A stretch of 64,000 nucleotides of DNA from the NCBI RefSeq assembly GCF_000023825.1, contig NC_013061.1:5022001-5086000 (forward strand), read 5' to 3'. The DNA comes from Pedobacter heparinus DSM 2366. Lineage in GTDB: Bacteria > Bacteroidota > Bacteroidia > Sphingobacteriales > Sphingobacteriaceae. Position numbers and translations under genes: made by a program. A model generated the notes under the pieces. The model searched no databases, was not told where the DNA came from, and worked only from the letters and a program-made list of their open reading frames with translations. This document shows positions 1 to 64,000 of the stretch, piece by piece; position 1 is the stretch's first letter, and every line of letters begins with the position of its first letter.

Positions 1-605
1 GAATAGCCCTGTTTTAGTTTAACTTCGAACAAAGGTTCACCCTTGATGTTTCTTATACCATACACTTCCCGGTCTGCATAGGTTGCAAGGGTTAATGAGC
101 TGGAAGGGCAAAGATGCCGGGAAATGATATTTTCCAGGTACTGGTTCTGGATATCAAACTGACTTTTGATATCTATCAAAAAAATAATGGAATAATTTTC
201 TGAGGTCTTTTTTATAATTTCATAAACGCCATTGCGCAACGTCACCACGGAGGTTCCCTCTTTAATGCCCTGCAAATTTGAGGGAAAGGCCCGGAATGAG
301 CTCCAGAATTTAAGGTTCCCCTCTTTATATACCAAAATGTTAATACCCTGGCTGCGGTAAGTTTTAATAAAGTTTAAACCATGGTTTTCATCCTGGTCAT
401 ACCTTTTGGCATTTTCTACCTGTTTATCATCTGATAAAAAATCATAGACAATCCGCTCCTTAGCTTCTAGCTTTTCCTGAAGCTGACGGGCCTCATAAGC
501 AAGCAGTTCTTTTTTAGTAATAGAATGCTTTAAAGATAAAGCAGTAACGATACAACAAGCGCCCAGTATCAATAAAAGAAATCTGATTTTACCTCTTATA
601 CTCAC
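1..605 (-). CDS. sensor histidine kinase, N-terminal part (truncated by window edge)
   Basis: About 201 residues are visible, running off the left edge without a stop. A GTG at 605 (MSIRGKIRF...) is the only usable start, because an in-frame TGA lies eight codons upstream. Residues about 8-25 form a hydrophobic membrane segment. A predicted extracytoplasmic domain with charged helices and a GxYEIIKK / IIFLIDIK stretch follows. This pattern resembles the sensor region of histidine kinases common in Pedobacter, but the HAMP, HisKA and ATPase parts would lie outside the window, so the kinase assignment is an inference. It starts 43 bases downstream of the fabD stop on the same strand and could be read from the same transcript. 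Confidence 0.6.
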   Translation of the reverse strand, partial: MSIRGKIRFLLLILGACCIVTALSLKHSITKKELLAYEARQLQEKLEAKERIVYDFLSDDKQVENAKRYDQDENHGLNFIKTYRSQGINILVYKEGNLKFWSSFRAFPSNLQGIKEGTSVVTLRNGVYEIIKKTSENYSIIFLIDIKSQFDIQNQYLENIISRHLCPSSSLTLATYADREVYGIRNIKGEPLFEVKLKQGY

Positions 606-647
606 GCTTGTTATATTTTTAGGTGTTCATTATAAAAACATTATGAG

Positions 648-1526
648 CTAACTGCTGGCAGAACTTGTCTGCACTGCTCTGCTCACCTTTTTTACCAGGC
701 CTTGTAATACATTTCCCGGGCCAACTTCAATAAACTCATCCGCTCCATCCGCAATCATCCGCTCAATGGTCTGCGTCCACTTCACCGCACCCGTCAACTG
801 GGTAATCAGGTTGGCCTTTATTTTTTGAGGATCCGTATTTGGCACAGGTTCAACGTTCTGATAAATTGGACACACAGGCGCTTGAATGGTTACTTTTTCG
901 ATCGCTTCCTGAAGTTCTAATCTTGCAGGTTCCATTAACGGAGAGTGAAAGGCACCTCCCACATTGAGCTTCAATGCGCGTTTTGCTCCCGCTTCAGTCA
1001 GTTTCTGGCAGGCCAGATCTACACCTTCAATACTACCTGAAATTACGATCTGTCCCGGACAATTGTAATTTGCAGCTACAACAACCGCATCAATTTCCTG
1101 ACAAATATTTTCAACGACCTCATCAGCCAGACCAAGTATAGCGGCCATGGTTGAGGGTTCCAGTTCACATGCTTTCTGCATGGCATTGGCCCTTGTAATG
1201 ACCAGTTTAAGGCCATCCTCAAAAGACAGGGCAGAAGCGGCTACAAGTGCCGAAAACTCTCCCAAAGAGTGGCCTGCTACCATGTCCGGATTAAATGCAT
1301 CGCCCAGCGTTTTAGCCAGTATTACAGAATGCAGAAATATGGCCGGCTGTGTAACTTTTGTTTGTTTAAGCTCTTCTTCAGAACCGGAAAACATAATGTC
1401 GCTAATCCGGAAACCTATAATTTCATTTGCTTTCTCGAACAAGATCCTCGCTGCTTCATTCTCGTAAAGTTCCTTACCCATGCCCGAAAACTGAGCCCCT
1501 TGTCCTGGAAATATATATGCTTTCAT
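648..1526 (-). CDS. fabD: malonyl CoA-acyl carrier protein transacylase
   Basis: FabD moves the malonyl group from CoA to holo-ACP and so supplies extender units for type II fatty acid synthesis in the cytosol. The 292 residues match the family length. The N-terminal GQGAQ oxyanion motif is at residues 8-12. The nucleophile serine is S87 in GHSLGE, the catalytic histidine is about H194 in GAFHSP, and a GPGxVL motif is near the C terminus. The gene begins with ATG and follows folE by 54 bases, last in a queD-folE-fabD run. acpP and fabF of the same pathway are at 49.6-51.1 kb, not here. Confidence 0.96.
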   Translation of the reverse strand: MKAYIFPGQGAQFSGMGKELYENEAARILFEKANEIIGFRISDIMFSGSEEELKQTKVTQPAIFLHSVILAKTLGDAFNPDMVAGHSLGEFSALVAASALSFEDGLKLVITRANAMQKACELEPSTMAAILGLADEVVENICQEIDAVVVAANYNCPGQIVISGSIEGVDLACQKLTEAGAKRALKLNVGGAFHSPLMEPARLELQEAIEKVTIQAPVCPIYQNVEPVPNTDPQKIKANLITQLTGAVKWTQTIERMIADGADEFIEVGPGNVLQGLVKKVSRAVQTSSASS

Positions 1527-1580
1527 CTGTTGGTTTATTTTAATGAAGGCTATTTGCCCTATGTTGATATAATTTTTTAA

Positions 1581-2213
1581 TTAGTGAAGATTGGCTGTGA
1601 TCAATCTTAAAAACTCTGCCCTTGTTTTGTCCTTTGCAAATTCCCCTGTAAATGCCGAAGTGGTGGTAACTGAGTTTTGTTTTTGTATGCCCCTCATTGC
1701 CATGCATAAGTGCTTGCATTCTATCACCACTGCAACGCCTGCTGGCATTAACGTATCCTGGATACAATCTCTGATCTCATTGGTAAGCCGCTCCTGTACC
1801 TGCAGTCTTCTTGCAAAGGCATCAACTATACGCGGAATTTTACTTAAGCCTACAATGTGCCCATTTGGTATATAAGCAATATGGGCCTTACCAAAAAACG
1901 GGAGCATATGGTGTTCGCACATAGAGAAAACTTCTATATCCTTTACCACAACCATCTGGCTGTAATCTTCTTTAAACATTGCTGAACGCAATATCTCTGC
2001 AGGGTTAAGGTCATAACCATGTGTTAAATATTGTAAGGCCTTAGCTACGCGTTCAGGCGTTTTTATTAAACCTTCACGGTTTGGATCTTCCCCCAGCTGG
2101 CCAAGGATGTCTTTATAATGATGTGCAACTGCAGCGATTTTGCCTTCGTTATAACGGTCTATTTTTATATAGCCATTATCTTCCTCATCTAAATGATTTG
2201 TATGATTATCCAT
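1581..2213 (-). CDS. folE: GTP cyclohydrolase I
   Basis: FolE converts GTP to 7,8-dihydroneopterin triphosphate, the entry point to folate, and also feeds pterin and queuosine pathways. I place the start at the ATG at 2213 (210 residues) because the longer frame begins with TTG three codons earlier. Zinc ligands are visible as C99 and H102 in CEHHMLPF and C170 in HLCMAMRG. The active-site stretch ending in the [10 protein letters not shown] sequence is intact. The gene follows the pterin synthase by nine bases, so the two are very likely co-transcribed and share the dihydroneopterin triphosphate intermediate. Confidence 0.96.
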
Positions 2214-2222
2214 TATGTACAA

Positions 2223-2636
2223 TTATTGACCGAAATATTCCACAAAGTTATTTTCAGTCTCGTAAATTTTTATACTGTGCAGCTGCGCTCCCGATTCGGC
2301 GATCAGGTTTACCAGTTCTTCCCATATGGCAATAGCCAGATTTTCTGTTGAAGCAAGTTTGCCTTTCATAAAATTGACATCCAGGTTCAGGTTTTTATGG
2401 TCAATTTTATCTACTACATAAGTATTGGTAATGTCTTTAAGCCATTTAAGATCTACCAAAAATCCCGTTTCAGGATTAATTTCTCCTTTAACAGTTACAT
2501 ACAACTGATAGTTATGCCCATGCCAGTTTGGATTGGCACATTTTCCATAGACCTCTGTATTCTGAGCTTCGGTCCAATCGGGCCTTGACAATTTATGTGC
2601 TGCGTTAAATGATGCTTTTCTGGTTATATAAATCAT
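2223..2636 (-). CDS. queD: 6-pyruvoyl-tetrahydropterin / 6-carboxytetrahydropterin synthase (QueD/PTPS family)
   Basis: This 137-residue family member acts on dihydroneopterin triphosphate made by FolE, encoded just downstream. Zinc-binding histidines are visible at H14 (AAHKL) and in the HGH at residues 39-41, and the catalytic cysteine is probably C33. The CxxxxxHGHNY region and the DHKNLN segment are typical of both the QueD (queuosine precursor) and eukaryote-like PTPS (tetrahydrobiopterin) branches, so sequence alone does not settle the product. No queC, queE or queF lies nearby. It is the first gene of the queD-folE-fabD run, with a consensus promoter 19 bases upstream of its ATG. Confidence 0.88.
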   Translation of the reverse strand: MIYITRKASFNAAHKLSRPDWTEAQNTEVYGKCANPNWHGHNYQLYVTVKGEINPETGFLVDLKWLKDITNTYVVDKIDHKNLNLDVNFMKGKLASTENLAIAIWEELVNLIAESGAQLHSIKIYETENNFVEYFGQ

Positions 2637-2654
2637 TCTATGTTATATTATTGA

Positions 2655-2662
2655 CAAATATA
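2655..2662 (-). promoter_or_regulatory. predicted -7 element of the queD-folE-fabD promoter
   Basis: On the minus strand this reads TATATTTG, a perfect match to the Bacteroidota TAnnTTTG element, and predicts a 5' leader of roughly 12-15 bases before the queD ATG. I see no clear TTG at the -33 position. Confidence 0.45.
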
Positions 2663-2708
2663 CGCAGAAAGGTTAAAGTAGAAAGGTTAAATCTCTAACT
2701 TAGCCATC

Positions 2709-3341
2709 ATGAAGATTCTAGTGGTTGCTGCCACCTGGCAGGAAATAGCTTTATTAGCAGTACACTTCCATTTGCCTGAAAAGGATTTTGTACGTACTTC
2801 GGATTTTGACCTGCTGATTACAGGTGTAGGAATGACGGCAACGGCTTATGCGCTGGGCAAGCACTTGTCGGGGGCTTACAAATTGGTTTTGAACCTGGGT
2901 ATTGCAGGTACTTTTGACCCGGCCATTTCATTAGGAGCTGTTGTGAATGTGACGAGTGATGAATTTACGGAACTGGGCGCAGAAGATGGAGATGAGTTTC
3001 TGAGCATTGAAAAGCTTGGCTTTGGTAAGGCTAACTTTATTGCAGCAAATAACCTGTTGCATGCATCTGTTACAAAACTTAAAAAGGTAAAAGGCATTAC
3101 TGTTAACCTTGTTCACGGCAACGAAAGCAGCATTAAAAAAGTACTTCAGCAAGCCAACCCACAAACAGAGAGCATGGAAGGGGCCGCTGTGCTGTATTGT
3201 TGTCATCAGGCATCCCTGCCTTGTCTTCAGATCCGCAGCATTTCGAATTATATAGTACGCAGAAATAAAGAAAGCTGGCAGATTGGCCTTGCCATAAAGG
3301 AACTGAATAAATGGGCTATTGATTTTTTGACAAATACATAA
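2709..3341 (+). CDS. mqnB: futalosine hydrolase
   Basis: MqnB cleaves futalosine to dehypoxanthine futalosine and hypoxanthine in the alternative menaquinone pathway. The 210-residue protein has the nucleoside phosphorylase-like fold signature: NLGIAG at residues 62-67 and the ribose-binding ESMEGAA motif at 154-160. Related MTA/SAH nucleosidases share these motifs, but mqnD 34 bases downstream fixes the assignment. It is transcribed divergently from queD with a 72-base spacer. An ATG start is clear. Confidence 0.93.
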   Translation: MKILVVAATWQEIALLAVHFHLPEKDFVRTSDFDLLITGVGMTATAYALGKHLSGAYKLVLNLGIAGTFDPAISLGAVVNVTSDEFTELGAEDGDEFLSIEKLGFGKANFIAANNLLHASVTKLKKVKGITVNLVHGNESSIKKVLQQANPQTESMEGAAVLYCCHQASLPCLQIRSISNYIVRRNKESWQIGLAIKELNKWAIDFLTNT

Positions 3342-3375
3342 CTGGTTTTTTGGGGGGCTTCTGTACCTTTACCCT

Positions 3376-4221
3376 ATGAAACTTAGTCTTGGTTTTTCAC
3401 CCTGCCCCAACGATACTTTTATTTTTGACGCGCTCATCCATCATAAGATTGATACGGAAGGTTTAGAATTTGAAGTCTTTTTTGATGATGTGGAAACACT
3501 GAACCAAAAAGCATTCCGGGCTGAACTGGACATTACCAAACTAAGCTTTCATGCTTTTGCCTATGTGGCAGAACAATATGCACTACTTGATTCGGGAAGC
3601 GCCCTGGGTTTTGGAGTTGGCCCCTTATTGATTTGTCACAAGGAAAACTTTATCCGAAACAGTGACCATTTAAGTCCCGATCTTAAAGTTGGAATTCCGG
3701 GCAGGTATACAACAGCCAATTTTTTATTGGGTATTGCATTCCCCCATTTGACTAATAAACAGGAAATGGTTTTCTCAGCTATAGAAAGTTCCCTGTTAGC
3801 AGACCAGATTGATCTTGGATTGATCATTCATGAAAACAGGTTCACCTATACTGAAAAAGGCTTGCATAAAATAGTTGACCTGGGAAGCTTTTGGGAACAG
3901 CAAACAGGCTGTGCCATTCCATTGGGGGGAATTGTGGTAAACCGAAAACTTGACCGGAAAACTATGGAAAAAGTAAACCGGCTGGTTAAAAAATCAGTAG
4001 AATTTGCCTTTGCCAATCCAAAATCAGGGCTTGAGTTTATCAGACTCCATGCCCAGGAAATGAGTGAGGAAGTGATGTATAAACACATTGACCTGTATGT
4101 AAACCAATACAGTGTTGAACTGGGCATTGAAGGAAGAAAAGCCATTGACACGATGTTTACCATGGCACTGAAAAAAGAACTGATCCCTCCGTTTAAACAA
4201 AGTATCTATCTGATACCTTAA
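3376..4221 (+). CDS. mqnD: 1,4-dihydroxy-6-naphthoate synthase
   Basis: MqnD converts cyclic dehypoxanthine futalosine to 1,4-dihydroxy-6-naphthoate in menaquinone synthesis. The 281 residues match the family. The N-terminal SPCPNDTF (8-15) and the IPG-RYTTANFLL segment are typical of this periplasmic-binding-protein-like fold. It follows mqnB as an apparent two-gene operon. A near-consensus -7 box (TACCTTTA) just before the ATG may give an additional start. mqnA, mqnC and mqnE are not in the window. It converges on the lipoprotein gene with only four bases between stops. Confidence 0.95.
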   Translation: MKLSLGFSPCPNDTFIFDALIHHKIDTEGLEFEVFFDDVETLNQKAFRAELDITKLSFHAFAYVAEQYALLDSGSALGFGVGPLLICHKENFIRNSDHLSPDLKVGIPGRYTTANFLLGIAFPHLTNKQEMVFSAIESSLLADQIDLGLIIHENRFTYTEKGLHKIVDLGSFWEQQTGCAIPLGGIVVNRKLDRKTMEKVNRLVKKSVEFAFANPKSGLEFIRLHAQEMSEEVMYKHIDLYVNQYSVELGIEGRKAIDTMFTMALKKELIPPFKQSIYLIP

Positions 4222-4225
4222 ACAA

Positions 4226-4603
4226 TTAATTACAAGGCCCGTCCGGTATTTCCTTTGTGATCTTAAGGAGTTTAGTTACAACAAGCGTAGAGTCAAAATC
4301 GGCTGACATGCTTAAGCTATCTGATTTTATGGCATGACATTCCACCTCAATATAAACGGGTTCATAAGGCTTTTCAAAATTAAAATTATTGTAGGCCAGT
4401 TCCAGGGTCTTTGCACTGTCTGCAATCCAATACTCAGTTCCCTCCTCACAATCTGTAAATGATTTCATTTCCGGCCCGTAACTATATAAGCCCTTAAGTA
4501 CTCTGCTGGCATGCTCCTTAACTTCTGCAGGCCTTCGATTACATGCCATTACCGTAACCGCAACGGCTATTATTAAAAATAGCAGGCTTTTAAATATATT
4601 CAT
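4226..4603 (-). CDS. putative lipoprotein, NlpE C-terminal-like
   Basis: The 125-residue product has a lipoprotein signal: a short basic N terminus, a hydrophobic run and a lipobox ending VMAC with C21 as the lipidation site. The mature part is small. Its GLYSYGPEMKSFTDCEEG segment, followed by a tryptophan and a VYIEVE strand, resembles the C-terminal OB-like domain of NlpE proteins (copper/envelope-stress lipoproteins). That similarity is from memory and weak. It lies four bases downstream of the LolC/E-type permease gene and is probably co-transcribed with it, which fits an envelope role. Confidence 0.6.
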   Translation of the reverse strand: MNIFKSLLFLIIAVAVTVMACNRRPAEVKEHASRVLKGLYSYGPEMKSFTDCEEGTEYWIADSAKTLELAYNNFNFEKPYEPVYIEVECHAIKSDSLSMSADFDSTLVVTKLLKITKEIPDGPCN

Positions 4604-4607
4604 GATT

Positions 4608-5843
4608 TTATAGATCTTGATTTAAATGGTTTATCTTCTTTACACTCAAATTAGATGACAAAGCTGATGCCATAAAAGAAAAAATACTCACGGTAAAGAA
4701 TACGAGCAGAAAATCTTTCCATTTTAAGGCCACAGGATAAGCATTCGTAATCACGAGATTATCCTGGGACATTTTTATGAGTCCGAACTTCTGTTGAAGC
4801 AAAGAGAAGCCAAGTCCGATAAGCAGACCACATATACAACCGGTCATGGAAATCATCATCCCTTCCAGCAAAAAGATACGTTTAATTAACTTTTTACCAG
4901 CCCCCAAACTGCTCAATATGGCAATGTCTTTCAACTTATCAATTACCAGCATGGTTAATGAACCAATGATATTGAATATGGCAATGATCAATATAAAGGT
5001 GAGAATGATGTATACGGCCCATTTTTCACTGCCCAGAATATTATATAAAACTTTATTCTGTTGTATCCTATCCTTTATTTCAAAGTTTTCCCCGATCTGA
5101 TCTTCTATCTTTTGCCTGAACAGATCGGCATCCGCACCTTTATGCAGATTGATCTCGATGGCTGAAATGTTTAGCGGTTCTTCAAGCAGTTTTCTGGCAA
5201 ACCTCAATGGGACTATAGCCATATTATCGAAATCCTGCTGCACTTCAAAAACTCCGGATACCGGAATAGAAAGAATCGTAAAATCATCTGCCGGATTGAT
5301 TGAACTGGCCTGGTTCGCCTTCTTTTTAGGTGAAAAAATCTGCAGCGGATAAAAAGGATCTGTTGTATTTACCATCAAAAAATTTTGAATGGCCGAACCA
5401 ATTACCGCGTAGTTCAGGCTCTTGCTTTCGAGCACAAAATTACCGTCAATGGTAATGCTGTCCAGGCTCTTGTTTTTCAGGTAATCTGTACTTACCCCTT
5501 TTACCAGCCCAACAGACTGTTTATCATTATACCTTAATAAAGCATTTTCCGAAAGCACTTCAGTAAAAGAATAGATTTCCTTATCCTTTCGCAATTCATT
5601 AAAATAAGTCGTATTGGGATTAAATGTTTTCCCTTTTAAAGGAGAGATCACTATTTGCGGGGTAATGGTATTAAACATTTTTAACACCACCTCTTCAAAA
5701 CCATTGAATACCGACAGGATAATGATCAGCGCTGCACTACCTACAAAAACCCCTGCTACCGAAATGGTAGAGATAATGTTGATGGCATTGGTAGATTTTT
5801 TTGCAAAAAGATACCGCCGAGCTATGTAGAAAGGTGTATTCAA
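4608..5843 (-). CDS. FtsX-like ABC transporter permease (LolC/LolE type)
   Basis: The 411-residue inner-membrane protein has the FtsX/LolCE arrangement: one membrane helix near residues 22-45, a large periplasmic domain to about residue 265, then three C-terminal helices. The conserved FYIARRYLFAKKSTNAINI start is typical of Bacteroidota LolE-like permeases, which extract lipoproteins for outer-membrane delivery. No LolD ATPase is adjacent, so the partner is elsewhere. The start is a TTG at 5843: an in-frame TAA lies two codons upstream and no ATG precedes the conserved N terminus. It sits in an envelope-rich run with a lipoprotein and gldD. Confidence 0.88.
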   Translation of the reverse strand: MNTPFYIARRYLFAKKSTNAINIISTISVAGVFVGSAALIIILSVFNGFEEVVLKMFNTITPQIVISPLKGKTFNPNTTYFNELRKDKEIYSFTEVLSENALLRYNDKQSVGLVKGVSTDYLKNKSLDSITIDGNFVLESKSLNYAVIGSAIQNFLMVNTTDPFYPLQIFSPKKKANQASSINPADDFTILSIPVSGVFEVQQDFDNMAIVPLRFARKLLEEPLNISAIEINLHKGADADLFRQKIEDQIGENFEIKDRIQQNKVLYNILGSEKWAVYIILTFILIIAIFNIIGSLTMLVIDKLKDIAILSSLGAGKKLIKRIFLLEGMMISMTGCICGLLIGLGFSLLQQKFGLIKMSQDNLVITNAYPVALKWKDFLLVFFTVSIFSFMASALSSNLSVKKINHLNQDL

Positions 5844-5865
5844 TATTTATTTAATGGTATAATGC

Positions 5866-6504
5866 TTATTGTAAATAAGGATTGTGCTGTTTTTCAAAGC
5901 CTATGGTTGTAGACTGACCATGGCCCGGATAAACCCTGCAATCATCAGGCAATATAAACAAGTTATTTTTGATACTGTTGATTAATTGCAAATGGTTCCC
6001 TCCGGGAAGATCTGTCCGGCCAATGCTGCAATAAAACAGCACATCACCCCCGATTAAAAAGTTATCTGCCGCTGCATAAAAACACAAATGCGCCGGAGAA
6101 TGGCCTGGTGCAAAAATAAGCTCCAGCTGGCTATTGCCAAAATTAACCTTTCCGGACTCAGGCAAAAACACTTCCGGTTCAGGCGAAAGCTCGTAATGTA
6201 AGCCCATTTGAGGTACATAACCAGGCATGGCCTGTAAAACATATAACTCTCCTTTATGAAATTGCGGTTTCAACCCCCAGTTGTCATAAACAAATTTATT
6301 GCCAAATACATGATCGTAATGGCAATGGGTATTTAGCAAAAGAACCGGTTTTAATTTTTTCTCTTTTATGAATTTAACTACTGTATTCTGCTCTTCAGCA
6401 TCGTACATCCCCGGGTCAATGATCACACATTCGCCCGTTTCATCAAACAGGATATAAGTGTTTTCGCTTATAGGGTTAAAGGTAAATTGTTGAATGCTGA
6501 TCAT
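5866..6504 (-). CDS. metallo-beta-lactamase-fold hydrolase (glyoxalase II-like)
   Basis: The 212-residue protein has the full metal site of the fold: THCHYDH (H60, H62, D64, H65), H135 in APGHSPAH, D154 in GGDVLF and H195 in YPGHG. It is closest in layout to YcbL/glyoxalase II-like hydrolases, which act on thioesters such as S-lactoylglutathione analogues. The physiological substrate cannot be read from sequence. It sits three bases from gldD in a tightly packed minus-strand run. Confidence 0.88.
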   Translation of the reverse strand: MISIQQFTFNPISENTYILFDETGECVIIDPGMYDAEEQNTVVKFIKEKKLKPVLLLNTHCHYDHVFGNKFVYDNWGLKPQFHKGELYVLQAMPGYVPQMGLHYELSPEPEVFLPESGKVNFGNSQLELIFAPGHSPAHLCFYAAADNFLIGGDVLFYCSIGRTDLPGGNHLQLINSIKNNLFILPDDCRVYPGHGQSTTIGFEKQHNPYLQ

Positions 6505-6507
6505 AAG

Positions 6508-7086
6508 TTATTTCCATTTAAATGTACTGATCATCCGGTCTATATCTTTTTTAATAAAATTGACTACCGGCTGAATGGAATCATATTGAGGGCGTTCATT
6601 GAAGTACAATGCGGCCCTAAAATAGTGTTTTGTACTGTCAGTTAAAAAAAATTGTACAGAAGATGCGGTATTGCCTTCTATTGCGTAATAAACCCCATAT
6701 ACCTTCTTTTCCGGATAGTTAATGATTTTCTGGTCTATTGCATTTGCCTTTACGGTATGTTTAAAGGCAAATGTCCGGGCATCCTCTACCAGGTTTTCAT
6801 ATTCTTTTTTTGAGGAAATATCATAATAGGTAAGATGTAAGCGGCCGTTAAACTGCGGAAACGACAGGTTGTACCAGCAGGGCTGGGTATCCCGGCTGCT
6901 ATCATGCTGCAAAGTAGCATATTTTGGATAATCGAATGAAAAAGGGCAGTCTTTATTGTAAGGCTGATAGGCTTTTACCGGAAAATCTATTTTAAAATAT
7001 CCTCTTGGCTTAGGCGAATAACTATTACTGTTACACGCAGAAAATGTAAGTAAAACAACAAATAAAAGAAAGAAATATCTGTTCAT
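6508..7086 (-). CDS. gldD: gliding motility lipoprotein GldD
   Basis: GldD is one of the Gld proteins needed for gliding in Flavobacterium johnsoniae, and is widely kept in Bacteroidota including species not known to glide. The 192 residues begin with a lipoprotein signal ending in FSAC (C18). The RGYFKIDFPVKAYQPYN and CPFSFDYPKYA segments are hallmarks of the family. It abuts aroE (stop one base before its ATG) and the hydrolase gene, so all are likely on one transcript. Other gld genes are absent here. Confidence 0.93.
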   Translation of the reverse strand: MNRYFFLLFVVLLTFSACNSNSYSPKPRGYFKIDFPVKAYQPYNKDCPFSFDYPKYATLQHDSSRDTQPCWYNLSFPQFNGRLHLTYYDISSKKEYENLVEDARTFAFKHTVKANAIDQKIINYPEKKVYGVYYAIEGNTASSVQFFLTDSTKHYFRAALYFNERPQYDSIQPVVNFIKKDIDRMISTFKWK

Positions 7087-7087
7087 G

Positions 7088-7831
7088 TTATGGATTCCAA
7101 ATCTCCCAGGAGCGGATGGCCTGCAGGTGCAACATCTCTAATCCGTTTTTTGTTTTGCCTCCCTTTTCTTTCACCTGTTTTAAAAACAGGGTCTCTTCAG
7201 GATTATAGACCAGATCGTAAGCCACATGGTTTTTATTTAAAGCACCATAAGGAATGTCCGGATAAGTATCTGTATCGGGAGACATCCCCAAAGGAGTGGT
7301 ATTAATCAGAACGGTATATTCCCGAAGCATAGCCTCATCCACTTCATTGTATAAAATGCTGCTTGCTGATGGTTTCCTGGTCACTACCAGGAAAGAAATC
7401 CCAAGTTTGTTTAAAACATATTTTATAGCCTTTGCCGCCCCGCCATCTCCAAATACCAACGCTTTACGGTGGTGTACTTCCAATAAAGGTTTTAATGATT
7501 CTTCAAATCCATAAGCATCCGTATTGTATCCTTTAAGCCATTGCCCCGATTCATTTCGTATGATCGAAATACAGTTAACAGCTCCGATTTCTGTGGAAGC
7601 CTCATCCATCTCATTCAAATATGGCAATACCTGTACCTTATAGGGTATAGTTACATTTATTCCACAAAGTTCCCGATCCCCTGAGATCATTTTAGGAAAA
7701 AGCCCGATGTCAGCTATAGGGTAAAGCTCGTATGCACAACCCTCAATCTGTTCATGTTCGAATTTTTCTGTAAAAAACTTTTTTGAAAAGGAATGTGATA
7801 AAGGGTAGCCGATTAAACCAAATTTTCTCAT
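7088..7831 (-). CDS. aroE: shikimate dehydrogenase
   Basis: AroE reduces 3-dehydroshikimate to shikimate with NADPH in aromatic amino acid synthesis. The 247 residues are slightly short for the family but complete. Substrate-binding SHS is at residues 12-14, the catalytic lysine is K65 in NVTIPYK, the partner aspartate is D105 in YNTDAYGF, and the NADPH loop GDGGAAKA is at 128-135. It lies between gldD and the phosphosulfolactate synthase gene. The tryptophan branch genes are at 19-22 kb. Confidence 0.95.
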   Translation of the reverse strand: MRKFGLIGYPLSHSFSKKFFTEKFEHEQIEGCAYELYPIADIGLFPKMISGDRELCGINVTIPYKVQVLPYLNEMDEASTEIGAVNCISIIRNESGQWLKGYNTDAYGFEESLKPLLEVHHRKALVFGDGGAAKAIKYVLNKLGISFLVVTRKPSASSILYNEVDEAMLREYTVLINTTPLGMSPDTDTYPDIPYGALNKNHVAYDLVYNPEETLFLKQVKEKGGKTKNGLEMLHLQAIRSWEIWNP

Positions 7832-7859
7832 TATTATTAGTAGGGATGGATTTAGGAAA

Positions 7860-8627
7860 TTACTTCTGCGGATTCAAAAAATGATCAAAGGTATCTCCTC
7901 TTAAGCCCAACCGTATAGTCTCTAATGGGATCACCTCAGCAGGTGCAATATTTCCAATGTTTACATTAGCACCAAGTAACTTAATAAACCAAACCTGTTG
8001 TTCTTTCTGTGGCGCTTCCCAAATAATTGTTTCTTCTGGTATCTGCGTCAGGATCTCATCTACCAGGCCTTCACGAACCTCTCCGGATCCTCTGTATATA
8101 CCTACATTCCCTCCTTCTCTGGCTTCTGCTATCACCTTCCAAGAACCCGCCTCAATTTCAGCATTCATCAGTTTGATCCATTTATAGGGGGCAAATATTT
8201 TGGTTGCGTCTTTAGAACCCACCTCAGAAATCACAGTAACCTGTTTGGCCAGCTTTTGGATGAACTCGCATTTCTGGTCGTGCTCTATTGTAATTGAACC
8301 ATCCGAAACCTCGGCATACTCCATACCAAACTGATCCAGCACCCTGCAATAATCATCAAACTGGTTCCGTATAATGAATGCTTCAAAAAGTGTTCCTCCA
8401 AAATACGTAGGGATCCCTGCATCCCTGTAGATGCGGAGTTTCTCTTTCAGGTTGGGGGTAACAAAGGAAGTTGCCCAGCCCAGTTTCACAATATCAGTAT
8501 GTATTCCGGCTACCTCTATAAAATCTTCAGTTTGTCTTAAGCTTAATCCTTTATCCATAACCATTGTAATTCCTTTATTACGTGGTTTTGCAGGACGCTC
8601 CGGTATATTATTCAATGGGTAATTCAT
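7860..8627 (-). CDS. comA: phosphosulfolactate synthase family protein
   Basis: The family adds sulfite to phosphoenolpyruvate to give phosphosulfolactate, known in methanogen coenzyme M synthesis and, as YitD, in Bacillus spores. The 255-residue protein keeps KPRNKGITMVMDKG near the N terminus, the KLGWATS strand, TYFGGTLFE, VSDGSI, SEVGSKD and the C-terminal GLRGDTF segment. I moved the start from a GTG at 8636 to the ATG at 8627. It sits between aroE and a TPR gene with no other sulfolactate genes. In this phylum it might feed cysteate for sulfonolipids, but that is inference. Confidence 0.85.
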   Translation of the reverse strand: MNYPLNNIPERPAKPRNKGITMVMDKGLSLRQTEDFIEVAGIHTDIVKLGWATSFVTPNLKEKLRIYRDAGIPTYFGGTLFEAFIIRNQFDDYCRVLDQFGMEYAEVSDGSITIEHDQKCEFIQKLAKQVTVISEVGSKDATKIFAPYKWIKLMNAEIEAGSWKVIAEAREGGNVGIYRGSGEVREGLVDEILTQIPEETIIWEAPQKEQQVWFIKLLGANVNIGNIAPAEVIPLETIRLGLRGDTFDHFLNPQK

Positions 8628-8692
8628 ATAGGTCACAAAGGTGAAAAAAAATTAGACAGTTTTATCAATACTATCTAATAAAAGGCACAATA

Positions 8693-10096
8693 CTATTTTA
8701 TATACCTATTGATAACGTCCACTATTGAGCTGTTATCTTGTAATTGAGGTAAATATTCAAACAAAATATAGTGCTTTTCAGGATCTGTAACCAGGGCTGT
8801 TTCAAGATATAAGAGGGCTTCGCTCTTTTTTCCAAGGGCAAATAAATAAGCTACCATACGATAATATAGCTCTGCGGCATCAGGATTATTTTTTATCGCA
8901 TCAGACATCGTCTCTGAAGCTTCGAGTAGTTTTCCCTGCTCGTACAATACAGTTGAAAAATCAAGCCAGGCTTCTACATCTACCGGATTGTACTCCAAAA
9001 CTTTATAATAGGCTTCAACAGATTGTTCTATCTGCCCGAGCTTATAATGGGCATCGGCCATGGCAAACCAAAAATCCGGATTCTCTGCATCCAGTTCCAG
9101 CGCTTTTCTGTAAAAATGCAGCGACTCAAAGTAGCGTTCCTCAAAATTCAGGGTAACACCTATGCCAAACCAGGCATCGGCCATCTTCGCGTCCATCTTA
9201 ACAGATTTTTTGTAGTATGAACGCGCTTCATCCATCCTTTCAAGCTTTTCATAACATTCCCCGATAGCACAATAGGTATCGGCATTGGGTGGTTCGTATT
9301 CAAAGGTTTGTTTATAAACCTCAATAGCTTCCGTGTAGCGGTCAAGCTGAACCAGTGCATTCCCTTTATTGTAGTAGGCAGAAGCAAAATTGTCTTTAAT
9401 TAAGATGGCATAATCATAAGCATCAATTGCTTTCTCGAACAAATCCAGTTTATGGTAAGAATTGGCCAGGTTATACCATGCGGCATAAGAATACGGATCA
9501 TTATCTATGTATTCCTGATAAAACTTAATACTTTCTTCCTGTTTATCTAAAATGTCATAACAAAAAGCAAGCTCATACAAACCGTCCTTGTTCTCCATGT
9601 TTTGCTCCAGGCTCTGTTTAATATATATAATCGCGCTTTCATAGTCCAGCATATTCTGGTATACATAAGCAATCTGCAAAAGAATTTCATCTGTTGTTTC
9701 AGCAAATTCCAATGCTTTCTGGAAATTATCCAATGCTTCAGAATAACGCTCAAGGCTATTAAAGATATTCCCTCTTAAAATATAGATCTCTGCTTCAGAA
9801 GCCTCCAGCATTTCCGCTTTCTGCAGCGACAGGAATGCCCTTTCCGTCTGATCGGTTATAAACAGCAACTGCGCCTGTTTAACCAGAAATACCGCAGCAT
9901 AAGGATGCTGATTAAGTGCATATTCTATTACCTGAAGGGCCTTTACAGGGTCACTCTTCTCAATATAGTAATCAATAATATTCTCAAAAGCCTGGGCATC
10001 AAAAAAGTACTGATCCTGATTGCGTATCATCTCCTCGTAACGCTCAACAGACCGTTGGGCGTCATCACTAAAATCAAAGTAAAATTCCTCTTCCAT
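8693..10096 (-). CDS. large tetratricopeptide-repeat protein
   Basis: The 467-residue protein is almost entirely TPR units. From about residue 35 to the C terminus one can count some eleven or twelve 34-residue helical hairpins with the usual A/G/Y/P spacing (for example WYNLANSYHKL, YYNKGNALVQL, WFGIGVTLNF). It has no signal peptide, so it is probably cytosolic, and begins with an acidic stretch. TPR arrays are protein-binding scaffolds and the partner is unknown. It is first in the minus-strand run ending at the lipoprotein gene, with 65 bases to comA. Confidence 0.9.
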   Translation of the reverse strand: MEEEFYFDFSDDAQRSVERYEEMIRNQDQYFFDAQAFENIIDYYIEKSDPVKALQVIEYALNQHPYAAVFLVKQAQLLFITDQTERAFLSLQKAEMLEASEAEIYILRGNIFNSLERYSEALDNFQKALEFAETTDEILLQIAYVYQNMLDYESAIIYIKQSLEQNMENKDGLYELAFCYDILDKQEESIKFYQEYIDNDPYSYAAWYNLANSYHKLDLFEKAIDAYDYAILIKDNFASAYYNKGNALVQLDRYTEAIEVYKQTFEYEPPNADTYCAIGECYEKLERMDEARSYYKKSVKMDAKMADAWFGIGVTLNFEERYFESLHFYRKALELDAENPDFWFAMADAHYKLGQIEQSVEAYYKVLEYNPVDVEAWLDFSTVLYEQGKLLEASETMSDAIKNNPDAAELYYRMVAYLFALGKKSEALLYLETALVTDPEKHYILFEYLPQLQDNSSIVDVINRYIK

Positions 10097-10442
10097 GTAT
10101 TGAATAATTAAAGAACTGCTCCCCTTGTTGCTAAATACATTATAAGTTTACAATTATTATGTGTTGGATACGCCAAATAATTTTCAACATACACACAACT
10201 TATCTGTTAAGTAGCTGATTATATTAATAATGCGAGAGGGCTATGATCAGAAATATTTTACAAAGGAACACAACATTATATTAAAACAAGTAAAATTCGG
10301 GTCATGAAACTCATTTAACTACCCAACCTGTCATCGTTTCGTTATTTTTTGTTGATTTGTATACCTGACCATTTTACTATATGTAGAAGGAAAACGGTAG
10401 AGAAACTTTTGCCCCACCTTAACTGTGTAAATAGCTTTATAT
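10097..10442. other. AT-rich intergenic region, no gene seen
   Basis: This 346-base stretch separates the TPR gene from the GIN-domain gene. It must contain the TPR promoter and the GIN gene's terminator region. I found no convincing TAnnTTTG element, no strong hairpin with a T run and no open frame with coding character. Confidence 0.5.
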
Positions 10443-11084
10443 TTATCTAATAATGCGCTCTGCGATTATGGTGTCTTTCAACATTCTGTTCCTGTAGCCT
10501 GGCAGCTGGTATTGAACCTCTTGTGCGGCTACTGTTGTTGTTACTGCTGCAAACTGTTCCATTTTTAATTTTGCTACCTTGTTTTTAACCAGGGTATGTT
10601 CATTTGTTGAGCCTTTCAGGTTTAGCGCCGAACTGTCTTTTATAACCGTATATAAACTTCCGGCATCCGCATTTACATAGGCTGTTGCCTCATCTTTCAG
10701 AAAAACCTGAAGTACGTTTAATGAAAACCTGCCCCTTGTAGTTACCGTAGCTGTATTGGCAGCGTCAATCCTTTGTAAGTCCTTCATAAATACGACTATA
10801 ACAACAGGCTCCAGTTCGGTAGAGCTAATGTATAGTTTATCGCCTTTTTGCATGATCTTAGTAAGTTTTTTATTGTAATCCTGGTAAATTGCCACACTTT
10901 GTTTGTCGCACTGGACAAGTTCAACCCGGGCATTTCCCGTGATCACAACCTTATTAAAATCTATCGTTGAAGATATTTCCGGTTGATTATTTTTTTTATC
11001 AGTTACCGCCGAAGCAAATGCTGATGAGGAGAGCACAATAGCTGTTAAAGCTGATGCGAATAATGTTTTTACCAGAGTTTTCAT
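10443..11084 (-). CDS. GIN-domain (DUF2807) exported protein
   Basis: The 213-residue protein has a signal peptide of about 24 residues (MKTLVKTLF... ending AFA). It then shows the pattern of the putative auto-transporter adhesin head GIN domain: FNKVVITGNARVELVQ, a KGDKLYISS strand, and repeated short beta strands of a right-handed helix (VTTRGRFSLNVLQVFLKDEATAYVNADAG). These proteins are common in Bacteroidota and lack a proven function, with a cell-surface role assumed. It is a single gene flanked by long AT-rich spacers. Confidence 0.75.
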   Translation of the reverse strand: MKTLVKTLFASALTAIVLSSSAFASAVTDKKNNQPEISSTIDFNKVVITGNARVELVQCDKQSVAIYQDYNKKLTKIMQKGDKLYISSTELEPVVIVVFMKDLQRIDAANTATVTTRGRFSLNVLQVFLKDEATAYVNADAGSLYTVIKDSSALNLKGSTNEHTLVKNKVAKLKMEQFAAVTTTVAAQEVQYQLPGYRNRMLKDTIIAERIIR

Positions 11085-11362
11085 ATTTTTTGTTATTTTG
11101 TTAGCATACTTACCTATAAGTCACATTAAAACCAGAAACGTTACAGCGTTTTTTAAGCTTTTAGGCAAGATTGGCAGAATAACCGACCAACCTGCATTTT
11201 TTTTCGACCAACAGCCAATAAAGACATCAATGCAACGAATACTGATCAGTCTTTCGTTAAATAGTTAAAAAAACAGCGCAATTTTATTTGAAAGCATTTC
11301 AATTTGATGTAAGTTTAGAGATTTTTAAATGCTTATCCTCTGATTGTTTTAATCTCTTGCCA

Positions 11363-14257
11363 ATGTTACGTGTAGATAGTGCCAAACCCTGCAAAATTGT
11401 ATACTCTTTATGTAAACATGCATATTTGGGCTATTTGATTGAGCCCCATATTGTACAGTTAAATCCGCAGGGCGACTTTTCCTTAACCTATCAGCGTATT
11501 TTTTCACATACTGCAAAAGAATTCACCAAACATCTGACAGAAACTGATCTTAAACTCATCAAAATTCTGGACGAAACGGAGCAGGACTTCATTATCAAGA
11601 AATTTCACAAAAAAGCGATCAGACCGGTAGAATTTTTCAGCAAGTTTTTCAATGACAAGTTCTATGATAATGTTCGTCCAAAAATTGAAAAGAAATTATC
11701 CGAAGTTTTGGAGATGTTAAAAACTGAAGGCTCCTTATACCTCATGGACAAGGATGGATGGCCCGCGGAAAGAAAGATTGATATTGCTACAGAACCTTCA
11801 ACTGTATTGTTTCATTTCAGGAGAAATGAAATAGAGACCCGCTATTTTCCAACCATTAAATACCAGGGATTACGTATCGATTTCATGTTTAAAGATGCTC
11901 AGGTGATCAGCAACCAACCTTCCTGGCTCCTGCTTAATGATATGCTTTATTTTTTTGAACAGGATATTGAAGGTAAAAAACTTCTCCCTTTTCTGAATAA
12001 GCGCTACATCACCATTCCTAAAGCGACAGAAGATGCCTATTTCGGAAAGTTTGTGGCTCCCCTGATAGAGAAATACCACGTTTATGCCGAAGGCTTTGAT
12101 ATCCGGACAGAAAAGCATGAGCCTATACCCGTTATAAAGGTAATTTATGTAGATGCCGGGATTTCTCAGCTACAGCTTAACTTTAAATACGGAGAGCATG
12201 CTTTTGCAATGGGCAGCGAGAAAAAAGTAACTGTACACCTTCATAAGGAACAGGACAATTATGTTTTTACCCGGGTTAAAAGAGACGCGGTCTGGGAAAA
12301 ACAGAAGTTCAATTATCTTTTAAGTCTTGGTCTTAAAAAAACAAGCACGCTTTACCATCACCTGGAAATCCCTGCAGAAATGGAGGAAGACCAATCTTAT
12401 GCAATCATCAACTGGGTAAACGAACACCTTGAACAACTACAGGCTGAGGGCTTTGAAATAGAGCAGCACCGTGGAACCAAAAGGTTTTTATTTGCCGTAA
12501 ATAAGATCAGCTTTGACATTAAGGAAGACAACGATTGGTTTGACATCAATGCCATTGTTTATTTTGGCGAGCACCCCATTCCTTTCATTTCATTAAAAAA
12601 CCATATTCTGCACAAAAAAAGGGAGTTTCTTTTACCAGATGGGTCAATTGCCATTATTCCAGACAAATGGTTTACCCAATATGGAAGCTTGTTTAGTCTT
12701 TCGGATGGTAGCAAAGGATTAAAACTTAAAAAACATCATATCGGCCTGATCAATGAACTGGCTGAAGACGGCATCGCCAATATCACCCTGAGCAGGAAGC
12801 TGCAAAGGTTGAACGACTTTGAGAATATTGCCGATACAGAGATGCCCCTTAACTTTAAGGGCGATTTGCGGCTTTACCAAAAGGCCGGGTACAACTGGTT
12901 TAGTTTTTTAAGGGAATATAATTTTGGTGGCTGCCTGGCTGACGACATGGGTTTGGGAAAAACCATACAAACGCTGGCCATGTTACAGAAACTAAAAGAA
13001 GAAGACCTGGAGCAGTCTAAACACAGCACATCACTTATTGTGATGCCCACATCATTGATTTACAATTGGTTAAATGAGGCTAAAAAATTCACACCAAAGT
13101 TAAAGATCCACGCACATACCGGCACTTCAAGGAATAAGGATGTTGCCCGTTTCTCTGACTTCGACATCGTTATTACAACTTATGGCATTACCCGGGTTGA
13201 CATAGAGGTGCTTAAAGACTTTTATTTCAGTTATATTATATTGGATGAAAGCCAGAACATCAAAAATCCTTCATCCAAATCTTTTAAAGCGGTAAGGGCC
13301 CTTAAATCCAGGCATAGGCTAATCCTAAGTGGTACACCGGTTGAAAACTCGGTCAGCGATCTGTGGACACAGCTAACCTTCTTAAATCCCGGATTACTGG
13401 GTACACAGGCCTTCTTCAACGAAGAATATGTGCAGGGCATTGAAAAGAAAAAAGACGAAGAAAAAGCCAGGAAATTACAGGCCATCATTAAGCCTTTTGT
13501 GCTCCGCAGAACAAAGGAGCAGGTGGCATCTGAACTTCCCCCTAAAACCGAACAGGTATTTTATTGTAACATGAGTGAAGACCAGGCTGCTTATTATGAA
13601 AAAACCAAATCAGCCTATAGAAATGATTTGCTCAACAGCATGGATGACGGCACTTATGCAAAAAAACAAGTCCAGCTTTTACAGGGCTTAACGGCCCTGC
13701 GTCAGCTGGCCAACCACCCCGTAATGATAGATGAAACCTATACTTCAGATTCGGGTAAGTTTGAGAACGTGGTCCATACTTTAGACAATGTGCTTAAAGG
13801 AGGGCATAAAGTGCTCATTTTTTCTCAATTCGTGAAACACCTCAATATCTTCAGACAATACCTTGAAGAAGAAAACATTTCCTTCGCTTACCTGGACGGT
13901 GCCACAAAAAACCGGGGAGAGATTGTTGCCGACTTCCAGAAGAATACCGCATTAAAAGTATTTCTGATTTCTATTAAGGCCGGAGGTGTAGGTCTGAACT
14001 TAACCGAAGCTGATTATGTTTTCATTCTTGACCCCTGGTGGAACCCTGCTGTGGAACAGCAGGCCATTGACAGGACCCATAGAATTGGCCAGGACAAAAA
14101 GGTTTTCATCTATAAGTTCATTGCAAAAGATACTGTAGAGGAAAAAATACTTGCCTTACAAAACCGTAAAAAAAGACTGGCCAGCTCGCTGATCACTACA
14201 GAAGAGAGTTTTTTTAAATCCTTGAGCAAAGAAGACATTAGTGAGCTGCTCAATTAG
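11363..14257 (+). CDS. SNF2-family DEAD/DEAH helicase
   Basis: From the ATG at 11363 the protein has 964 residues. A TTG at 11288 would add 25 residues, which I consider less likely. The N-terminal half (to about 480) is the Bacteroidota-specific region preceding Snf2. The helicase core has Walker A ADDMGLGKTIQT near residue 527, the DESQ motif II near 628, SGTPVENS near 655, and the C-terminal helicase motif VI DRTHRIGQ near 903. Swi2/Snf2 ATPases translocate on DNA or remodel nucleoprotein, often RNA polymerase (RapA-like), but the bacterial role here is unknown. It ends overlapping the convergent aat gene by eight bases. The 278 bases upstream hold no other gene that I can see. Confidence 0.9.
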   Translation: MLRVDSAKPCKIVYSLCKHAYLGYLIEPHIVQLNPQGDFSLTYQRIFSHTAKEFTKHLTETDLKLIKILDETEQDFIIKKFHKKAIRPVEFFSKFFNDKFYDNVRPKIEKKLSEVLEMLKTEGSLYLMDKDGWPAERKIDIATEPSTVLFHFRRNEIETRYFPTIKYQGLRIDFMFKDAQVISNQPSWLLLNDMLYFFEQDIEGKKLLPFLNKRYITIPKATEDAYFGKFVAPLIEKYHVYAEGFDIRTEKHEPIPVIKVIYVDAGISQLQLNFKYGEHAFAMGSEKKVTVHLHKEQDNYVFTRVKRDAVWEKQKFNYLLSLGLKKTSTLYHHLEIPAEMEEDQSYAIINWVNEHLEQLQAEGFEIEQHRGTKRFLFAVNKISFDIKEDNDWFDINAIVYFGEHPIPFISLKNHILHKKREFLLPDGSIAIIPDKWFTQYGSLFSLSDGSKGLKLKKHHIGLINELAEDGIANITLSRKLQRLNDFENIADTEMPLNFKGDLRLYQKAGYNWFSFLREYNFGGCLADDMGLGKTIQTLAMLQKLKEEDLEQSKHSTSLIVMPTSLIYNWLNEAKKFTPKLKIHAHTGTSRNKDVARFSDFDIVITTYGITRVDIEVLKDFYFSYIILDESQNIKNPSSKSFKAVRALKSRHRLILSGTPVENSVSDLWTQLTFLNPGLLGTQAFFNEEYVQGIEKKKDEEKARKLQAIIKPFVLRRTKEQVASELPPKTEQVFYCNMSEDQAAYYEKTKSAYRNDLLNSMDDGTYAKKQVQLLQGLTALRQLANHPVMIDETYTSDSGKFENVVHTLDNVLKGGHKVLIFSQFVKHLNIFRQYLEEENISFAYLDGATKNRGEIVADFQKNTALKVFLISIKAGGVGLNLTEADYVFILDPWWNPAVEQQAIDRTHRIGQDKKVFIYKFIAKDTVEEKILALQNRKKRLASSLITTEESFFKSLSKEDISELLN

Positions 14258-14885
14258 TCTTTAATAAGTTAAGATAACGTCCATTGCTGATCATTTCTGC
14301 ACCTAAACTCATTAAATGATTGTTTGGCAGCTGGCAGTCTATGACATTGAAGTCCTTGTACCGACAAAGCCAGATCAAAGCCGCCTTAGAAGCATTGCTT
14401 GCTTTGCTAAACATGCTTTCCCCGCAAAAAACCTGATTAATCTGTACTCCATATAAGCCCCCAACCAGTAGCCCATCCTGCCATACCTCTACACTATGTG
14501 CATGCCCACGCTGATGTAAATCCAGGTAAGCGGTCTGCATTTCCTTCGTAATCCAGGTGCCATCCTGTTCTTTTCTATTAATTATGGCACAATTTTCCAC
14601 CACTTCTTTAAACGCCTGGTCATAGGTAATTTCAAACAGCTTAAGCTTAAATATCCGGTCCATGCTTTTGCTCACCTTTACATTTTCAGGAAAAATCACA
14701 CAACGCTCAGCGGGCGCATACCAGCAGATCGGATCCCCCTCACTAAACCAGGGAAAAATTCCATTTTTATACGCTAAAATAAGCCTTTCGGGCCTCAGAT
14801 CGCCCCCAATTGCCAGTAACCCATCGGGATCTGCAAGATCCGGGGCTGGAAAAACGATTGTTTGATCGTCTAACTTAAAAACCAT
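14250..14885 (-). CDS. aat: leucyl/phenylalanyl-tRNA-protein transferase
   Basis: Aat transfers Leu or Phe from aminoacyl-tRNA to N-terminal Arg/Lys of proteins, marking them for ClpS-ClpAP degradation. The 211-residue protein shows FPAPDLADPDGLLAIGGDL at the N terminus, the IFPWFSEGDPICWYAP signature, EVWQDGLLVGGLYG, and the FCGESMFS segment with the active-site region. The length is normal for the short bacterial form. It is a single gene, convergent with and overlapping the SNF2 gene end. Confidence 0.96.
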   Translation of the reverse strand: MVFKLDDQTIVFPAPDLADPDGLLAIGGDLRPERLILAYKNGIFPWFSEGDPICWYAPAERCVIFPENVKVSKSMDRIFKLKLFEITYDQAFKEVVENCAIINRKEQDGTWITKEMQTAYLDLHQRGHAHSVEVWQDGLLVGGLYGVQINQVFCGESMFSKASNASKAALIWLCRYKDFNVIDCQLPNNHLMSLGAEMISNGRYLNLLKTN

Positions 14886-14943
14886 TTACAATATTACGCA
14901 CTAAAAAATTATCTCCATTATGTTCTTTTACAAATTCGAAACA

Positions 14944-15915
14944 TTAGATCAGTCCCGCACTGAGGGCATCCGTTATGGCCTCCTCATTCGTTTCAAAAAG
15001 GCAGGTCCTGATGTTCCGGGCCTCAATTTTTTTCAGGAACTCACAGGTAAGGGCTTCCTTTTCTTTACGGATATTCCTGATGTAGACGGCTTCAATATTT
15101 TTAGGATACTTTTCTGCTATAGCTGTATAAATAGCAGGATCGCTTTGGGTATTGTCGCCAAGAAAAACAAACTTTTGGTTGGGAAAAGCATCCAGAATCC
15201 GCATTACCCGCATTAGTTTACCCTGATGGCCTGTTTTACCTGTTTTGATCAGGTCTTTCCAACGCTTGATCTGGTTCAGTAAAAATGCACCTTCAGGTAA
15301 CTTGTTGTACCTGAAGGTTTCTACCAGGTAATCGTACAGGTTCCATTCACTACTGGAAACATAAAAAAAAGGATTTGGCTGATCAGCGCTGGTATGTGAC
15401 AGTGACAGCGATTTATAGAGCGTGTAAGTATCCTGGAAAGTTTTTCTCGTCCTCGGATTTTTGATAAACAGCTCTCTTAGCCTTCTTCCAATGGCTGCCG
15501 AATGGGAAACCATTACCGTATCGTCAATATCTGAAATGAAAGCATATTGGGTAATATGAGGTACAAATATCTGTCCGTGTCCTACTGCCATCACAACACC
15601 ATGATCATTCAATGCCTCAACTTTAACACTATGCCAGCCTGCCTGAACATTTTCAATAGCCGCCCATTCAAATTTAAAGAACCCATCATATTCGGTTGTG
15701 TTGTATACCTGCTGCCCTTTAAAAGTTAACCTAACTTTAACGTAAGGATAAGGCTTTAAAATAAATAGTTTTAGCAGGTGAACAATGTTAACAAAAAGAT
15801 TATTGCTATAAATCTGTCTCGTTCGGGCTTTAAAACGGAATACATGTCCGTATACAACCAGATTGTGCGTGTGCCCGTAACCATGATATACTTTAACGCT
15901 GACAGATTTATTCAT
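14944..15915 (-). CDS. App1-family phosphatase domain protein (DUF2183)
   Basis: The 323 residues contain the App1 phosphatidate phosphatase catalytic domain. The SDIDDTVM motif, a DxDxT HAD-type nucleophile, is near residues 128-135, and FLGDNTQSDPAIY near 250 is the second acidic motif. The N-terminal 120 residues form a beta-rich domain that precedes the catalytic part in bacterial members. Yeast App1 dephosphorylates phosphatidate. Bacterial substrates are unproven, but the divergent neighbour is a diacylglycerol kinase-like gene 54 bases away, so opposing lipid phosphorylation reactions are plausible. Confidence 0.85.
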   Translation of the reverse strand: MNKSVSVKVYHGYGHTHNLVVYGHVFRFKARTRQIYSNNLFVNIVHLLKLFILKPYPYVKVRLTFKGQQVYNTTEYDGFFKFEWAAIENVQAGWHSVKVEALNDHGVVMAVGHGQIFVPHITQYAFISDIDDTVMVSHSAAIGRRLRELFIKNPRTRKTFQDTYTLYKSLSLSHTSADQPNPFFYVSSSEWNLYDYLVETFRYNKLPEGAFLLNQIKRWKDLIKTGKTGHQGKLMRVMRILDAFPNQKFVFLGDNTQSDPAIYTAIAEKYPKNIEAVYIRNIRKEKEALTCEFLKKIEARNIRTCLFETNEEAITDALSAGLI

Positions 15916-15969
15916 TAATAATTAAAACAGAGTAGGGCAGCAGTTGTTTTTGCTATTAGATATTTACTG

Positions 15970-16848
15970 ATGCATAAAAAGACTTCCAAATTAAAATTGC
16001 TGTTTATTGTGAACCCTGGCTCGGGAAGTGGAGAGATAAACTTCAGCGAGGTCATTGGCAATTATTTTGCCGAAAAAACACAGGATTTTGAGATTTACAA
16101 ACTTACAAAAAACTGTTCTCTAACTAAGATCAAGGGTGTTATTCAGCAATCGATGGCCGATAGGGTAATTGCCGTAGGTGGGGATGGCACCTTAAAACTG
16201 GTTGCAGAGTGCGTACTGGAAACCAACATACCAATAGGCATTATTCCGGCTGGTTCTGCCAATGGCATGGCCCGCGAACTAAACATCCCCTCCAGAATAG
16301 AAGAAGCGCTTGATATCGCCATAAATGCCCCGGCTAAAAAGATACATGCCGTTATTGTAAACGGCGAGCTCTGTATCCATCTGGCCGACATTGGCTTTAA
16401 TGCTTACCTGGTAAAGAAATTTGATGCCCTGCCGCAACGCGGAATGCTTGCCTATGCTAAAGCAGCCTGGACAGCCCTCTGGAATCATTATAAAATGGAA
16501 GTTGAATTTAAGATCAAAGATAAAACCATTCACTCAAAGGCTGCCATGGTGGTTATAGCCAATGCCACTATGTATGGTACGGGAGTTAAGATCAATCCTG
16601 ATGGGCAACTGGATGATGACTTTTTTGAGGTCATCCTTGTTAAAGAATACTCCTTCATGGAAATACTTAAACTAAAGTTTACCAACCTGCCTTTTAATCC
16701 AAAAAACATCGAGTCCTTCCAAACTACCAATCTCAGTATTAAAACCCGGCATAAGGCCCATTTCCAGGTCGACGGAGAATATATAGGAAAACTGAACAAC
16801 ATTAAAGCGCACATCGTTAAAGATGCCATCCACATCATTGCACCATAA
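15970..16848 (+). CDS. diacylglycerol/lipid kinase family protein (YegS-like)
   Basis: The 292-residue protein has the DAGK catalytic domain: NPGSGSG at about 15-21, the ATP-binding VGGDGTLK near 73-80, and the IIPAGSANGMARELNIP signature near 96-112. A C-terminal beta-sandwich domain ends the protein. YegS/BmrU/DgkB relatives phosphorylate lipids such as diacylglycerol, phosphatidylglycerol or sphingoid bases. Because Sphingobacteriaceae make sphingolipids, a sphingoid-base substrate is possible but unproven. It is divergent from the App1-like phosphatase gene and converges on the TonB-C gene. Confidence 0.88.
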   Translation: MHKKTSKLKLLFIVNPGSGSGEINFSEVIGNYFAEKTQDFEIYKLTKNCSLTKIKGVIQQSMADRVIAVGGDGTLKLVAECVLETNIPIGIIPAGSANGMARELNIPSRIEEALDIAINAPAKKIHAVIVNGELCIHLADIGFNAYLVKKFDALPQRGMLAYAKAAWTALWNHYKMEVEFKIKDKTIHSKAAMVVIANATMYGTGVKINPDGQLDDDFFEVILVKEYSFMEILKLKFTNLPFNPKNIESFQTTNLSIKTRHKAHFQVDGEYIGKLNNIKAHIVKDAIHIIAP

Positions 16849-16856
16849 TACCCCTT

Positions 16857-17507
16857 TTATCTGCAATACTTTTCCAGCATTTCATCCGCCAGGTCAGATC
16901 CCATGTATTTTACAAAAAGAAAGTCTTCGCAGGCTCCCTGTTTGTCCTGCTGCTGTATCTTTTTAAGCCCATCTGCTATTCTCTCCTTAAAATAAGCATC
17001 ATCATAACCCAATTCCCGCTTTAAGGCAATAAAACGGGCTTCTTCCCCCGCTTTAATGTCGCCCTTTTCTTTATTCTTATAAAAGTTCTGAATTGAATTG
17101 GCCAGTGCTTCGCTCGACTTATAAACTGCAATTGCCCGTTTAATTTCCTGGGGATCCTTATCGGCACAGTTATAGCCTGATAATGTAAATTTCATAGGGG
17201 CTACCAAAAACACAGTTGTATCATGGTTTTCAGGTACAGTCCATTTGCCACTACTCAGCCTGATCAGCCTTAAGGCCTCATCATCCAGGTCTGTACCGAT
17301 GCCCGAACTAATTTTTGAATAATAGACATGACCACTCTTGCTGAGCTTAAAGCTGATCGTGACAGTACCCTGAATGCAATTTTGCAAAGAATACTGGGGA
17401 TAAATGTTATTTGCCGTAACAAAGGCTTCCAGCCCACCCTTTATAACCGGCTGGGCACTTACTGCAGGTACCAACAGTACAAAAAATGCAATCAGGATCT
17501 TTGTCAT
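16857..17507 (-). CDS. exported TonB C-terminal-domain protein
   Basis: The 216-residue product has an N-terminal signal sequence (about residues 1-18, ending VSAQ). A TonB_C-like domain follows at about 30-110 (GTVTISFKLSKSGHVYYSKISSGIG, then DDEALRLIRLSSGKWTVP). The last 100 residues are helical and charged. Unlike canonical TonB there is no proline-rich linker or retained membrane anchor, so it probably acts as a soluble periplasmic protein and not as an ExbBD-driven energy transducer. No TonB-dependent receptor lies nearby. Confidence 0.7.
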   Translation of the reverse strand: MTKILIAFFVLLVPAVSAQPVIKGGLEAFVTANNIYPQYSLQNCIQGTVTISFKLSKSGHVYYSKISSGIGTDLDDEALRLIRLSSGKWTVPENHDTTVFLVAPMKFTLSGYNCADKDPQEIKRAIAVYKSSEALANSIQNFYKNKEKGDIKAGEEARFIALKRELGYDDAYFKERIADGLKKIQQQDKQGACEDFLFVKYMGSDLADEMLEKYCR

Positions 17508-17548
17508 ACACTAATTTACACATTTTAAAAAGAAATTAGCACAAGGGC

Positions 17549-17932
17549 TTATTCGCTTTCTTCACGCGCTCCGCTTTCTTCGCGGTCTCTCGAAATCTTG
17601 TCAAACAACTTGTCCATCTGTTCCACATACGTATTGGTATCATCCACAAAAAAAGTAAGTGTTGGAACCACCCTGGCCTGATGGCGGATGCGGGCGCCCA
17701 GCTTATACCTGATTTCGCCGGAATGAGAATTTACCTCGGCAACAGAAAGGGTGGTATTGCTGGTATTTAAAAAGCTTAGATAAACTTTTGCTACCGCCAG
17801 ATCCGGAGAAACACGAACTTTAGTAATGGTAACCAGTGTATTCGGTAAATAAGCTGATCCTTCACGTTGAAAAATAGCAGCTAACTCTTCTTGTATTACA
17901 CCGGCAAATTTCTGTTGACGTTTACTTTCCAT
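17549..17932 (-). CDS. rbfA: 30S ribosome-binding factor A
   Basis: RbfA is a small KH-like protein that binds free 30S subunits and helps mature the 16S rRNA 5' end. The 127 residues show the family start MESKRQQKFAGVIQEELA and the central VTITKVRVSPDLAVAKVYLSF strand. The IRYKLGARIRHQARVVPTL segment follows. The tail is charged. It lies 31 bases downstream of hflX, another ribosome-associated factor, on the same strand. Confidence 0.95.
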   Translation of the reverse strand: MESKRQQKFAGVIQEELAAIFQREGSAYLPNTLVTITKVRVSPDLAVAKVYLSFLNTSNTTLSVAEVNSHSGEIRYKLGARIRHQARVVPTLTFFVDDTNTYVEQMDKLFDKISRDREESGAREESE

Positions 17933-17963
17933 AATTTTTCTCTTTCTTCTTTAACGGCATTAA

Positions 17964-19154
17964 TTAATATAACAACTTATCATAAGGATACCGTTCAGTA
18001 TGCATAGCCAGCACCTTACCATATAACAATTGCCTGAATTCTTCTAAATTCTCTTTGTGCAGGGCGGAAATAAATAGAGCGGGTGCATTTTCAGCCCCCA
18101 TCCAGCTTTTCTTAAAGTCGTCCAAAGTAAGTACGATCTTTTCCTCATCTTCATGGTCCGGCTCAGGACTTACATAAGCATCAATTTTATTGAATACCAT
18201 AATCGTATCCTTATCACGGGCACCAAGGTCTTTTAGTGTCTCATTTACCACATTGATCTGGTCTTCAAAATTAGGATGGGAAACATCCACCACATGAATC
18301 AGGATATCGGCTTCCCTTACCTCATCAAGTGTAGATTTAAAGCACTCTACCAGATGATGCGGCAGCTTTCTGATGAACCCTACGGTATCAGACAACAAAA
18401 AGGGCAGGTTTTCAATCACCACTTTACGAACAGTAGTGTCCAGTGTGGCAAAAAGTTTGTTTTCAGCAAATACTTCCGACTTGGAAAGCATGTTCATGAT
18501 TGTCGATTTGCCCACGTTGGTATATCCTACCAATGCAACCCGGATCAGCTGACCACGATTTTTACGTTGTGTTTCATTCTGACGGTCAATCTGTTTCAGC
18601 CGTGTTTTTAAAAGAGATATCTTTTCCAGGATCATCCTTCTGTCACTTTCTATCTGCGTCTCACCAGGCCCTCGCATCCCGATTCCCCCTTTCTGACGTT
18701 CCAGGTGGGTCCATAAACGGGTTAACCGGGGCAGTAAGTATTGCAGCTGCGCCAGCTCTACCTGGGTTTTGGCTTGTGCAGTTTGTGCCCTGCCGGCAAA
18801 AATATCAAGAATCAGATTGCTTCGGTCTAATATTTTAACCTGCAGTTCCTTTTCTATATTTCTAAGTTGCGACGGTGATAACTCATCGTCAAAAACAACC
18901 ATGTCAATCTCTTCCGACTTAACATAAGCCTGTATCTCTTCCAGTTTACCTGTACCCACAAATGTTGCACGGTCTGGCTTCAGCATTTTCTGGGTAAATT
19001 CATGCTCCACCAAACCACCTGCAGTATCCACTAAAAACGCTAGTTCGTCCAGATACTCCCTGGTTTCCTCAGGCTTTTCACCAGGCCTGATTACCCCAAC
19101 AAGTACTGCCCGTTCCTGCTTAACCGCTGTATCGTAATATTTCTGTCTTCCCAT
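17964..19154 (-). CDS. hflX: GTPase HflX
   Basis: HflX is a ribosome-splitting GTPase active under stress. The 396-residue protein has the N-terminal HflX domain (FVGTGKLEEI near 85), the GPGETQIESDRR linker near 164-175, and the G domain: Walker A GYTNVGKST near 208-216, DTVGFI near 256, and NKID near 325. It lies 22 bases downstream of trpC on the same strand and may be read through from the trp promoter, although the two functions are unrelated. rbfA follows. Confidence 0.96.
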   Translation of the reverse strand: MGRQKYYDTAVKQERAVLVGVIRPGEKPEETREYLDELAFLVDTAGGLVEHEFTQKMLKPDRATFVGTGKLEEIQAYVKSEEIDMVVFDDELSPSQLRNIEKELQVKILDRSNLILDIFAGRAQTAQAKTQVELAQLQYLLPRLTRLWTHLERQKGGIGMRGPGETQIESDRRMILEKISLLKTRLKQIDRQNETQRKNRGQLIRVALVGYTNVGKSTIMNMLSKSEVFAENKLFATLDTTVRKVVIENLPFLLSDTVGFIRKLPHHLVECFKSTLDEVREADILIHVVDVSHPNFEDQINVVNETLKDLGARDKDTIMVFNKIDAYVSPEPDHEDEEKIVLTLDDFKKSWMGAENAPALFISALHKENLEEFRQLLYGKVLAMHTERYPYDKLLY

Positions 19155-19176
19155 GTAAAATACAAAGATACAAAAG

Positions 19177-19968
19177 TTATACCGAGATCAATTGTGTGGC
19201 AAAGTCGCGCATTGCCTGTCCCGGATTGGTGGTTTTCATAAAGTTCTCCCCTATCAGAAAACCATTAAAACCTGCGTTTTTCAGGTCTTTTATGGTTTCA
19301 ACTGCACTTATGGCACTCTCCGATATCTTCATGAATTCATCCGGTATCTGCTCCACCAGTTCAAAAGAAGTTTGAATATTCACTGTAAAATCGGCCAGGT
19401 TACGGTTATTTACACCAATCGCATCTAAATCTTTACAAATACTGCGCTGCAGCTCTTCCTGGTCGTGTACCTCCAGCAATACATTTAATCCCAGATTTTT
19501 GGCCAGGGCCGACAGGTTTCTGATCTCTGCAGGTGTCAAAATAGCAGCAATCAGCAAAATAATATCAGCCCCAAGTGCCTTTGCTTCCAGTACCTGGTAT
19601 TCATCTATCATAAAATCCTTTCTCAATACAGGAATTCTGTTTGCCGCCCTTGCTGCCAGCAAGTCGTCGGCATGGCCGCCAAAGAAATCAACATCTGTTA
19701 AAACCGATAGGGCCGAGGCCCCTGCCGCAGCGTAAGCCTGCGTAACCTCTTCAACAGTTACCCGATCATTAATGATGCCCTTAGATGGCGATCTCCTTTT
19801 AAACTCCGCAACAATCCCGGTCCTGTCCGGGGCCAGTAAAAAATCTTTAAACACATAAGGATCACGGTTGAAGTGCAGGCCGGATTCAAGCTGTTTAACA
19901 GAAACGACCTGCTTTGCCTGTGCTACCTCTTCCTTTTTACGAATTACAATTTTATCTAAAATAGTCAT
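19177..19968 (-). CDS. trpC: indole-3-glycerol-phosphate synthase
   Basis: TrpC closes the indole ring from CdRP in tryptophan synthesis. The 263-residue TIM barrel shows IVAEFKRRSPSKG near 52-64 with the catalytic lysines, VLRKDFMIDEYQ near 113-124, LLEVHDQEEL near 159, and IGVNNRNLADF near 177. It follows trpG by two bases, so it is the third gene of a trpE-trpG-trpC run controlled by the upstream attenuator. It is a stand-alone TrpC, not fused to TrpF. Confidence 0.96.
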   Translation of the reverse strand: MTILDKIVIRKKEEVAQAKQVVSVKQLESGLHFNRDPYVFKDFLLAPDRTGIVAEFKRRSPSKGIINDRVTVEEVTQAYAAAGASALSVLTDVDFFGGHADDLLAARAANRIPVLRKDFMIDEYQVLEAKALGADIILLIAAILTPAEIRNLSALAKNLGLNVLLEVHDQEELQRSICKDLDAIGVNNRNLADFTVNIQTSFELVEQIPDEFMKISESAISAVETIKDLKNAGFNGFLIGENFMKTTNPGQAMRDFATQLISV

Positions 19969-19970
19969 AT

Positions 19971-20558
19971 CTAATGCGCTAACCAGTTTTTCATCATTTG
20001 TTTTCCATACTCCGTAAGTACACTCTCCGGGTGAAACTGAACCCCACGTACATCAAAATCATTGTGGTGCAGGGCCATAATCTCTGCATCGGCATCCGTA
20101 GCGGTTACAGTAAAACAATCCGGCAAGCCTTCACTGCTCACTACCCATGAGTGGTACCGTCCTACATTGATCGTATCAGGACAATCCTTAAACAACAGTT
20201 CTGTCTTATCCAAAACTGTAATAGGTGTAGCAATGCCATGCATTGGGCGGCCCAGGTTCAGCAAAGTACCTCCAAAAGCTTCCGCAATGGCCTGCTGGCC
20301 TAAGCAAACCCCAAAAATACTTTTGGTTGGGGCATACGCTCTGATCACATCCAGCAACAGGCCTGCTTCTTCAGGAATACCCGGACCAGGTGACAAGATT
20401 ATTTTATCATATTCTGCCACATCTGCCAGCTCAAATTTATCATTTCTCCATACCTCTACATCTCTGCCAAGTTCATTCACCAGGTGCACTAAATTATACG
20501 TAAACGAATCGTAGTTATCAATAACCAATACTTTCTTTTGTATGCTCTCGTTGTTCAT
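19971..20558 (-). CDS. trpG: anthranilate synthase component II (glutamine amidotransferase)
   Basis: TrpG supplies ammonia from glutamine to TrpE. The start is the ATG at 20558 (195 residues), four bases after the trpE stop. A longer frame would run into trpE and begins with an implausible arginine-rich peptide. The class I amidotransferase triad is visible: C85 in GVCLGQQ, H176 and E178 in FHPESV. The oxyanion SPGPGIP motif is near 56-62. Proteins of this family often also serve PabB in folate synthesis, so dual use is possible. Confidence 0.95.
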   Translation of the reverse strand: MNNESIQKKVLVIDNYDSFTYNLVHLVNELGRDVEVWRNDKFELADVAEYDKIILSPGPGIPEEAGLLLDVIRAYAPTKSIFGVCLGQQAIAEAFGGTLLNLGRPMHGIATPITVLDKTELLFKDCPDTINVGRYHSWVVSSEGLPDCFTVTATDADAEIMALHHNDFDVRGVQFHPESVLTEYGKQMMKNWLAH

Positions 20559-20562
20559 TTTC

Positions 20563-21966
20563 TTAAATATCTGTAGCCATCTGTATGGCCTTGCGCAAGG
20601 CCGCAATTTTGTTATTTACCTCATTCAGTTCGTTTACAGCAACAGAATCGGCCACTATACCTGCCCCTGCCCTGTAATACAACTGGTTATTTTTACTCAT
20701 AAAAGTCCTGATCATAATGGCATGGTTAAACTGGTCGTTAAAGCCCATGTATCCAATGGCCCCGGCATAAAAATTACGTCCCAAACCTTCATACTCATCA
20801 ATCAGTTGCATGGCCCGGTATTTAGGGGCTCCGCTTAATGTTCCCGCCGGATAAGTATCGGCAACTACCTTAAAGGCCGATACATTGGGCTGCAGGTTAC
20901 CACTTACCTTAGACACCAGGTGGATCAGGTGAGAATAGTATTGAACTTCTTTAAATGATTTCACCTCAACCCCGCTGCAATGCCTGCTCAGGTCATTCCT
21001 GGCCAGATCTACCAGCATCACATGTTCAGCACTTTCTTTAGGGTCCTGTTCCAGTTTCCGCGCCAGTTCTGCATCCTCCTCGTCATTTCCCGTCCGCTTA
21101 AACGTACCTGCAATCGGGAAAATATTGGCTACATTATCTTTTATGGTGATCTGGGCTTCCGGAGAAGAACCAAAAAGTTTAAAACTCCCATAATCGAAAT
21201 AGAACAGGTAAGGTGATGGATTAATAGACCTTAAGCAACGGTAAACATTAAATTCATCCCCCAGGAAGCCCTGATTGTAGGCCCTGGAAGGCACAATCTG
21301 GAATACATCGCCGCGTAAAATGTGCTTCTTCATCTGCTCTACCATTTCCATAAAACCCTCATTACTCAGGTTCGAATGCTCTTCTCCATCCGTTTTAAAG
21401 CTGTATTCCGGAAAATTTTTGTTCTGAATGATGTATTCTATCTTTTCAAGATCTTCATTATCATCCCCGTTAAAGGTATTTTTAAACAGGGTGACCTCAT
21501 TTTTAAAGTGGTCTATTGCAATAATATACCGGTAAATATGGTATTGCATTATTGGAATTTCCTGATCCTTTGGCGATTTTGCAGTAAATTTAATGTCTTC
21601 AAACTCCTGTACGGCATTCCAGGTAAAATACCCAAACAAGCCGCTGGATATGTATCTTGTATCATCCACTACATCCGGCTTAAATGCTGCTTTAAAGGCA
21701 TCAATTTCTGCCGTAAGCGTAAAGTCCTTCTTTTCCTCTTTTTTACCATCGGGAAAATAGGTTGAAAGCAGGCCATCCTGCAAAACAATACCGGCTATGG
21801 GCTCGGCACAAACATAGCTTACCGAATTGGAACGACTATGGTAGTCAGAACTTTCCAGCAAAATTGTATTGGGGAATACATCCCGAAGGCGCAAATAAAT
21901 ACTCACCGGTGTGGTCGTATCTGCCAGTCTTTTCTTGTAAGTTGTTTTAATTATGTAATTACTCAT
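20563..21966 (-). CDS. trpE: anthranilate synthase component I
   Basis: TrpE makes anthranilate from chorismate with ammonia from TrpG. From the ATG at 21966 the protein has 467 residues. ATGs at 21972 and 21975 are also in frame. The feedback site LLESS (36-40), where tryptophan binds in known TrpE enzymes, is intact. The chorismate-binding core includes QIVPSRAY, PEAQITIKD, GTFKRTGN, HVMLVDLARND and PAGTLSGAPKYRAM. It is first in trpE-trpG-trpC and lies downstream of a complete leader-peptide attenuator. Confidence 0.97.
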   Translation of the reverse strand: MSNYIIKTTYKKRLADTTTPVSIYLRLRDVFPNTILLESSDYHSRSNSVSYVCAEPIAGIVLQDGLLSTYFPDGKKEEKKDFTLTAEIDAFKAAFKPDVVDDTRYISSGLFGYFTWNAVQEFEDIKFTAKSPKDQEIPIMQYHIYRYIIAIDHFKNEVTLFKNTFNGDDNEDLEKIEYIIQNKNFPEYSFKTDGEEHSNLSNEGFMEMVEQMKKHILRGDVFQIVPSRAYNQGFLGDEFNVYRCLRSINPSPYLFYFDYGSFKLFGSSPEAQITIKDNVANIFPIAGTFKRTGNDEEDAELARKLEQDPKESAEHVMLVDLARNDLSRHCSGVEVKSFKEVQYYSHLIHLVSKVSGNLQPNVSAFKVVADTYPAGTLSGAPKYRAMQLIDEYEGLGRNFYAGAIGYMGFNDQFNHAIMIRTFMSKNNQLYYRAGAGIVADSVAVNELNEVNNKIAALRKAIQMATDI

Positions 21967-22018
21967 ATGCATCATTATTCTGAATCCGGTTCAGGGTCTT
22001 TTTAAAAATTAATCATAT

Positions 22019-22050
22019 AAAAAAACCCGACGTGTGGTCTACGTCGGGTT
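22019..22050 (-). terminator. trp attenuator terminator
   Basis: A 10-bp perfect stem (arms AACCCGACGT and ACGTCGGGTT, 7-base loop) is followed on the minus strand by seven Ts. It lies between the trp leader peptide and trpE. The sequence TTCTCAA in the leader-peptide coding region (22113-22119) is exactly complementary to TTGAGAA at 22049-22055, which runs into the terminator's 5' arm and could be part of an antiterminator. Confidence 0.85.
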
Positions 22051-22079
22051 CTCAATGTGGTTTGGTTTAGGTTGATAAA

Positions 22080-22157
22080 CTATAAGGTACACAAAGCTGC
22101 GACTAGACTTTTTTGAGAAGTACTACGCCATTGCCAGGTGTGTATATTGTTAATCAT
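22080..22157 (-). CDS. trpL: trp leader peptide
   Basis: A 25-codon frame begins MINNIHTWQWRSTSQ, with tryptophan codons at positions 8 and 10 (TGG CAA TGG), and ends with TAG. It lies immediately upstream of a rho-independent terminator and trpE, the classic arrangement of transcription attenuation: ribosome stalling at Trp codons when charged tRNA-Trp is scarce lets the polymerase read into trpE. The two Trp codons so close together in such a short frame are the main evidence. The ATG is only six bases after the predicted -7 box, so the mRNA may be leaderless. Confidence 0.85.
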   Translation of the reverse strand: MINNIHTWQWRSTSQKSLVAALCTL

Positions 22158-22163
22158 GTGTCA

Positions 22164-22193
22164 CAAAAATATAAATAAATCTAACAAACCAAA
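22164..22193 (-). promoter_or_regulatory. predicted trp operon promoter
   Basis: On the minus strand TTTG (22190-22193) is followed after 18 bases by TATTTTTG (22164-22171), matching both halves of the Bacteroidota housekeeping promoter. Transcription would start within a few bases of the trp leader ATG at 22157. Confidence 0.6.
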
Positions 22194-22209
22194 ATTAATT
22201 TTATAATTT

Positions 22210-22653
22210 TTATGAAACACCGAAGAAAGACCGCGAGGGATCGGCATTAACCATGGCTACAATTGCAGCTATAATTAAGAGGAGTGCCAGGCCAAAATAA
22301 AGTGCTACCGACCTGTGTTTTACTACTGCATCTGTACCTTTTTTAGACCGTGCATTTCCTACAGTAATCAATATAACAGCAAAAATCATCATGCTGATGT
22401 GTTCCATTTTCCAGTAACGGCCAAGGGCAATACTGCTATCAACCTTATACCAGTCGTTCATAAAGTAGAGGATCAAACCTAATAAGAGCTGAATGTGCGC
22501 GGAAATCAATGTAAAAACATTTAGTTTTCTGTTTCCTTCTGTATATGGCTTTTTACCAAGCCAGCCTGAAAGTGCCTGAATAAGAGCGATCACCAGTAAA
22601 ATTAAAACCAGGTAACGCCAGCCCGAGTGTGCGCTTTTTAAAATCTGATACAT
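22210..22653 (-). CDS. small integral membrane protein, cytochrome b-like
   Basis: From the ATG at 22653 the protein has 147 residues; a TTG at 22680 would add nine. Four hydrophobic segments are evident: about 12-32, 50-68, 83-103 and 118-137. Histidines lie at or near helix ends (AHSGWRY, SAHIQLL, MEHISMM, KHRSVALY), a spacing that suggests a four-helix haem-binding protein. The family is commonly annotated only as cytochrome B or hypothetical, so the haem role is inferred. It stands alone between the trp leader and a short hypothetical gene. Confidence 0.65.
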   Translation of the reverse strand: MYQILKSAHSGWRYLVLILLVIALIQALSGWLGKKPYTEGNRKLNVFTLISAHIQLLLGLILYFMNDWYKVDSSIALGRYWKMEHISMMIFAVILITVGNARSKKGTDAVVKHRSVALYFGLALLLIIAAIVAMVNADPSRSFFGVS

Positions 22654-22765
22654 AATCGTTTTTCTTTCAAACTTAACCAATTACTTTCTCATTCGTAAAA
22701 AACAGAAATAGTAATTTATTTTTAGAATCATTATTAATTACAAAATTCTATTTTTATTTCAGCGC

Positions 22766-23005
22766 TCATTTAATTGCAGTGATCTTGTAAAGCGGAAAAT
22801 CAAGCGGCTGTTCTTTTCCCCTGATCAGTTTATATTCATAAAACCGGTCCAGATATTTTTTGAATCGGTCCAGCGAGGGCATTGCAGCACTATAATCTTC
22901 ATCATATTCAACAGTTTCTCCAACTTTAAGTGCAGCTTCCGGGTCGGAGGCTTTATGGAGCTCCGTTAAATCGTTAGGGTTGATATTGTGTCTTAATTCA
23001 TCCAT
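22766..23005 (-). CDS. small hypothetical protein
   Basis: The ATG at 23005 gives 79 residues (MDELRHNINPNDLTELH...); a TTG at 23041 could add twelve. The product is acidic in the middle (VEYDEDYS) with a C-terminal basic-hydrophobic segment, has no signal peptide or membrane helix, and matches no family I recognise. The coding look rests on length, codon pattern and an ordinary amino acid mix, so this is a moderate call. Confidence 0.45.
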   Translation of the reverse strand: MDELRHNINPNDLTELHKASDPEAALKVGETVEYDEDYSAAMPSLDRFKKYLDRFYEYKLIRGKEQPLDFPLYKITAIK

Positions 23006-23133
23006 GGCTTTTTTTATCAAACCTACACTATAAAAAAGCAATTACGCTATATGCCCCTGCTATTGTCGTTAATCCCCCCTTCAGATATCAAAAATCCAAG
23101 CGATATTTGTTTTAGCAATAAAAACGGAACCAT

Positions 23134-23520
23134 ATGGCTACAACAAAATTTACATCAGTTGACGAATACATCGGCACTTTTTCCAAAGACATACAATCAC
23201 GGTTACAGGACATCAGGCAGGTCATTAAGGAAAATGCACCCGATGCAGAAGAAATGATCAGCTACAACATACCCGCATTTAAACTACAGGGTATGCTGAT
23301 CTTTTACTCCGCCTATACCCATCACATTTCCATTTCTATACCACCCTCTAAAGTATACGAAGCCTTTAAAAAGGAATTATCCGTATATAAAGTCAGTAAA
23401 TCGGCCATTCAGCTGCCCAACGACAGTCCTTTACCACTAACATTGATAGGAGAACTGACAAGGTTCAGAGTAAAAGAGAATGTGGAAATGGCTGAGTCAA
23501 AGCGGGTAAAAAACCTTTAA
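23134..23520 (+). CDS. DUF1801 (YdhG-like) protein
   Basis: The 128-residue protein matches the DUF1801 / YdhG family. The pattern is SVDEYIGTFSKDIQSRLQDIRQVI, then APDAEEMISYNIPAFKLQGMLIFYSAYTHHISISIPP near residues 34-70, and a C-terminal PLPLTLIGELTRFRVKEN. Bacillus YdhG was proposed as an intracellular iron chaperone (frataxin-like), but function is not settled for the family. It is a single gene with an ATG start. Confidence 0.85.
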   Translation: MATTKFTSVDEYIGTFSKDIQSRLQDIRQVIKENAPDAEEMISYNIPAFKLQGMLIFYSAYTHHISISIPPSKVYEAFKKELSVYKVSKSAIQLPNDSPLPLTLIGELTRFRVKENVEMAESKRVKNL

Positions 23521-23574
23521 TAGGCAGGATAAATCATTTTTTTATAATAGATTTAGCCATTATCTAAATTATTT

Positions 23575-26301
23575 ATGAAGAAAATCCTGCTCCTCTTCGC
23601 CTTTTTGTTAGCTGTAAATTATCTTTTTGCACAGCAAACTTATCCGGTTAATGGCACTTACGATATCCGACAGGGCTTATACGCCTTTACAAATGCCAGT
23701 ATTGTAATCAGCGCTCAAAAAACCATTAGTAATGGTACACTATTGATTAAAGGACAAACCATACAAGCCACAGGTAGTGGACTGGCTATTCCTAAGGGCT
23801 ACGTTGTGATCGACCTTAAAGGCAAATTCATTTATCCCTCACTTATTGATGCTTTTACCAGTTATGGAATGCCAGAAGCTACACGGACAGGAAGCAGTGG
23901 CCGGCAATCTATTTTTACCTCTACCAAAAAAGGGGCCTATGGGTGGAACGAAGCCATAAAGGCAGAAACCCAGGCCAGCACCATGTTTTCTGCCGATAAT
24001 AAAAAGGCCGACGAACTGCGTAAAGCTGGTTTCGGCAGTGTTAATGTGGTTAACCGTGATGGCATTGCCCGCGGCACATCGGCCGCAGTAACTTTAAGTG
24101 ATGAAAAAGAAAACAATACCATATTGAACCCCCAGTCGGCCGCCAATTACTCTTTTAACAAAGGGACCTCACAAAACGACTATCCAACATCTTTAATGGG
24201 GGCAGTTGCATTGTTGCGTCAAACCCATTACGATGCACAATGGTACAGTAAACAGAAGGAGGAATACAACATCTCTTTGGATGCCTTTAATAAGCAGCAA
24301 AACATTCCCCAGATCTTTGAGGCAGATGGCTGGCAAAATATACTGCGCGTAGATAAAATCGCTAAAGAGTTTGGCAAATCATATATTATCAAATCCAACG
24401 GAGATGAGTATCAACGGATAACTGCGGTTAAAGCAACCGGTGCCAGCCTCATTGTTCCGGTAAATTTTATTCGGGCATACAACGTAGAAGATACGGTTGA
24501 AGCAAGGGACATTAGCCTGGCCCAGATGAAAGCCTGGGAACTGGCCCCTACAAACCCCGCAGCACTTGAAAAAGCCGGCATCAGGTTTTCACTCAGTACG
24601 CATGGCCTCGAGAGTGTTAAGGATTTCTGGCCAAACATTGCCCAGGCTATCAACAATGGGTTAACAAAAAAACAAGCCTTACTGGCCCTTACAGAAATTC
24701 CGGCTGCAATGATTGGAATAGCCGATAAGACAGGCACGCTGGAAACCGGTAAGCTGGCCAATTTTATCATTACATCAGATAGCCTCTTTAACAAAGAAAC
24801 CGTTATTGAAGAGAACTGGATACAGGGTAAGCGTTTTATCGTGTTTAAAAAAGATACCGGGAAAGACACCTCAAAGCTTGTGGCCAAAAAACAGGAAGAG
24901 CTAAAAACGGATAGCCCGGGAGCACTACTGTTCCCTTTTGCCCGTTTTGGCAACCTCGCCCCACTAAAGCAGCAAAACGTTTTGCTGAAAAATGCAACCA
25001 TATGGACCAACGAAAAGGAAGGTATCCTGCAAAATGCAGATGTGCTTATAGAAAATGGTAAAATCAAAGCTGTTGGTAAAAACCTGAATGCCGGTAATGC
25101 TAAAGTAATTGATGCTACAGGAAAACACATTACCGCGGGAATGATAGATGAACACTCGCACATTGCCATGACCGGCGGTATCAATGAAGGGGCCCAGGCC
25201 TCTTCTGCAGAGGTTAGGGTGGGCGACATCATCAATTCTGAAGATATAAACATTTACCGCCAGCTTGCAGGTGGTGTAACCACTTCACAAATTCTCCATG
25301 GTTCTGCAAACCCCGTTGGCGGCCAATCACAACTCATTAAACTCAGATGGGGGAAACTGCCGGATGAACTTAAATTTGAAGGCGCTGATGGTTTTATAAA
25401 GTTTGCACTCGGAGAAAATGTGAAGCAGAGTAATTTTAGTGGCAGTGGCGCACGTTTTCCGGTAACCAGAATGGGGGTTGAACAAACCTTTGCAGATCAG
25501 TTTACACGTGCCAAAGCCTATAAGATTGAAATGGCAAAGAAAGGCAATATGGCCCGCCGCGACCTGGAACTTGATGCTATTGTTGAAATACTGGACAACA
25601 AACGTTTCATTACCTGCCACTCTTATGTACAGTCTGAAATCAACATGCTGATGAAGGTAGCCGATAGCCTGGGCTTCAGGATAAATACTTTTACCCACAT
25701 TCTGGAAGGATATAAAGTGGCCGACAAGATGAAGGCTCGTGGCATCAGCGCTTCTACCTTCTCTGACTGGTGGGCATACAAAATGGAGGTAGCAGAGGCC
25801 ATTCCCTATAACGGGAAAATACTGCACAACATAGGCATCACCACAGCATTTAACTCTGACGATGCTGAAATGGCCCGGCGTCTAAATCAGGAGGCCGGGA
25901 AAGCCATTTTATACGGAGATGTCCCGGAAGAAGAGGCGCTTAAATTTGTAACCTTAAACCCGGCAAAAATGCTGCATATAGACAACCGGGTTGGCAGTTT
26001 AAAAGTTGGTAAAGATGCAGATATCGTAGTCTGGTCTGCCCATCCTTTATCCATTTATGCAAAAGCAGAAAAGACCTTCATTGATGGAATCCCTTATTGG
26101 GATATAGAACGTGATGCCGAACTCAGAAAAACACAAAATGAAGAACGGGCAAGACTGATCCTGAAGATGAAAGAAAGTAAAGATAAAGGTTCCAAGACCC
26201 AACGCCCGAAAGCAGAAATACAGCGGCAATTCCATTGCGAAACGATTGAAGATTATTCTATTGAGCTGAATGAGTCAGAAAGGAGCCATAACCATGAATA
26301 A
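23575..26301 (+). CDS. exported amidohydrolase, two tandem domains
   Basis: The 908-residue protein starts with a signal peptide (MKKILLLFAF..., cleavage near AQQT at 20). It contains two amidohydrolase modules. The first (about 40-440) keeps the composite beta-sandwich and the C-terminal TGTLETGKLANFIITS strand, but where HxH should stand it reads PSLIDAFTSYG. The second (about 460-870) has the metal site: DEHSH with H527 and H529, a later histidine near 682 (ITCHSYVQ), and the aspartate in NSDDAEM near 762. It is related to imidazolonepropionase/prolidase-like exported enzymes of Bacteroidota. The substrate is unknown, perhaps a peptide. Its end overlaps the next gene. Confidence 0.85.
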   Translation: MKKILLLFAFLLAVNYLFAQQTYPVNGTYDIRQGLYAFTNASIVISAQKTISNGTLLIKGQTIQATGSGLAIPKGYVVIDLKGKFIYPSLIDAFTSYGMPEATRTGSSGRQSIFTSTKKGAYGWNEAIKAETQASTMFSADNKKADELRKAGFGSVNVVNRDGIARGTSAAVTLSDEKENNTILNPQSAANYSFNKGTSQNDYPTSLMGAVALLRQTHYDAQWYSKQKEEYNISLDAFNKQQNIPQIFEADGWQNILRVDKIAKEFGKSYIIKSNGDEYQRITAVKATGASLIVPVNFIRAYNVEDTVEARDISLAQMKAWELAPTNPAALEKAGIRFSLSTHGLESVKDFWPNIAQAINNGLTKKQALLALTEIPAAMIGIADKTGTLETGKLANFIITSDSLFNKETVIEENWIQGKRFIVFKKDTGKDTSKLVAKKQEELKTDSPGALLFPFARFGNLAPLKQQNVLLKNATIWTNEKEGILQNADVLIENGKIKAVGKNLNAGNAKVIDATGKHITAGMIDEHSHIAMTGGINEGAQASSAEVRVGDIINSEDINIYRQLAGGVTTSQILHGSANPVGGQSQLIKLRWGKLPDELKFEGADGFIKFALGENVKQSNFSGSGARFPVTRMGVEQTFADQFTRAKAYKIEMAKKGNMARRDLELDAIVEILDNKRFITCHSYVQSEINMLMKVADSLGFRINTFTHILEGYKVADKMKARGISASTFSDWWAYKMEVAEAIPYNGKILHNIGITTAFNSDDAEMARRLNQEAGKAILYGDVPEEEALKFVTLNPAKMLHIDNRVGSLKVGKDADIVVWSAHPLSIYAKAEKTFIDGIPYWDIERDAELRKTQNEERARLILKMKESKDKGSKTQRPKAEIQRQFHCETIEDYSIELNESERSHNHE

Positions 26302-27604
26302 GTACATTTTAATCCTCTTACCATTAGCCATTAGCCTGAACTGTCTGGCGCAGGCCAATATTTCTCCGGCAAAACCACAGGATACAAGAACAGTGATTAT
26401 GGGGGCAAAACTACACATCGGTAACGGACAGGTTGTAGAAACCGGATACCTGATATTTGATAAAGGAAAAATTACCGGTGTAGGAGATGCTACAGTTGCC
26501 CGTATTGACCTTACAGGCGCCATAGTAATTACCGCAAATGGTAAACAGGTATATCCGGGTTTCATAGCGCCGGTTACCAATCTCGGACTGGTAGAGATCA
26601 GTTCAGTAAAGGCAACATTGGATTATAATGAAATTGGCGAACTGAACCCACACATCAGGGCCCTGGTAGCCTATAATACAGATTCAAAAGTACCCGCTAC
26701 CATAAGGAGCAATGGTGTGCTGATGGCTCAGATTACACCTCAGGGTGGCACCTTGTCGGGCAGCTCATCAGTTGTACAGCTGGATGCCTGGAACTGGGAA
26801 GATGCAGCAATAAGAAAAGACGATGCCCAGCATTTAAACTGGCCGGTTACCTCAAAATTCAGCAGTTCGGGAAACAGGGCCATGGCCCAGGCCGAAGTTT
26901 TTAAAGAGCGCACACAGCAGGCGATTAATGACCTTGAACAGCTCTTTGCAGAAGCAAAAGCTTATGCCGAAACAGATAAACCAGCAGTGGTAAATGCCCG
27001 TCTGGCTGCCATGAGGCACCTGTTTGATGGTTCGCAAAAACTGTTTATCCATGCAAATGCAGAGAAAGACATCATTACTGCAGTAAAATTTGCAAAAAAA
27101 TATGGCATTACACCGGTCCTGGTTGGTGGAGATGAAGCCTATCTGGCTATCCCCTTCTTAAAAGAGAACAATATTACGGTGGTGGTAAAGGAGCCACACA
27201 ATTTGCCCAATAACAGCGACGACGATGTAAACCTGCCCTATAAAAATGCAGGTTTACTGGCCAATGCCGGAATCAATGTAGTGATGAGCCTGCACAGCTA
27301 CTGGCAACTGCGGAACCTGCCTTTTATGGCAGGAACAATAACGGCCTGGGGTCTTGACAAAGAAAAAGCTTTACAAACCATTACCTTAAACACCGCTAAA
27401 GCATTAGGTATTGAAAAGATTGCGGGTAGCCTGGAAATCGGTAAGGATGCGACTTTCTTTATTTCGTCCGGGGATGCGTTGGACATGAAGACCAATAAAG
27501 TGGAAAGAGCGTTTATCCAGGGCAGGGATATCAATCTGGATAATCTTCATAAACAATTAGACAAAAAATTCAGTGACAAGTACCTGCTGAAAAGCTTAAA
27601 ATAA
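26294..27604 (+). CDS. exported amidohydrolase-like protein lacking the HxH metal motif
   Basis: The start at 26294 (436 residues) overlaps the end of the preceding gene by eight bases (ATGAATAA), indicating translational coupling. The signal peptide runs to about residue 20 (CLAQA). The fold is amidohydrolase-like: beta-sandwich start, GKQVYPGFI near 88, and the C-terminal GSLEIGKDATFFISSGD strand. However, the catalytic HxH after PGFI is replaced by APVTNLGLVE, and no alternative histidine pair is visible there. It is probably a non-catalytic partner of the upstream enzyme. Confidence 0.8.
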   Translation: MNKYILILLPLAISLNCLAQANISPAKPQDTRTVIMGAKLHIGNGQVVETGYLIFDKGKITGVGDATVARIDLTGAIVITANGKQVYPGFIAPVTNLGLVEISSVKATLDYNEIGELNPHIRALVAYNTDSKVPATIRSNGVLMAQITPQGGTLSGSSSVVQLDAWNWEDAAIRKDDAQHLNWPVTSKFSSSGNRAMAQAEVFKERTQQAINDLEQLFAEAKAYAETDKPAVVNARLAAMRHLFDGSQKLFIHANAEKDIITAVKFAKKYGITPVLVGGDEAYLAIPFLKENNITVVVKEPHNLPNNSDDDVNLPYKNAGLLANAGINVVMSLHSYWQLRNLPFMAGTITAWGLDKEKALQTITLNTAKALGIEKIAGSLEIGKDATFFISSGDALDMKTNKVERAFIQGRDINLDNLHKQLDKKFSDKYLLKSLK

Positions 27605-27607
27605 GAC

Positions 27608-27645
27608 AAAAAAAAGAGTGACCCCATCCAAGGTCACTCGTTTTT
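27608..27645. terminator. bidirectional rho-independent terminator
   Basis: An 8-bp stem (GAGTGACC / GGTCACTC, 8-base loop, 27616-27639) is flanked by eight As on the left and GTTTTT on the right. It can end the amidohydrolase transcript (plus) and, more strongly, the tRNA-like transcript (minus, eight Ts directly after the stem). Confidence 0.85.
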
Positions 27646-27671
27646 AACTAACTTATTATTCATAAAAAAAC

Positions 27672-27816
27672 TGGCTGTTGGGGAAGGAGTCGAACCTTCA
27701 AGGGGTAGTTAGCTACAGTTCAAAAATTAATTTGTGGTCAACCCATAAACTGCGTTTATCCATTTATCCCCACCACCGAGACAAGAAGGCGTGTCTGCCA
27801 ATTTCACCACCCAACA
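27672..27816 (-). tRNA. class II tRNA-like gene A, anticodon GTC, Leu-type body, giant variable arm
   Basis: The strand folds into a cloverleaf. Acceptor TGTTGGG pairs with CCCAACA, and the D stem is GTG/CAC with a GG-containing loop of the leucine kind. The anticodon stem CCTTC/GGTGG (one T-T mismatch) carries loop TTGTCTC. The T arm is GAAGG TTCGACT CCTTC, and G73 is followed by encoded CCA. The variable arm starts with a GGGG/CCCC stem and encloses about 60 bases, including a 6-bp hairpin at 27745-27759. Total length is about 142 bases before CCA. The anticodon reads Asp, yet Asp tRNAs are class I. It could be a decoding tRNA, an aminoacylated non-decoding RNA, or a relic. Confidence 0.7.
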
Positions 27817-27835
27817 TGATATAAAGTACTAATTC

Positions 27836-27882
27836 ATTAAGTTTAAGATTTGGTTTAGGTTGATTCTGACCTTAAACTTAAT
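27836..27882. repeat. 12-bp inverted repeat between the two tRNA-like genes
   Basis: ATTAAGTTTAAG (27836-27847) and its perfect reverse complement (27871-27882) flank a 23-base loop. In the joint transcript this would form a hairpin separating the two cloverleaves, perhaps a processing signal. The loop contains the 16-mer ATCAACCTAAACCAAA (minus strand), also present in the trp leader. Confidence 0.75.
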
Positions 27883-27885
27883 TAG

Positions 27886-27993
27886 CTGTAGGGGAAGGAG
27901 TCGAACCTTCAAGGAGTAGTTAGCCCTTACGGGTTTTCCATTTTCTCCACCACCGAGACAAGGAGGTGCGTCTGCCAATTTCACCACCCTACA
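27886..27993 (-). tRNA. class II tRNA-like gene B, anticodon GTC, Leu-type body
   Basis: This is a second cloverleaf upstream of copy A in the same transcript. Acceptor is TGTAGGG/CCCTACA, D stem GTG/CGC, anticodon stem CCTCC/GGTGG with the same T-T mismatch, loop TTGTCTC identical to copy A, and T arm GAAGG TTCGACT CCTTC. G73 is followed by CTA, so CCA is not encoded. The variable arm opens with GGAG/CTCC and holds a CCC-loop-GGG hairpin, about 38 bases in all. Relative to copy A, the acceptor, D stem and variable stem show compensatory changes (A-T for T-A, T-G for T-A, A-T for G-C). That supports a conserved structure and not chance similarity. Confidence 0.7.
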
Positions 27994-28040
27994 GAGTATA
28001 AGCAAATGTTAAAGAACTATTTTTTATTACTTGCTTGATA

Positions 28041-28072
28041 CAAATGTAACAACAACCTCAATACGTTGCAAA
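28041..28072 (-). promoter_or_regulatory. predicted promoter of the tRNA-like operon
   Basis: On the minus strand TTTG (28069-28072) is followed after 20 bases by TACATTTG (28041-28048), a perfect TAnnTTTG. Transcription would begin near 28035, about 40 bases before tRNA-like copy B, and end at the terminator near 27608, giving a transcript of about 430 bases. Confidence 0.6.
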
Positions 28073-28112
28073 TATTTTAATCATTTAATTTTATTTTTAT
28101 CATATTAATAAT

Positions 28113-28120
28113 TATATTTG
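28113..28120 (+). promoter_or_regulatory. predicted -7 element of the Lrp/AsnC-family gene
   Basis: TATATTTG matches TAnnTTTG and lies 25 bases before the ATG at 28146. No clear -33 TTG is present upstream. It is divergent from the tRNA-like promoter, with about 40 bases between the two -7 boxes. Confidence 0.4.
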
Positions 28121-28145
28121 ATTATCGTTAACAAATATCAAAATC

Positions 28146-28619
28146 ATGCTTAGAAAAGAAAGCCAAAATTTAGAAATTGATAACCTGGATATAGACATCT
28201 TGAAGCAATTGATGCATGACGCAACCAAACCTTATACTGAAATTGCCAAAGATCTGATCGTTTCGGGCGGTACCATACACGTTCGTATGAAAAAGCTGCA
28301 GGAGATGGGCATCATCAAAGGCTCGCATTTAATTATTGACCCGCAAAAAGCCGGTTATGATGTAACAGCCTTCCTCGGTATCTATCTGGAAAAGGGTATC
28401 CAATATAAAGATGCTGTAGAACAGCTGAGCAAAATTAAAGAAGTTGTAGAGCTTCATTACACTACCGGGGCATACAGTATGTTTGCCAAGATCATCTGCA
28501 GGGATACCAGCCACCTGAGGCATGTGCTGAATGAAGAAATACAGGCAGTGCCCGGAATTCAACGTACTGAAACATTGATATCACTGGAAGAAAGCATCCG
28601 AAGGCAAATTGAGCTTTAA
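28146..28619 (+). CDS. Lrp/AsnC family transcriptional regulator
   Basis: The 157-residue protein has an N-terminal winged-helix domain (IDILKQLMHDATKPYTEIAKDL near 18-39, then GGTIHVRMKKLQEMGIIKGSH near 44-64). A C-terminal RAM ligand-binding domain follows (VTAFLGIYLEKG, EVVELHYTTGAYSMFAKIIC). This family senses amino acids and regulates their metabolism as octamers or dimers of dimers. The targets are unknown. It shares its upstream region with the divergent tRNA-like operon, whose promoter it could control. Confidence 0.92.
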   Translation: MLRKESQNLEIDNLDIDILKQLMHDATKPYTEIAKDLIVSGGTIHVRMKKLQEMGIIKGSHLIIDPQKAGYDVTAFLGIYLEKGIQYKDAVEQLSKIKEVVELHYTTGAYSMFAKIICRDTSHLRHVLNEEIQAVPGIQRTETLISLEESIRRQIEL

Positions 28620-28815
28620 AGCCAGAATTGATTTACAGGCAGGGCTCCGGTAGCACATGCATTGCGCCCTATAAGAACTTGGCCTAAAAAACCCCTGTTA
28701 AAGGAGTTGTGCAGGAGGTAGGCGTCCTTGCAGACCCCTACCTTAGTCCTTTTACACGCCTCTGATACTCCTTTTATAGTTAAGCCGCACCAAAGGCCCA
28801 ACCAATCTGCTGGCT
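28620..28815. ncRNA. structured GC-rich spacer, candidate noncoding RNA (strand unresolved)
   Basis: The stretch between the Lrp-type gene and tex is much richer in G+C than other spacers here and can fold end to end. AGCCAG (28620-28625) pairs with CTGGCT (28810-28815). Inside are AGGGC/GCCCT, GGCCT/AGGCC, AAAGGAGT/ACTCCTTT and GGTAGG/CCTACC helices. A 61-codon minus frame crosses it but begins with TTG and matches nothing I know. A 6S-type or other housekeeping RNA is possible. I see no clear promoter or T-run to fix the strand. Confidence 0.35.
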
Positions 28816-28835
28816 AAAGCCAATAAACGCTACTG

Positions 28836-28860
28836 AAAAATTTGCGCTTCTTCAGCGCAA
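28836..28860 (-). terminator. terminator of tex
   Basis: The stem TTGCGCT/AGCGCAA (7 bp, 5-base loop) is followed on the minus strand by ATTTTT, 26 bases after the tex stop codon. Confidence 0.7.
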
Positions 28861-28886
28861 CTTGTTCCAGACTGCGAGGAGAACGG

Positions 28887-31214
28887 TTATTTTTCAGTTT
28901 TAAACATATTTTTCAACGCCGCTAATTTCATCTGCAGGTCACCATCGGGCAGCGGCTTTTCTTTTTGCCCCCCTTTATGACTGTGTTGCGGCTTTATTGG
29001 CTTTTTATGTTGGGCAGATCCATTAGTCTTCACAAACTTTTTAGCCTTATCAGCCTGCTTATGCTGTTCGCTTTTAGGTTTTGCGCCAACTTCTTTTTTC
29101 ATAGACAGAGAAATCCTTTTACGGGCCACATCAACTTCAACCACGGTCACCTCTACCTTCTGATGTACCTTAACCACATCTGCGGCATTGGCCACAAACT
29201 TGTCCGAGATCTGGCTGGTATGCACCAGGCCGTCCTGGTGTACACCGATGTCTACAAAAGCACCAAAATTGGTAATATTGGTAACAATACCCGGCAATTT
29301 CATACCCACTTTCAGGTCGGAAATTTCATTTACCCCTTCCGTAAAACTAAACACCTCGAACTGTTCACGCGGATCTCTCCCTGGCTTAGCCAATTCGCTC
29401 ATGATGTCGTTCAGGGTTGGTAAGCCAATATCGTCACTTACATATTGCTGTAGCTTAATCTGCTGCTGTAAAGACGGATCTTTTACCAGCTGATTAATGC
29501 TGCAGTTCAGGTCTCTGGCCATTTTATGGACCAATGCATAACGTTCCGGGTGTACACCGCTGGAATCCAATACGGCTTCTGCATTCCTGATCCTTAAAAA
29601 TCCTGCCGCCTGTTCAAAAGCTTTATCACCCAAACGGGGAACTTTCTTCAAACTTTCACGGTTTTTGAATGCACCGTGCTCATTGCGGTAAGCCACAATA
29701 TTTTGTGCCAGCTGCGGACCCAAGCCTGAAACATAGGCAAGCACCTGTTTAGAGGCCGTATTCAATTCCACACCTACAGCATTTACACAACTCATCACCG
29801 TATCATCCAGTGAGGCCTGCAGTTTGTTCTGGTCTACATCATGCTGGTACTGCCCTACACCTATCGATTTAGGGTCTATTTTTACCAGCTCGGCCAGCGG
29901 GTCCATTAACCTGCGGCCAATGGAAACAGCACCTCTGACCGTAATGTCCTGTGTAGGGAATTCTTCACGCGCCACTTCCGAAGCGGAATAAATGGAGGCC
30001 CCGTTTTCACTCACCATCACAACTACGATGCCCGGAATATTCAGCGCACGTACAAACACTTCTGTTTCGCGGCCCGCGGTACCATTGCCGATAGCAACAG
30101 CCTCAATTTCATATTTGGCACAAAGCTCCTTAATCTTGTCGCCCGCTTTTTTAACATTCCCCTGTCCGGTATGTGGATATATGGTTGCATTTTCCAATAA
30201 TTTGCCCTGCTTATCCAAACATACCACTTTACAACCTGTACGGAAACCAGGGTCTATAGCCAGCACATTTTTCTGTCCCATTGGGGCGGCGAGCAACAAT
30301 TGGCGTGCATTTTCTGCAAATACACGAATGGCTTCTTCATCTGCTTTTTCCTTAGAAAGATTACGGATCTCCGTTTCCATCGAAGGCCCCAGCAAACGCT
30401 TATAACTATCCTGTATAGCCAGTTTTACCTGATCTGCACAGGCATTATTCCCTTTAACAAACTGGCTTTCCAAAATCCTGATGGCACCATCTTCCTCGGG
30501 CATGGCCTCCAGTTTCAGGATCGCCTCATTTTCGCCTCTGCGTATAGCCAGAACCCGGTGTGATGGCGCATTTTTTAACGGTTCCTGCCAGTCAAAATAA
30601 TCTTTATACTTAATCCCTTCTTCTTCTTTGCCCTTAATTACGGCAGACTTAAATACAGCTTTTTGCTGGAAATAATTCCGCATTGCAGTTCTGGCCTCTG
30701 CATTTTCATTGACCAATTCGGCAATGATATCCCTTGCACCAGCAAGCGCATCTTCTAAAGATCCGACCCCAAGCTCATCATTTAAAAATTTACCTGCTTC
30801 AATTTCCGGATCCGTTTTAGCCTGCTCCAGGATAAATAACGCCAAGGGTTCCAATCCCTTTTTCCGGGCCTCAGATGCTCTGGTTTTGCGTTTGGGCTTA
30901 TAAGGCAGATAAATATCTTCAATTGCTGCAATATTGGTTGCCGCATTAATTTGTGCTTCCAGCTCAGGTGTAAGTTTATCCAGCGCTGTTAGGGCTTTTA
31001 AAATGGCTTCCCGACGTTTATCCAGCTCTCTTAACTGTTGGAACCTATCGCGGATACCTGCTACCTGCACTTCATCCAGACTTCCTGTCACTTCTTTCCG
31101 GTAACGTGAAATAAAGGGAACCGTTGCCCCCTCATCCAGTAATTCAATAGTAGCGATGACCTGCTTTTCCGTTACTGCCAGTTCAGCAGCAATGATTTTA
31201 GAATGATTGCTCAT
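28887..31214 (-). CDS. tex: Tex-family RNA-binding protein with S1 domain
   Basis: Tex is a conserved cytosolic nucleic-acid-binding protein linked to transcription. The 775-residue protein has the N-terminal helical Tex domain (VPFISRYRKEVTGSLDE near 32-48), the YqgF-like RNase H fold (VLAIDPGFRTGCKVV near 316-330), and helix-hairpin-helix motifs (YVSGLGPQLAQNIV, LKKVPRLGDKAFEQAAGFLRI near 490-540). The S1 domain is near 635-705 (GMKLPGIVTNITNFGAFVDIG). A lysine-rich C-terminal extension of about 70 residues (SEQHKQADKAKKFVKTNG...) follows. It has its own terminator downstream. Confidence 0.95.
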   Translation of the reverse strand: MSNHSKIIAAELAVTEKQVIATIELLDEGATVPFISRYRKEVTGSLDEVQVAGIRDRFQQLRELDKRREAILKALTALDKLTPELEAQINAATNIAAIEDIYLPYKPKRKTRASEARKKGLEPLALFILEQAKTDPEIEAGKFLNDELGVGSLEDALAGARDIIAELVNENAEARTAMRNYFQQKAVFKSAVIKGKEEEGIKYKDYFDWQEPLKNAPSHRVLAIRRGENEAILKLEAMPEEDGAIRILESQFVKGNNACADQVKLAIQDSYKRLLGPSMETEIRNLSKEKADEEAIRVFAENARQLLLAAPMGQKNVLAIDPGFRTGCKVVCLDKQGKLLENATIYPHTGQGNVKKAGDKIKELCAKYEIEAVAIGNGTAGRETEVFVRALNIPGIVVVMVSENGASIYSASEVAREEFPTQDITVRGAVSIGRRLMDPLAELVKIDPKSIGVGQYQHDVDQNKLQASLDDTVMSCVNAVGVELNTASKQVLAYVSGLGPQLAQNIVAYRNEHGAFKNRESLKKVPRLGDKAFEQAAGFLRIRNAEAVLDSSGVHPERYALVHKMARDLNCSINQLVKDPSLQQQIKLQQYVSDDIGLPTLNDIMSELAKPGRDPREQFEVFSFTEGVNEISDLKVGMKLPGIVTNITNFGAFVDIGVHQDGLVHTSQISDKFVANAADVVKVHQKVEVTVVEVDVARKRISLSMKKEVGAKPKSEQHKQADKAKKFVKTNGSAQHKKPIKPQHSHKGGQKEKPLPDGDLQMKLAALKNMFKTEK

Positions 31215-31298
31215 TTAATTTCTGTTTGATATCCTAACGTACAATTGCCGCCAAAATTAATTCTAACAATTGACATCTCAAATAAATATAATGTTAAT

Positions 31299-31328
31299 AA
31301 AAAATCCTGCCGGTATTACCGGCAGGAT
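31299..31328 (-). terminator. terminator of pdhB
   Basis: The perfect 10-bp stem ATCCTGCCGG/CCGGCAGGAT has a 5-base loop and is followed on the minus strand by a run of Ts (five to six), 36 bases after the pdhB stop. Confidence 0.85.
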
Positions 31329-31363
31329 CAATATATCATAATGTGTTTAAAAGAAACAACAGC

Positions 31364-32350
31364 TTATTTGTTCAGGTACATGACCTCTTTTACTGCTTTT
31401 ACTACTTTCTCTGCATTAGGTAAACTTGCTGCAATCAGTGTAGGAGCGTAAGGCAAAGGCACATCTGCACAGGTAATACGCAATACAGGTGCATCTAAAT
31501 AATCAAAAGCATTTTTCTGAACGTTAAATGCGATTTCAGACGAAATAGAAGCCAAAGGCCAGGCTTCTTCAACCACCAGCAGGCGGTTTGTTTTCTTCAC
31601 CGACTCGATTATCGTTGCATAATCGATAGGACGTACAGTACGCAAATCGATGACCTCAACATTGATGCCTTCCTTGGTCAGCTCCTCTACAGCAGGATTT
31701 ACCACACGGGTAAGCATTTTTCCAAAAGTAACGATAGTTACGTCCGATCCCTCTTTTACTACATTGGCCTTACCAATTGGCAGGTAATATTCTTCTTCAG
31801 GAACCTCTCCTTTATCTCCATACATCACCTCTGATTCCATAAAAATAACCGGATCAGGATCTAATATAGCTTGTTTAAGCAATCCTTTAGCTTCGTAAGG
31901 TGTTGAAGGAACAACAACCTTTAAACCCGGACAGTTGGCATACCAGTTCTCAAAATTCTGAGAGTGCTGTGCACCAAGCTGACCAGCATTACCAGTTGGG
32001 CCACGGAATACGATTGGCACAGGAAACTGTCCGCCACTCATAGACAACATTTTAGCTGCACCGTTAATGATCTGATCAATAGCAACCAAAGAGAAGTTAA
32101 AAGTCATAAACTCTACAACCGGAGTCAATCCGTTCATTGCAGCACCTATGGCAATCCCGGCAAAACCCAGTTCAGCAATCGGTGTATCAATTACACGTTT
32201 ATCGCCAAATTCATCAAGCATGCCCTGACTAACCTTATAAGCGCCGTTGTATTGCGCAACTTCCTCGCCCATAAGGAAAACGTTTTCATTTTTACGCATT
32301 TCTTCGCTAAGGGCCTCACGCAAAGCTTCTCTAAATTGAATCTCTCTCAT
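31364..32350 (-). CDS. pdhB: pyruvate dehydrogenase E1 component subunit beta
   Basis: PdhB forms the alpha2beta2 E1 enzyme that decarboxylates pyruvate with thiamine diphosphate and passes the acetyl group to E2. The 328 residues match the family. GEEVAQYNGAYKVSQGM near 28-44, the TPIAELGFAGIAIGAA segment near 56-71, the RGPTGNAGQLGAQHSQ loop near 116-131, and the C-terminal transketolase domain (VEVIDLRTVRPID) are visible. pdhA and the E2 gene are not adjacent, so the complex genes are dispersed. It is monocistronic with its own terminator. Confidence 0.95.
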   Translation of the reverse strand: MREIQFREALREALSEEMRKNENVFLMGEEVAQYNGAYKVSQGMLDEFGDKRVIDTPIAELGFAGIAIGAAMNGLTPVVEFMTFNFSLVAIDQIINGAAKMLSMSGGQFPVPIVFRGPTGNAGQLGAQHSQNFENWYANCPGLKVVVPSTPYEAKGLLKQAILDPDPVIFMESEVMYGDKGEVPEEEYYLPIGKANVVKEGSDVTIVTFGKMLTRVVNPAVEELTKEGINVEVIDLRTVRPIDYATIIESVKKTNRLLVVEEAWPLASISSEIAFNVQKNAFDYLDAPVLRITCADVPLPYAPTLIAASLPNAEKVVKAVKEVMYLNK

Positions 32351-32507
32351 TGTATATTCAAATATTTACTGGGGCAAACTTAGATAAAATTGCATTCAAA
32401 TGCAAGTTTATCCATATTGCTGAAAGCTTTAAAAACAAAGCGTTAGGGCCGGAAATATATGTTTTGCAAGGGGATTAAACTGTATAGATTTAATTATTCT
32501 TTGCAGG

Positions 32508-35363
32508 CTACTTACCAAATAATGTTTTATAAATGGAGTATTTATAATTGTCCTCAATAATGGAAGATTTAAAATAGGGAGCCTCAAATAATTCTGTCAG
32601 CTTTTCTTTTAGGGCCGATAAGAACTCTGGCTTCACTTCTTCCAGGTAAGAACCAGACAGGCTTTGCCTGCCCGACTTAAACCATACCCCCTCCTGGCTC
32701 ATGGTTTTAACCACATATAAATTTGGCTCAACTGCGGTTTTACCAGAAAACTGCTCGTAAATATAGGTATAAAGCAAGGTCTGGATCAGCGCCTTATTGA
32801 TGTGTTTCCCATCCGTATTAAACAATTCAGGAATGTCTTTATAATTCAGCTTGTCGCTCCCGGTTTTATAATCTATGATCCTTGTAATACCGTCCTTTAG
32901 ATCTACCCTGTCTATAATGCCCCCTATCCTGATGCTGGCTGCCCTTCCTCCAAGCGGGAAACTGATATCTGCCTCCACCCACTGCTCAAGGCTTTCAATC
33001 ATAAAGGGGGTCTGGCGCTCATCCTGGCTTACGATAATATTTACATAAGCCTCAACAATCGCAAGGATCACTTTCTGCATCCCCTTAAATTCTGCTTGTT
33101 TTTCAGGATTGTTAAATATAACTGCAGCAAAAGCTTTCTGTGTCAGTGCCGGAATTTTTTTACGCTTTTCCTTTAGCAAAGGCAATGTGATTTCCTGACG
33201 GATACAATCTTTGTAAAAATATTCCATCACCTTGTGCAAAATAGACCCTACTTCATTGGCCTCTACAACCGCACTGATCTCCTTGGGTTCCTTAATACCT
33301 GCGATATAATTGAAAAAGAAATCGATTGGATTGAGGATATACTGGGTTAGCGCCGACGGCGAAAGCGTCTTTTGCTTGTTGAGGTATCGCTGCAAACCTT
33401 GTTGTATGGCTTCATTGCCCTCTTTTTTAATTGTGATTTCTTTAAGGGGCTCTGTTCTTACATTTAAATCCAGCGTATGGTAATTAAACTCAAATCCACT
33501 TTCGTAGGCCAGCTGTTTTAAAATTCTGCTGGGTTCACCGGATGTAGCATCATCAGTAAGACTATTGTAAACAAAACTTACATCAGATGCACGCTGAATA
33601 AGCCTGTAAACCATATAAGCAGAAATGGCATCCTGATTTTCCAGCACAGGAAGGCCGTAAACACGCCGGATGCTATCCGGAATAAAACTATTCCCGACTG
33701 AGGATTTGGGGACAATCCCTTCATTGAAACCCAGCATCACTACCTTGTCAAAATTCAGATTTCTTGTTTCCAGTAAACCCATTACCTGTATACCTTTTAA
33801 AGGATCGCCGGAAAGCGGCACTGCCAGCCCCATAACTGCTTTCTGCACCAATGAGATAATGAATGGGATTTCTTCATGGTCAACATGCTTACCAAAAGTA
33901 TCGTATAACCTGTTAAGCTCCTGAATGGCCTTTGCAAATAATTCAGCATCTATTTTTTTTAAATTACCCGCATGGGACAGCCTTGCGAGTACAAAATTCA
34001 TCACTTCGAGCAACTGTTCCATCACTTCGCCGGCATGCAACAGCTTTTTAAAGAAAACCTCAAAAAGTCCTTTCTGATTAACCAATCTTGTATAAGGCAC
34101 TTCTATTTCCTTTTCTGCCAGCAACGCGGTATTGATCTTATCCCGCATCGCTTGTCTCAGCCCCGTTAAAGGGTGGGTCAGGAAAGCCTCAACATTCTTA
34201 TAGGACAACCGCCCCGTCTGCTGAATTTCCAGCTGACAGCCCGACCAGAGATCTATAAGCCCATATACACCTGAAGCCGCCAATGCAAAACCCATAGTGA
34301 CATTCAGTTCCAGCTCCCGGCCATTATGGTTTGTTGGTATGGTTTGCAAAGTAGGGATCAGCAGGCTCTCATCGGCCAAAACCACAACAACAGACTGGCT
34401 TTCTGCCTCATTTGCATAGTCCTCTTTTAAAATATTGTTCAAAATCTTCGCTTGTGCAGTCTGCCCCTGTACACTATACACGTCAACGCAGTGTTTTTCG
34501 GTACGGATTAAACTGGGGTTATTTTCAAAAACGTTTTTAATTCCCAGCTGATAAATATTTTTTCGTAAAAACAGCCCGGCTTCCTGTAACGGATCATCCA
34601 GGTAATAGCTATCTGCATCAAAATAGAACAACGCTTTGCCGGCTTTCTGTAAGTTCACAAAAACCTTAGCCTCTGCGTTACTAAGTGCATTAAAGCCAGC
34701 AAAAATGATTTTACCCTTATCAAATCCCTTTATAAAATTTTGTTCTCCGGCATTACCTTCGGCCAGCCCCCTGTAAACTGCGCCATTGGTTACAAAACCC
34801 TGTTCCTTTAATGCAGTATGAAACTGATGATAAAGTTTAGGCATTCTGCGCCACATTTTTATAAAAAGTTCCTGCTGTCTTTTGTGTTTCCCTTCAGAAT
34901 AGGAAGTCCAGAACTGCGACAGATATTGATATTGTTCAGGGCTTAAATAATCGAAATCTTTATTGATGACAGATATGTCTTCCAGGTCCCGGTAAATTTT
35001 ATCCGCATCAACCAGATCTATATCTATCTGTGCAAAATCAGCCAATATAATTTTTGCCAGCGGAAAAAATTTATTCCCCGAAATGCTTTCCATCCCCTCT
35101 TCTTTGAGCAGCTGGTTATAAATTTTATGCAACGTAAAAAACTGTATGTAAAAATCGGCTATCCTGTAATTGGTCCATTTAGCAAAAAACTCCTGAACCG
35201 TAAAAAAAGAGGGACTAAAAAAAGGCTTTTTTATCAGGTCGGCCAGGTGTTTCTGTAAATAGGCTGCCGGTCTTTTGTTGTTAAAAATAATTGCACAATG
35301 TTGTAAGCCATCGCCAAACCTTGCGACCAGATCTGCTGCTACCTCCTGTAAAAATGGCTTCAT
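32508..35363 (-). CDS. AddB/RexB-like PD-(D/E)XK exonuclease subunit
   Basis: The 951-residue protein starts one base after the AddA-like gene stops. Its N terminus resembles an inactive helicase fold, as in AddB. The C terminus (about 690-940) is a PD-(D/E)XK nuclease: HKVMEYF near 737, GGIIDRVDL near 810 and IDYKTGSDKL near 826. The canonical AddB iron-sulfur cysteines flanking the nuclease are not obvious. With its partner it would process double-strand ends for recombination. 157 bases separate it from pdhB upstream of its 3' end, with no gene seen. Confidence 0.82.
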   Translation of the reverse strand: MKPFLQEVAADLVARFGDGLQHCAIIFNNKRPAAYLQKHLADLIKKPFFSPSFFTVQEFFAKWTNYRIADFYIQFFTLHKIYNQLLKEEGMESISGNKFFPLAKIILADFAQIDIDLVDADKIYRDLEDISVINKDFDYLSPEQYQYLSQFWTSYSEGKHKRQQELFIKMWRRMPKLYHQFHTALKEQGFVTNGAVYRGLAEGNAGEQNFIKGFDKGKIIFAGFNALSNAEAKVFVNLQKAGKALFYFDADSYYLDDPLQEAGLFLRKNIYQLGIKNVFENNPSLIRTEKHCVDVYSVQGQTAQAKILNNILKEDYANEAESQSVVVVLADESLLIPTLQTIPTNHNGRELELNVTMGFALAASGVYGLIDLWSGCQLEIQQTGRLSYKNVEAFLTHPLTGLRQAMRDKINTALLAEKEIEVPYTRLVNQKGLFEVFFKKLLHAGEVMEQLLEVMNFVLARLSHAGNLKKIDAELFAKAIQELNRLYDTFGKHVDHEEIPFIISLVQKAVMGLAVPLSGDPLKGIQVMGLLETRNLNFDKVVMLGFNEGIVPKSSVGNSFIPDSIRRVYGLPVLENQDAISAYMVYRLIQRASDVSFVYNSLTDDATSGEPSRILKQLAYESGFEFNYHTLDLNVRTEPLKEITIKKEGNEAIQQGLQRYLNKQKTLSPSALTQYILNPIDFFFNYIAGIKEPKEISAVVEANEVGSILHKVMEYFYKDCIRQEITLPLLKEKRKKIPALTQKAFAAVIFNNPEKQAEFKGMQKVILAIVEAYVNIIVSQDERQTPFMIESLEQWVEADISFPLGGRAASIRIGGIIDRVDLKDGITRIIDYKTGSDKLNYKDIPELFNTDGKHINKALIQTLLYTYIYEQFSGKTAVEPNLYVVKTMSQEGVWFKSGRQSLSGSYLEEVKPEFLSALKEKLTELFEAPYFKSSIIEDNYKYSIYKTLFGK

Positions 35364-35364
35364 A

Positions 35365-38300
35365 CTAAATAGATTTAAGTTGTTTGGTTACGGCATAAAA
35401 CAAATAACCACTTACCTTGCTGTATCCCATTCCGGTAAACAGGGTTTTATAATTCAATACCTGCGTGATGTGTTCTTTCGACTCCTGCAGGGTAAACTTA
35501 TAGTCCAGAATAATCACTTCATCAGCACTGATCAACACACGATCAGGACGGTGCATTTTCCCTTCTGCATCTATGATGCTCTTTTCTGTAATGCTTTGGG
35601 TTGCTTTATTCAATATGGCCTGCAGGTCGGCATGATTCAAAACCTCCAGCACCGAATTGCGGAGTTCGGCTTTTTCTTTCTCCAGGATCAGGCCTTCCAG
35701 CGCCAGGCCTTCAAGGTAGTTATCTACTTCTTCTGTATTCGCCACATTTGCCAGCACATCGTGCAGCAATGAGCCTCTCCTGCCTGATTTCTGAATATTC
35801 AGCATATGTTTTGCATGCTGTTCCTGCTCCGCAACATACAGTTCTGCCAGCCGGCTGGTGGTTGGATAATGGTCAAGTTCTATTTCTTTTACCTTTTTCT
35901 TCGGTGCTTCTTTTGCCGGCACTTCGTCAATAATTTCATAAGTGTTGTTTTCATCAAAATCATTTTCAAAAGTCTTGTTCAGTACATCACCTATCGTGCC
36001 GAGCCTGGCCGGGTCCTTTTTAGCCATGGTGGCGATATACAAATAATCACGTGCCCGCGTAGTAGCTACATAAAGCATGTTTAAAGCATCCATATGGTTA
36101 TACAACAGCTCTTCATAATAGGCTTTTGCCACCGCTGAGTTACCAAGTGATTCATTGTATTTTAAAGGTATGCCCCGCAAGGCTTTAAATGCCGTTTCTT
36201 CTGCTGAAACCCAAAATATGGAATTCGCCTTTCCTTTAATTTCCCAGTTACAAAAAGGAATAAAAACGGCTCTGAAAGCAAGCCCCTTAGATTTATGTAT
36301 GGTAATCACTTGTATGGCATCTGCACTTTCCGGAGAGGGCAGGGATTTTTTTATCCCTTCTTCATCCCACCAGTTTAAAAAGGCGACAATTCCCTTTTCT
36401 CCAAGCCTTGTGGCATTACCCGCGAGGTCACGGAAAGCCAGCAGATAGGGAAGATGTGCTTCCATACGGCTCAGTCCATAGCTCTCCATCAGAATTTCAA
36501 CAAGTTCTGGCAATGGCAGCTGCATCCAGCTTTGCCAGCTTGCACATAAAGACGCCGGCAATACTGCGCTTAAGCTACTAAATGAGGTATGGTTAAGGTT
36601 AAGATAATGATTGGCATCGGCACTTACATTCCTTAATGAATTGTACAAGGCGATACAATTGGCCTTATACAAGGCTGTTTCTGCATCCAGGCCAATTAAT
36701 GCTTTCATTGTATCAACAATGAGCTGAACTGCCAGGTTGTTGGCAATCAGTAAGGCTTCTCCTGAAATAACATCAATACCCTGATCCATCAGTTTTTTAA
36801 CCGTAGTAACGGCTTCAGTATTTGACCGGACAAGTATGGCGATATCTCTTGCCACATACCCCTGTTCCGACTTTAACCCGCCAATTTCTACAATGATTTC
36901 GTTAAGCGAGATATCCCTGAATATGGTTTCGGTAAAACGCAGTTCTTCAGGGGCATCCTCTTTTCCGATTTTTCTGAGTTTTATTGTTCCGCCGATAGCG
37001 GTGTTAGGGGCAAACTGCTGCGTAGAGGTACTGTATATATCAGTAATGACCCGATCAAAATGCTGCTCCTGCCACCAGTTCTTCAGCTCTTCCGGCTTTC
37101 CATCCAAACCCTGGTTCAACTCCTCCTGAAGCAAATCCGGGATCTTTTTATAAATGTAATTGTTGAAAGTAATGATATGCTCGGCACTCCGGTAATTCTC
37201 TTCCAGACTTTCTTCCAGCACGCGACCGGCACCAATGTCAAACTTCGCCTGCCGGTGCAAAATGTTCCAGTCGCCATTACGCCATCTGTAAATTGACTGC
37301 TTGGTATCCCCAACAATTAAATGGTCAATAAATTCTTCAGTTGGCGTAGCAATAGCATTGGCGAGTAATGAGCGGAAACTGTTCCACTGACTTGTTGAAG
37401 TATCCTGAAATTCATCGAATAAAAAATTCCGGTACCGGGTACCTACCTTTTCCCAGATAAAAGAGGGGTTATCTCCTGCATCATCTGTAATTCCTGTAAT
37501 CAGCTTTTGTGCATCACTGATCAGCAAATTGTCATTCTCCTGCCGGTAAACTTTTAAAAGGGACGCTACTTCCTGCATCAGCCTCAGATAATATAGATTT
37601 TTACTAAAAGCAATGGCCAGGGTATAATTGGGCAAATGGGTTAAATAATAATCCTTTATGTTTTTTAATATAGGGTTCAGCAACTGGTAAACTTCGTCCA
37701 GACTGGTGTTTTTTTGAAACCAGATCTCCGGTTCATCTATATAGTTGAACAGGGATTCTATTTTGGAAAAATCACCGTTAATGACCAAAGGGATCTTAGC
37801 CAGCGGACTGACCGATTTCTTATTGAGATGCTCTTTTTCTACGCCAAACCGGTTAAATACCTCCTGCGCCTGTATGGCCAGATTGGTAAGCTCTTCTTCA
37901 AAACTTTTGGTGGCGGCTTTGGTGATGCTGATATACTGCTTAAACAGCTCGTCAATGCCATCGTCGCCAAATGCTTCAATAGCCTCTTCAAAAACCTGGA
38001 AACGTTCCTTGAATATTTCCCCGATCAGGTTGTAGAGCTCTGTTTTATAGTTCCAGCTTTTGTTGTCATTAATCCGCTCAATAGCAAGGTCAATGATCCA
38101 CTGTAACAGTTGCCTGTTATGATCCAGGGCTTCGTCCAGCTTAGCTACCAGGTCATCTTTCACTTTATCATAGTTCATTTCCAGACTGTAACCGGCATCC
38201 AGTCCCAGCTCAAACGCAAAACCACGGATCACTTTCTGCACAAAACCATCAATGGTACTTACTGAAAAGCGACTGTAATCGTGCAGGATTTTACGGTAAA

Positions 38301-38586
38301 TCTGATCTGCTTTTTCTTTTAACTGATCTGCGTTTAATGTCGGATTTGCATTCAGGACAATATTGCGGTAACTGTTAAATTTTTCATCCCCGGTAGCAAA
38401 GCCCTGCAATACATCCAGTATCCGGCTTTTCATCTCTTCGGTAGCCTTATTGGTAAAAGTTACCGCCAGAATTTCACGGTATTTGTTTTCACCTGATAAA
38501 AGCAGGGTTAAGTAATGGGCTGTTAAACTGAACGTTTTACCCGATCCCGCAGATGCTTGTAATATTTTTAATGGCTGTTGAGGCAT
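35365..38586 (-). CDS. AddA-like UvrD-family helicase with C-terminal nuclease
   Basis: The 1073-residue protein is a superfamily 1A helicase: Walker A QASAGSGKTFSLT near 10-22, AVTFTNKATEEMKSR near 42-56, FDEFQDTSTSQW near 391-402, YRWRNGDW near 432, VITIHKSKGLAF near 763, and LYVATTRARDYLYI near 832. The C terminus carries nuclease residues (GSLLHDVLAN near 937, HRPDRVLIS and ILDYKFT near 1020-1040). This is the layout of AddA/RecB-type helicase-nucleases. It forms a two-gene operon with the AddB-like gene. No RecD is nearby. Confidence 0.9.
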   Translation of the reverse strand: MPQQPLKILQASAGSGKTFSLTAHYLTLLLSGENKYREILAVTFTNKATEEMKSRILDVLQGFATGDEKFNSYRNIVLNANPTLNADQLKEKADQIYRKILHDYSRFSVSTIDGFVQKVIRGFAFELGLDAGYSLEMNYDKVKDDLVAKLDEALDHNRQLLQWIIDLAIERINDNKSWNYKTELYNLIGEIFKERFQVFEEAIEAFGDDGIDELFKQYISITKAATKSFEEELTNLAIQAQEVFNRFGVEKEHLNKKSVSPLAKIPLVINGDFSKIESLFNYIDEPEIWFQKNTSLDEVYQLLNPILKNIKDYYLTHLPNYTLAIAFSKNLYYLRLMQEVASLLKVYRQENDNLLISDAQKLITGITDDAGDNPSFIWEKVGTRYRNFLFDEFQDTSTSQWNSFRSLLANAIATPTEEFIDHLIVGDTKQSIYRWRNGDWNILHRQAKFDIGAGRVLEESLEENYRSAEHIITFNNYIYKKIPDLLQEELNQGLDGKPEELKNWWQEQHFDRVITDIYSTSTQQFAPNTAIGGTIKLRKIGKEDAPEELRFTETIFRDISLNEIIVEIGGLKSEQGYVARDIAILVRSNTEAVTTVKKLMDQGIDVISGEALLIANNLAVQLIVDTMKALIGLDAETALYKANCIALYNSLRNVSADANHYLNLNHTSFSSLSAVLPASLCASWQSWMQLPLPELVEILMESYGLSRMEAHLPYLLAFRDLAGNATRLGEKGIVAFLNWWDEEGIKKSLPSPESADAIQVITIHKSKGLAFRAVFIPFCNWEIKGKANSIFWVSAEETAFKALRGIPLKYNESLGNSAVAKAYYEELLYNHMDALNMLYVATTRARDYLYIATMAKKDPARLGTIGDVLNKTFENDFDENNTYEIIDEVPAKEAPKKKVKEIELDHYPTTSRLAELYVAEQEQHAKHMLNIQKSGRRGSLLHDVLANVANTEEVDNYLEGLALEGLILEKEKAELRNSVLEVLNHADLQAILNKATQSITEKSIIDAEGKMHRPDRVLISADEVIILDYKFTLQESKEHITQVLNYKTLFTGMGYSKVSGYLFYAVTKQLKSI

Positions 38587-38636
38587 TAAGTAAAGCTATT
38601 AATATTTTACAACATCCTCAGATAAAATCTACCTGA

Positions 38637-39416
38637 TCAAACCTTCTTCTTCTTTTTTGAAGCAATTCTTGGTGGCCGTTCTGCCATGGTTATGGGCTGT
38701 TTCAACAAATCCCTGATCGCAACTGAAGCACAAACCCCACCAAAAGCAGCGGGCAGGTAAGATATGGTACCATACGCAGAACGCTTGAAATTGCTGCCAT
38801 CTGTCATCACCAGCGAACTTTTGGCAACGGCCTCGGTAGAAAAGACAGCTTTCACCTTATCATAATTGACCAGTTTTTTCAGTCTTTTCCGTACATACTG
38901 GGCAAAAACACATTGATAGGTATCTGGCAGCCAGGTTACCCTTAGCTGGGTAGGGTCTAGTTTTCCACCCGCACCCATCGAACTTACAATGGGCATATCT
39001 TTTTCCAGTGCTTTGGACAGCAGGGTAACTTTTGGGGTAATGCTATCTATGCAATCCATCAGGTAATCAAAGTGCTGATCCATCAGCACCCGGCATTTTT
39101 CAGGGGTTAAAAAATCTCTTACGACATGCAGTTTCAGATCCGGATTGATGGCCAGTAAACGTTCTTTCATGATATCAGCCTTGCTTAGCCCATGGTTCGT
39201 AGACAGGGCAGGCAATTGCCTGTTTCTGTTGCTCGGATCAACCACATCTCCATCAACAATCGTAAGCTCACCTATACCCGACCGGCACATAAACTCTGCA
39301 GCAAAAGAGCCTACCCCACCAAGGCCCACTACCAGCACGTGCTTTTGCTGCAAAATATCAATTCCTTCATTTCCGACCAGCAAAGCTGAGCGCGACAACC
39401 AGTTTAAATCAGACAT
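38637..39416 (-). CDS. tcdA: tRNA threonylcarbamoyladenosine dehydratase
   Basis: TcdA (CsdL/YgdL) is an E1-like enzyme that cyclises t6A to ct6A at position 37 of tRNAs using ATP. The 259-residue protein has the nucleotide loop VVGLGGVGSFAAEFMCRSG near 29-47, DGDVVDPSNRNRQ near 55-67, and the MDCIDSITPK segment near 118. The C terminus has KRSAYGTISYLPAAFGGVCAS and a basic tail (RIASKKKKKV). It is one base downstream of tatD's start side in a minus-strand run; 50 bases separate it from addA. Confidence 0.92.
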   Translation of the reverse strand: MSDLNWLSRSALLVGNEGIDILQQKHVLVVGLGGVGSFAAEFMCRSGIGELTIVDGDVVDPSNRNRQLPALSTNHGLSKADIMKERLLAINPDLKLHVVRDFLTPEKCRVLMDQHFDYLMDCIDSITPKVTLLSKALEKDMPIVSSMGAGGKLDPTQLRVTWLPDTYQCVFAQYVRKRLKKLVNYDKVKAVFSTEAVAKSSLVMTDGSNFKRSAYGTISYLPAAFGGVCASVAIRDLLKQPITMAERPPRIASKKKKKV

Positions 39417-39417
39417 G

Positions 39418-40074
39418 CTAAATAAGCTTTATTTTTTTCCAGCTGGCAAAAATAAGTGCTTTTAGCGCTTCTACAGTAGTGTTTTTTAAATTTGCTGCTG
39501 TCCTGTAAATTTCTTCAATTCCATAACCTGCATCATCCGTTTCCAAAAAGAAAACATCAGTTTGTTTAAGCAGGGCCGCGGCACCCGAATGGGGCTTCAA
39601 AATGGCTTTACCGACAGAAAGGTAAAACCCTTTGTCCATCAGTTGCCTGCCCAACTCCTCACTTTTATTAAACCCATGAACAATAAGTGGAACGGTCGGT
39701 TTCAACTCTTTTTTCAGCGCCATCAATTCGTCAAAACACCTTACACAATGCAAAATTACCGGTTTACCAAGCTCTTCTGCCAGCTTCATCTGTTTTTTTA
39801 AAATGATCAGCTGGTTTTCCAGCTTTTCCCCTTTTAACCGGTCCAAGCCACATTCGCCGATCAGTTTAACCTCGGGATTTTTTGCCAGTGTGGCAAGCCT
39901 GTTATAATCAGCATCCAGGTGCTCCAATGTAGCAAACCAGGGATGCAATCCTATTGAAACGAAACGGCCATTAAGCGGTATTTGCGGGATATACCCAGTC
40001 ACAGAAAGACTCAGGATACTTTCAACTCCGGCATCCCTGCTTTCATCATGCGTATGGATATCTAAAAACTGCAA
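39418..40074 (-). CDS. TatD family metal-dependent hydrolase
   Basis: The 218-residue protein shows the TatD metal site: LDIHTHDE near 4-11, GECGLDR near 97-103, LHCVRCFDE near 128-136 and VHGFNKSEE near 153. The final conserved LETDDAGY near 196 is also present. Family members are 3'-5' DNA/RNA exonucleases. It is shorter than E. coli TatD, as is usual in Bacteroidota. The start is a TTG at 40074: the GH3 gene's stop lies three codons upstream in frame, and the metal motif begins right after the start, so no downstream ATG is possible. Confidence 0.85.
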   Translation of the reverse strand: MQFLDIHTHDESRDAGVESILSLSVTGYIPQIPLNGRFVSIGLHPWFATLEHLDADYNRLATLAKNPEVKLIGECGLDRLKGEKLENQLIILKKQMKLAEELGKPVILHCVRCFDELMALKKELKPTVPLIVHGFNKSEELGRQLMDKGFYLSVGKAILKPHSGAAALLKQTDVFFLETDDAGYGIEEIYRTAANLKNTTVEALKALIFASWKKIKLI

Positions 40075-40083
40075 AACCCAATA

Positions 40084-41790
40084 TTACAATCCGTCGCCGT
40101 ATTTAAAAAAGGAGTTTACTGTAACCGGCAGTTTTCCGGTAGCATCCAGCTGATTTTTAATTACTGAAGCTGCAGCCTTCTGCATAAAGTCTTCTTTCTG
40201 ATAGGCAACTATAAGGCCCTTGCTTTGCTCTAAACCAGGTAAGGCGGCCAAATTATAGGGATTGGCAAATAAAGCAAATACAGTGTTGCTCAAGGCCATA
40301 TCCTTAATAAATATTTTCAGGTCGGCGCTCAACACCATGCCATTACCCGGACGTAAACGCGTATCATGGATACCTATTATCAGCTGGTCAAACGCTTTCA
40401 GCTCGCGCAGCACCTTTGCAATCTGGCTGGCTGATGCATTTTTATCCAGCGTATAAAAAACCGAATTTTTATAATAAGTACCCAGTTCGCGCTGAAAGGT
40501 GGTAACCTCTGGTGTACCGACGCTAATGATAACTGTCCTTTTCTCTGCACTTAGCTGTTTGATATTGTCTTTACCCGTTAAAACTGTCATAGAAGCATCG
40601 GCCAGCTGTTGCAGCAATGCCAGGCTTTCTGGTCTGTTCACCCCGGCTACGACATTATTTTCATCAACTTTCTGTTTAACATTTAAACCTGCCCAATATT
40701 TAGCTGTAAGGATTTTTTTTACACTTGCGTCGATCTGTTCCATACTGATCCTGTCTGCTCTTACGGCCTTACGTACCAGTTTTATGGCTCTTGCACTGTT
40801 TTCAGACAACTCTAAAATATCGTTGCCGGCAATAATGCCCATTACATCAGCTTCGCCATCTTTAAAATTTTTTACCACCCCTTTCATACCCATCGCATCC
40901 GAGATCACAATTCCTTTAAACCCAAGTTCTTCTTTAAGCAATCCGGTTACAATTGGTTTAGATAAAGTAGAAGGCATATTTGGGGTATTGTCCAATGCCG
41001 GAATGTTCATGTGTGCAATCATTACACCTGCAGCACCTTCCCGGATCAGTTCTCTGAAGGGATAGATCTCCAGGCTATCCAGACGTGCCCGGGTAAAATT
41101 TAGCTGGGGCAGGTCGTAGTGCGAATCTACATCCGTATCTCCATGTCCTGGAAAATGTTTAATACTCACCAATAGGCCGCCATCCTGCATGCCCTTCATA
41201 TACGCAGCCGCTTTTGTAGCTACATTGTATTTGTTTTCGCCAAAAGAACGGAAATTGATCACTGGATTTTTAGGGTTATTATTTACGTCTACATCAGGTG
41301 CCAAGTTCATGTGCATACCAATTCTTTTATAATCTCTGGCAACTTCAAGGCCCATTTTATACAGCAGGTCTTTATTCTGTACTGCTCCTAACGCCATCTG
41401 GTAAGGATAAGAAATGGTACTGTCTAAACGCATGCCCAATCCCCACTCCCCATCAGAAGTAATCAATAAAGGTACCCTGGCCAGTGACTGATAGGTATTG
41501 GTTAAAATGGCTTGCCTGCCCGGACCACCCTGGAAAAATACCAGACCACCAACGCGTTCTTTTTTAATTACTTTACCTATAGAATCTTCAAAAGCTTTCC
41601 CAAAATTGGTATGCGCCCTGACAAAAAAAAGCTGGGCAATTTTTTGTCGTTTGCTCAGTTTTTTAAATACAGAATCTACCCAGTGGTTGGGTTCCTGCAG
41701 TGTTTGTAAGTATGTTTTTGTTTGGCCTTGTGCAGTAAGTACTGTTGTTATTAAAAGTAAAGTCGCTATAAAAAAATGCTTAACATTCAT
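40084..41790 (-). CDS. glycoside hydrolase family 3 protein (beta-N-acetylhexosaminidase-like)
   Basis: The 568-residue protein has a signal peptide (MNVKHFFIATLLLITTVLTA) and a GH3 N-terminal domain. SIKHFPGHGDTDVDSHYDLP near 208-227 carries the His-Asp acid/base loop typical of NagZ-type enzymes, and VISDAMGMKGV near 293-303 has the nucleophile aspartate. A C-terminal GH3 domain extends to the end. NagZ enzymes remove GlcNAc from muropeptides. Export here suggests action in the periplasm or outside, on peptidoglycan or other GlcNAc glycans. It lacks the serine hydrolase domain fused in some Bacteroidota homologues. Confidence 0.88.
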   Translation of the reverse strand: MNVKHFFIATLLLITTVLTAQGQTKTYLQTLQEPNHWVDSVFKKLSKRQKIAQLFFVRAHTNFGKAFEDSIGKVIKKERVGGLVFFQGGPGRQAILTNTYQSLARVPLLITSDGEWGLGMRLDSTISYPYQMALGAVQNKDLLYKMGLEVARDYKRIGMHMNLAPDVDVNNNPKNPVINFRSFGENKYNVATKAAAYMKGMQDGGLLVSIKHFPGHGDTDVDSHYDLPQLNFTRARLDSLEIYPFRELIREGAAGVMIAHMNIPALDNTPNMPSTLSKPIVTGLLKEELGFKGIVISDAMGMKGVVKNFKDGEADVMGIIAGNDILELSENSARAIKLVRKAVRADRISMEQIDASVKKILTAKYWAGLNVKQKVDENNVVAGVNRPESLALLQQLADASMTVLTGKDNIKQLSAEKRTVIISVGTPEVTTFQRELGTYYKNSVFYTLDKNASASQIAKVLRELKAFDQLIIGIHDTRLRPGNGMVLSADLKIFIKDMALSNTVFALFANPYNLAALPGLEQSKGLIVAYQKEDFMQKAAASVIKNQLDATGKLPVTVNSFFKYGDGL

Positions 41791-41813
41791 TTGTGTGGGG
41801 ATTGGTTAAACTT

Positions 41814-41821
41814 CAAAGTTA
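41814..41821 (-). promoter_or_regulatory. predicted -7 element of the GH3-tatD transcript
   Basis: The minus strand reads TAACTTTG (TAnnTTTG), 23 bases upstream of the GH3 ATG. No clear -33 box is seen. Confidence 0.4.
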
Positions 41822-41947
41822 AGCAAAAGTTCCATTTTTACACTTCGGGCAGGCATTTCTGTTCCTTTCAAATATCCTTTTCGGCAAAATTTGATAGTGA
41901 TAATTGTTTTAGATGTGTTAAAAGAATTTTTACAAGTGCCCGGCAGC

Positions 41948-41971
41948 AATTGTATCAAATTTGATACAATT
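41948..41971. promoter_or_regulatory. 24-bp perfect palindrome, candidate operator
   Basis: The half-site AATTGTATCAAA is followed directly by its exact reverse complement, with no spacer, in the 413-base gap between the GH3 gene and a PorT-like gene. A degenerate related stretch (CAAAATTTGATA) lies about 65 bases to the left at 41885-41896. No T-run follows, so it is not a terminator. The rest of the gap holds no gene that I can see. Confidence 0.55.
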
Positions 41972-42203
41972 CTGACAACAGCTCCCGTTAAATGAAATAT
42001 AAGTTAATGCATGTTAAAACATCTAACCACTTGTGTACAAACTTGGTTCTTGTCCTTTTAACAAATTATAACAGTAGAAATATAAGGCTTTGGCACATTT
42101 CTTTCACATACCCCTAGCGGTGGGATGAGCCACCAAAGCTGGCAAAGCGATCTGATATCTGCTGATAAAACCAGCTTATTACATTAACTTAAAATATATA
42201 CAG

Positions 42204-42812
42204 ATGAAAAAAGTAATTATTTTGGCCATTGGCCTATTTGCAGCAACTGCTGCCAGCGCACAGATCAAATTGGGTGTTAAAGCAGGATTAAATGTTCCAA
42301 ACATCATTAAAGGTGATGGCAATAACGATTTCAAAACAAAAGTAAATCCAGGGTTTAATGCAGGTGTAACTTTAGATATCCCTTTAATCACTGGTCTTGC
42401 CTTTACTCCTGAACTGCTTTATTCTACCAAGGGATATAAAGCGGAAACGGTGTTTGGCGACTTTACACAAACCACCAGTTTTATCGACATTCCGATTCTG
42501 GCCAGCATTAACCTGGGTGGCAGCGGATTAAACCTTGTAGCAGGGCCGCAGGTATCGTTTTTAATGTCGACAAAGAACAAATTTGAAAGCGGTTTTGGGT
42601 CTACTGAGCAACAGATTATCGAAGATAAATCAGACCGTTTCAAAAAAAGCCTGGTTGGTGGTTTAATCGGTTTCAGGTATGACATCAACGAGAAATTCGA
42701 CATCCATGGCCGTTATGCACTGGACTTCCAGAAAAACAATGAAGATGGAAGCAGAGAAACCCCTGAATATAAAAACCAGGTGTTCTCTGTAGGGCTTGGA
42801 ATAAAATTTTAA
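42204..42812 (+). CDS. outer membrane beta-barrel protein (PorT family)
   Basis: The 202-residue protein has a signal peptide (MKKVIILAIGLFAATAASAQ). It then shows alternating strands of an eight-stranded barrel: IKLGVKAGLNVPN, FNAGVTLDIP, FTPELLYSTKGYK, TSFIDIPILASINL, LNLVAGPQVSFLMS, LIGFRYDI and the terminal FSVGLGIKF. The C-terminal phenylalanine is typical for BAM-inserted proteins. Small PorT-like barrels are abundant in Bacteroidota with unknown cargo. A second member follows at 43060 after a terminator, so the two are separate transcripts. Confidence 0.85.
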   Translation: MKKVIILAIGLFAATAASAQIKLGVKAGLNVPNIIKGDGNNDFKTKVNPGFNAGVTLDIPLITGLAFTPELLYSTKGYKAETVFGDFTQTTSFIDIPILASINLGGSGLNLVAGPQVSFLMSTKNKFESGFGSTEQQIIEDKSDRFKKSLVGGLIGFRYDINEKFDIHGRYALDFQKNNEDGSRETPEYKNQVFSVGLGIKF

Positions 42813-42831
42813 ACCCTTACAAACTCCATTT

Positions 42832-42859
42832 AAAGCCGCCCCCCTAAGGCGGCTTTTTT
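42832..42859 (+). terminator. terminator after first PorT-like gene
   Basis: A 9-bp stem AAAGCCGCC/GGCGGCTTT with a 7-base loop ends in TTTTTT. An outer CTCCAT/ATGGAG pair extends the hairpin. Confidence 0.88.
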
Positions 42860-43059
42860 AATGGAGCTGTCCCAGATTTAATACACCCGAAAAAAATCTG
42901 GCAGGGCCGGTAAACACTGGCAGAAACAACAAGCCAAAATCATTGAATATCAGCAGTTTAACCACTAAAACAACCCCTTAAAAACACTAAATACAGCCAT
43001 TTCTGGCATGGTTATTACCATACATATCTCGAATTTTAATCCATTTTAAAACAGAAATT

Positions 43060-43704
43060 ATGAAACGATTATTCATTATAGCACTGGGTATAACCGCAGG
43101 AAGTTTAGCTTTCAGGGCAGATGCCCAAACCTCACAAAGGGCAGCAAATGACAAGATGAGATTTGGTATTAAGGCAGGTGCCAACCTGATGAAAATGGGT
43201 AAGGTACAATTTGGAGACCAACTGTATTCAACAGATTACCGGGTAGGGTTCCAGGCAGGTATCTACGCTGATTTGCCGATGGGCGGAAATTTTGCTTTTA
43301 TGCCAGAAGCAACCTTTACACAAAAAGGTGGCAAACTAAAAGAAACAGTTTCAGGTAATACCGGAGAATTTGACAGTAAGGTATCTTATATTGATATTCC
43401 CGTACTGATCGGTTATAAGGCCAGCCCCGAATTAACTGTTTTTGCAGGACCCCAGGTTTCTTTTTTACTGGACCAGAAATCAACCATCAAATCCAATGGC
43501 AATGAAATTGTGTCCAGCAGCAGCAAGGAAAACTTTGAAAAATCTATTGCCGGAGCTGCCATAGGGCTTGGTTATGCCATTACACCTAACATCAACGTAA
43601 ATGGCAGGTACACGATGGACTTCCAAAGAGCATTTAAAGAGAATGTAAATCAGGATAAAGTTAAAAACAGTGGTTTTGCCTTATCGCTTGGTTATACATT
43701 TTAA
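43060..43704 (+). CDS. outer membrane beta-barrel protein (PorT family), second copy
   Basis: The 214-residue paralogue of the preceding barrel has a signal peptide (MKRLFIIALGITAGSLAF... cleaving near ADAQ). Its strands align with the first copy: RFGIKAGANLMKM, VGFQAGIYADLP, FMPEATFTQKGGKL, VSYIDIPVLIGY, LTVFAGPQVSFLLD, AAIGLGYAI and the terminal FALSLGYTF. Sequence identity with the neighbour is limited, so duplication is old. It has its own terminator. No T9SS gene stands nearby. Confidence 0.85.
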   Translation: MKRLFIIALGITAGSLAFRADAQTSQRAANDKMRFGIKAGANLMKMGKVQFGDQLYSTDYRVGFQAGIYADLPMGGNFAFMPEATFTQKGGKLKETVSGNTGEFDSKVSYIDIPVLIGYKASPELTVFAGPQVSFLLDQKSTIKSNGNEIVSSSSKENFEKSIAGAAIGLGYAITPNINVNGRYTMDFQRAFKENVNQDKVKNSGFALSLGYTF

Positions 43705-43740
43705 AAATCCTATATCCCTTCCATAATCCCTATGGAAACG

Positions 43741-43778
43741 CCCCGGTTACTGTAATCAGTGCCGGGGTTATTTTTTTA
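43741..43778 (+). terminator. terminator after second PorT-like gene
   Basis: The stem CCCCGG/CCGGGG with a nested ACTG/CAGT pair is followed by TTATTTTTTT. Confidence 0.8.
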
Positions 43779-43841
43779 AAACATATTTCTATATAGCCTG
43801 TTATAAAAAAGAAAGATCTGTTTATCAAATAATCTGTAACT

Positions 43842-44018
43842 ATGAAAAATCAACCCAATCAAAAACATACTGGTAATGAACAGGGCAGACCAACATCAGA
43901 CCGGGTGTTCCACAATGCTAAACAAGACAAAAAACAACAAGGCATTTCAAACGGAGGCGGACAACGTTCCGATCAGACCTCTAACAGAGACAACCAGCGC
44001 AAGCGTGAAAACAATTGA
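43842..44018 (+). CDS. small hydrophilic protein of 58 residues
   Basis: An ATG-initiated frame begins MKNQPNQKHTGNEQ and ends KRENN before TGA. It is extremely rich in N, Q, K, R, G and D, with almost no hydrophobic residues (two valine/isoleucine and one phenylalanine), so it should be disordered. A strong terminator 43 bases downstream and a spacer upstream mark it as a separate unit. I recognise no family with certainty; the composition recalls small stress-related hydrophilic proteins. Confidence 0.6.
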   Translation: MKNQPNQKHTGNEQGRPTSDRVFHNAKQDKKQQGISNGGGQRSDQTSNRDNQRKRENN

Positions 44019-44060
44019 TCCTTATTGTGTGTGAGGATAATATATTCCTATCTATTTCCA

Positions 44061-44090
44061 AAAAGCATCCTGTACAGGATGCTTTTTTTT
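44061..44090 (+). terminator. terminator after the 58-residue gene
   Basis: A perfect palindrome with arms AAGCATCCTG and CAGGATGCTT separated by TA is followed by eight Ts. Confidence 0.88.
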
Positions 44091-44162
44091 GTCTGTATCT
44101 TTTACTTTCGATAATGATTCCGTATACTTACGTTTTGTTACACATTATTGCAATTATAAATT

Positions 44163-45653
44163 ATGAGCAAGTTTATTTTATCCTTTGATCAGGGAACCAC
44201 AAGTTCAAGGGCAATTGTATTTAATAAGGAAGGAAGTATTGTATCAATCGCCCAAAAGGAGTTTGAACAGATCTATCCTCAACCTGGATGGGTAGAGCAT
44301 AATGCCAGCGAAATCTGGTCTACCCAGATTGCAGTAGCTACCGAAGCGATTGTAAAAGCCAGCCTTACCCCACCCGACATTGCTGCTATCGGCATCACCA
44401 ACCAGCGTGAAACAACGGTACTTTGGGATAAAAAAACCGGAGAGCCTTTATACAACGCCATAGTATGGCAAGACAGGCGTACATCTGCCTATTGTGATGA
44501 ACTGAAGTCCAAAGGACTGGCGAAAAAAATACAGGAAAAAACAGGGCTGATACTGGATGCCTACTTTTCGGCCACCAAGATCAAATGGATACTTGATAAC
44601 GTAGAAGGAGCCAGGGCCAAAGCTGAAGCTGGTGATATTGCTTTTGGCACCATAGATTCATGGCTGATCTGGAAACTTACAGATGGCAGGGTACATGTTA
44701 CAGATGTAAGCAATGCTTCCAGGACCATGATCTATAACATCCATACCCTGGATTGGGACCAGGAACTGCTTGATCTTTTTGACATCCCTAAAAATATACT
44801 CCCTGAAGTCAAATCATCAAGTGAAGTTTACGGGGAGACCACAGGAAATGTACTTGCCGCAAAAATTCCTATTGCCGGCATTGCCGGTGATCAGCAGGCC
44901 GCCCTGTTCGGACAAATGTGTACTGAAGTAGGAATGGTTAAAAATACTTATGGAACAGGTTGCTTTATGCTCATGAACATCGGCGATAAACCCATTGTTT
45001 CGCAAAACAACCTGGTAACCACCATAGCCTGGAAAATAAATGGCAAAGTACAGTATGCTTTAGAGGGAAGTATTTTTATTGGCGGGGCAGTTGTACAATG
45101 GCTAAGGGATGGGCTGGGCATCATCAGCTCTTCGGCCGAAGTAGAAACCCTTGCATTAAAGGTAGCGGATACAGGTGGTGTTTACCTGGTACCTGCATTT
45201 GCCGGTCTGGGTGCACCACACTGGAACCAGGATGCCCGCGGAACCATAACCGGTATCACCCGTGGAACTACTGCTGCACACCTTGCCAGAGCAGCAATCG
45301 AAAGTATTGCTTTTCAGACCATGGAAGTGCTTAAAGCTATGGAAGCTGATTCAGGACATGCCATTAAAGAATTACGTGTGGATGGCGGGGCAACCAGCAA
45401 CGACATATTGATGCAGTTCCAGGCCGATTTGCTGGATACCACAGTAATCCGTCCGAAAGTAACGGAAGTAACCGCTTTGGGGGCTGCTTATTTGGCCGGA
45501 CTGGCTGTAGGCTACTGGAACAGCATGGATGACATTAGCGGACAATGGAAAATTGACAAGAATTTTAATGCAGGCAATACCGATAACATTGCTGAACGTA
45601 TAAAAGGCTGGAACAGGGCAGTAAAAGCCGCAAAAGCCAATGCCGAGAATTAA
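44163..45653 (+). CDS. glpK: glycerol kinase
   Basis: GlpK phosphorylates glycerol to glycerol 3-phosphate with ATP. The 496 residues match the family. [15 protein letters not shown] near 5-19, the [13 protein letters not shown] signature near 78-90, [10 protein letters not shown] near 102-111, [12 protein letters not shown] near 161-172, and the C-terminal [22 protein letters not shown] signature near 402-423 are intact. glpF follows 33 bases downstream, so uptake and phosphorylation are co-expressed. No glpD is in the window. Confidence 0.97.
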
Positions 45654-45686
45654 TTAATTTATAAACCAAATTTAAACCGAATCAAC

Positions 45687-46418
45687 ATGTCACCTTTTTC
45701 AGCCGAAGTGCTCGGCACGATGTTTATGATCTTATTGGGCAACGGGGTGGTTGCCAACGTGGTTTTGAAAGGAACCAAAGGCAACAATGGTGGATGGATT
45801 GTGATTACCACCGCCTGGGCCCTGGCTGTATTTGTAGGCGTGGTTATCGCCGGACCCTATAGTGGCGCCCATCTTAATCCAGCCGTAACCATTGGACTGG
45901 CCATTGCCGGAAAATTTCCCTGGGCCAATGCACCAATGTATATTGCGGCTCAATTTATAGGCGCTATGTCGGGGGCTTTCCTCGTTTGGCTATTGTTTAA
46001 AGATTTTTATGCCGGCACTGAAGATAAAGGGGCAAAACAGGCTACCTTTTGTACCGGCCCCGCCATTCCAAATACGGTATCTAACCTGATCAGCGAGATC
46101 ATTGGCACTTTTGTACTCATATTTGTCATCTTTCATTTTACAAATGCCGAAATGGGTACAGATAAAAGCCCGATTGGACTGGGCTCCATTGGCGCATTGC
46201 CGGTAACCTTACTGGTTTGGGTAATCGGTCTTTCGCTGGGCGGTACCACCGGCTATGCTATTAATCCGGCAAGAGATCTGGGACCAAGAATTATGCATGC
46301 CCTATTGCCAGTAGCGGGTAAAGGTGGTAATAACTGGAATTACGCCTGGATACCGGTAATTGGCCCCGTAATAGGTTGTGCGCTGGCTGCTATGCTTTAT
46401 TTATGGATTAAAATTTAA
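45687..46418 (+). CDS. glpF: glycerol uptake facilitator (aquaglyceroporin)
   Basis: The 243-residue MIP-family channel has six membrane helices and two NPA boxes: HLNPAVTIG near 62-70 and AINPARDLGPR near 190-200. The aspartate following the second NPAR is typical of glycerol facilitators and not of water-only channels. It sits in the inner membrane and traps glycerol with GlpK. It is second in glpK-glpF and is followed by a strong terminator. Confidence 0.95.
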   Translation: MSPFSAEVLGTMFMILLGNGVVANVVLKGTKGNNGGWIVITTAWALAVFVGVVIAGPYSGAHLNPAVTIGLAIAGKFPWANAPMYIAAQFIGAMSGAFLVWLLFKDFYAGTEDKGAKQATFCTGPAIPNTVSNLISEIIGTFVLIFVIFHFTNAEMGTDKSPIGLGSIGALPVTLLVWVIGLSLGGTTGYAINPARDLGPRIMHALLPVAGKGGNNWNYAWIPVIGPVIGCALAAMLYLWIKI

Positions 46419-46434
46419 CACACCAGAATACCTG

Positions 46435-46465
46435 AAAGGCGGCCAATTGACTGGCCGCCTTTTTT
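46435..46465 (+). terminator. terminator after glpF
   Basis: A 9-bp stem AGGCGGCCA/TGGCCGCCT with a 6-base loop ends in TTTTTT. Confidence 0.9.
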
Positions 46466-46477
46466 ATGGATAATCAT

Positions 46478-47173
46478 TTACAGGATTTGCATTCTCTTAT
46501 ATAAAGTTGCCCGATAAGCATCCGATACAGGAACCATATTGCGGTGCACGATCAGTGTTCCGCCCTCAATGGTATCTATTTTTCCGACATTGATGATAAA
46601 TGAGCGGTGTACCCTCAGAAACATATTTTTAGATAATTTTTCTTCTACCGATTTTAAAGAAGAGTGGATGGAATAGGTATGATCGGTCAAGTTGATTCTG
46701 ACATAATCACCCCGGGCCTCCATATATAAAATATCGCTCACCTTAACTCTGCGCACCACATTGGAATCACGTATAAACACAAACTCATCTTCTTTATCCG
46801 CAACAGACAAACCTTTGGTAAGCAACACCCGCTTTGCCTTTTCTACCGCCTGCAGAAACCGCGCAGGGCTAACGGGCTTGATCAGAAAATCAACCACATT
46901 TAGGTCAAAGGCCTCAGCGGCATACCCTATTGTAGAAGTAGTAAAGATAACCATTGGCCGTTTATCGCCTAAACTTTTCACCAGTTCTATGCCGCTCATA
47001 TCCGGCATTTCTATATCTAGAAATAAGATATCTACTTCCTTTGTCTGAATTTGTTTGTAAGCTTCAACAGCATCAAAACATTCCCCCACCACTGTCAGTG
47101 TAGGTTCCATACTGATCAGCTTTTTGAGCACAGCGAGCGCTATAATATTGTCATCTACAATTAAGCAATTCAT
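46478..47173 (-). CDS. LytTR-family response regulator
   Basis: The 231-residue protein has an N-terminal receiver domain: acidic pair D7-D8, phospho-acceptor D53 in LFLDIEMPDMSG, and K in LIKPVSP near 103. The LytTR DNA-binding domain is at about 130-230 (DILYMEARGDYVRINL, LRVHRSFIINVGKID). Such regulators usually pair with a membrane LytS-type kinase, but none is next to it here. It is an apparently single gene. Confidence 0.93.
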   Translation of the reverse strand: MNCLIVDDNIIALAVLKKLISMEPTLTVVGECFDAVEAYKQIQTKEVDILFLDIEMPDMSGIELVKSLGDKRPMVIFTTSTIGYAAEAFDLNVVDFLIKPVSPARFLQAVEKAKRVLLTKGLSVADKEDEFVFIRDSNVVRRVKVSDILYMEARGDYVRINLTDHTYSIHSSLKSVEEKLSKNMFLRVHRSFIINVGKIDTIEGGTLIVHRNMVPVSDAYRATLYKRMQIL

Positions 47174-47316
47174 TTTGATCGGGAATGATTGCTCTAAAAT
47201 AGAGATAATACACAGAATATTATAATCTTGAACGAATTGAACAAAAAAGCGGGGAGGGCAAAAGACAATTGGCTTAAATGTAAGAGCCCAACAATGTTGG
47301 GCCCTTATTTATTCAG

Positions 47317-47404
47317 CGGAGAGTCAGGGATTCGAACCCTGGATACCCTTTTGGGGTATACACACTTTCCAGGCGTGCTCCTTCGACCACTCGGACAACT
47401 CTCC
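47317..47404 (-). tRNA. tRNA-Ser(GGA)
   Basis: A class II cloverleaf: acceptor GGAGAGT/ACTCTCC, anticodon loop CTGGAAA (GGA), variable arm with TACCC/GGGTA, T arm CAGGG TTCGAAT CCCTG, discriminator G. CCA is not encoded. It provides a normal-tRNA comparison for the unusual pair at 27.7-28.0 kb. A hairpin GCCCAAC/GTTGGGC at 47286-47302 downstream may end the transcript. Confidence 0.95.
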
Positions 47405-47418
47405 GTTTTTGCGGAATG

Positions 47419-47426
47419 CAAAAGTA
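47419..47426 (-). promoter_or_regulatory. predicted -7 element of tRNA-Ser
   Basis: The minus strand reads TACTTTTG, a TAnnTTTG match 15 bases before the mature tRNA 5' end. Confidence 0.45.
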
Positions 47427-47452
47427 GAAAAAAAATTGATTGTTAAAGTATA

Positions 47453-48883
47453 TTAATCAATAACCGTAACTTTTAGCATATTCGTTTTGCCCTTACGCTC
47501 CATCGGGATAGCCGCTGTGTTGATAATCACATCACCGCTTTTGATCAGTTTATTCGCTTTGAGCAAATCATTCACATCCTGTATGGTTTCATCAGTGCTC
47601 TCAAACCTGTCATAAAAGAAGCCCTGAACCCCCCAAAGTAAACTCAGACTGTTTAACAGGCTTCTGTTACTTGTAAAAATGTAAACGTGGGCTTTTGGCC
47701 TGTGACTCGAGATCTCAAAAGCGGTATAGCCACTCAGTGTCATCGAAACAATACCAACTGCATTGGTTTGTTTTGACAGGAAGCAGGCAGTATCGCAAAC
47801 TGCATCACTTAAAAAGCTCTCTGCTTTAGGCTTAAGGAATTTCTCAGGATGAAAAGGATAATTGTTTTGCTCGATGTTCTGAATGATCTTTTGCATGGTT
47901 TCAATAACGATCAACGGAAACTCACCTACAGAGGTTTCCCCGCTCAGCATTACTGCATCTGCCCCATCCAATACTGAATTGGCTACGTCATTTACCTCGG
48001 CACGTGTTGGTCTTGGTGTCGTGATCATACTTTCCAGCATCTGTGTGGCCACAATTACAGGTTTTGAAGCAGCACGACATTTCTGAACAATCATTTTTTG
48101 CAGCAAAGGCACTTCTTCCATTGGCATTTCAACGCCCAGATCACCACGTGCAACCATAATCCCGTCAGAAACAGCAATAATTTCATCAATATTTGCAATC
48201 GCTTCCGGTTTCTCAATTTTTGCAATCACACGGGCTGATTTTCCGCGTTCTTTAATGATATCCTTTAATTCTATGATGTCTTCAGCATTTCGTACAAAAG
48301 AAAGCCCGATCCATTCTACATCGTTTTCGAGAACAAATTCAAGGTTTTTACGGTCTTCTATTGTAAGCGATGGAATAGAAACTTTGGTATTTGGCAGGTT
48401 CACACCTTTCCTGGAAGTTAGTATCCCACCATGAACAATCTCGCAAACAACTTCATCTTGATGATTTGTTTCCAATACCCGCATCTGTAGTTTACCGTCA
48501 TCCAATAAGATGATCTCGCCAGCTTTAACATCTTTCGGAAAAGACTCATAAGTGATGTAAATGCGTTCTTCGTTGCCAATGCACTCCTTAGTGGTAATAA
48601 TGGTTTTCGCTCCATTAACCAGCTGAATACCACCGTCCTTCACCATACCAATCCTTATTTTCGGCCCTTGAAGATCAGCAAGGATCCCAACATTATAATT
48701 GTGTTTTTCATTAAGGCCACGAATGGTATCCAATACCTCCTGGTGATCTGCCTGTGAACCATGAGAAAAGTTTAAACGGCAAACATCCAGTCCGGCATTA
48801 AACATACTATATAAAACGTCTGGTTTAGCTGAGGCGGGGCCTAAAGTGGCTACGATTTTTGTTCTAGAATGAAATGGTTTCAT
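47453..48883 (-). CDS. pyk: pyruvate kinase
   Basis: Pyk converts phosphoenolpyruvate and ADP to pyruvate and ATP. The 476 residues match the family. KIVATLGPAS near 9-18, RLNFSHG near 36-42, the GLSFVRNAEDI segment near 191, and the signature IEKPEAIANIDEIIAVSDGIMVARGDLGVE near 221-250 are present. MLSGETSVGEFP near 307 and a C-terminal allosteric domain follow. The gene has its own consensus promoter about 105 bases upstream. Confidence 0.97.
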   Translation of the reverse strand: MKPFHSRTKIVATLGPASAKPDVLYSMFNAGLDVCRLNFSHGSQADHQEVLDTIRGLNEKHNYNVGILADLQGPKIRIGMVKDGGIQLVNGAKTIITTKECIGNEERIYITYESFPKDVKAGEIILLDDGKLQMRVLETNHQDEVVCEIVHGGILTSRKGVNLPNTKVSIPSLTIEDRKNLEFVLENDVEWIGLSFVRNAEDIIELKDIIKERGKSARVIAKIEKPEAIANIDEIIAVSDGIMVARGDLGVEMPMEEVPLLQKMIVQKCRAASKPVIVATQMLESMITTPRPTRAEVNDVANSVLDGADAVMLSGETSVGEFPLIVIETMQKIIQNIEQNNYPFHPEKFLKPKAESFLSDAVCDTACFLSKQTNAVGIVSMTLSGYTAFEISSHRPKAHVYIFTSNRSLLNSLSLLWGVQGFFYDRFESTDETIQDVNDLLKANKLIKSGDVIINTAAIPMERKGKTNMLKVTVID

Positions 48884-48988
48884 TGAGTTATTTAAATTTT
48901 ATTACAGACCAACAAAACGAGCGTTTTTTGATACAGAAAACTGATGCTAGTCTGATTTATTAAAGTTATCTGTTTGGTTATGTAAATC

Positions 48989-49017
48989 CAAATATAGTGT
49001 ATTTTGTACACCTTCAA
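48989..49017 (-). promoter_or_regulatory. predicted pyk promoter
   Basis: On the minus strand TTG (49015-49017) is followed after 18 bases by TATATTTG (48989-48996). Both elements match the Bacteroidota consensus. The leader would be about 100 bases. Confidence 0.6.
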
Positions 49018-49025
49018 TATAAAAT

Positions 49026-49445
49026 TTACATTATCAAATTTTCTTTCGATCTTAATTTGGACGGCTCTATTTGCGCAGCCACCTGAATATCAGCAAGTTT
49101 ATTCAAACCTCCAATGATAAAATTCAGGTCTTCCTTGTCAATATATTGATGGATAATCATAAAAAAATCAACCTTATTCATCTCTGGAATTAAAAAACCT
49201 TCAGCATTTCTGTTATTGATCAGATAGTATTCAATTTCGCCCTGCTCCACAAAAAAATAATATTTGGAAAAGGCAAGCGGCTCTTCATCAATATTGAAAT
49301 AAACTTCATGGTCATCTATCTTTTCAAACCCAAAATTCAGACTGGTATTGATTTTATGGCACAGTACGTAATCCTTTAAAGAGGCAGTGATGGCAATTAA
49401 TACAAAGTCGAGGTCTAGTGAAAGTTTTAAGTAAGTTTTGTTCAA
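49026..49445 (-). CDS. IPExxxVDY family protein
   Basis: The 139-residue protein belongs to a Bacteroidota-only family named for its motif, seen here as IPEMNKVDFFM near residues 88-98. The N terminus (NKTYLKLSLDLDFVLIAITASLKDY) is typical. Function is unknown, though it is often next to acpP or pyk, as here. The start is a TTG at 49445 with no nearby ATG. The gene is divergent from acpP by 157 bases. Confidence 0.85.
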   Translation of the reverse strand: MNKTYLKLSLDLDFVLIAITASLKDYVLCHKINTSLNFGFEKIDDHEVYFNIDEEPLAFSKYYFFVEQGEIEYYLINNRNAEGFLIPEMNKVDFFMIIHQYIDKEDLNFIIGGLNKLADIQVAAQIEPSKLRSKENLIM

Positions 49446-49538
49446 AACAGAATATTTTACGGAAATACGAAATTATAAAACTAATTTTACATTGATGTTC
49501 AAAATAAAAACATTAAAATTGGTACAGAAATAAAAACA

Positions 49539-49569
49539 TTTGAAATGTGTAAGAATTTATTTTTCTTTG
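49539..49569 (+). promoter_or_regulatory. predicted acpP-fabF-rnc promoter
   Basis: TTTG (49539-49542) is followed after 19 bases by TTTCTTTG (49562-49569), one mismatch from TAnnTTTG. The ATG of acpP lies 34 bases on. Confidence 0.5.
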
Positions 49570-49602
49570 CACTGAATTATTTAACCATTAAATTATAACA
49601 TT

Positions 49603-49839
49603 ATGTCTGATATTGCTTCAAGAGTTAAGGCTATTATCGTTGAAAAATTAGGTGTGGATGAAAACGAAGTTACACCAGAAGCTTCTTTCACTAACGACTT
49701 GGGTGCGGATTCTTTGGATACAGTAGAACTTATTATGGAGTTTGAGAAAGAATTCAATGTAGCAATCCCTGATGATCAGGCTGAGACTATCGGCACAGTT
49801 GGTCAGGCAATTGCTTACTTAGAGAAAAACGTTAAGTAA
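49603..49839 (+). CDS. acpP: acyl carrier protein
   Basis: AcpP carries growing acyl chains on a phosphopantetheine arm. The 78-residue acidic four-helix protein has the attachment serine S37 in [11 protein letters not shown]. It leads an acpP-fabF-rnc operon, spaced 28 and 9 bases, a classic bacterial order. It serves FabD and FabF encoded in this window. Confidence 0.98.
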
Positions 49840-49867
49840 AAATACGGTTTCCGTATAATCCGTATAA

Positions 49868-51121
49868 ATGGAATTAAAAAGAGTAGTAGTTACAGGGCTA
49901 GGTGCGCTCACTCCAATCGGCAATACCATCCCAGAGTTCTGGGATGGTTTGGTGAATGGGCTGAGTGGTGCCGGCCCTATTACCGGTTTTGATACCTCAA
50001 AGTTCAAGACAAAATTTGCATGCGAGCTTAAAAACTTCAATCCGGAAGATTTTCTGGATAAAAAAGAAGCCCGCAAATTAGACCCATTTGTTCAATACGC
50101 TTTAGTAGCGACCGAAGAGGCTGTAAAAGATGGTAATTTCGACTTTTCACAGTTAGACACCAATCGTATTGGTGTAATCTGGGGTTCTGGTATTGGCGGA
50201 TTTAAAACATTTCAGGATGAAATGAAAGCCTTTTTCTTAGGCGATGGTACACCACGTATCAATCCTTTTTTCATTCCAAAAGTAATTATTGACATTGTTC
50301 CGGGCCATATCTCTATAAAATATGGACTAAGGGGACCAAATTTCGCTACGGTTTCAGCCTGTGCTTCCTCTACAAATGCCATGATCGACGCTTACAATTA
50401 TATTCGACTGAATATGTGTGATGTGATCATCAGCGGTGGTTCGGAAGCCATTATCAATGAAGCTGGTATTGGCGGGTTTAATGCCATGCACGCCCTTTCT
50501 ACGAGAAACGATGATCCTAAAACAGCCTCCAGGCCATTTGACAAAGACCGTGATGGTTTTGTTGCCGGCGAAGGTGCAGGAACCATCATTCTGGAAGAAC
50601 TGGAGCATGCTAAAAAACGCGGGGCCAAGATCTATGCCGAGTTGGTTGGCGGAGGGATGAGTGCAGATGCCAATCACATTACAGCACCTCACCCGCAAGG
50701 ATTGGGTGCCAGAATGGTCATGCAAAATGCCTTAACCGATGCCCGGCTCACTACGGCTGATATTGACTATATCAATGTTCACGGTACGTCTACCCCATTG
50801 GGCGACATATCTGAAAGCAGGGCCATCGTAGATCTTTTTGGAGAAGACGCCTACAAACTGAACATCAGTTCAACCAAATCGATGACAGGACATTTATTGG
50901 GTGCTGCCGGCGCAATAGAAGCCATTGCTGCAATACTTGCAGTGAAAAATGATGTTGTGCCTCCAACAATCAATCACTTTACCGATGATCCTGAATGTGA
51001 TCCAAAATTAAATTTCACTTTTAATAAGGCGCAAAAACGTACCATTCGTGCTGCTCAGAGCAATACATTTGGTTTTGGTGGTCATAATGCGTCTGTAATT
51101 TTCAAAAAATACGAAGAGTAA
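49868..51121 (+). CDS. fabF: beta-ketoacyl-ACP synthase II
   Basis: FabF condenses malonyl-ACP with acyl-ACP in chain elongation. The 417-residue thiolase-fold enzyme has the Cys-His-His triad: C165 in VSACASSTNAM, H305 in NVHGTST, and H342 in MTGHLLGAAGA. The C-terminal SNTFGFGGHNASV motif is intact. It is second in acpP-fabF-rnc. Confidence 0.97.
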   Translation: MELKRVVVTGLGALTPIGNTIPEFWDGLVNGLSGAGPITGFDTSKFKTKFACELKNFNPEDFLDKKEARKLDPFVQYALVATEEAVKDGNFDFSQLDTNRIGVIWGSGIGGFKTFQDEMKAFFLGDGTPRINPFFIPKVIIDIVPGHISIKYGLRGPNFATVSACASSTNAMIDAYNYIRLNMCDVIISGGSEAIINEAGIGGFNAMHALSTRNDDPKTASRPFDKDRDGFVAGEGAGTIILEELEHAKKRGAKIYAELVGGGMSADANHITAPHPQGLGARMVMQNALTDARLTTADIDYINVHGTSTPLGDISESRAIVDLFGEDAYKLNISSTKSMTGHLLGAAGAIEAIAAILAVKNDVVPPTINHFTDDPECDPKLNFTFNKAQKRTIRAAQSNTFGFGGHNASVIFKKYEE

Positions 51122-51130
51122 ACATAATTA

Positions 51131-51859
51131 ATGCCATTATTTGACCTGTATAAGCTTTATCTTTCAGCCGATAAAGTCTTTATAAGAAAGTTAAAAAACA
51201 TTTTAGGCTTTGTGCCGGGAAATGCCACCTTATATAAAATGGCATTCAGGCACAGGTCTGTGGCAAAAATTTTAAAAAACGGAAGCAGGAGCAGCAATGA
51301 GCGGCTCGAGTTTTTAGGAGATGCTGTTCTGGGCTCTGTAATTGCAGAATTATTATTTAAAAGCTATCCCTATAAAGAAGAAGGTTTTTTGACAGAAATG
51401 CGCTCTAAAATTGTAAACAGGGCCAATTTAAATCAGCTTGCCCGAAAAATGGGGTTCGATCAGCTGATTGTATTTGATCAAAAGGCGGTGAATGTACAAA
51501 CCAAGCATCATTCTATGCTTGGCGATGCTTTTGAGGCCCTTATTGGTGCTGTTTATTTGGATAAAGGATACAATTTTACCCGTGAATTCCTGCTGAAGAG
51601 AATTGTGAAACCTTACATTGACATTCATACCCTTGAACTGACCGAGACCAATTTTAAAAGTAAACTGATCGAGTGGTGCCAGCGCCATGGCAAGGACATT
51701 ACCTTTGACATGATGGAAAATGAGGAAGGTGAAAGCGCCAAGTTGTTTACCATCCAGGCTGTTGTTGAAGGAGAAAGCTATGGCATTGGCCGTGATTACA
51801 ACAAGAAAAACGCCGAAAAGCTGGCTGCAGAAAAAGCCTGCGAAGCACTTTCTATCTAA
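51131..51859 (+). CDS. rnc: ribonuclease III
   Basis: Rnc cleaves double-stranded RNA, including rRNA precursors. The 242-residue protein has the catalytic signature NERLEFLGDAVLG near 57-69, and the second metal-site GDAFEALIGAVYLDKG near 130-145. The C-terminal dsRNA-binding domain is near 172-240 (NFKSKLIEWCQ, GIGRDYNKKNAEKLAAEKAC). It closes the acpP-fabF-rnc operon and overlaps the convergent downstream gene by four bases. Confidence 0.96.
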   Translation: MPLFDLYKLYLSADKVFIRKLKNILGFVPGNATLYKMAFRHRSVAKILKNGSRSSNERLEFLGDAVLGSVIAELLFKSYPYKEEGFLTEMRSKIVNRANLNQLARKMGFDQLIVFDQKAVNVQTKHHSMLGDAFEALIGAVYLDKGYNFTREFLLKRIVKPYIDIHTLELTETNFKSKLIEWCQRHGKDITFDMMENEEGESAKLFTIQAVVEGESYGIGRDYNKKNAEKLAAEKACEALSI

Positions 51860-52569
51860 TTCTTTTTAAGTGTATCGGTGTATTTCTTATAGGAATCCCT
51901 GATGTATTTAATGGCGTCATACTGGGCCCAGTTCTTCGCCTTTTCGTATTCAGGCCGGTAATCCAGCATAAATTTTTCCAGGTCTTTCCCCTTCAGGTCT
52001 GTATTGCTCTGAATCAAAAACTCATTAAAAAACCCATCTATCTGCGTTTGCTGCAGCTCGGTTTCGTAATAGCGGCCAAACCTCCTCGCATTTTTTGGGG
52101 TACGGCCAAACAACTCATAAACAGCAGTTAGGGGTTTAAAAAGAAAAGAAAGAAAAGGTGGCTTACCCTGGTAAAAAGATCCTTTATCCTTATAATCCCT
52201 TTTCAGTTCATCCAGCTCCTGTTTCTTGGTCTGTCCGGTGATGTTCACTTCTTTAAGCATCCGTCCGCCAGTAAGATAAACCAGGATGTCCTTATTTGAT
52301 GATACAACTGTTTCGGCATCCGAAAAATTCGCTTTAATTACAAGTAGGGTATCCCCTACACCGGCCCTGATCTGAAACAGCCCAAAGTCACTACTGCTTA
52401 CTTTATATCCCGTTCTTTTATTGATCACCTCAGCACCCGCGATGCGGTTGGAAGTCCCTTTTTCGAAAACAACACCCCCAAGTAAAAAGTCCTGTGCAAA
52501 AGCTGCCGGCAAAAAGAAAAGAAAAAATGCCCAAAACAGAAGAATATGTAGACGGTTAAATTTTAACAT
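51856..52569 (-). CDS. exported protein with carboxypeptidase-like regulatory domain
   Basis: The 237-residue protein has a signal peptide (about 1-25, ending AFAQ). A short beta-sandwich similar to carboxypeptidase D regulatory domains follows (GGVVFEKGTSNRIAGAEVINKRTGYKVSSSDFGLFQIRAGVGDTL, 30-74). The C-terminal part is charged and helical, with no TonB receptor plug or barrel. It is probably a periplasmic or cell-surface protein of unknown role. It converges on rnc, and its start faces yicC across 98 bases. Confidence 0.75.
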   Translation of the reverse strand: MLKFNRLHILLFWAFFLFFLPAAFAQDFLLGGVVFEKGTSNRIAGAEVINKRTGYKVSSSDFGLFQIRAGVGDTLLVIKANFSDAETVVSSNKDILVYLTGGRMLKEVNITGQTKKQELDELKRDYKDKGSFYQGKPPFLSFLFKPLTAVYELFGRTPKNARRFGRYYETELQQTQIDGFFNEFLIQSNTDLKGKDLEKFMLDYRPEYEKAKNWAQYDAIKYIRDSYKKYTDTLKKN

Positions 52570-52656
52570 AGGTCATATATAAACGTAAAATTAACCATTG
52601 TTTGTCAAATACCTTAGTTAAAAAAAGTTAAATAGGCAGGAAAAGCCAATAAATTA

Positions 52657-52664
52657 TATCTTTG
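52657..52664 (+). promoter_or_regulatory. predicted -7 element of yicC-gmk-nadD, at the start codon
   Basis: TATCTTTG matches TAnnTTTG perfectly and ends three bases before the yicC ATG (52668), so the mRNA should have almost no leader. Confidence 0.55.
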
Positions 52665-52667
52665 CAC

Positions 52668-53543
52668 ATGATAAAATCAATGACAGGATATGGCCTGGCC
52701 TCTGCAGATCATGAAAATGTAAAATTTGCTGTAGAGATAAAATCCTTAAACAGTAAGTTTTTAGAACTCAATCTAAAACTACCAAAAGCCTTTTCGGATA
52801 AGGAACTGCTGCTCCGTAACATTTGCAGCAAAGAAATTGAGCGCGGAAAAGTTAGCGTTTCCATCAATCTTGAACGTGGGGAAGAAGCCCTGAAAGGAGC
52901 CAGCATCAATGCCGCTTTACTAAGCAGGTATTACAGGCAGCTTGAAGCCATCAATACCAGTCTGGGTGCAAATTCAACTAATCTTTTACAGGCTGTACTC
53001 AATTTTCCTGAAGTGATCAGTTACACCGAAGATGAGGTAAGTGAGAACGACTGGGTCATCCTTTTTGACACCTTTAACAAGGCTTTGGCCAGCTTTAACC
53101 AGTTCAGGGAAACAGAAGGTAACGTCCTGAAAACAGACCTGGAGCTGCGGATCAAAAATATCCTGGAGTTCTTTGGCCAGATTGAAGTGCTGGAACCACT
53201 CAGGATCCCGCAGATCAGGAGCCGCCTGAACCAGTTTTTAGAGGACAATGTAGGTAAGCTGAACGTAGATCAGAACCGTTTAGAGCAGGAGCTGATCTAT
53301 TATATCGACAAATTAGACATCACTGAAGAAAAGATCAGGTTAAAAAGTCATTGCGATTATTTTATCGAAACCCTGAAAAGCAAAGATGCCAATGGTAAAA
53401 AGCTGGGTTTTATCTCTCAGGAGATCGGCCGTGAAATCAATACCATGGGCGCTAAAGCCAACGATGCACAGATCCAACAGCTGGTTGTTGGCATGAAAGA
53501 AGAACTGGAAAAAATTAAAGAACAATTATTAAACGTTTTGTAA
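52668..53543 (+). CDS. yicC: YicC-family endoribonuclease
   Basis: YicC proteins are conserved bacterial RNases, reported to act on small RNAs in E. coli. From the ATG at 52668 the 291-residue protein begins IKSMTGYGLAS, the hallmark N terminus. The central EIKSLNSKFLELNLKLP and the C-terminal GKKLGFISQEIGREINTMGAKAND signature are clear. A TTG two codons upstream is disregarded. It leads a yicC-gmk-nadD operon with spacings of six and nine bases, as in many Bacteroidota. Confidence 0.93.
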   Translation: MIKSMTGYGLASADHENVKFAVEIKSLNSKFLELNLKLPKAFSDKELLLRNICSKEIERGKVSVSINLERGEEALKGASINAALLSRYYRQLEAINTSLGANSTNLLQAVLNFPEVISYTEDEVSENDWVILFDTFNKALASFNQFRETEGNVLKTDLELRIKNILEFFGQIEVLEPLRIPQIRSRLNQFLEDNVGKLNVDQNRLEQELIYYIDKLDITEEKIRLKSHCDYFIETLKSKDANGKKLGFISQEIGREINTMGAKANDAQIQQLVVGMKEELEKIKEQLLNVL

Positions 53544-53549
53544 GCCCTG

Positions 53550-54119
53550 ATGAAACAAGGTAAACTGATTATATTTTCTGCTCCCTCGGGTGCAGGCAAA
53601 ACCACCATCGTTAAACATTTGCTTACGAAATTCCCTTCATTGAGCTTTTCTATATCAGCAACTACCCGGGAGTTGCGCGGGGATGAGAAAAATGAAAAAG
53701 ACTATTATTTTATTACCAAAGAAGATTTTCTGCACAAAGTTGCGCGCCAGGAATTTGTAGAGTTTGAAGAAGTTTACAGCGGAACTTTTTACGGCACCCT
53801 GAGGTCTGAAATCCAGCGCATCTGGGATGAAGACAAACATGTCATTTTTGATATTGATGTAGAAGGTGGCTTGCGCTTAAAACGTAAATATGAAAATGAT
53901 GCGCTAGCTATATTTGTACAACCCCCATCCTTAGCCGTACTTAAAGAACGTTTAAGGGGCAGGGGTACCGATAGCCCCGAAAAGCTGCAGGAGCGCTTTG
54001 TTAAAGCAGAGAAAGAACTGGCTTATGCCGATAAATTTGACGTTATCCTTAACAACTTTGACCTGCATACAGCCTGTCTGGAAGCAGAAAAACTGGTAGG
54101 GGATTTTATAAAAAAATAA
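53550..54119 (+). CDS. gmk: guanylate kinase
   Basis: Gmk phosphorylates GMP to GDP. The 189 residues match the family. The P-loop FSAPSGAGKTTI is at 9-20. The GMP-binding SATTREXRGDEKNEKDY region (S-T-R and Y positions conserved) is near 36-52, and EVYSGTFYGT is near 72-81. The DIDVEGGLRLK segment near 98 is slightly unusual in having EGG where GxxQ (as in VQGA) is common. It is second in yicC-gmk-nadD. Confidence 0.96.
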   Translation: MKQGKLIIFSAPSGAGKTTIVKHLLTKFPSLSFSISATTRELRGDEKNEKDYYFITKEDFLHKVARQEFVEFEEVYSGTFYGTLRSEIQRIWDEDKHVIFDIDVEGGLRLKRKYENDALAIFVQPPSLAVLKERLRGRGTDSPEKLQERFVKAEKELAYADKFDVILNNFDLHTACLEAEKLVGDFIKK

Positions 54120-54128
54120 TACTTGCTG

Positions 54129-54701
54129 ATGAAAACCGGTCTTTTTTTTGGCTCCTTTAACCCCATTCATACCGGCCACCTGGTTATCGCCGGGTATATG
54201 GCCGGCTTTACGGAACTTAAAGAAATTTGGCTGGTCGTTTCTCCGCACAACCCATTAAAAAATAAAAATGGCCTGTCTAACATGTACGACAGGCTTGAAA
54301 TGGCAAAACTGGCTACTGAAAATGCAGACCATATAAAAGTAAGCGATATAGAGTTCAACTTGCCACAACCTTCTTATACCATTGATACCCTTACGCATTT
54401 GCAGGAAAAGTATCCTGGAAAAGAATTTGCCTTAATTATGGGTGCAGACAACCTTTCCTCTTTCAAAAAATGGAAGAATTATGAGGTCATTTTGCAGCAT
54501 TATGAAATCTATGTGTACCCGCGGCCGGGTGCTGACATCAGTGAGTGGGCAGAACATCCGGCTATTAAAATTACCGATACCCCGCAAATGGATATCTCCT
54601 CTACCTTTATCCGCAAGGGAATTGCTGCGGGTAAAAACCTCCAGTACTTTGTTCCGGATAAGGTACTGTCCTTTATAGACAGCAAAAATATGTACCGTTA
54701 G
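54129..54701 (+). CDS. nadD: nicotinate-nucleotide adenylyltransferase
   Basis: NadD makes deamido-NAD from nicotinate mononucleotide and ATP. The ATG at 54129 (190 residues) is preferred to a TTG two codons earlier. The nucleotidylyltransferase motif GSFNPIHTGH is at 8-17 and the second motif DISSTFIRKGI near 154-164. LIMGADNLSSFKKWKN near 100 is typical. It ends the yicC-gmk-nadD operon and overlaps the convergent rsmI by four bases. Confidence 0.95.
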   Translation: MKTGLFFGSFNPIHTGHLVIAGYMAGFTELKEIWLVVSPHNPLKNKNGLSNMYDRLEMAKLATENADHIKVSDIEFNLPQPSYTIDTLTHLQEKYPGKEFALIMGADNLSSFKKWKNYEVILQHYEIYVYPRPGADISEWAEHPAIKITDTPQMDISSTFIRKGIAAGKNLQYFVPDKVLSFIDSKNMYR

Positions 54702-55411
54702 CTGGCTTTATACAACAGAAATATAGTTGGTTTTTTATGCAGGTCTATACGTTCTTTACGCCACAGCCCTACCGGCAAAGTCTTCACAAACTCATCTTCA
54801 GCGGTTAAGTTACAGGCTACACACAATTGTGTTTGTCCGGAAGCATTCTTCAGGATATCTTCAAACAAGTGATTGTTACGAAAGGGTGTTTCAATAAAAA
54901 GTTGTGTTTGCCTGTTCTTTTGCGACAATTGCTCCAGTTCTTTGATCTTTTTTGCCCTTTCAGCCTTATCAATTGGCAAATAGCCATGAAAGGTAAAGCT
55001 TTGCCCGTTAAAACCTGAAGCCATCAGGGCCAATAGAATTGAACTTGGCCCAACCAGGGGCACTACCTTAATTCCCCTTTTGTGTGCTTCAGCTACTACA
55101 TCTGCACCCGGATCGGCAATCCCCGGACATCCGGCCTCGCTCATCAGACCGACATCCATACCGGTCATCAGCTCTTTAAAATAAGGCACCATAGAATTTC
55201 CACGCTTGTGTTTGCCATAATCGTGAATAACCAGCTCACTCTGCTGTATTTTTAATCCCGCCTCTTTTAAAAATTTACGCGCCGTTTTCTCATTCTCAAC
55301 AATATAAGTCGAAATGGCATTTATGGTATCTCCAAGATATGGGGTAAAAGTTTTCTGGGCAGCATTTTCCGCCAGGGGAACTGGGATAAGAAATAAGGTT
55401 CCTTTTGTCAT
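54698..55411 (-). CDS. rsmI: 16S rRNA (cytidine-2'-O)-methyltransferase-like protein
   Basis: The 237-residue tetrapyrrole-methylase-fold protein resembles RsmI, which methylates C1402 of 16S rRNA using SAM. GLMSEAGCPGIADPGADVVA near 90-109 and VPLVGPSSILLALMASG near 116-132 are the family signatures. The N terminus (KGTLFLIPVPLAENAAQKT) differs from typical RsmI, as in the Bacteroidota short form often listed only as a SAM-dependent methyltransferase. The symbol is therefore provisional. Confidence 0.8.
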   Translation of the reverse strand: MTKGTLFLIPVPLAENAAQKTFTPYLGDTINAISTYIVENEKTARKFLKEAGLKIQQSELVIHDYGKHKRGNSMVPYFKELMTGMDVGLMSEAGCPGIADPGADVVAEAHKRGIKVVPLVGPSSILLALMASGFNGQSFTFHGYLPIDKAERAKKIKELEQLSQKNRQTQLFIETPFRNNHLFEDILKNASGQTQLCVACNLTAEDEFVKTLPVGLWRKERIDLHKKPTIFLLYKAS

Positions 55412-55540
55412 TCGTTATTCTGATTTTACCTGCAAAAGAAGAAAAATATTACCGTAAAGCCCAGCTTTCCCGTCACAATACTGTAGTCTGCAGGTAATCT
55501 TAGGTTATAAATCAGCGTTATCAGGAAGAAAAAACGTAAA

Positions 55541-55613
55541 TTGTTTTATGCCTAATTATAAATTAAAATCTGCCACATCTGGTATCAGACCAATATAATT
55601 AGGCATAAAACAA
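55541..55613. repeat. 20-bp perfect inverted repeat in the gap upstream of the DUF6600 gene
   Basis: TTGTTTTATGCCTAATTATA (55541-55560) recurs as its exact reverse complement at 55594-55613, around a 33-base centre that itself has a TCTG/CAGA hairpin. No transposase or T-run accompanies it. The surrounding gap (55412-55729, 318 bases) contains no gene that I can see. Confidence 0.8.
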
Positions 55614-55699
55614 ACATGACAATGTAATATTTTAATAGATAGATTAAACTTATGGGAATCTTTGGAACTCAAATTGATATAATAAAAAACGTTAGGTAA

Positions 55700-55729
55700 A
55701 TTAAACACACACAAATTAAACACACACAA
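55700..55729 (+). repeat. two tandem 15-bp repeats directly before the DUF6600 start codon
   Basis: The unit ATTAAACACACACAA occurs twice without a gap, ending one base before the ATG. It replaces any Shine-Dalgarno sequence and gives an unstructured A/C-rich leader. Confidence 0.85.
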
Positions 55730-57046
55730 ATGAAAAACATGATCAAATTACCGGCAATTGTACTTGGGCTGCTGCTCATGTTCACCGGTGCAGCACAAAA
55801 GGTTATGGCGCAGGGAGATGATGTTTCGCTCCAATCGTTTTATGATGAACTGTCGCCTTATGGTACCTGGATACAGGATCCGCAATACGGGTACGTTTGG
55901 AGACCTGATGTAGAACAAGGCGATTTCAGGCCTTATTATACCAATGGCCGCTGGGCAATGACCGAGTACGGTAACACCTGGGTTTCCAATTACGACTGGG
56001 GCTGGGCGCCTTTTCACTATGGAAGATGGGTTTACAACCGTTACGGTCAATGGATATGGATTCCTGATACCACATGGGGACCTGCATGGGTAAGCTGGAG
56101 AAGTGGTGGTGGCTATTATGGCTGGGCGCCGATGGGCCCTGGAATGAACATCAATATCAACCTTAACATCCCCGATCTGTGGTGGGTATTTATCCCCCAA
56201 AGGAATATCTATTACGATAGCTTTCCACGATATTATTCCCGCAGAAATGTGACCATCATCCATAACACGACCATCATTAACAATACTTACGTAAATAACC
56301 GCCGTACTTATTACACTGGCCCAAGGGCCGATGACATCAGACGTGCAACCGGAAGAGATGTAAGAGTATATAATGTAAATACCACAGGCAGGCCAAGCCG
56401 CAGTAACATAAATGGCAACAGTGTTGACATCTATACGCCAAGGCCAAGCAGGGGTAGTTCCAATGTAAATGCCAAACCACGGGAAGCCATCAGAGGAGAA
56501 GGGTATACCACACCAAGAGGAGACCGCGGAACGGCAAGCAACGGATCATCGTCCGGGCGCCCTTCCAGAATTGACAACCAGGGTAACAGACCTGATAACC
56601 GTGAAAACGGCGTAACTACACCTCAAAACAGGGGCGAAAGACCTATTTATGAAAATAATGGCAGGCCATCAAGAACAGGAAGCCCGGAAAACAACGGCTC
56701 AACAAGACCACAGCGAATAGAAAGACAAAATCCTTCAGGAGAAACTCCTGCACAAAGGCCACAGGAAGTTCAGCCTGCCCCACAACAACGTCAGGAGCGT
56801 CAGGAGCGTCCTCAACCACAGGCACGACCTCAGCGTCAGGAAAACAGGCCGGAAGCCCCGCGTCAGCAGGAAAGACAGCAACAACCACAACGTCAGGAAA
56901 GCAGACCGCAGCAGCCACAGGCCCAGCCTCAGTACCAAAGACCGGAACGGACCCAACAAAGTGCACCTCCGGCCAGAAGTTCTGAAAGCCGCGGCGAACA
57001 AGGTGGCAGAGGAGCTGAACGACCAAGCCGCGGAGGCAGGAGTTAA
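55730..57046 (+). CDS. DUF6600-type exported protein with Q/R/P-rich tail
   Basis: The 438-residue protein has a signal peptide (to about residue 27, KVMAQ). An N-terminal domain of repeated aromatic motifs follows (LSPYGTWIQDPQYGYVWRP, NTWVSNYDWGWAPFHYGRW, YGWAPMGPGM; about 40-150), characteristic of the YXWGWAPYHYGRW family (DUF6600). The second half (from about 200) is low-complexity: arginine, proline, glutamine and asparagine, with PQRQE-type repeats from 345 on. It is strongly basic, exported, and may bind surface polymers or nucleic acid, but function is unknown. Confidence 0.8.
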   Translation: MKNMIKLPAIVLGLLLMFTGAAQKVMAQGDDVSLQSFYDELSPYGTWIQDPQYGYVWRPDVEQGDFRPYYTNGRWAMTEYGNTWVSNYDWGWAPFHYGRWVYNRYGQWIWIPDTTWGPAWVSWRSGGGYYGWAPMGPGMNININLNIPDLWWVFIPQRNIYYDSFPRYYSRRNVTIIHNTTIINNTYVNNRRTYYTGPRADDIRRATGRDVRVYNVNTTGRPSRSNINGNSVDIYTPRPSRGSSNVNAKPREAIRGEGYTTPRGDRGTASNGSSSGRPSRIDNQGNRPDNRENGVTTPQNRGERPIYENNGRPSRTGSPENNGSTRPQRIERQNPSGETPAQRPQEVQPAPQQRQERQERPQPQARPQRQENRPEAPRQQERQQQPQRQESRPQQPQAQPQYQRPERTQQSAPPARSSESRGEQGGRGAERPSRGGRS

Positions 57047-57065
57047 CCGAACCAATTCATTACTG

Positions 57066-57096
57066 AAAAACCGGCTATTACAATAGCCGGTTTTTC
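57066..57096 (+). terminator. terminator after the DUF6600 gene
   Basis: The stem CCGGCTATT/AATAGCCGG is flanked by five As and followed by TTTTTC. Confidence 0.88.
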
Positions 57097-57112
57097 TTTT
57101 ATATATTATAGT

Positions 57113-57120
57113 TATCTTTG
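57113..57120 (+). promoter_or_regulatory. predicted -7 element of prfC
   Basis: TATCTTTG matches TAnnTTTG and ends eight bases before the prfC ATG (57129), predicting a 5' leader of only a few bases. Confidence 0.5.
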
Positions 57121-57128
57121 CCGCCGCT

Positions 57129-58709
57129 ATGATTCACCCTGAAATAGAAAAAAGAAAAACATTCGCCATCATCAGTCACCCCGATGCCGGTAAAACAACC
57201 TTAACAGAGAAATTCCTGCTTTTTGGCGGGGCCATTAATACCGCCGGTGCTGTAAAACGCAACAAGGCCAACCAAAGCAATACTTCCGATTTTATGGAAA
57301 TTGAGAAACAGCGTGGCATTTCTGTAGCTACTTCTGTAATGGGGTTTGAATACGCGAATAAGCGCATCAATATTTTAGATACACCCGGGCACAAGGATTT
57401 TGCGGAAGATACTTACCGCACCCTTTCTGCCGTAGATAGTGTAATCCTGGTGGTCGACTGTGTGAAGGGTGTAGAGGAACAAACAGAAAAACTGATGTCG
57501 GTATGCCGGATGCGCAATACACCGGTCATCATTTTTATCAATAAAATGGACCGTGAAGGTAAAGATGCTTTTGACCTGCTGGACGAAATAGAGCACAAAT
57601 TAAACATCAGCCTTTGCCCTTTATCCTGGCCAATTGGTCAGGGCCACACGTTTAAGGGGGTATACAGCATTTACAACAAACATTTAAACCTCTTTGAACC
57701 CGATAAAACAAAGATCAGTGAACCCGTAATAGAGGTAAACGACCTGAACGATGATAACCTGACCAAATTTTTAAAGCCAAAAGAACTCGAAGGCCTTAAA
57801 GGAGACCTGGAACTGGTACACGGGGTTTATGGCGACCTGGATAAGAGCATGTACATTGAGGGTTTGCTGGCCCCGGTATTTTTTGGCAGTGCCATTAACA
57901 ATTTCGGGATAAAAGAGCTGCTGGATACCTTCATCAACATCGCCCCAAGTCCAAAAGGCCGTGAGGCCGAGCAACGTGAAGTAGCCGCAGAAGAAAAGAA
58001 CTTCTCTGGTTTCGTATTTAAGATCCATGCCAACCTGGATCCAAAACACCGCGACCGCATTGCTTTTTTAAGGATCTGCTCCGGAAAATTTGAACGCAAT
58101 AAATTCTATTACCATACCCGTCAGGACAAAAAGCTGAAGTTTTCTAACCCAATGGATTTCATGGCCAATGAAAAAAGTATTGTAGAAGAAGCCTGGCCAG
58201 GTGATGTGGTGGGTTTATACGATAGTGGAAACTTCAAAATCGGGGACACGCTTACAGAAGGGGAAAAACTTCAATTTAAAGGCATTCCCAGCTTCTCTCC
58301 CGAGATATTTAAGGAACTGGAGAACAGAGACCCCCTAAAAACAAAACAGCTGGAAAAAGGCATACAACAGCTCACGGAAGAAGGTGTTGCCCAATTGTTT
58401 ACCATGCAGCCCGGAAACCGTAAAGTAGTGGGTGCGGTAGGGGAACTTCAGTTTGAGGTTATCGCTTTCCGCCTGGAACATGAATATGGCGCCAAAGCCG
58501 CTTTCAGGATGTTGAGCTATACCCGTTCCAACTGGGTAACCTCAAAAGACAAAACCAAGCTGGCCGAGTTTCTGAAAAGAAAACAGCAGCATATTGGCGA
58601 AGATAAAGATGGCAACCCGGTTTACCTGGCCGACAATGAGTTCATGATCAACATGACCATGCGGGATTACCCGGATATTGAGTTCCATAAGACATCTGAG
58701 TTTAAATAA
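57129..58709 (+). CDS. prfC: peptide chain release factor 3
   Basis: RF3 is the GTPase that recycles RF1/RF2 from the ribosome after termination. The 526 residues match the family. G1 [13 protein letters not shown] is at 16-28, the switch region with RGISV near 59, [16 protein letters not shown] near 82-97, and [15 protein letters not shown] near 137-151. The C-terminal [10 protein letters not shown] near 438 separates RF3 from EF-G. It converges on argH with two bases between stops. Confidence 0.97.
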
Positions 58710-58711
58710 AA

Positions 58712-60043
58712 TCAAGCCAGCAATTTCTCTATCGCCTGATGTGTTTGTTCAAACTTAAACTGCGACAATACCTCATCCATCATCGCGGTGATCTCTGCAT
58801 TGCATAAATTGCCAATGCTGCCTTCATGGGTATGGTTAATCTGTGTTTCAGGCTTAAACGAGCCATTTTCAATGCTCTCACCAACAATTTTATATGCCTC
58901 CCTAAAAGGCACACCTTTTAAAGCCAGTTCATTCACCACCTCAACGCTAAACAGGTAAGCATACTTTTTATCATCCAGTATCCCATCTTTAACCCTAATG
59001 TTTTGCAACATATAAGTAGTCATCTGCAGGCATTCGTTTAAAGAAACCATAGCCGGGAAAAGATTTTCCTTTAGCAATTGCAGATCGCGGTGATAGCCGG
59101 AAGGCAGGTTAGTGATCATCATTGCAATTTCGTTAGGCAAGGCCTGGATCTTGTTACAACGTGAGCGGATCAGCTCAAACACATCCGGGTTCTTTTTATG
59201 CGGCATAATACTCGATCCGGTAGTCAGTTCATCAGGGAAACTGATAAAGCCAAAATTCTGATTGATGAACAGACAAACATCCATGGCCATTTTTGCCAGC
59301 GATGCGGCAAGGGCCGACATGGCCTGGGCCAGGATTCTTTCCGTTTTGCCCCTGCCCATCTGTGCGTAAACCACATTGTAATTTAAGCGTTCAAAACCCA
59401 GCAGTTCAGTAGTCATCGTCCTGTTTAAAGGAAAAGAAGAACCGTAACCCGCAGCCGAACCCAATGGATTTTTATTGCATACCTTCCAGGCTGCCAGCAT
59501 CAGCTCCATATCGTCAACCAAACTTTCTGCATAGGCACCAAACCACAGACCAAAGGACGAAGGCATTGCAATCTGCAAATGGGTATACCCCGGCAACAAT
59601 TTAGCTGCATGGGTATTGCTCAGCTCAATCAGCTGTGCAAATAACACAGCAGTATTGCCCACCATCTCTTCAATACAGCTTCTGAAATACAATTTCAGGT
59701 CAACCAGCACCTGGTCGTTACGCGAACGTCCGCTATGGATTTTTTTACCGGCATCACCTATACGCTGGGTCAACAGCCACTCTACCTGCGAATGCACATC
59801 CTCTACTGTATCTTCAATAACAAATTTACCCGCCTCTATTTCTGCATATATATTTTTAAGCGCTTTCTGTATTTCAGCAAGTTCTGCTGCAGTAAGTAAG
59901 CCAATACTTTCCAGCATTTCTACATGCGCCAGTGAGCCCAGAACATCATAAGCCGCCATCTGTAAATCCAGTTCCCTGTCTTTGCCTACTGTAAAAGCTT
60001 CAATATCCTTGTTTACATCAATGTTTTTTTGCCAGATCTTCAT
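58712..60043 (-). CDS. argH: argininosuccinate lyase
   Basis: ArgH splits argininosuccinate to arginine and fumarate, the last step of arginine synthesis. The 443 residues match the family. HSGRSRNDQVLVDLKL near 102-117, GYTHLQIAMPSSFG near 150-163, and the fumarase-superfamily signature GSSIMPHKKNPD near 276-287 are intact. It is the last gene of the arg run, 21 bases after argE. Confidence 0.97.
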   Translation of the reverse strand: MKIWQKNIDVNKDIEAFTVGKDRELDLQMAAYDVLGSLAHVEMLESIGLLTAAELAEIQKALKNIYAEIEAGKFVIEDTVEDVHSQVEWLLTQRIGDAGKKIHSGRSRNDQVLVDLKLYFRSCIEEMVGNTAVLFAQLIELSNTHAAKLLPGYTHLQIAMPSSFGLWFGAYAESLVDDMELMLAAWKVCNKNPLGSAAGYGSSFPLNRTMTTELLGFERLNYNVVYAQMGRGKTERILAQAMSALAASLAKMAMDVCLFINQNFGFISFPDELTTGSSIMPHKKNPDVFELIRSRCNKIQALPNEIAMMITNLPSGYHRDLQLLKENLFPAMVSLNECLQMTTYMLQNIRVKDGILDDKKYAYLFSVEVVNELALKGVPFREAYKIVGESIENGSFKPETQINHTHEGSIGNLCNAEITAMMDEVLSQFKFEQTHQAIEKLLA

Positions 60044-60064
60044 GTATCTCTTTTTAATTCAATT

Positions 60065-61147
60065 TTATTTCCCGTTAACAACCGGCTTCAGCATTTCTAT
60101 ATAAAGTCCGATCCCCTTTTCAATTTCGCTCAGGTGAACATACTCATCCGCCATGTGCGACCGCGCAGAATCACCAGGACCAACCTTTAAGGAAGGAATG
60201 CTCAATAAGGCCTGGTCCGATGTGGTAGGTGAACCATAAGTTGTCCTTCCAAGGGCAATACCCGACTGTACGATGGGATGTTCCTTATCAATTGACGAAG
60301 GTTTTAGCCGGATAGAGCGGGGTACAACCTCGCAGTCCACATTGGTCCGGATAATCTTTAACACTTCCTCATTGGTATAGGCATCAGTTACCCTCACATC
60401 AACTGTAAAAATACAGGAAGCGGGCACTACGTTGTGCTGCGAGCCTGCATTAATAATGGTAACCGACATTTTTAAAGGGCCAAACATTTCGGACACCTTC
60501 GAAAAACGATAATTGCGGAACCATTCTATATCCTTTAGCGCCTTATAAATGGCATTGTCACCTTCTTCACGTGCAGCATGCCCGGCCTTTCCATAGCTGG
60601 TACAGTCCAGCACCAGCAAACCCCGTTCTGCAATGGCCAGGTTCATCAGGGTAGGCTCTCCTACAATGGCAAATTCCAGCTCCCCAAGGTCGGGCAGTAT
60701 GCATTCCAGGCCATTGTTGCCTGAAATCTCTTCTTCAGCTGTAGCAGCCAGACAGATGTTATAATTTAAACCTTCCTGATCATAATAATAAAGAAAGGTT
60801 GCTATAAGCGATACCAGGCAGCCTCCGGCATCATTACTACCCAGCCCATACAATTTGTCATCTTCCACTGTAGCCGCGTAAGGATCGCGCGTATAGCCCG
60901 AGTTTGGCTTCACGGTATCATGATGTGAATTTAAGAGCAGGGTTGGCTTAGCCGCATCAAAATATTTGTTGTATGCCCAGATGTTGTTCAGCTTACGGTG
61001 TGTTTTTATATTCCGCTGCTGCAGGAAAGCCTCAATTGCATCTGCGGTCTTATCTTCTTCTTTACTGAAAGATGGGATGCTGATCAATTGTTTCAATAAT
61101 TCTACCGCATCCCTCTTAATACTTTCCTTAAATAAATCGCTTTCCAT
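60065..61147 (-). CDS. argE: M20-family N-acyl-ornithine deacylase
   Basis: The enzyme removes the acyl group from N-acylornithine/N-acylcitrulline in arginine synthesis. The ATG at 61147 (360 residues) is preferred to a GTG at 61186 that overlaps proC. M20 metallopeptidase motifs are visible: LLLNSHHDTVKP near 66-77, YGLGSNDAGGCL near 98-109, the EEEIS catalytic glutamate pair near 138, and VGEPT near 162. In this pathway the acyl group may be succinyl, as inferred from ArgF'. It is 16 bases downstream of proC. Confidence 0.92.
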   Translation of the reverse strand: MESDLFKESIKRDAVELLKQLISIPSFSKEEDKTADAIEAFLQQRNIKTHRKLNNIWAYNKYFDAAKPTLLLNSHHDTVKPNSGYTRDPYAATVEDDKLYGLGSNDAGGCLVSLIATFLYYYDQEGLNYNICLAATAEEEISGNNGLECILPDLGELEFAIVGEPTLMNLAIAERGLLVLDCTSYGKAGHAAREEGDNAIYKALKDIEWFRNYRFSKVSEMFGPLKMSVTIINAGSQHNVVPASCIFTVDVRVTDAYTNEEVLKIIRTNVDCEVVPRSIRLKPSSIDKEHPIVQSGIALGRTTYGSPTTSDQALLSIPSLKVGPGDSARSHMADEYVHLSEIEKGIGLYIEMLKPVVNGK

Positions 61148-61163
61148 ATCCGTAAATCCCCGC

Positions 61164-61982
61164 TTATTCTTTTGTATATAAAGCACCGGCTTTAATTGCC
61201 GAGAGCTTAATCCCCTTAATTAAGGAAGAACTAAATCCATTGTGTTCCATTTCGTTCAATCCAGCAATGGTACAGCCCTTAGGTGAAGTTACCTTATCTA
61301 TTTCCTGCTCGGGGTGTGATTGCATCAGCAAAAGCAGATCTGCCGCACCTTTCGCTGTTTGCACAGCCATTTTCAGCGCCTCATCTGCATGAAAACCAAT
61401 TTCTACTCCTCCTTGTGAGGCCGCCCTGATGGCCCGTAAAAAGAAGGCAATACCACAGGCACACAATGCCGTAGCAGAAGTCATCAGGTCTTCATTAATT
61501 TTAACTACAGACCCTACTGTTTCAAACATACGGGTTACCTCTTCCACATTTTGCTGACTTGCATTATCCGTTGCCACACAGGTCATAGATTGTCCAATGG
61601 CAATGGCCGTATTTGGCATGGCCCTTACCACCTGTACATCCTCGCCTATTTTACTCCTGATATCTGCACAGCTTACCCCCGAGGCAACTGAAATAAACAC
61701 GTGTTTCTGCACATCAACCACCGCTCCTATCTGTGCCAGCAAATTGTTCAATTGTTGTGGCAGTACAGCTAAAACAACAATATCTGCATTGGCAACTACC
61801 GCGGCATTGTCTGTACTTACCGCAAAGCCCTGTTCTGCCAGATCGGTTAAACCAGCAGCACTTCTTCTTGTTAAACTGATCTGTCCGGCTTCGGCATAAC
61901 CCGATTTAACCAGGCCTTTTGCTAAAGAAACACCAATATTTCCACTTCCCAAAATGGCAACCCTGCCTTTAAACTTGTTCAT
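61164..61982 (-). CDS. proC: pyrroline-5-carboxylate reductase
   Basis: ProC reduces pyrroline-5-carboxylate to proline. The 272-residue protein has the Rossmann start VAILGSGNIGVSLAKGL near 8-24 and the AVLPQQL segment near 75. The C-terminal signature (VTSPKGCTIAGLNEMEHNG near 228-246) is intact. Its place inside the arg run links proline and arginine synthesis, both from glutamate. It starts two bases after the argB stop. Confidence 0.95.
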   Translation of the reverse strand: MNKFKGRVAILGSGNIGVSLAKGLVKSGYAEAGQISLTRRSAAGLTDLAEQGFAVSTDNAAVVANADIVVLAVLPQQLNNLLAQIGAVVDVQKHVFISVASGVSCADIRSKIGEDVQVVRAMPNTAIAIGQSMTCVATDNASQQNVEEVTRMFETVGSVVKINEDLMTSATALCACGIAFFLRAIRAASQGGVEIGFHADEALKMAVQTAKGAADLLLLMQSHPEQEIDKVTSPKGCTIAGLNEMEHNGFSSSLIKGIKLSAIKAGALYTKE

Positions 61983-61984
61983 AA

Positions 61985-62776
61985 TTATTGAATTAATCTG
62001 GTTCCGAAATTGCCTCCGTTAATTTGTGGTAATTCATCAGCCTTACCAATATACACAGCGGCAACCCCACTTTTTATTGCTTCAAAAGCATTGTGCAATT
62101 TAGGGATCATTCCTCCAGAAACCACACCTTCATTTTTTAAAGTATCAAACTCATGCATCCTGATCTCTGCAACCAAAGAATCTTCATCTTCAACATCACG
62201 CATTACCCCTCTTTTTTCAAAGCAATAGATCAGCGCGGTTTCATATTGTGAAGACATGGCCACCGCCACAGCCGAAGCAATGGTATCCGCATTGGTATTC
62301 AGCAGCTGGGCATCCCCGTCATGGGTAATCGCACACAGTACCGGCACTAATCCTGCATTTAACAAACTACCCAATGTTTCCGTTGAAACTGAGTCCTGAT
62401 CCAGGTCGCCCACAAAACCCCAGTCAATATCCTTTACAGGTCGTTTTACAGCTTTGATCACATTTCCATCGGCACCACTTAAACCGATTGCATTGCAGCC
62501 CCTTGCCTGCAGTTGGGCCACCATATTTTTATTGATCAGACCGGCATACACCATCGTAACCACCCTAAGTGTCTCTATATCAGTAATACGCCTGCCCTCA
62601 ACCATTTTAGCTTCAACACCCAAAGACACGCCCAGTTCGGTAGCCACCTTTCCACCGCCATGAATTAAAATCTTATCGCCCGGAAGCGCAGTAAAATCCA
62701 GCAAAAACTGATGCAGCTTTTCTGAACTGTCAATTACATTTCCACCTATCTTAATTACATTGAGTGTTTTCTTCAT
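61985..62776 (-). CDS. argB: N-acylglutamate kinase
   Basis: ArgB phosphorylates N-acetylglutamate, or N-succinylglutamate in lineages that use succinyl intermediates. The 263-residue amino acid kinase has KIGGNVID near 9-16, LIHGGGKVATELG near 37-49, AIGLSGADGNVIKA near 96-109, and GGMIPKLHNAFEAI near 219-232. It starts four bases after the transcarbamylase gene stops. A regulatory N-terminal helix for arginine inhibition is absent. Confidence 0.94.
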   Translation of the reverse strand: MKKTLNVIKIGGNVIDSSEKLHQFLLDFTALPGDKILIHGGGKVATELGVSLGVEAKMVEGRRITDIETLRVVTMVYAGLINKNMVAQLQARGCNAIGLSGADGNVIKAVKRPVKDIDWGFVGDLDQDSVSTETLGSLLNAGLVPVLCAITHDGDAQLLNTNADTIASAVAVAMSSQYETALIYCFEKRGVMRDVEDEDSLVAEIRMHEFDTLKNEGVVSGGMIPKLHNAFEAIKSGVAAVYIGKADELPQINGGNFGTRLIQ

Positions 62777-62780
62777 CGCT

Positions 62781-63743
62781 TTACAGTTTCTCCAACATTT
62801 GCTTCAATACCGCCTGCGCTGCCCATAAACGGTTTCCTGCCTCGTGTATCACCAATGAGTTAGGCCCATCCAGTATTTCTGATGAGAGTTCCAAATCCCT
62901 TCTTACGGGCAAACAGTGCATCACTTTAGCATCATTGGTCTCTTTTAATTTGTCATTGTTCAGCATCCAGCCTTCAGGATAGGTAAGCACTTTACCATAC
63001 TCTTTATAACTCGACCAGTTTTTGACATAAATATAATCGGCCCCGGCCAAAGCCTCGTCCAGATTATAAGTAATGTTCGCACCCGGTGTAAAATCTTCAC
63101 TCAGTTCATAGCCTTTAGGCTGTGCTATGGTAAAATCGAGCATTCCTTCCTCCTGTGCCTTGCACATCCATTCGGCAAATGAATTAGGTACCGCCTGCGG
63201 TAAGGCCTTAATGTGCGGTGCCCAGGCCAGTACAACCTTAGGTTTGCCCCCGGCTTTCCAGGTTTCCTTAATTGTTACCAGGTCTGCCAGGCTTTGCAAA
63301 GGATGCCGTGTAGCGCTTTCTAAACTTACCACCGGCACCTTACAATATTTTATGAACTTATTGAAGAAATCTTCATTATAATCCTCATCTCTGTTTAGCA
63401 GCTTAGGAAAAGACCGTAAGCCTAAAACATCACAATACTGCCCCATTACCGCAGCAGCCTCACGGATATGTTCTACTGTAGTGCCGTTCATCACCACGCC
63501 ATCCTGCGTTTCCAATGCCCAGCCTTCTTTGTCCATGTTCATCACCATCACGTTCATACCCAAATTAAGGGCCGCCTTTTGGGCACTTAAACGGGTACGT
63601 AAGCTCGGGTTCAGAAAAACAAGGCCAAGCGTCTTGTTTTTACCCAAATGCTGGTGCGCATAAGGGTTTTCCTTTAGTGCAAGTGCGTCCTTAACCAACT
63701 GGCCTATGTCCTGCACATCATTTACTGAAGTAAATTGATTCAT
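62781..63743 (-). CDS. argF': N-acetylornithine/N-succinylornithine carbamoyltransferase
   Basis: This ArgF' enzyme carbamoylates an N-acylated ornithine, and not free ornithine, and is the hallmark of the Bacteroidota pathway. The 320-residue protein has the carbamoyl-phosphate motif FLNPSLRTRLSAQ near 43-55, the EGWALETQDGVVMNGTTVEH loop at 73-92, and VMHCLPVRRDLE near 273-284. By my alignment residue V90 takes the place of Xanthomonas E92 (acetyl) and Bacteroides P90 (succinyl). Its ATG overlaps the argD stop (ATGA). Confidence 0.92.
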   Translation of the reverse strand: MNQFTSVNDVQDIGQLVKDALALKENPYAHQHLGKNKTLGLVFLNPSLRTRLSAQKAALNLGMNVMVMNMDKEGWALETQDGVVMNGTTVEHIREAAAVMGQYCDVLGLRSFPKLLNRDEDYNEDFFNKFIKYCKVPVVSLESATRHPLQSLADLVTIKETWKAGGKPKVVLAWAPHIKALPQAVPNSFAEWMCKAQEEGMLDFTIAQPKGYELSEDFTPGANITYNLDEALAGADYIYVKNWSSYKEYGKVLTYPEGWMLNNDKLKETNDAKVMHCLPVRRDLELSSEILDGPNSLVIHEAGNRLWAAQAVLKQMLEKL

Positions 63744-64000
63744 CCTTTTAAAGCGATTTTAAAGTCATTTAAAAATTGATCTGCCTGATCCTTAGTTAAA
63801 TTTAAAGCTGGCAATAGCCTGATTACATTAGGCTTTGCCTCTCCGGTAAAGATTTTATGCTTAAACAAGAGGTCCTTCTTTACATTTGCTGAGCTTTCAG
63901 GAAGGTCTATCCCAATCATCAGGCCACGTCCACGCACTTCATTTATGCCCTCTATTTTTTTCAGTTCTTCAATCAGGTAACTTCCTACCTCTGCTGCATT
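63740..64000 (-). CDS. argD: acylornithine aminotransferase, C-terminal end (truncated by window edge)
   Basis: 86 codons are visible, entering from the right edge without a start. The VRGRGLMIGIDL motif and the C-terminal FTGEAKPNVIRLLPALNLTKDQADQFL are the usual end of class III aminotransferases of the ArgD/AstC/RocD type. Position ahead of argF' makes acylornithine aminotransferase by far the most likely. Its TGA overlaps the argF' ATG by four bases. Confidence 0.9.
   Translation of the reverse strand, partial: NAAEVGSYLIEELKKIEGINEVRGRGLMIGIDLPESSANVKKDLLFKHKIFTGEAKPNVIRLLPALNLTKDQADQFLNDFKIALKG

Follow-up and report, generated by a model that had tools for sequence, protein, structure and literature searches.

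Why would a bacterial chromosome carry, side by side, two class II cloverleaves with an aspartate anticodon on a body that resembles tRNA-Leu? The pair stands in the window analysed here, a 64,000-nucleotide stretch of the Pedobacter heparinus DSM 2366 genome (contig NC_013061.1, positions 5,022,001 to 5,086,000), for which a preliminary description had proposed an aspartylated RNA that may not decode normally. Judging from comparative sequence evidence, we consider it probable that this RNA, here named tRL, is a non-decoding tRNA dedicated to asparagine synthesis, one that AspRS would charge and GatCAB would amidate so that asparagine is supplied. The U1-A72/GatCAB link, the AsnC-type neighbour, the copies on viral contigs and the co-loss with GatB go beyond the preliminary description. 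No published description of tRL was found in the open-access literature.

The cloverleaf pair in the window

The two genes lie on the same strand.

27886..27993, minus strand: tRL copy 1, 108 nt, short variable arm, 121.4 bits with covariance model R1 (this copy was in the R1 training set)
27675..27816, minus strand: tRL copy 2, 142 nt, long variable arm, 137.5 bits with R1 (this copy was also in the training set)

The presence of a class II cloverleaf pair was confirmed as first observed. As the preliminary description had stated, both copies carry an identical anticodon loop, TTGTCTC (anticodon GTC), a T29-T41 mismatch, T1-A72 and G73, and they likewise share G2-C71. The compensatory changes it reported between the copies were also found, in acceptor pair 4 (A-T/T-A), the D stem (T-G/T-A) and the variable stem (A-T/G-C), as were the very large variable arms of about 38 nt and about 70 nt. 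Within the arm, copy 1 has an inner hairpin with a GNRA cap (CCC-GTAA-GGG) and copy 2 an inner stem together with the conserved GGGTTGACCAC. CCA is encoded directly after G73 in copy 2.

A default Rfam search of the window region reported neither copy. In a permissive search, copy 1 matched the tRNA model RF00005 at 32.1 bits (gathering score 29), the only model accepted, with all nine remaining matches below their own gathering scores; copy 2 was not reported by the tRNA model, and its best tRNA-type match was tRNA-Sec at 14.5 bits. ARAGORN called neither copy in the window region. A core pattern derived from the family matched twice in the window compared with no matches in 100 shuffles. Single-strand folding energy was ordinary (z of -0.25 and 0.33 against shuffles); covariation, not folding energy, supports the structure.

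Neither copy fits tRNA-Leu or tRNA-Asp in full. A73 is a recognition element of LeuRS, and in place of a Leu anticodon with A73 both copies have GUC and G73. Similarly, the class I variable loop, G1-C72 and purine 37 of tRNA-Asp are replaced in the window copies by a large arm, U1-A72 and U37. The strong AspRS identity set of tRNA-Asp (G34, U35, C36, C38 and G73) is complete in both.

A conserved RNA family in cells and on viral contigs

The window pair is part of a widespread conserved RNA family. Both copies were matched at near full length in 33 of 35 genomes of the same genus; of the two exceptions, G021 has a partly deleted pair and the match in G006 is an ordinary tRNA-Leu. In the fragmented assembly of G021 (L038), the tandem copies look fused via a deletion between them. 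For wider searches, R1 was built from 19 copies, and a genome was called tRL+ when its best E-value, read from score tables, was below 1e-16. R1 scores in genomes of the class were well separated, with members at 71 bits or more, others at about 62 or less and the G093 variant at 66. By these calls, tRL is present in 50 genomes, from 19 families, among the 295 searched in the class, and in 93 of the 151 searched in the window's own family.

A pattern scan of named genomes gave at least 120 stretches, 80 of which were covered by the R1 scan. The 80 listed are Bacteroidota by name, save one MAG named just "bacterium", and genera and families among the matches listed include Pedobacter, Mucilaginibacter, Chitinophaga, Dyadobacter, Spirosoma, Algoriphagus and Saprospiraceae. 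A plasmid collection yielded zero tRL matches. Copies are often in tandem, with up to five at one site; arrays of three to five occur at L100, L101, L119 and L196, with spacers of ~35 to 600 bases, and no asnC was found at these sites. One genus has altered forms, short-armed with anticodon AUC in G093 (L361/L383) and long-armed with CUC in G223 (L118), which may represent decay or a new role.

The family extends to viral contigs, whose phage status is the classification of the source collection. Here 119 stretches match the same pattern, and all 80 scanned with R1 hold a match of at least 58 bits. A 636-kb phage record (LR756504.1) contains tRL at 105.7 bits within a 12-kb stretch in which nine tRNA genes were called. 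ARAGORN, run on the available stretches of 16 picked viral contigs, called at least seven tRNA genes in nine and no tRNA in five; ordinary tRNA-Asp was present in five of the nine tRNA-rich contigs and a tmRNA in one. That tmRNA lies at 1840-2225 of L309, a tRL-bearing viral contig with 19 called tRNA genes in 14.6 kb. ARAGORN did not call tRL in the window region, the tRNA-Leu comparison loci, these viral contigs or the 636-kb phage, making tRL an additional RNA missed by this program in those loci. The excerpted text of a huge-phage paper (PMC7162821) describes tRNAs found by tRNAscan-SE and has no mention of a tRL-like RNA.

Pairing is conserved across the family. In the model-collected alignment of 119 distinct copies, which was fitted to the covariance model, 96.8% of cells were paired compared with 91.2% after shuffling, and in 14 of the 24 pairs both partners had changed. 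When 23 long-arm copies from cells and viral contigs were aligned freely, 99.2% of cells were paired compared with 80.9% after shuffling, and double changes were seen in 20 of the 29 pairs; in this same alignment the best-paired columns were taken for helix 5, so helix 5 is partly fitted. Slid-register controls on the 23 copies brought pairing down to 49-57%. In these copies the seven acceptor pairs and five T-stem pairs were formed in 99.4% and 100% of cells, respectively. Short copies have an inner hairpin of at least three pairs in 46 of 49 distinct variants, capped by a GCAA, GTAA or GAAA loop in 34. Motifs kept in the variable arm are AUAAA-like and CUAAC-like, with GGGUWGACCAC in long copies. 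A tmRNA-like reading, with a stop within GGTTGA, was dropped, as the motif is GGGUWGACC and, by eye, its reading frame is not conserved.

Among ordinary tRNAs, the nearest relatives found were tRNA-Leu(GAG) genes, which agrees with the Leu-type body noted at the outset. tRL shares its D arm, A26 and outer anticodon-stem pairs with Bacteroidota tRNA-Leu(GAG) and differs from it in the anticodon loop, U1-A72, G73 and a much larger variable arm. tRNA-Leu(GAG) is the probable ancestor of tRL. The same similarity would suit decayed tRNA-Leu pseudogenes, or a chance resemblance, to which we assign a negligible chance: the covariance model search returned homologues with conserved stems across many families and viral contigs, and this covariation and conservation contradict both.

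Allo-tRNAs offer a second comparison. In the excerpted text of PMC7609411 these are class II RNAs with many anticodons, including GUC, that are linked to serine and whose acceptor/T stems are 8/4 or 9/3. Like them, tRL has a long variable arm together with an anticodon that is neither Ser nor Leu; it departs from them, as far as that text describes them, in its 7/5 stems (scored on 7/5 pairing) and its fixed Asp set.

Charging signals, decoding positions and the tie to GatB

Two sets of signals are conserved in tRL. According to excerpts, the strong AspRS identity set is G73, G34, U35, C36 and C38, with G2-C71 a minor element (PMC9976931), and bacterial GatCAB recognises U1-A72 (PMC4206432). 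Both U1-A72 and G2-C71 were present in 118 of 118 scorable copies; a viral exception, L280, has A2-U71. Of 119 loop rows, collected with a model trained on GTC copies from mostly top-scoring loci, 118 have G34 (C34 in G223) and all have U35, C36 and C38. The preliminary description had listed the AspRS identity set as G34, U35, C36, C38, G73, G2-C71 and G10. The first six elements are kept across families and viral contigs, as in tRNA-Asp, and G10 is not constant: pair 10-25 covaries and is mostly G-C, A-U or U-A. tRNA-Asp, for its part, has a short variable loop and G1-C72, and in the excerpted text of PMC9976931 the latter helps to seat the 3' end in bacterial AspRS. That tRL has U1-A72 in place of this G1-C72 seat for AspRS counts against the asparagine-making role that we favour.

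The positions flanking the anticodon behave differently from the identity elements. Among 215 cellular copies, position 33 is T in 189, C in 14 and G in 12, and position 37 is T in 189, C in 16 and G in 10. A37 occurs in 0 of 215 cellular and 1 of 66 viral copies, compared with 20 of 22 ordinary tRNA-Asp(gtc) rows, mostly viral. T35, C36 and C38 were demanded by the parser, and five rows that proved to be ordinary viral tRNA-Asp were excluded; loop conservation in this table is partly by construction because the named and viral copies were fetched with a GTC-containing pattern, and the 119 loop rows are the fairer guide. In the table of tRNA-Asn and tRNA-Asp genes, loci L320 to L358 are viral, and the cellular rows are only L158, L231, L375/L384 (one gene of G440) and L361/L383 (the G093 variant). 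Only one tRNA-Asn, that of L231 (2151-2225), was seen among the named cellular loci retrieved with the tRL pattern, and its first pair is G1-C72 and not the U1-A72 read by GatCAB.

U33 and purine 37 are usual in decoding elongator tRNAs. This combination is not kept in the tRL family, since U33 is missing in some lineages and the window copies join U33 to U37, which supports the earlier suggestion that the RNA may not decode normally. tRL thus looks to bear the signals for AspRS and GatCAB while dispensing with the usual decoding features. tRL might instead be an isoacceptor active in translation, which would read Asp codons or, if serylated in the manner of allo-tRNAs, cause recoding. The intact cloverleaf and the prevalence of U33 would be compatible with this, and SerRS, in the excerpted literature, uses both a long arm and G73. 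Even so, such an isoacceptor is barely credible given the near absence of A37 and the loss of U33 in some lineages. Additionally, viral contigs and one cellular contig (L158) carry a class I tRNA-Asp(GTC) as well as tRL, a SerRS that ignores the anticodon would not maintain G34-U35-C36-C38, and the association with GatB described next would be unexplained.

If GatCAB acts on tRL, genomes with both GlnRS and AsnRS should keep GatCAB only together with tRL. We scored a first set of 80 class genomes, chosen by tRL state and completeness, and a second chosen set, 40 genomes from the window's family, judging GatCAB presence by GatB alone and scoring AsnRS in the first set only. In the first set GatB was found in 38 of 38 tRL+ genomes compared with 20 of 42 tRL- genomes. 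AsnRS was present in all genomes of a 50-genome subset of this set. GlnRS was scored in 50 of the 80, leaving out 11 tRL+ genomes, 12 tRL- genomes with GatB and 7 tRL- genomes without it. Where GlnRS was present (34 of 50), GatB occurred in 19 of 19 tRL+ and 0 of 15 tRL- genomes, and the 16 genomes without GlnRS (8 tRL+ and 8 tRL-) all had GatB. The window genome has AsnRS, GlnRS and GatB.

In the second set GatB was present in 20 of 20 tRL+ compared with 7 of 20 tRL- genomes. Before the GlnRS search we set the expectation that these seven tRL- GatB+ genomes would either be without GlnRS or have a missed tRL. Four were without GlnRS and one, G341, has a 3'-truncated tRL behind a conserved promoter. 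The remaining two, G395 and G440, fit neither expectation, as GlnRS and GatB are present and tRL was not found; both count against a role for tRL as the GatCAB substrate in asparagine making. Pooling genomes with GlnRS, GatB occurs in 39 of 39 tRL+ and 3 of 31 tRL- genomes (Fisher 1.6e-16, from lineages that are not independent). Collapsed to genera, 28 have both, 19 neither and 2 GatB alone (p 1e-11, with two genera counted in two states). The two features also vary together within groups: in genus g27 three genomes have neither and four have both, and in family f36 two have neither and four have both.

GatCAB has a known partner in asparagine synthesis. The excerpted text of PMC4206432 describes tRNA-dependent synthesis on tRNA-Asn by a non-discriminating AspRS with GatCAB in Bdellovibrio and Deinococcus. 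The same 2014 survey lists 18 genera, including Bacteroidetes, with AsnRS, GlnRS and GatCAB and no asparagine synthetase, for which its authors suggest synthesis on tRNA-Asn. The proposed tRL route would be like this one in that aspartate on a U1-A72 tRNA is amidated by GatCAB, in bacteria also having AsnRS and GlnRS. It differs in its carrier, a class II RNA whose anticodon is GUC, predicted to be chargeable by a discriminating AspRS and seemingly non-decoding.

GatCAB could accordingly be kept for aspartate on ordinary tRNA-Asn, with tRL linked to it for some other reason. This was proposed for similar genera with a U1-A72 tRNA-Asn (PMC4206432, excerpted text), and G440, with GatB and no tRL found, indeed has a U1-A72 tRNA-Asn. 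In an alignment, the AspRS of the window genome has Leu and Lys at two positions, as does E. coli AspRS. We take these residues to mark a discriminating enzyme; the AspRS of G075 and G100 (tRL- and GatB-) gave no clear contrast at these positions. With the near-perfect tie between tRL and GatB also left unexplained, we consider retention for tRNA-Asn highly improbable.

Asparagine synthetases were surveyed in the same genomes. In the window genome there was no AsnA match and no AsnB above the cut-off (best E 1.6e-15). AsnA was found in 5 of the 80 genomes: the four tested of genus g25, in which tRL and GatB are absent, and G223, which is tRL+ with C34 and has no GlnRS above the cut-off. AsnB-family proteins above the cut-off by E-value occur in 34 of 38 tRL+ and 40 of 42 tRL- genomes. 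AsnB presence thus fails to separate the two groups, and its frequency in tRL+ genomes counts against tRL as an asparagine source. Ten of these proteins were scanned (7 from tRL+ and 3 from tRL- genomes) and all fell below the E. coli AsnB equivalog cut-off. Since G111 has neither tRL, GatB nor AsnA, and no AsnB above the cut-off, the absence of these genes does not reveal the route to asparagine.

A divergent AsnC-type gene and a proposed route to asparagine

Three further features flank the pair.

28041..28072, minus strand: Bacteroidota-type promoter TTTG-N20-TACATTTG, upstream of copy 1, identified by eye
27607..27639, minus strand: terminator-like hairpin GAGTGACC...GGTCACTC with a T run after it, lying downstream of copy 2, identified from the sequence
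28146..28619, plus strand: AsnC-type regulator, 157 aa, Pfam AsnC_trans_reg, divergent from tRL

The promoter was assigned by what we take to be the Bacteroidota consensus. With this promoter upstream and the hairpin downstream, the two copies look to be transcribed as one unit. More broadly, 128 of 254 cell copies, many of them belonging to a single genus, have TTG-N18-22-TAnnTTTG in the 160 bp upstream, as does 1 of 81 viral copies; among random windows drawn from the same loci the count is 353 of 20000.

The window regulator scored 174.9 bits with NF008384 (AsnC), compared with 69.7 for the next best model, and did not reach the curated cut-off of 227. NF008384 was the best NCBIfam model for 11 of 11 regulators from six families (156 to 184 bits, margin at least 75, all below 227). 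The best solved structure was regulatory protein AsnC 2cg4 (E 4.9e-37), presumably the E. coli AsnC protein. A relative of the regulator lies divergent within 400 bp at 51 of 80 named loci (80 of at least 120 stretches), in a count that kept tRL copies by loop motif. No such gene was found within 400 bp at the other 29, ten of which are truncated close to the end of a contig or stretch, or at any of 80 viral loci; these missing neighbours count against the role we propose. When the window was compared with 20 other loci, the AsnC cluster had 11 members and no other protein cluster had more than four.

In E. coli, asnC and asnA are arranged divergently. AsnC activates asnA and asparagine reduces this activation, according to an excerpt of PMC8707732. 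The tRL locus resembles that arrangement in pairing an AsnC-type gene with a divergent, putatively asparagine-making gene and differs in that tRL stands in the position of asnA. We also sought an asnA-asnC exchange, and no AsnC-like match of meaningful E-value was present beside any of the five asnA genes. That tRL is an RNA cofactor of amino-acid biosynthesis holding aspartate during its conversion to asparagine, an AsnC-regulated stand-in for asparagine synthetase and an RNA metabolic gene carried by phages appears to us to have a slightly better than even chance of being correct.

An AsnC-type neighbour could also suggest a sensor, in which the charged state of tRL would report on Asp or Asn and act on asnC or on translation, GatCAB being retained for the readout. 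The divergent gene at 51 of 80 named loci and the highly conserved variable-arm loops would fit such a role. The lack of that gene at the 80 viral loci and at part of the cellular ones, together with up to five copies per site, which suggests a bulk need, makes a sensor distinctly unlikely. tRNAs also have uses outside translation, and Asp-tRL or Asn-tRL might be an aminoacyl donor for a non-ribosomal enzyme of envelope, lipid or peptide modification instead of a source of free asparagine. The identity elements and the GatB tie also fit a donor, and no enzyme releasing free asparagine was found. We nevertheless regard a donor role as unlikely, as the neighbour is of AsnC type and no second neighbour cluster exceeds four members, compared with 11 for AsnC.

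Under the favoured asparagine-making reading, the cell's ordinary AspRS would read G34, U35, C36, C38 and G73 and place aspartate on tRL. GatCAB would then read U1-A72 to give Asn-tRL, a step with genomic support, and asparagine would be released or handed on to feed AsnRS. We infer charging and amidation from the identity elements and the co-loss with GatB. Asn-tRL would be kept off Asp codons by the pyrimidine or G found at position 37 and the loosened position 33, and perhaps also by the large variable arm. The divergent regulator would match tRL to the need for asparagine, in the way that E. coli AsnC controls asnA. Two points count against this reading: no releasing enzyme was found, and spontaneous deacylation would probably not be fast enough to sustain growth. 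A hydrolase, an enzyme of transfer or some action of the variable arm would therefore be needed; the conserved arm may take part in asparagine release or in self-pairing. Phages would carry their own tRL to keep the asparagine supply running, which would fit if hosts rely on tRL for their asparagine at a time when phages are rebuilding the tRNA pool.

If correct, tRL would be a tRNA that left translation to act as a metabolic carrier. It would explain why GatCAB is retained in many Bacteroidota with both AsnRS and GlnRS, and where asparagine comes from in some that have no AsnA or AsnB, a question already raised in 2014 (PMC4206432, excerpted text). tRL also points to phages bearing an RNA metabolic gene, and the question is approachable with existing assays.

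Viral copies have further features of their own. After GACCAC, the viral variable arm (L240-L319) holds perfect palindromes whose sequences differ, GCCGGCCGGC, GCTTGCAAGC and GCATGCATGC among them. The longest palindrome has a mean of 7.9 compared with 3.75 in shuffles for 48 distinct viral segments, and of 4.15 compared with 3.77, or no excess, for 53 cellular segments, although the window's genus nonetheless has AAATTAATTT. The viral palindromes, on which no argument is built here, could be a hairpin or a self-dimerising loop. By eye, D-loop insertions resembling extra hairpins are present in L246, L249, L251, L286 and further viral copies.
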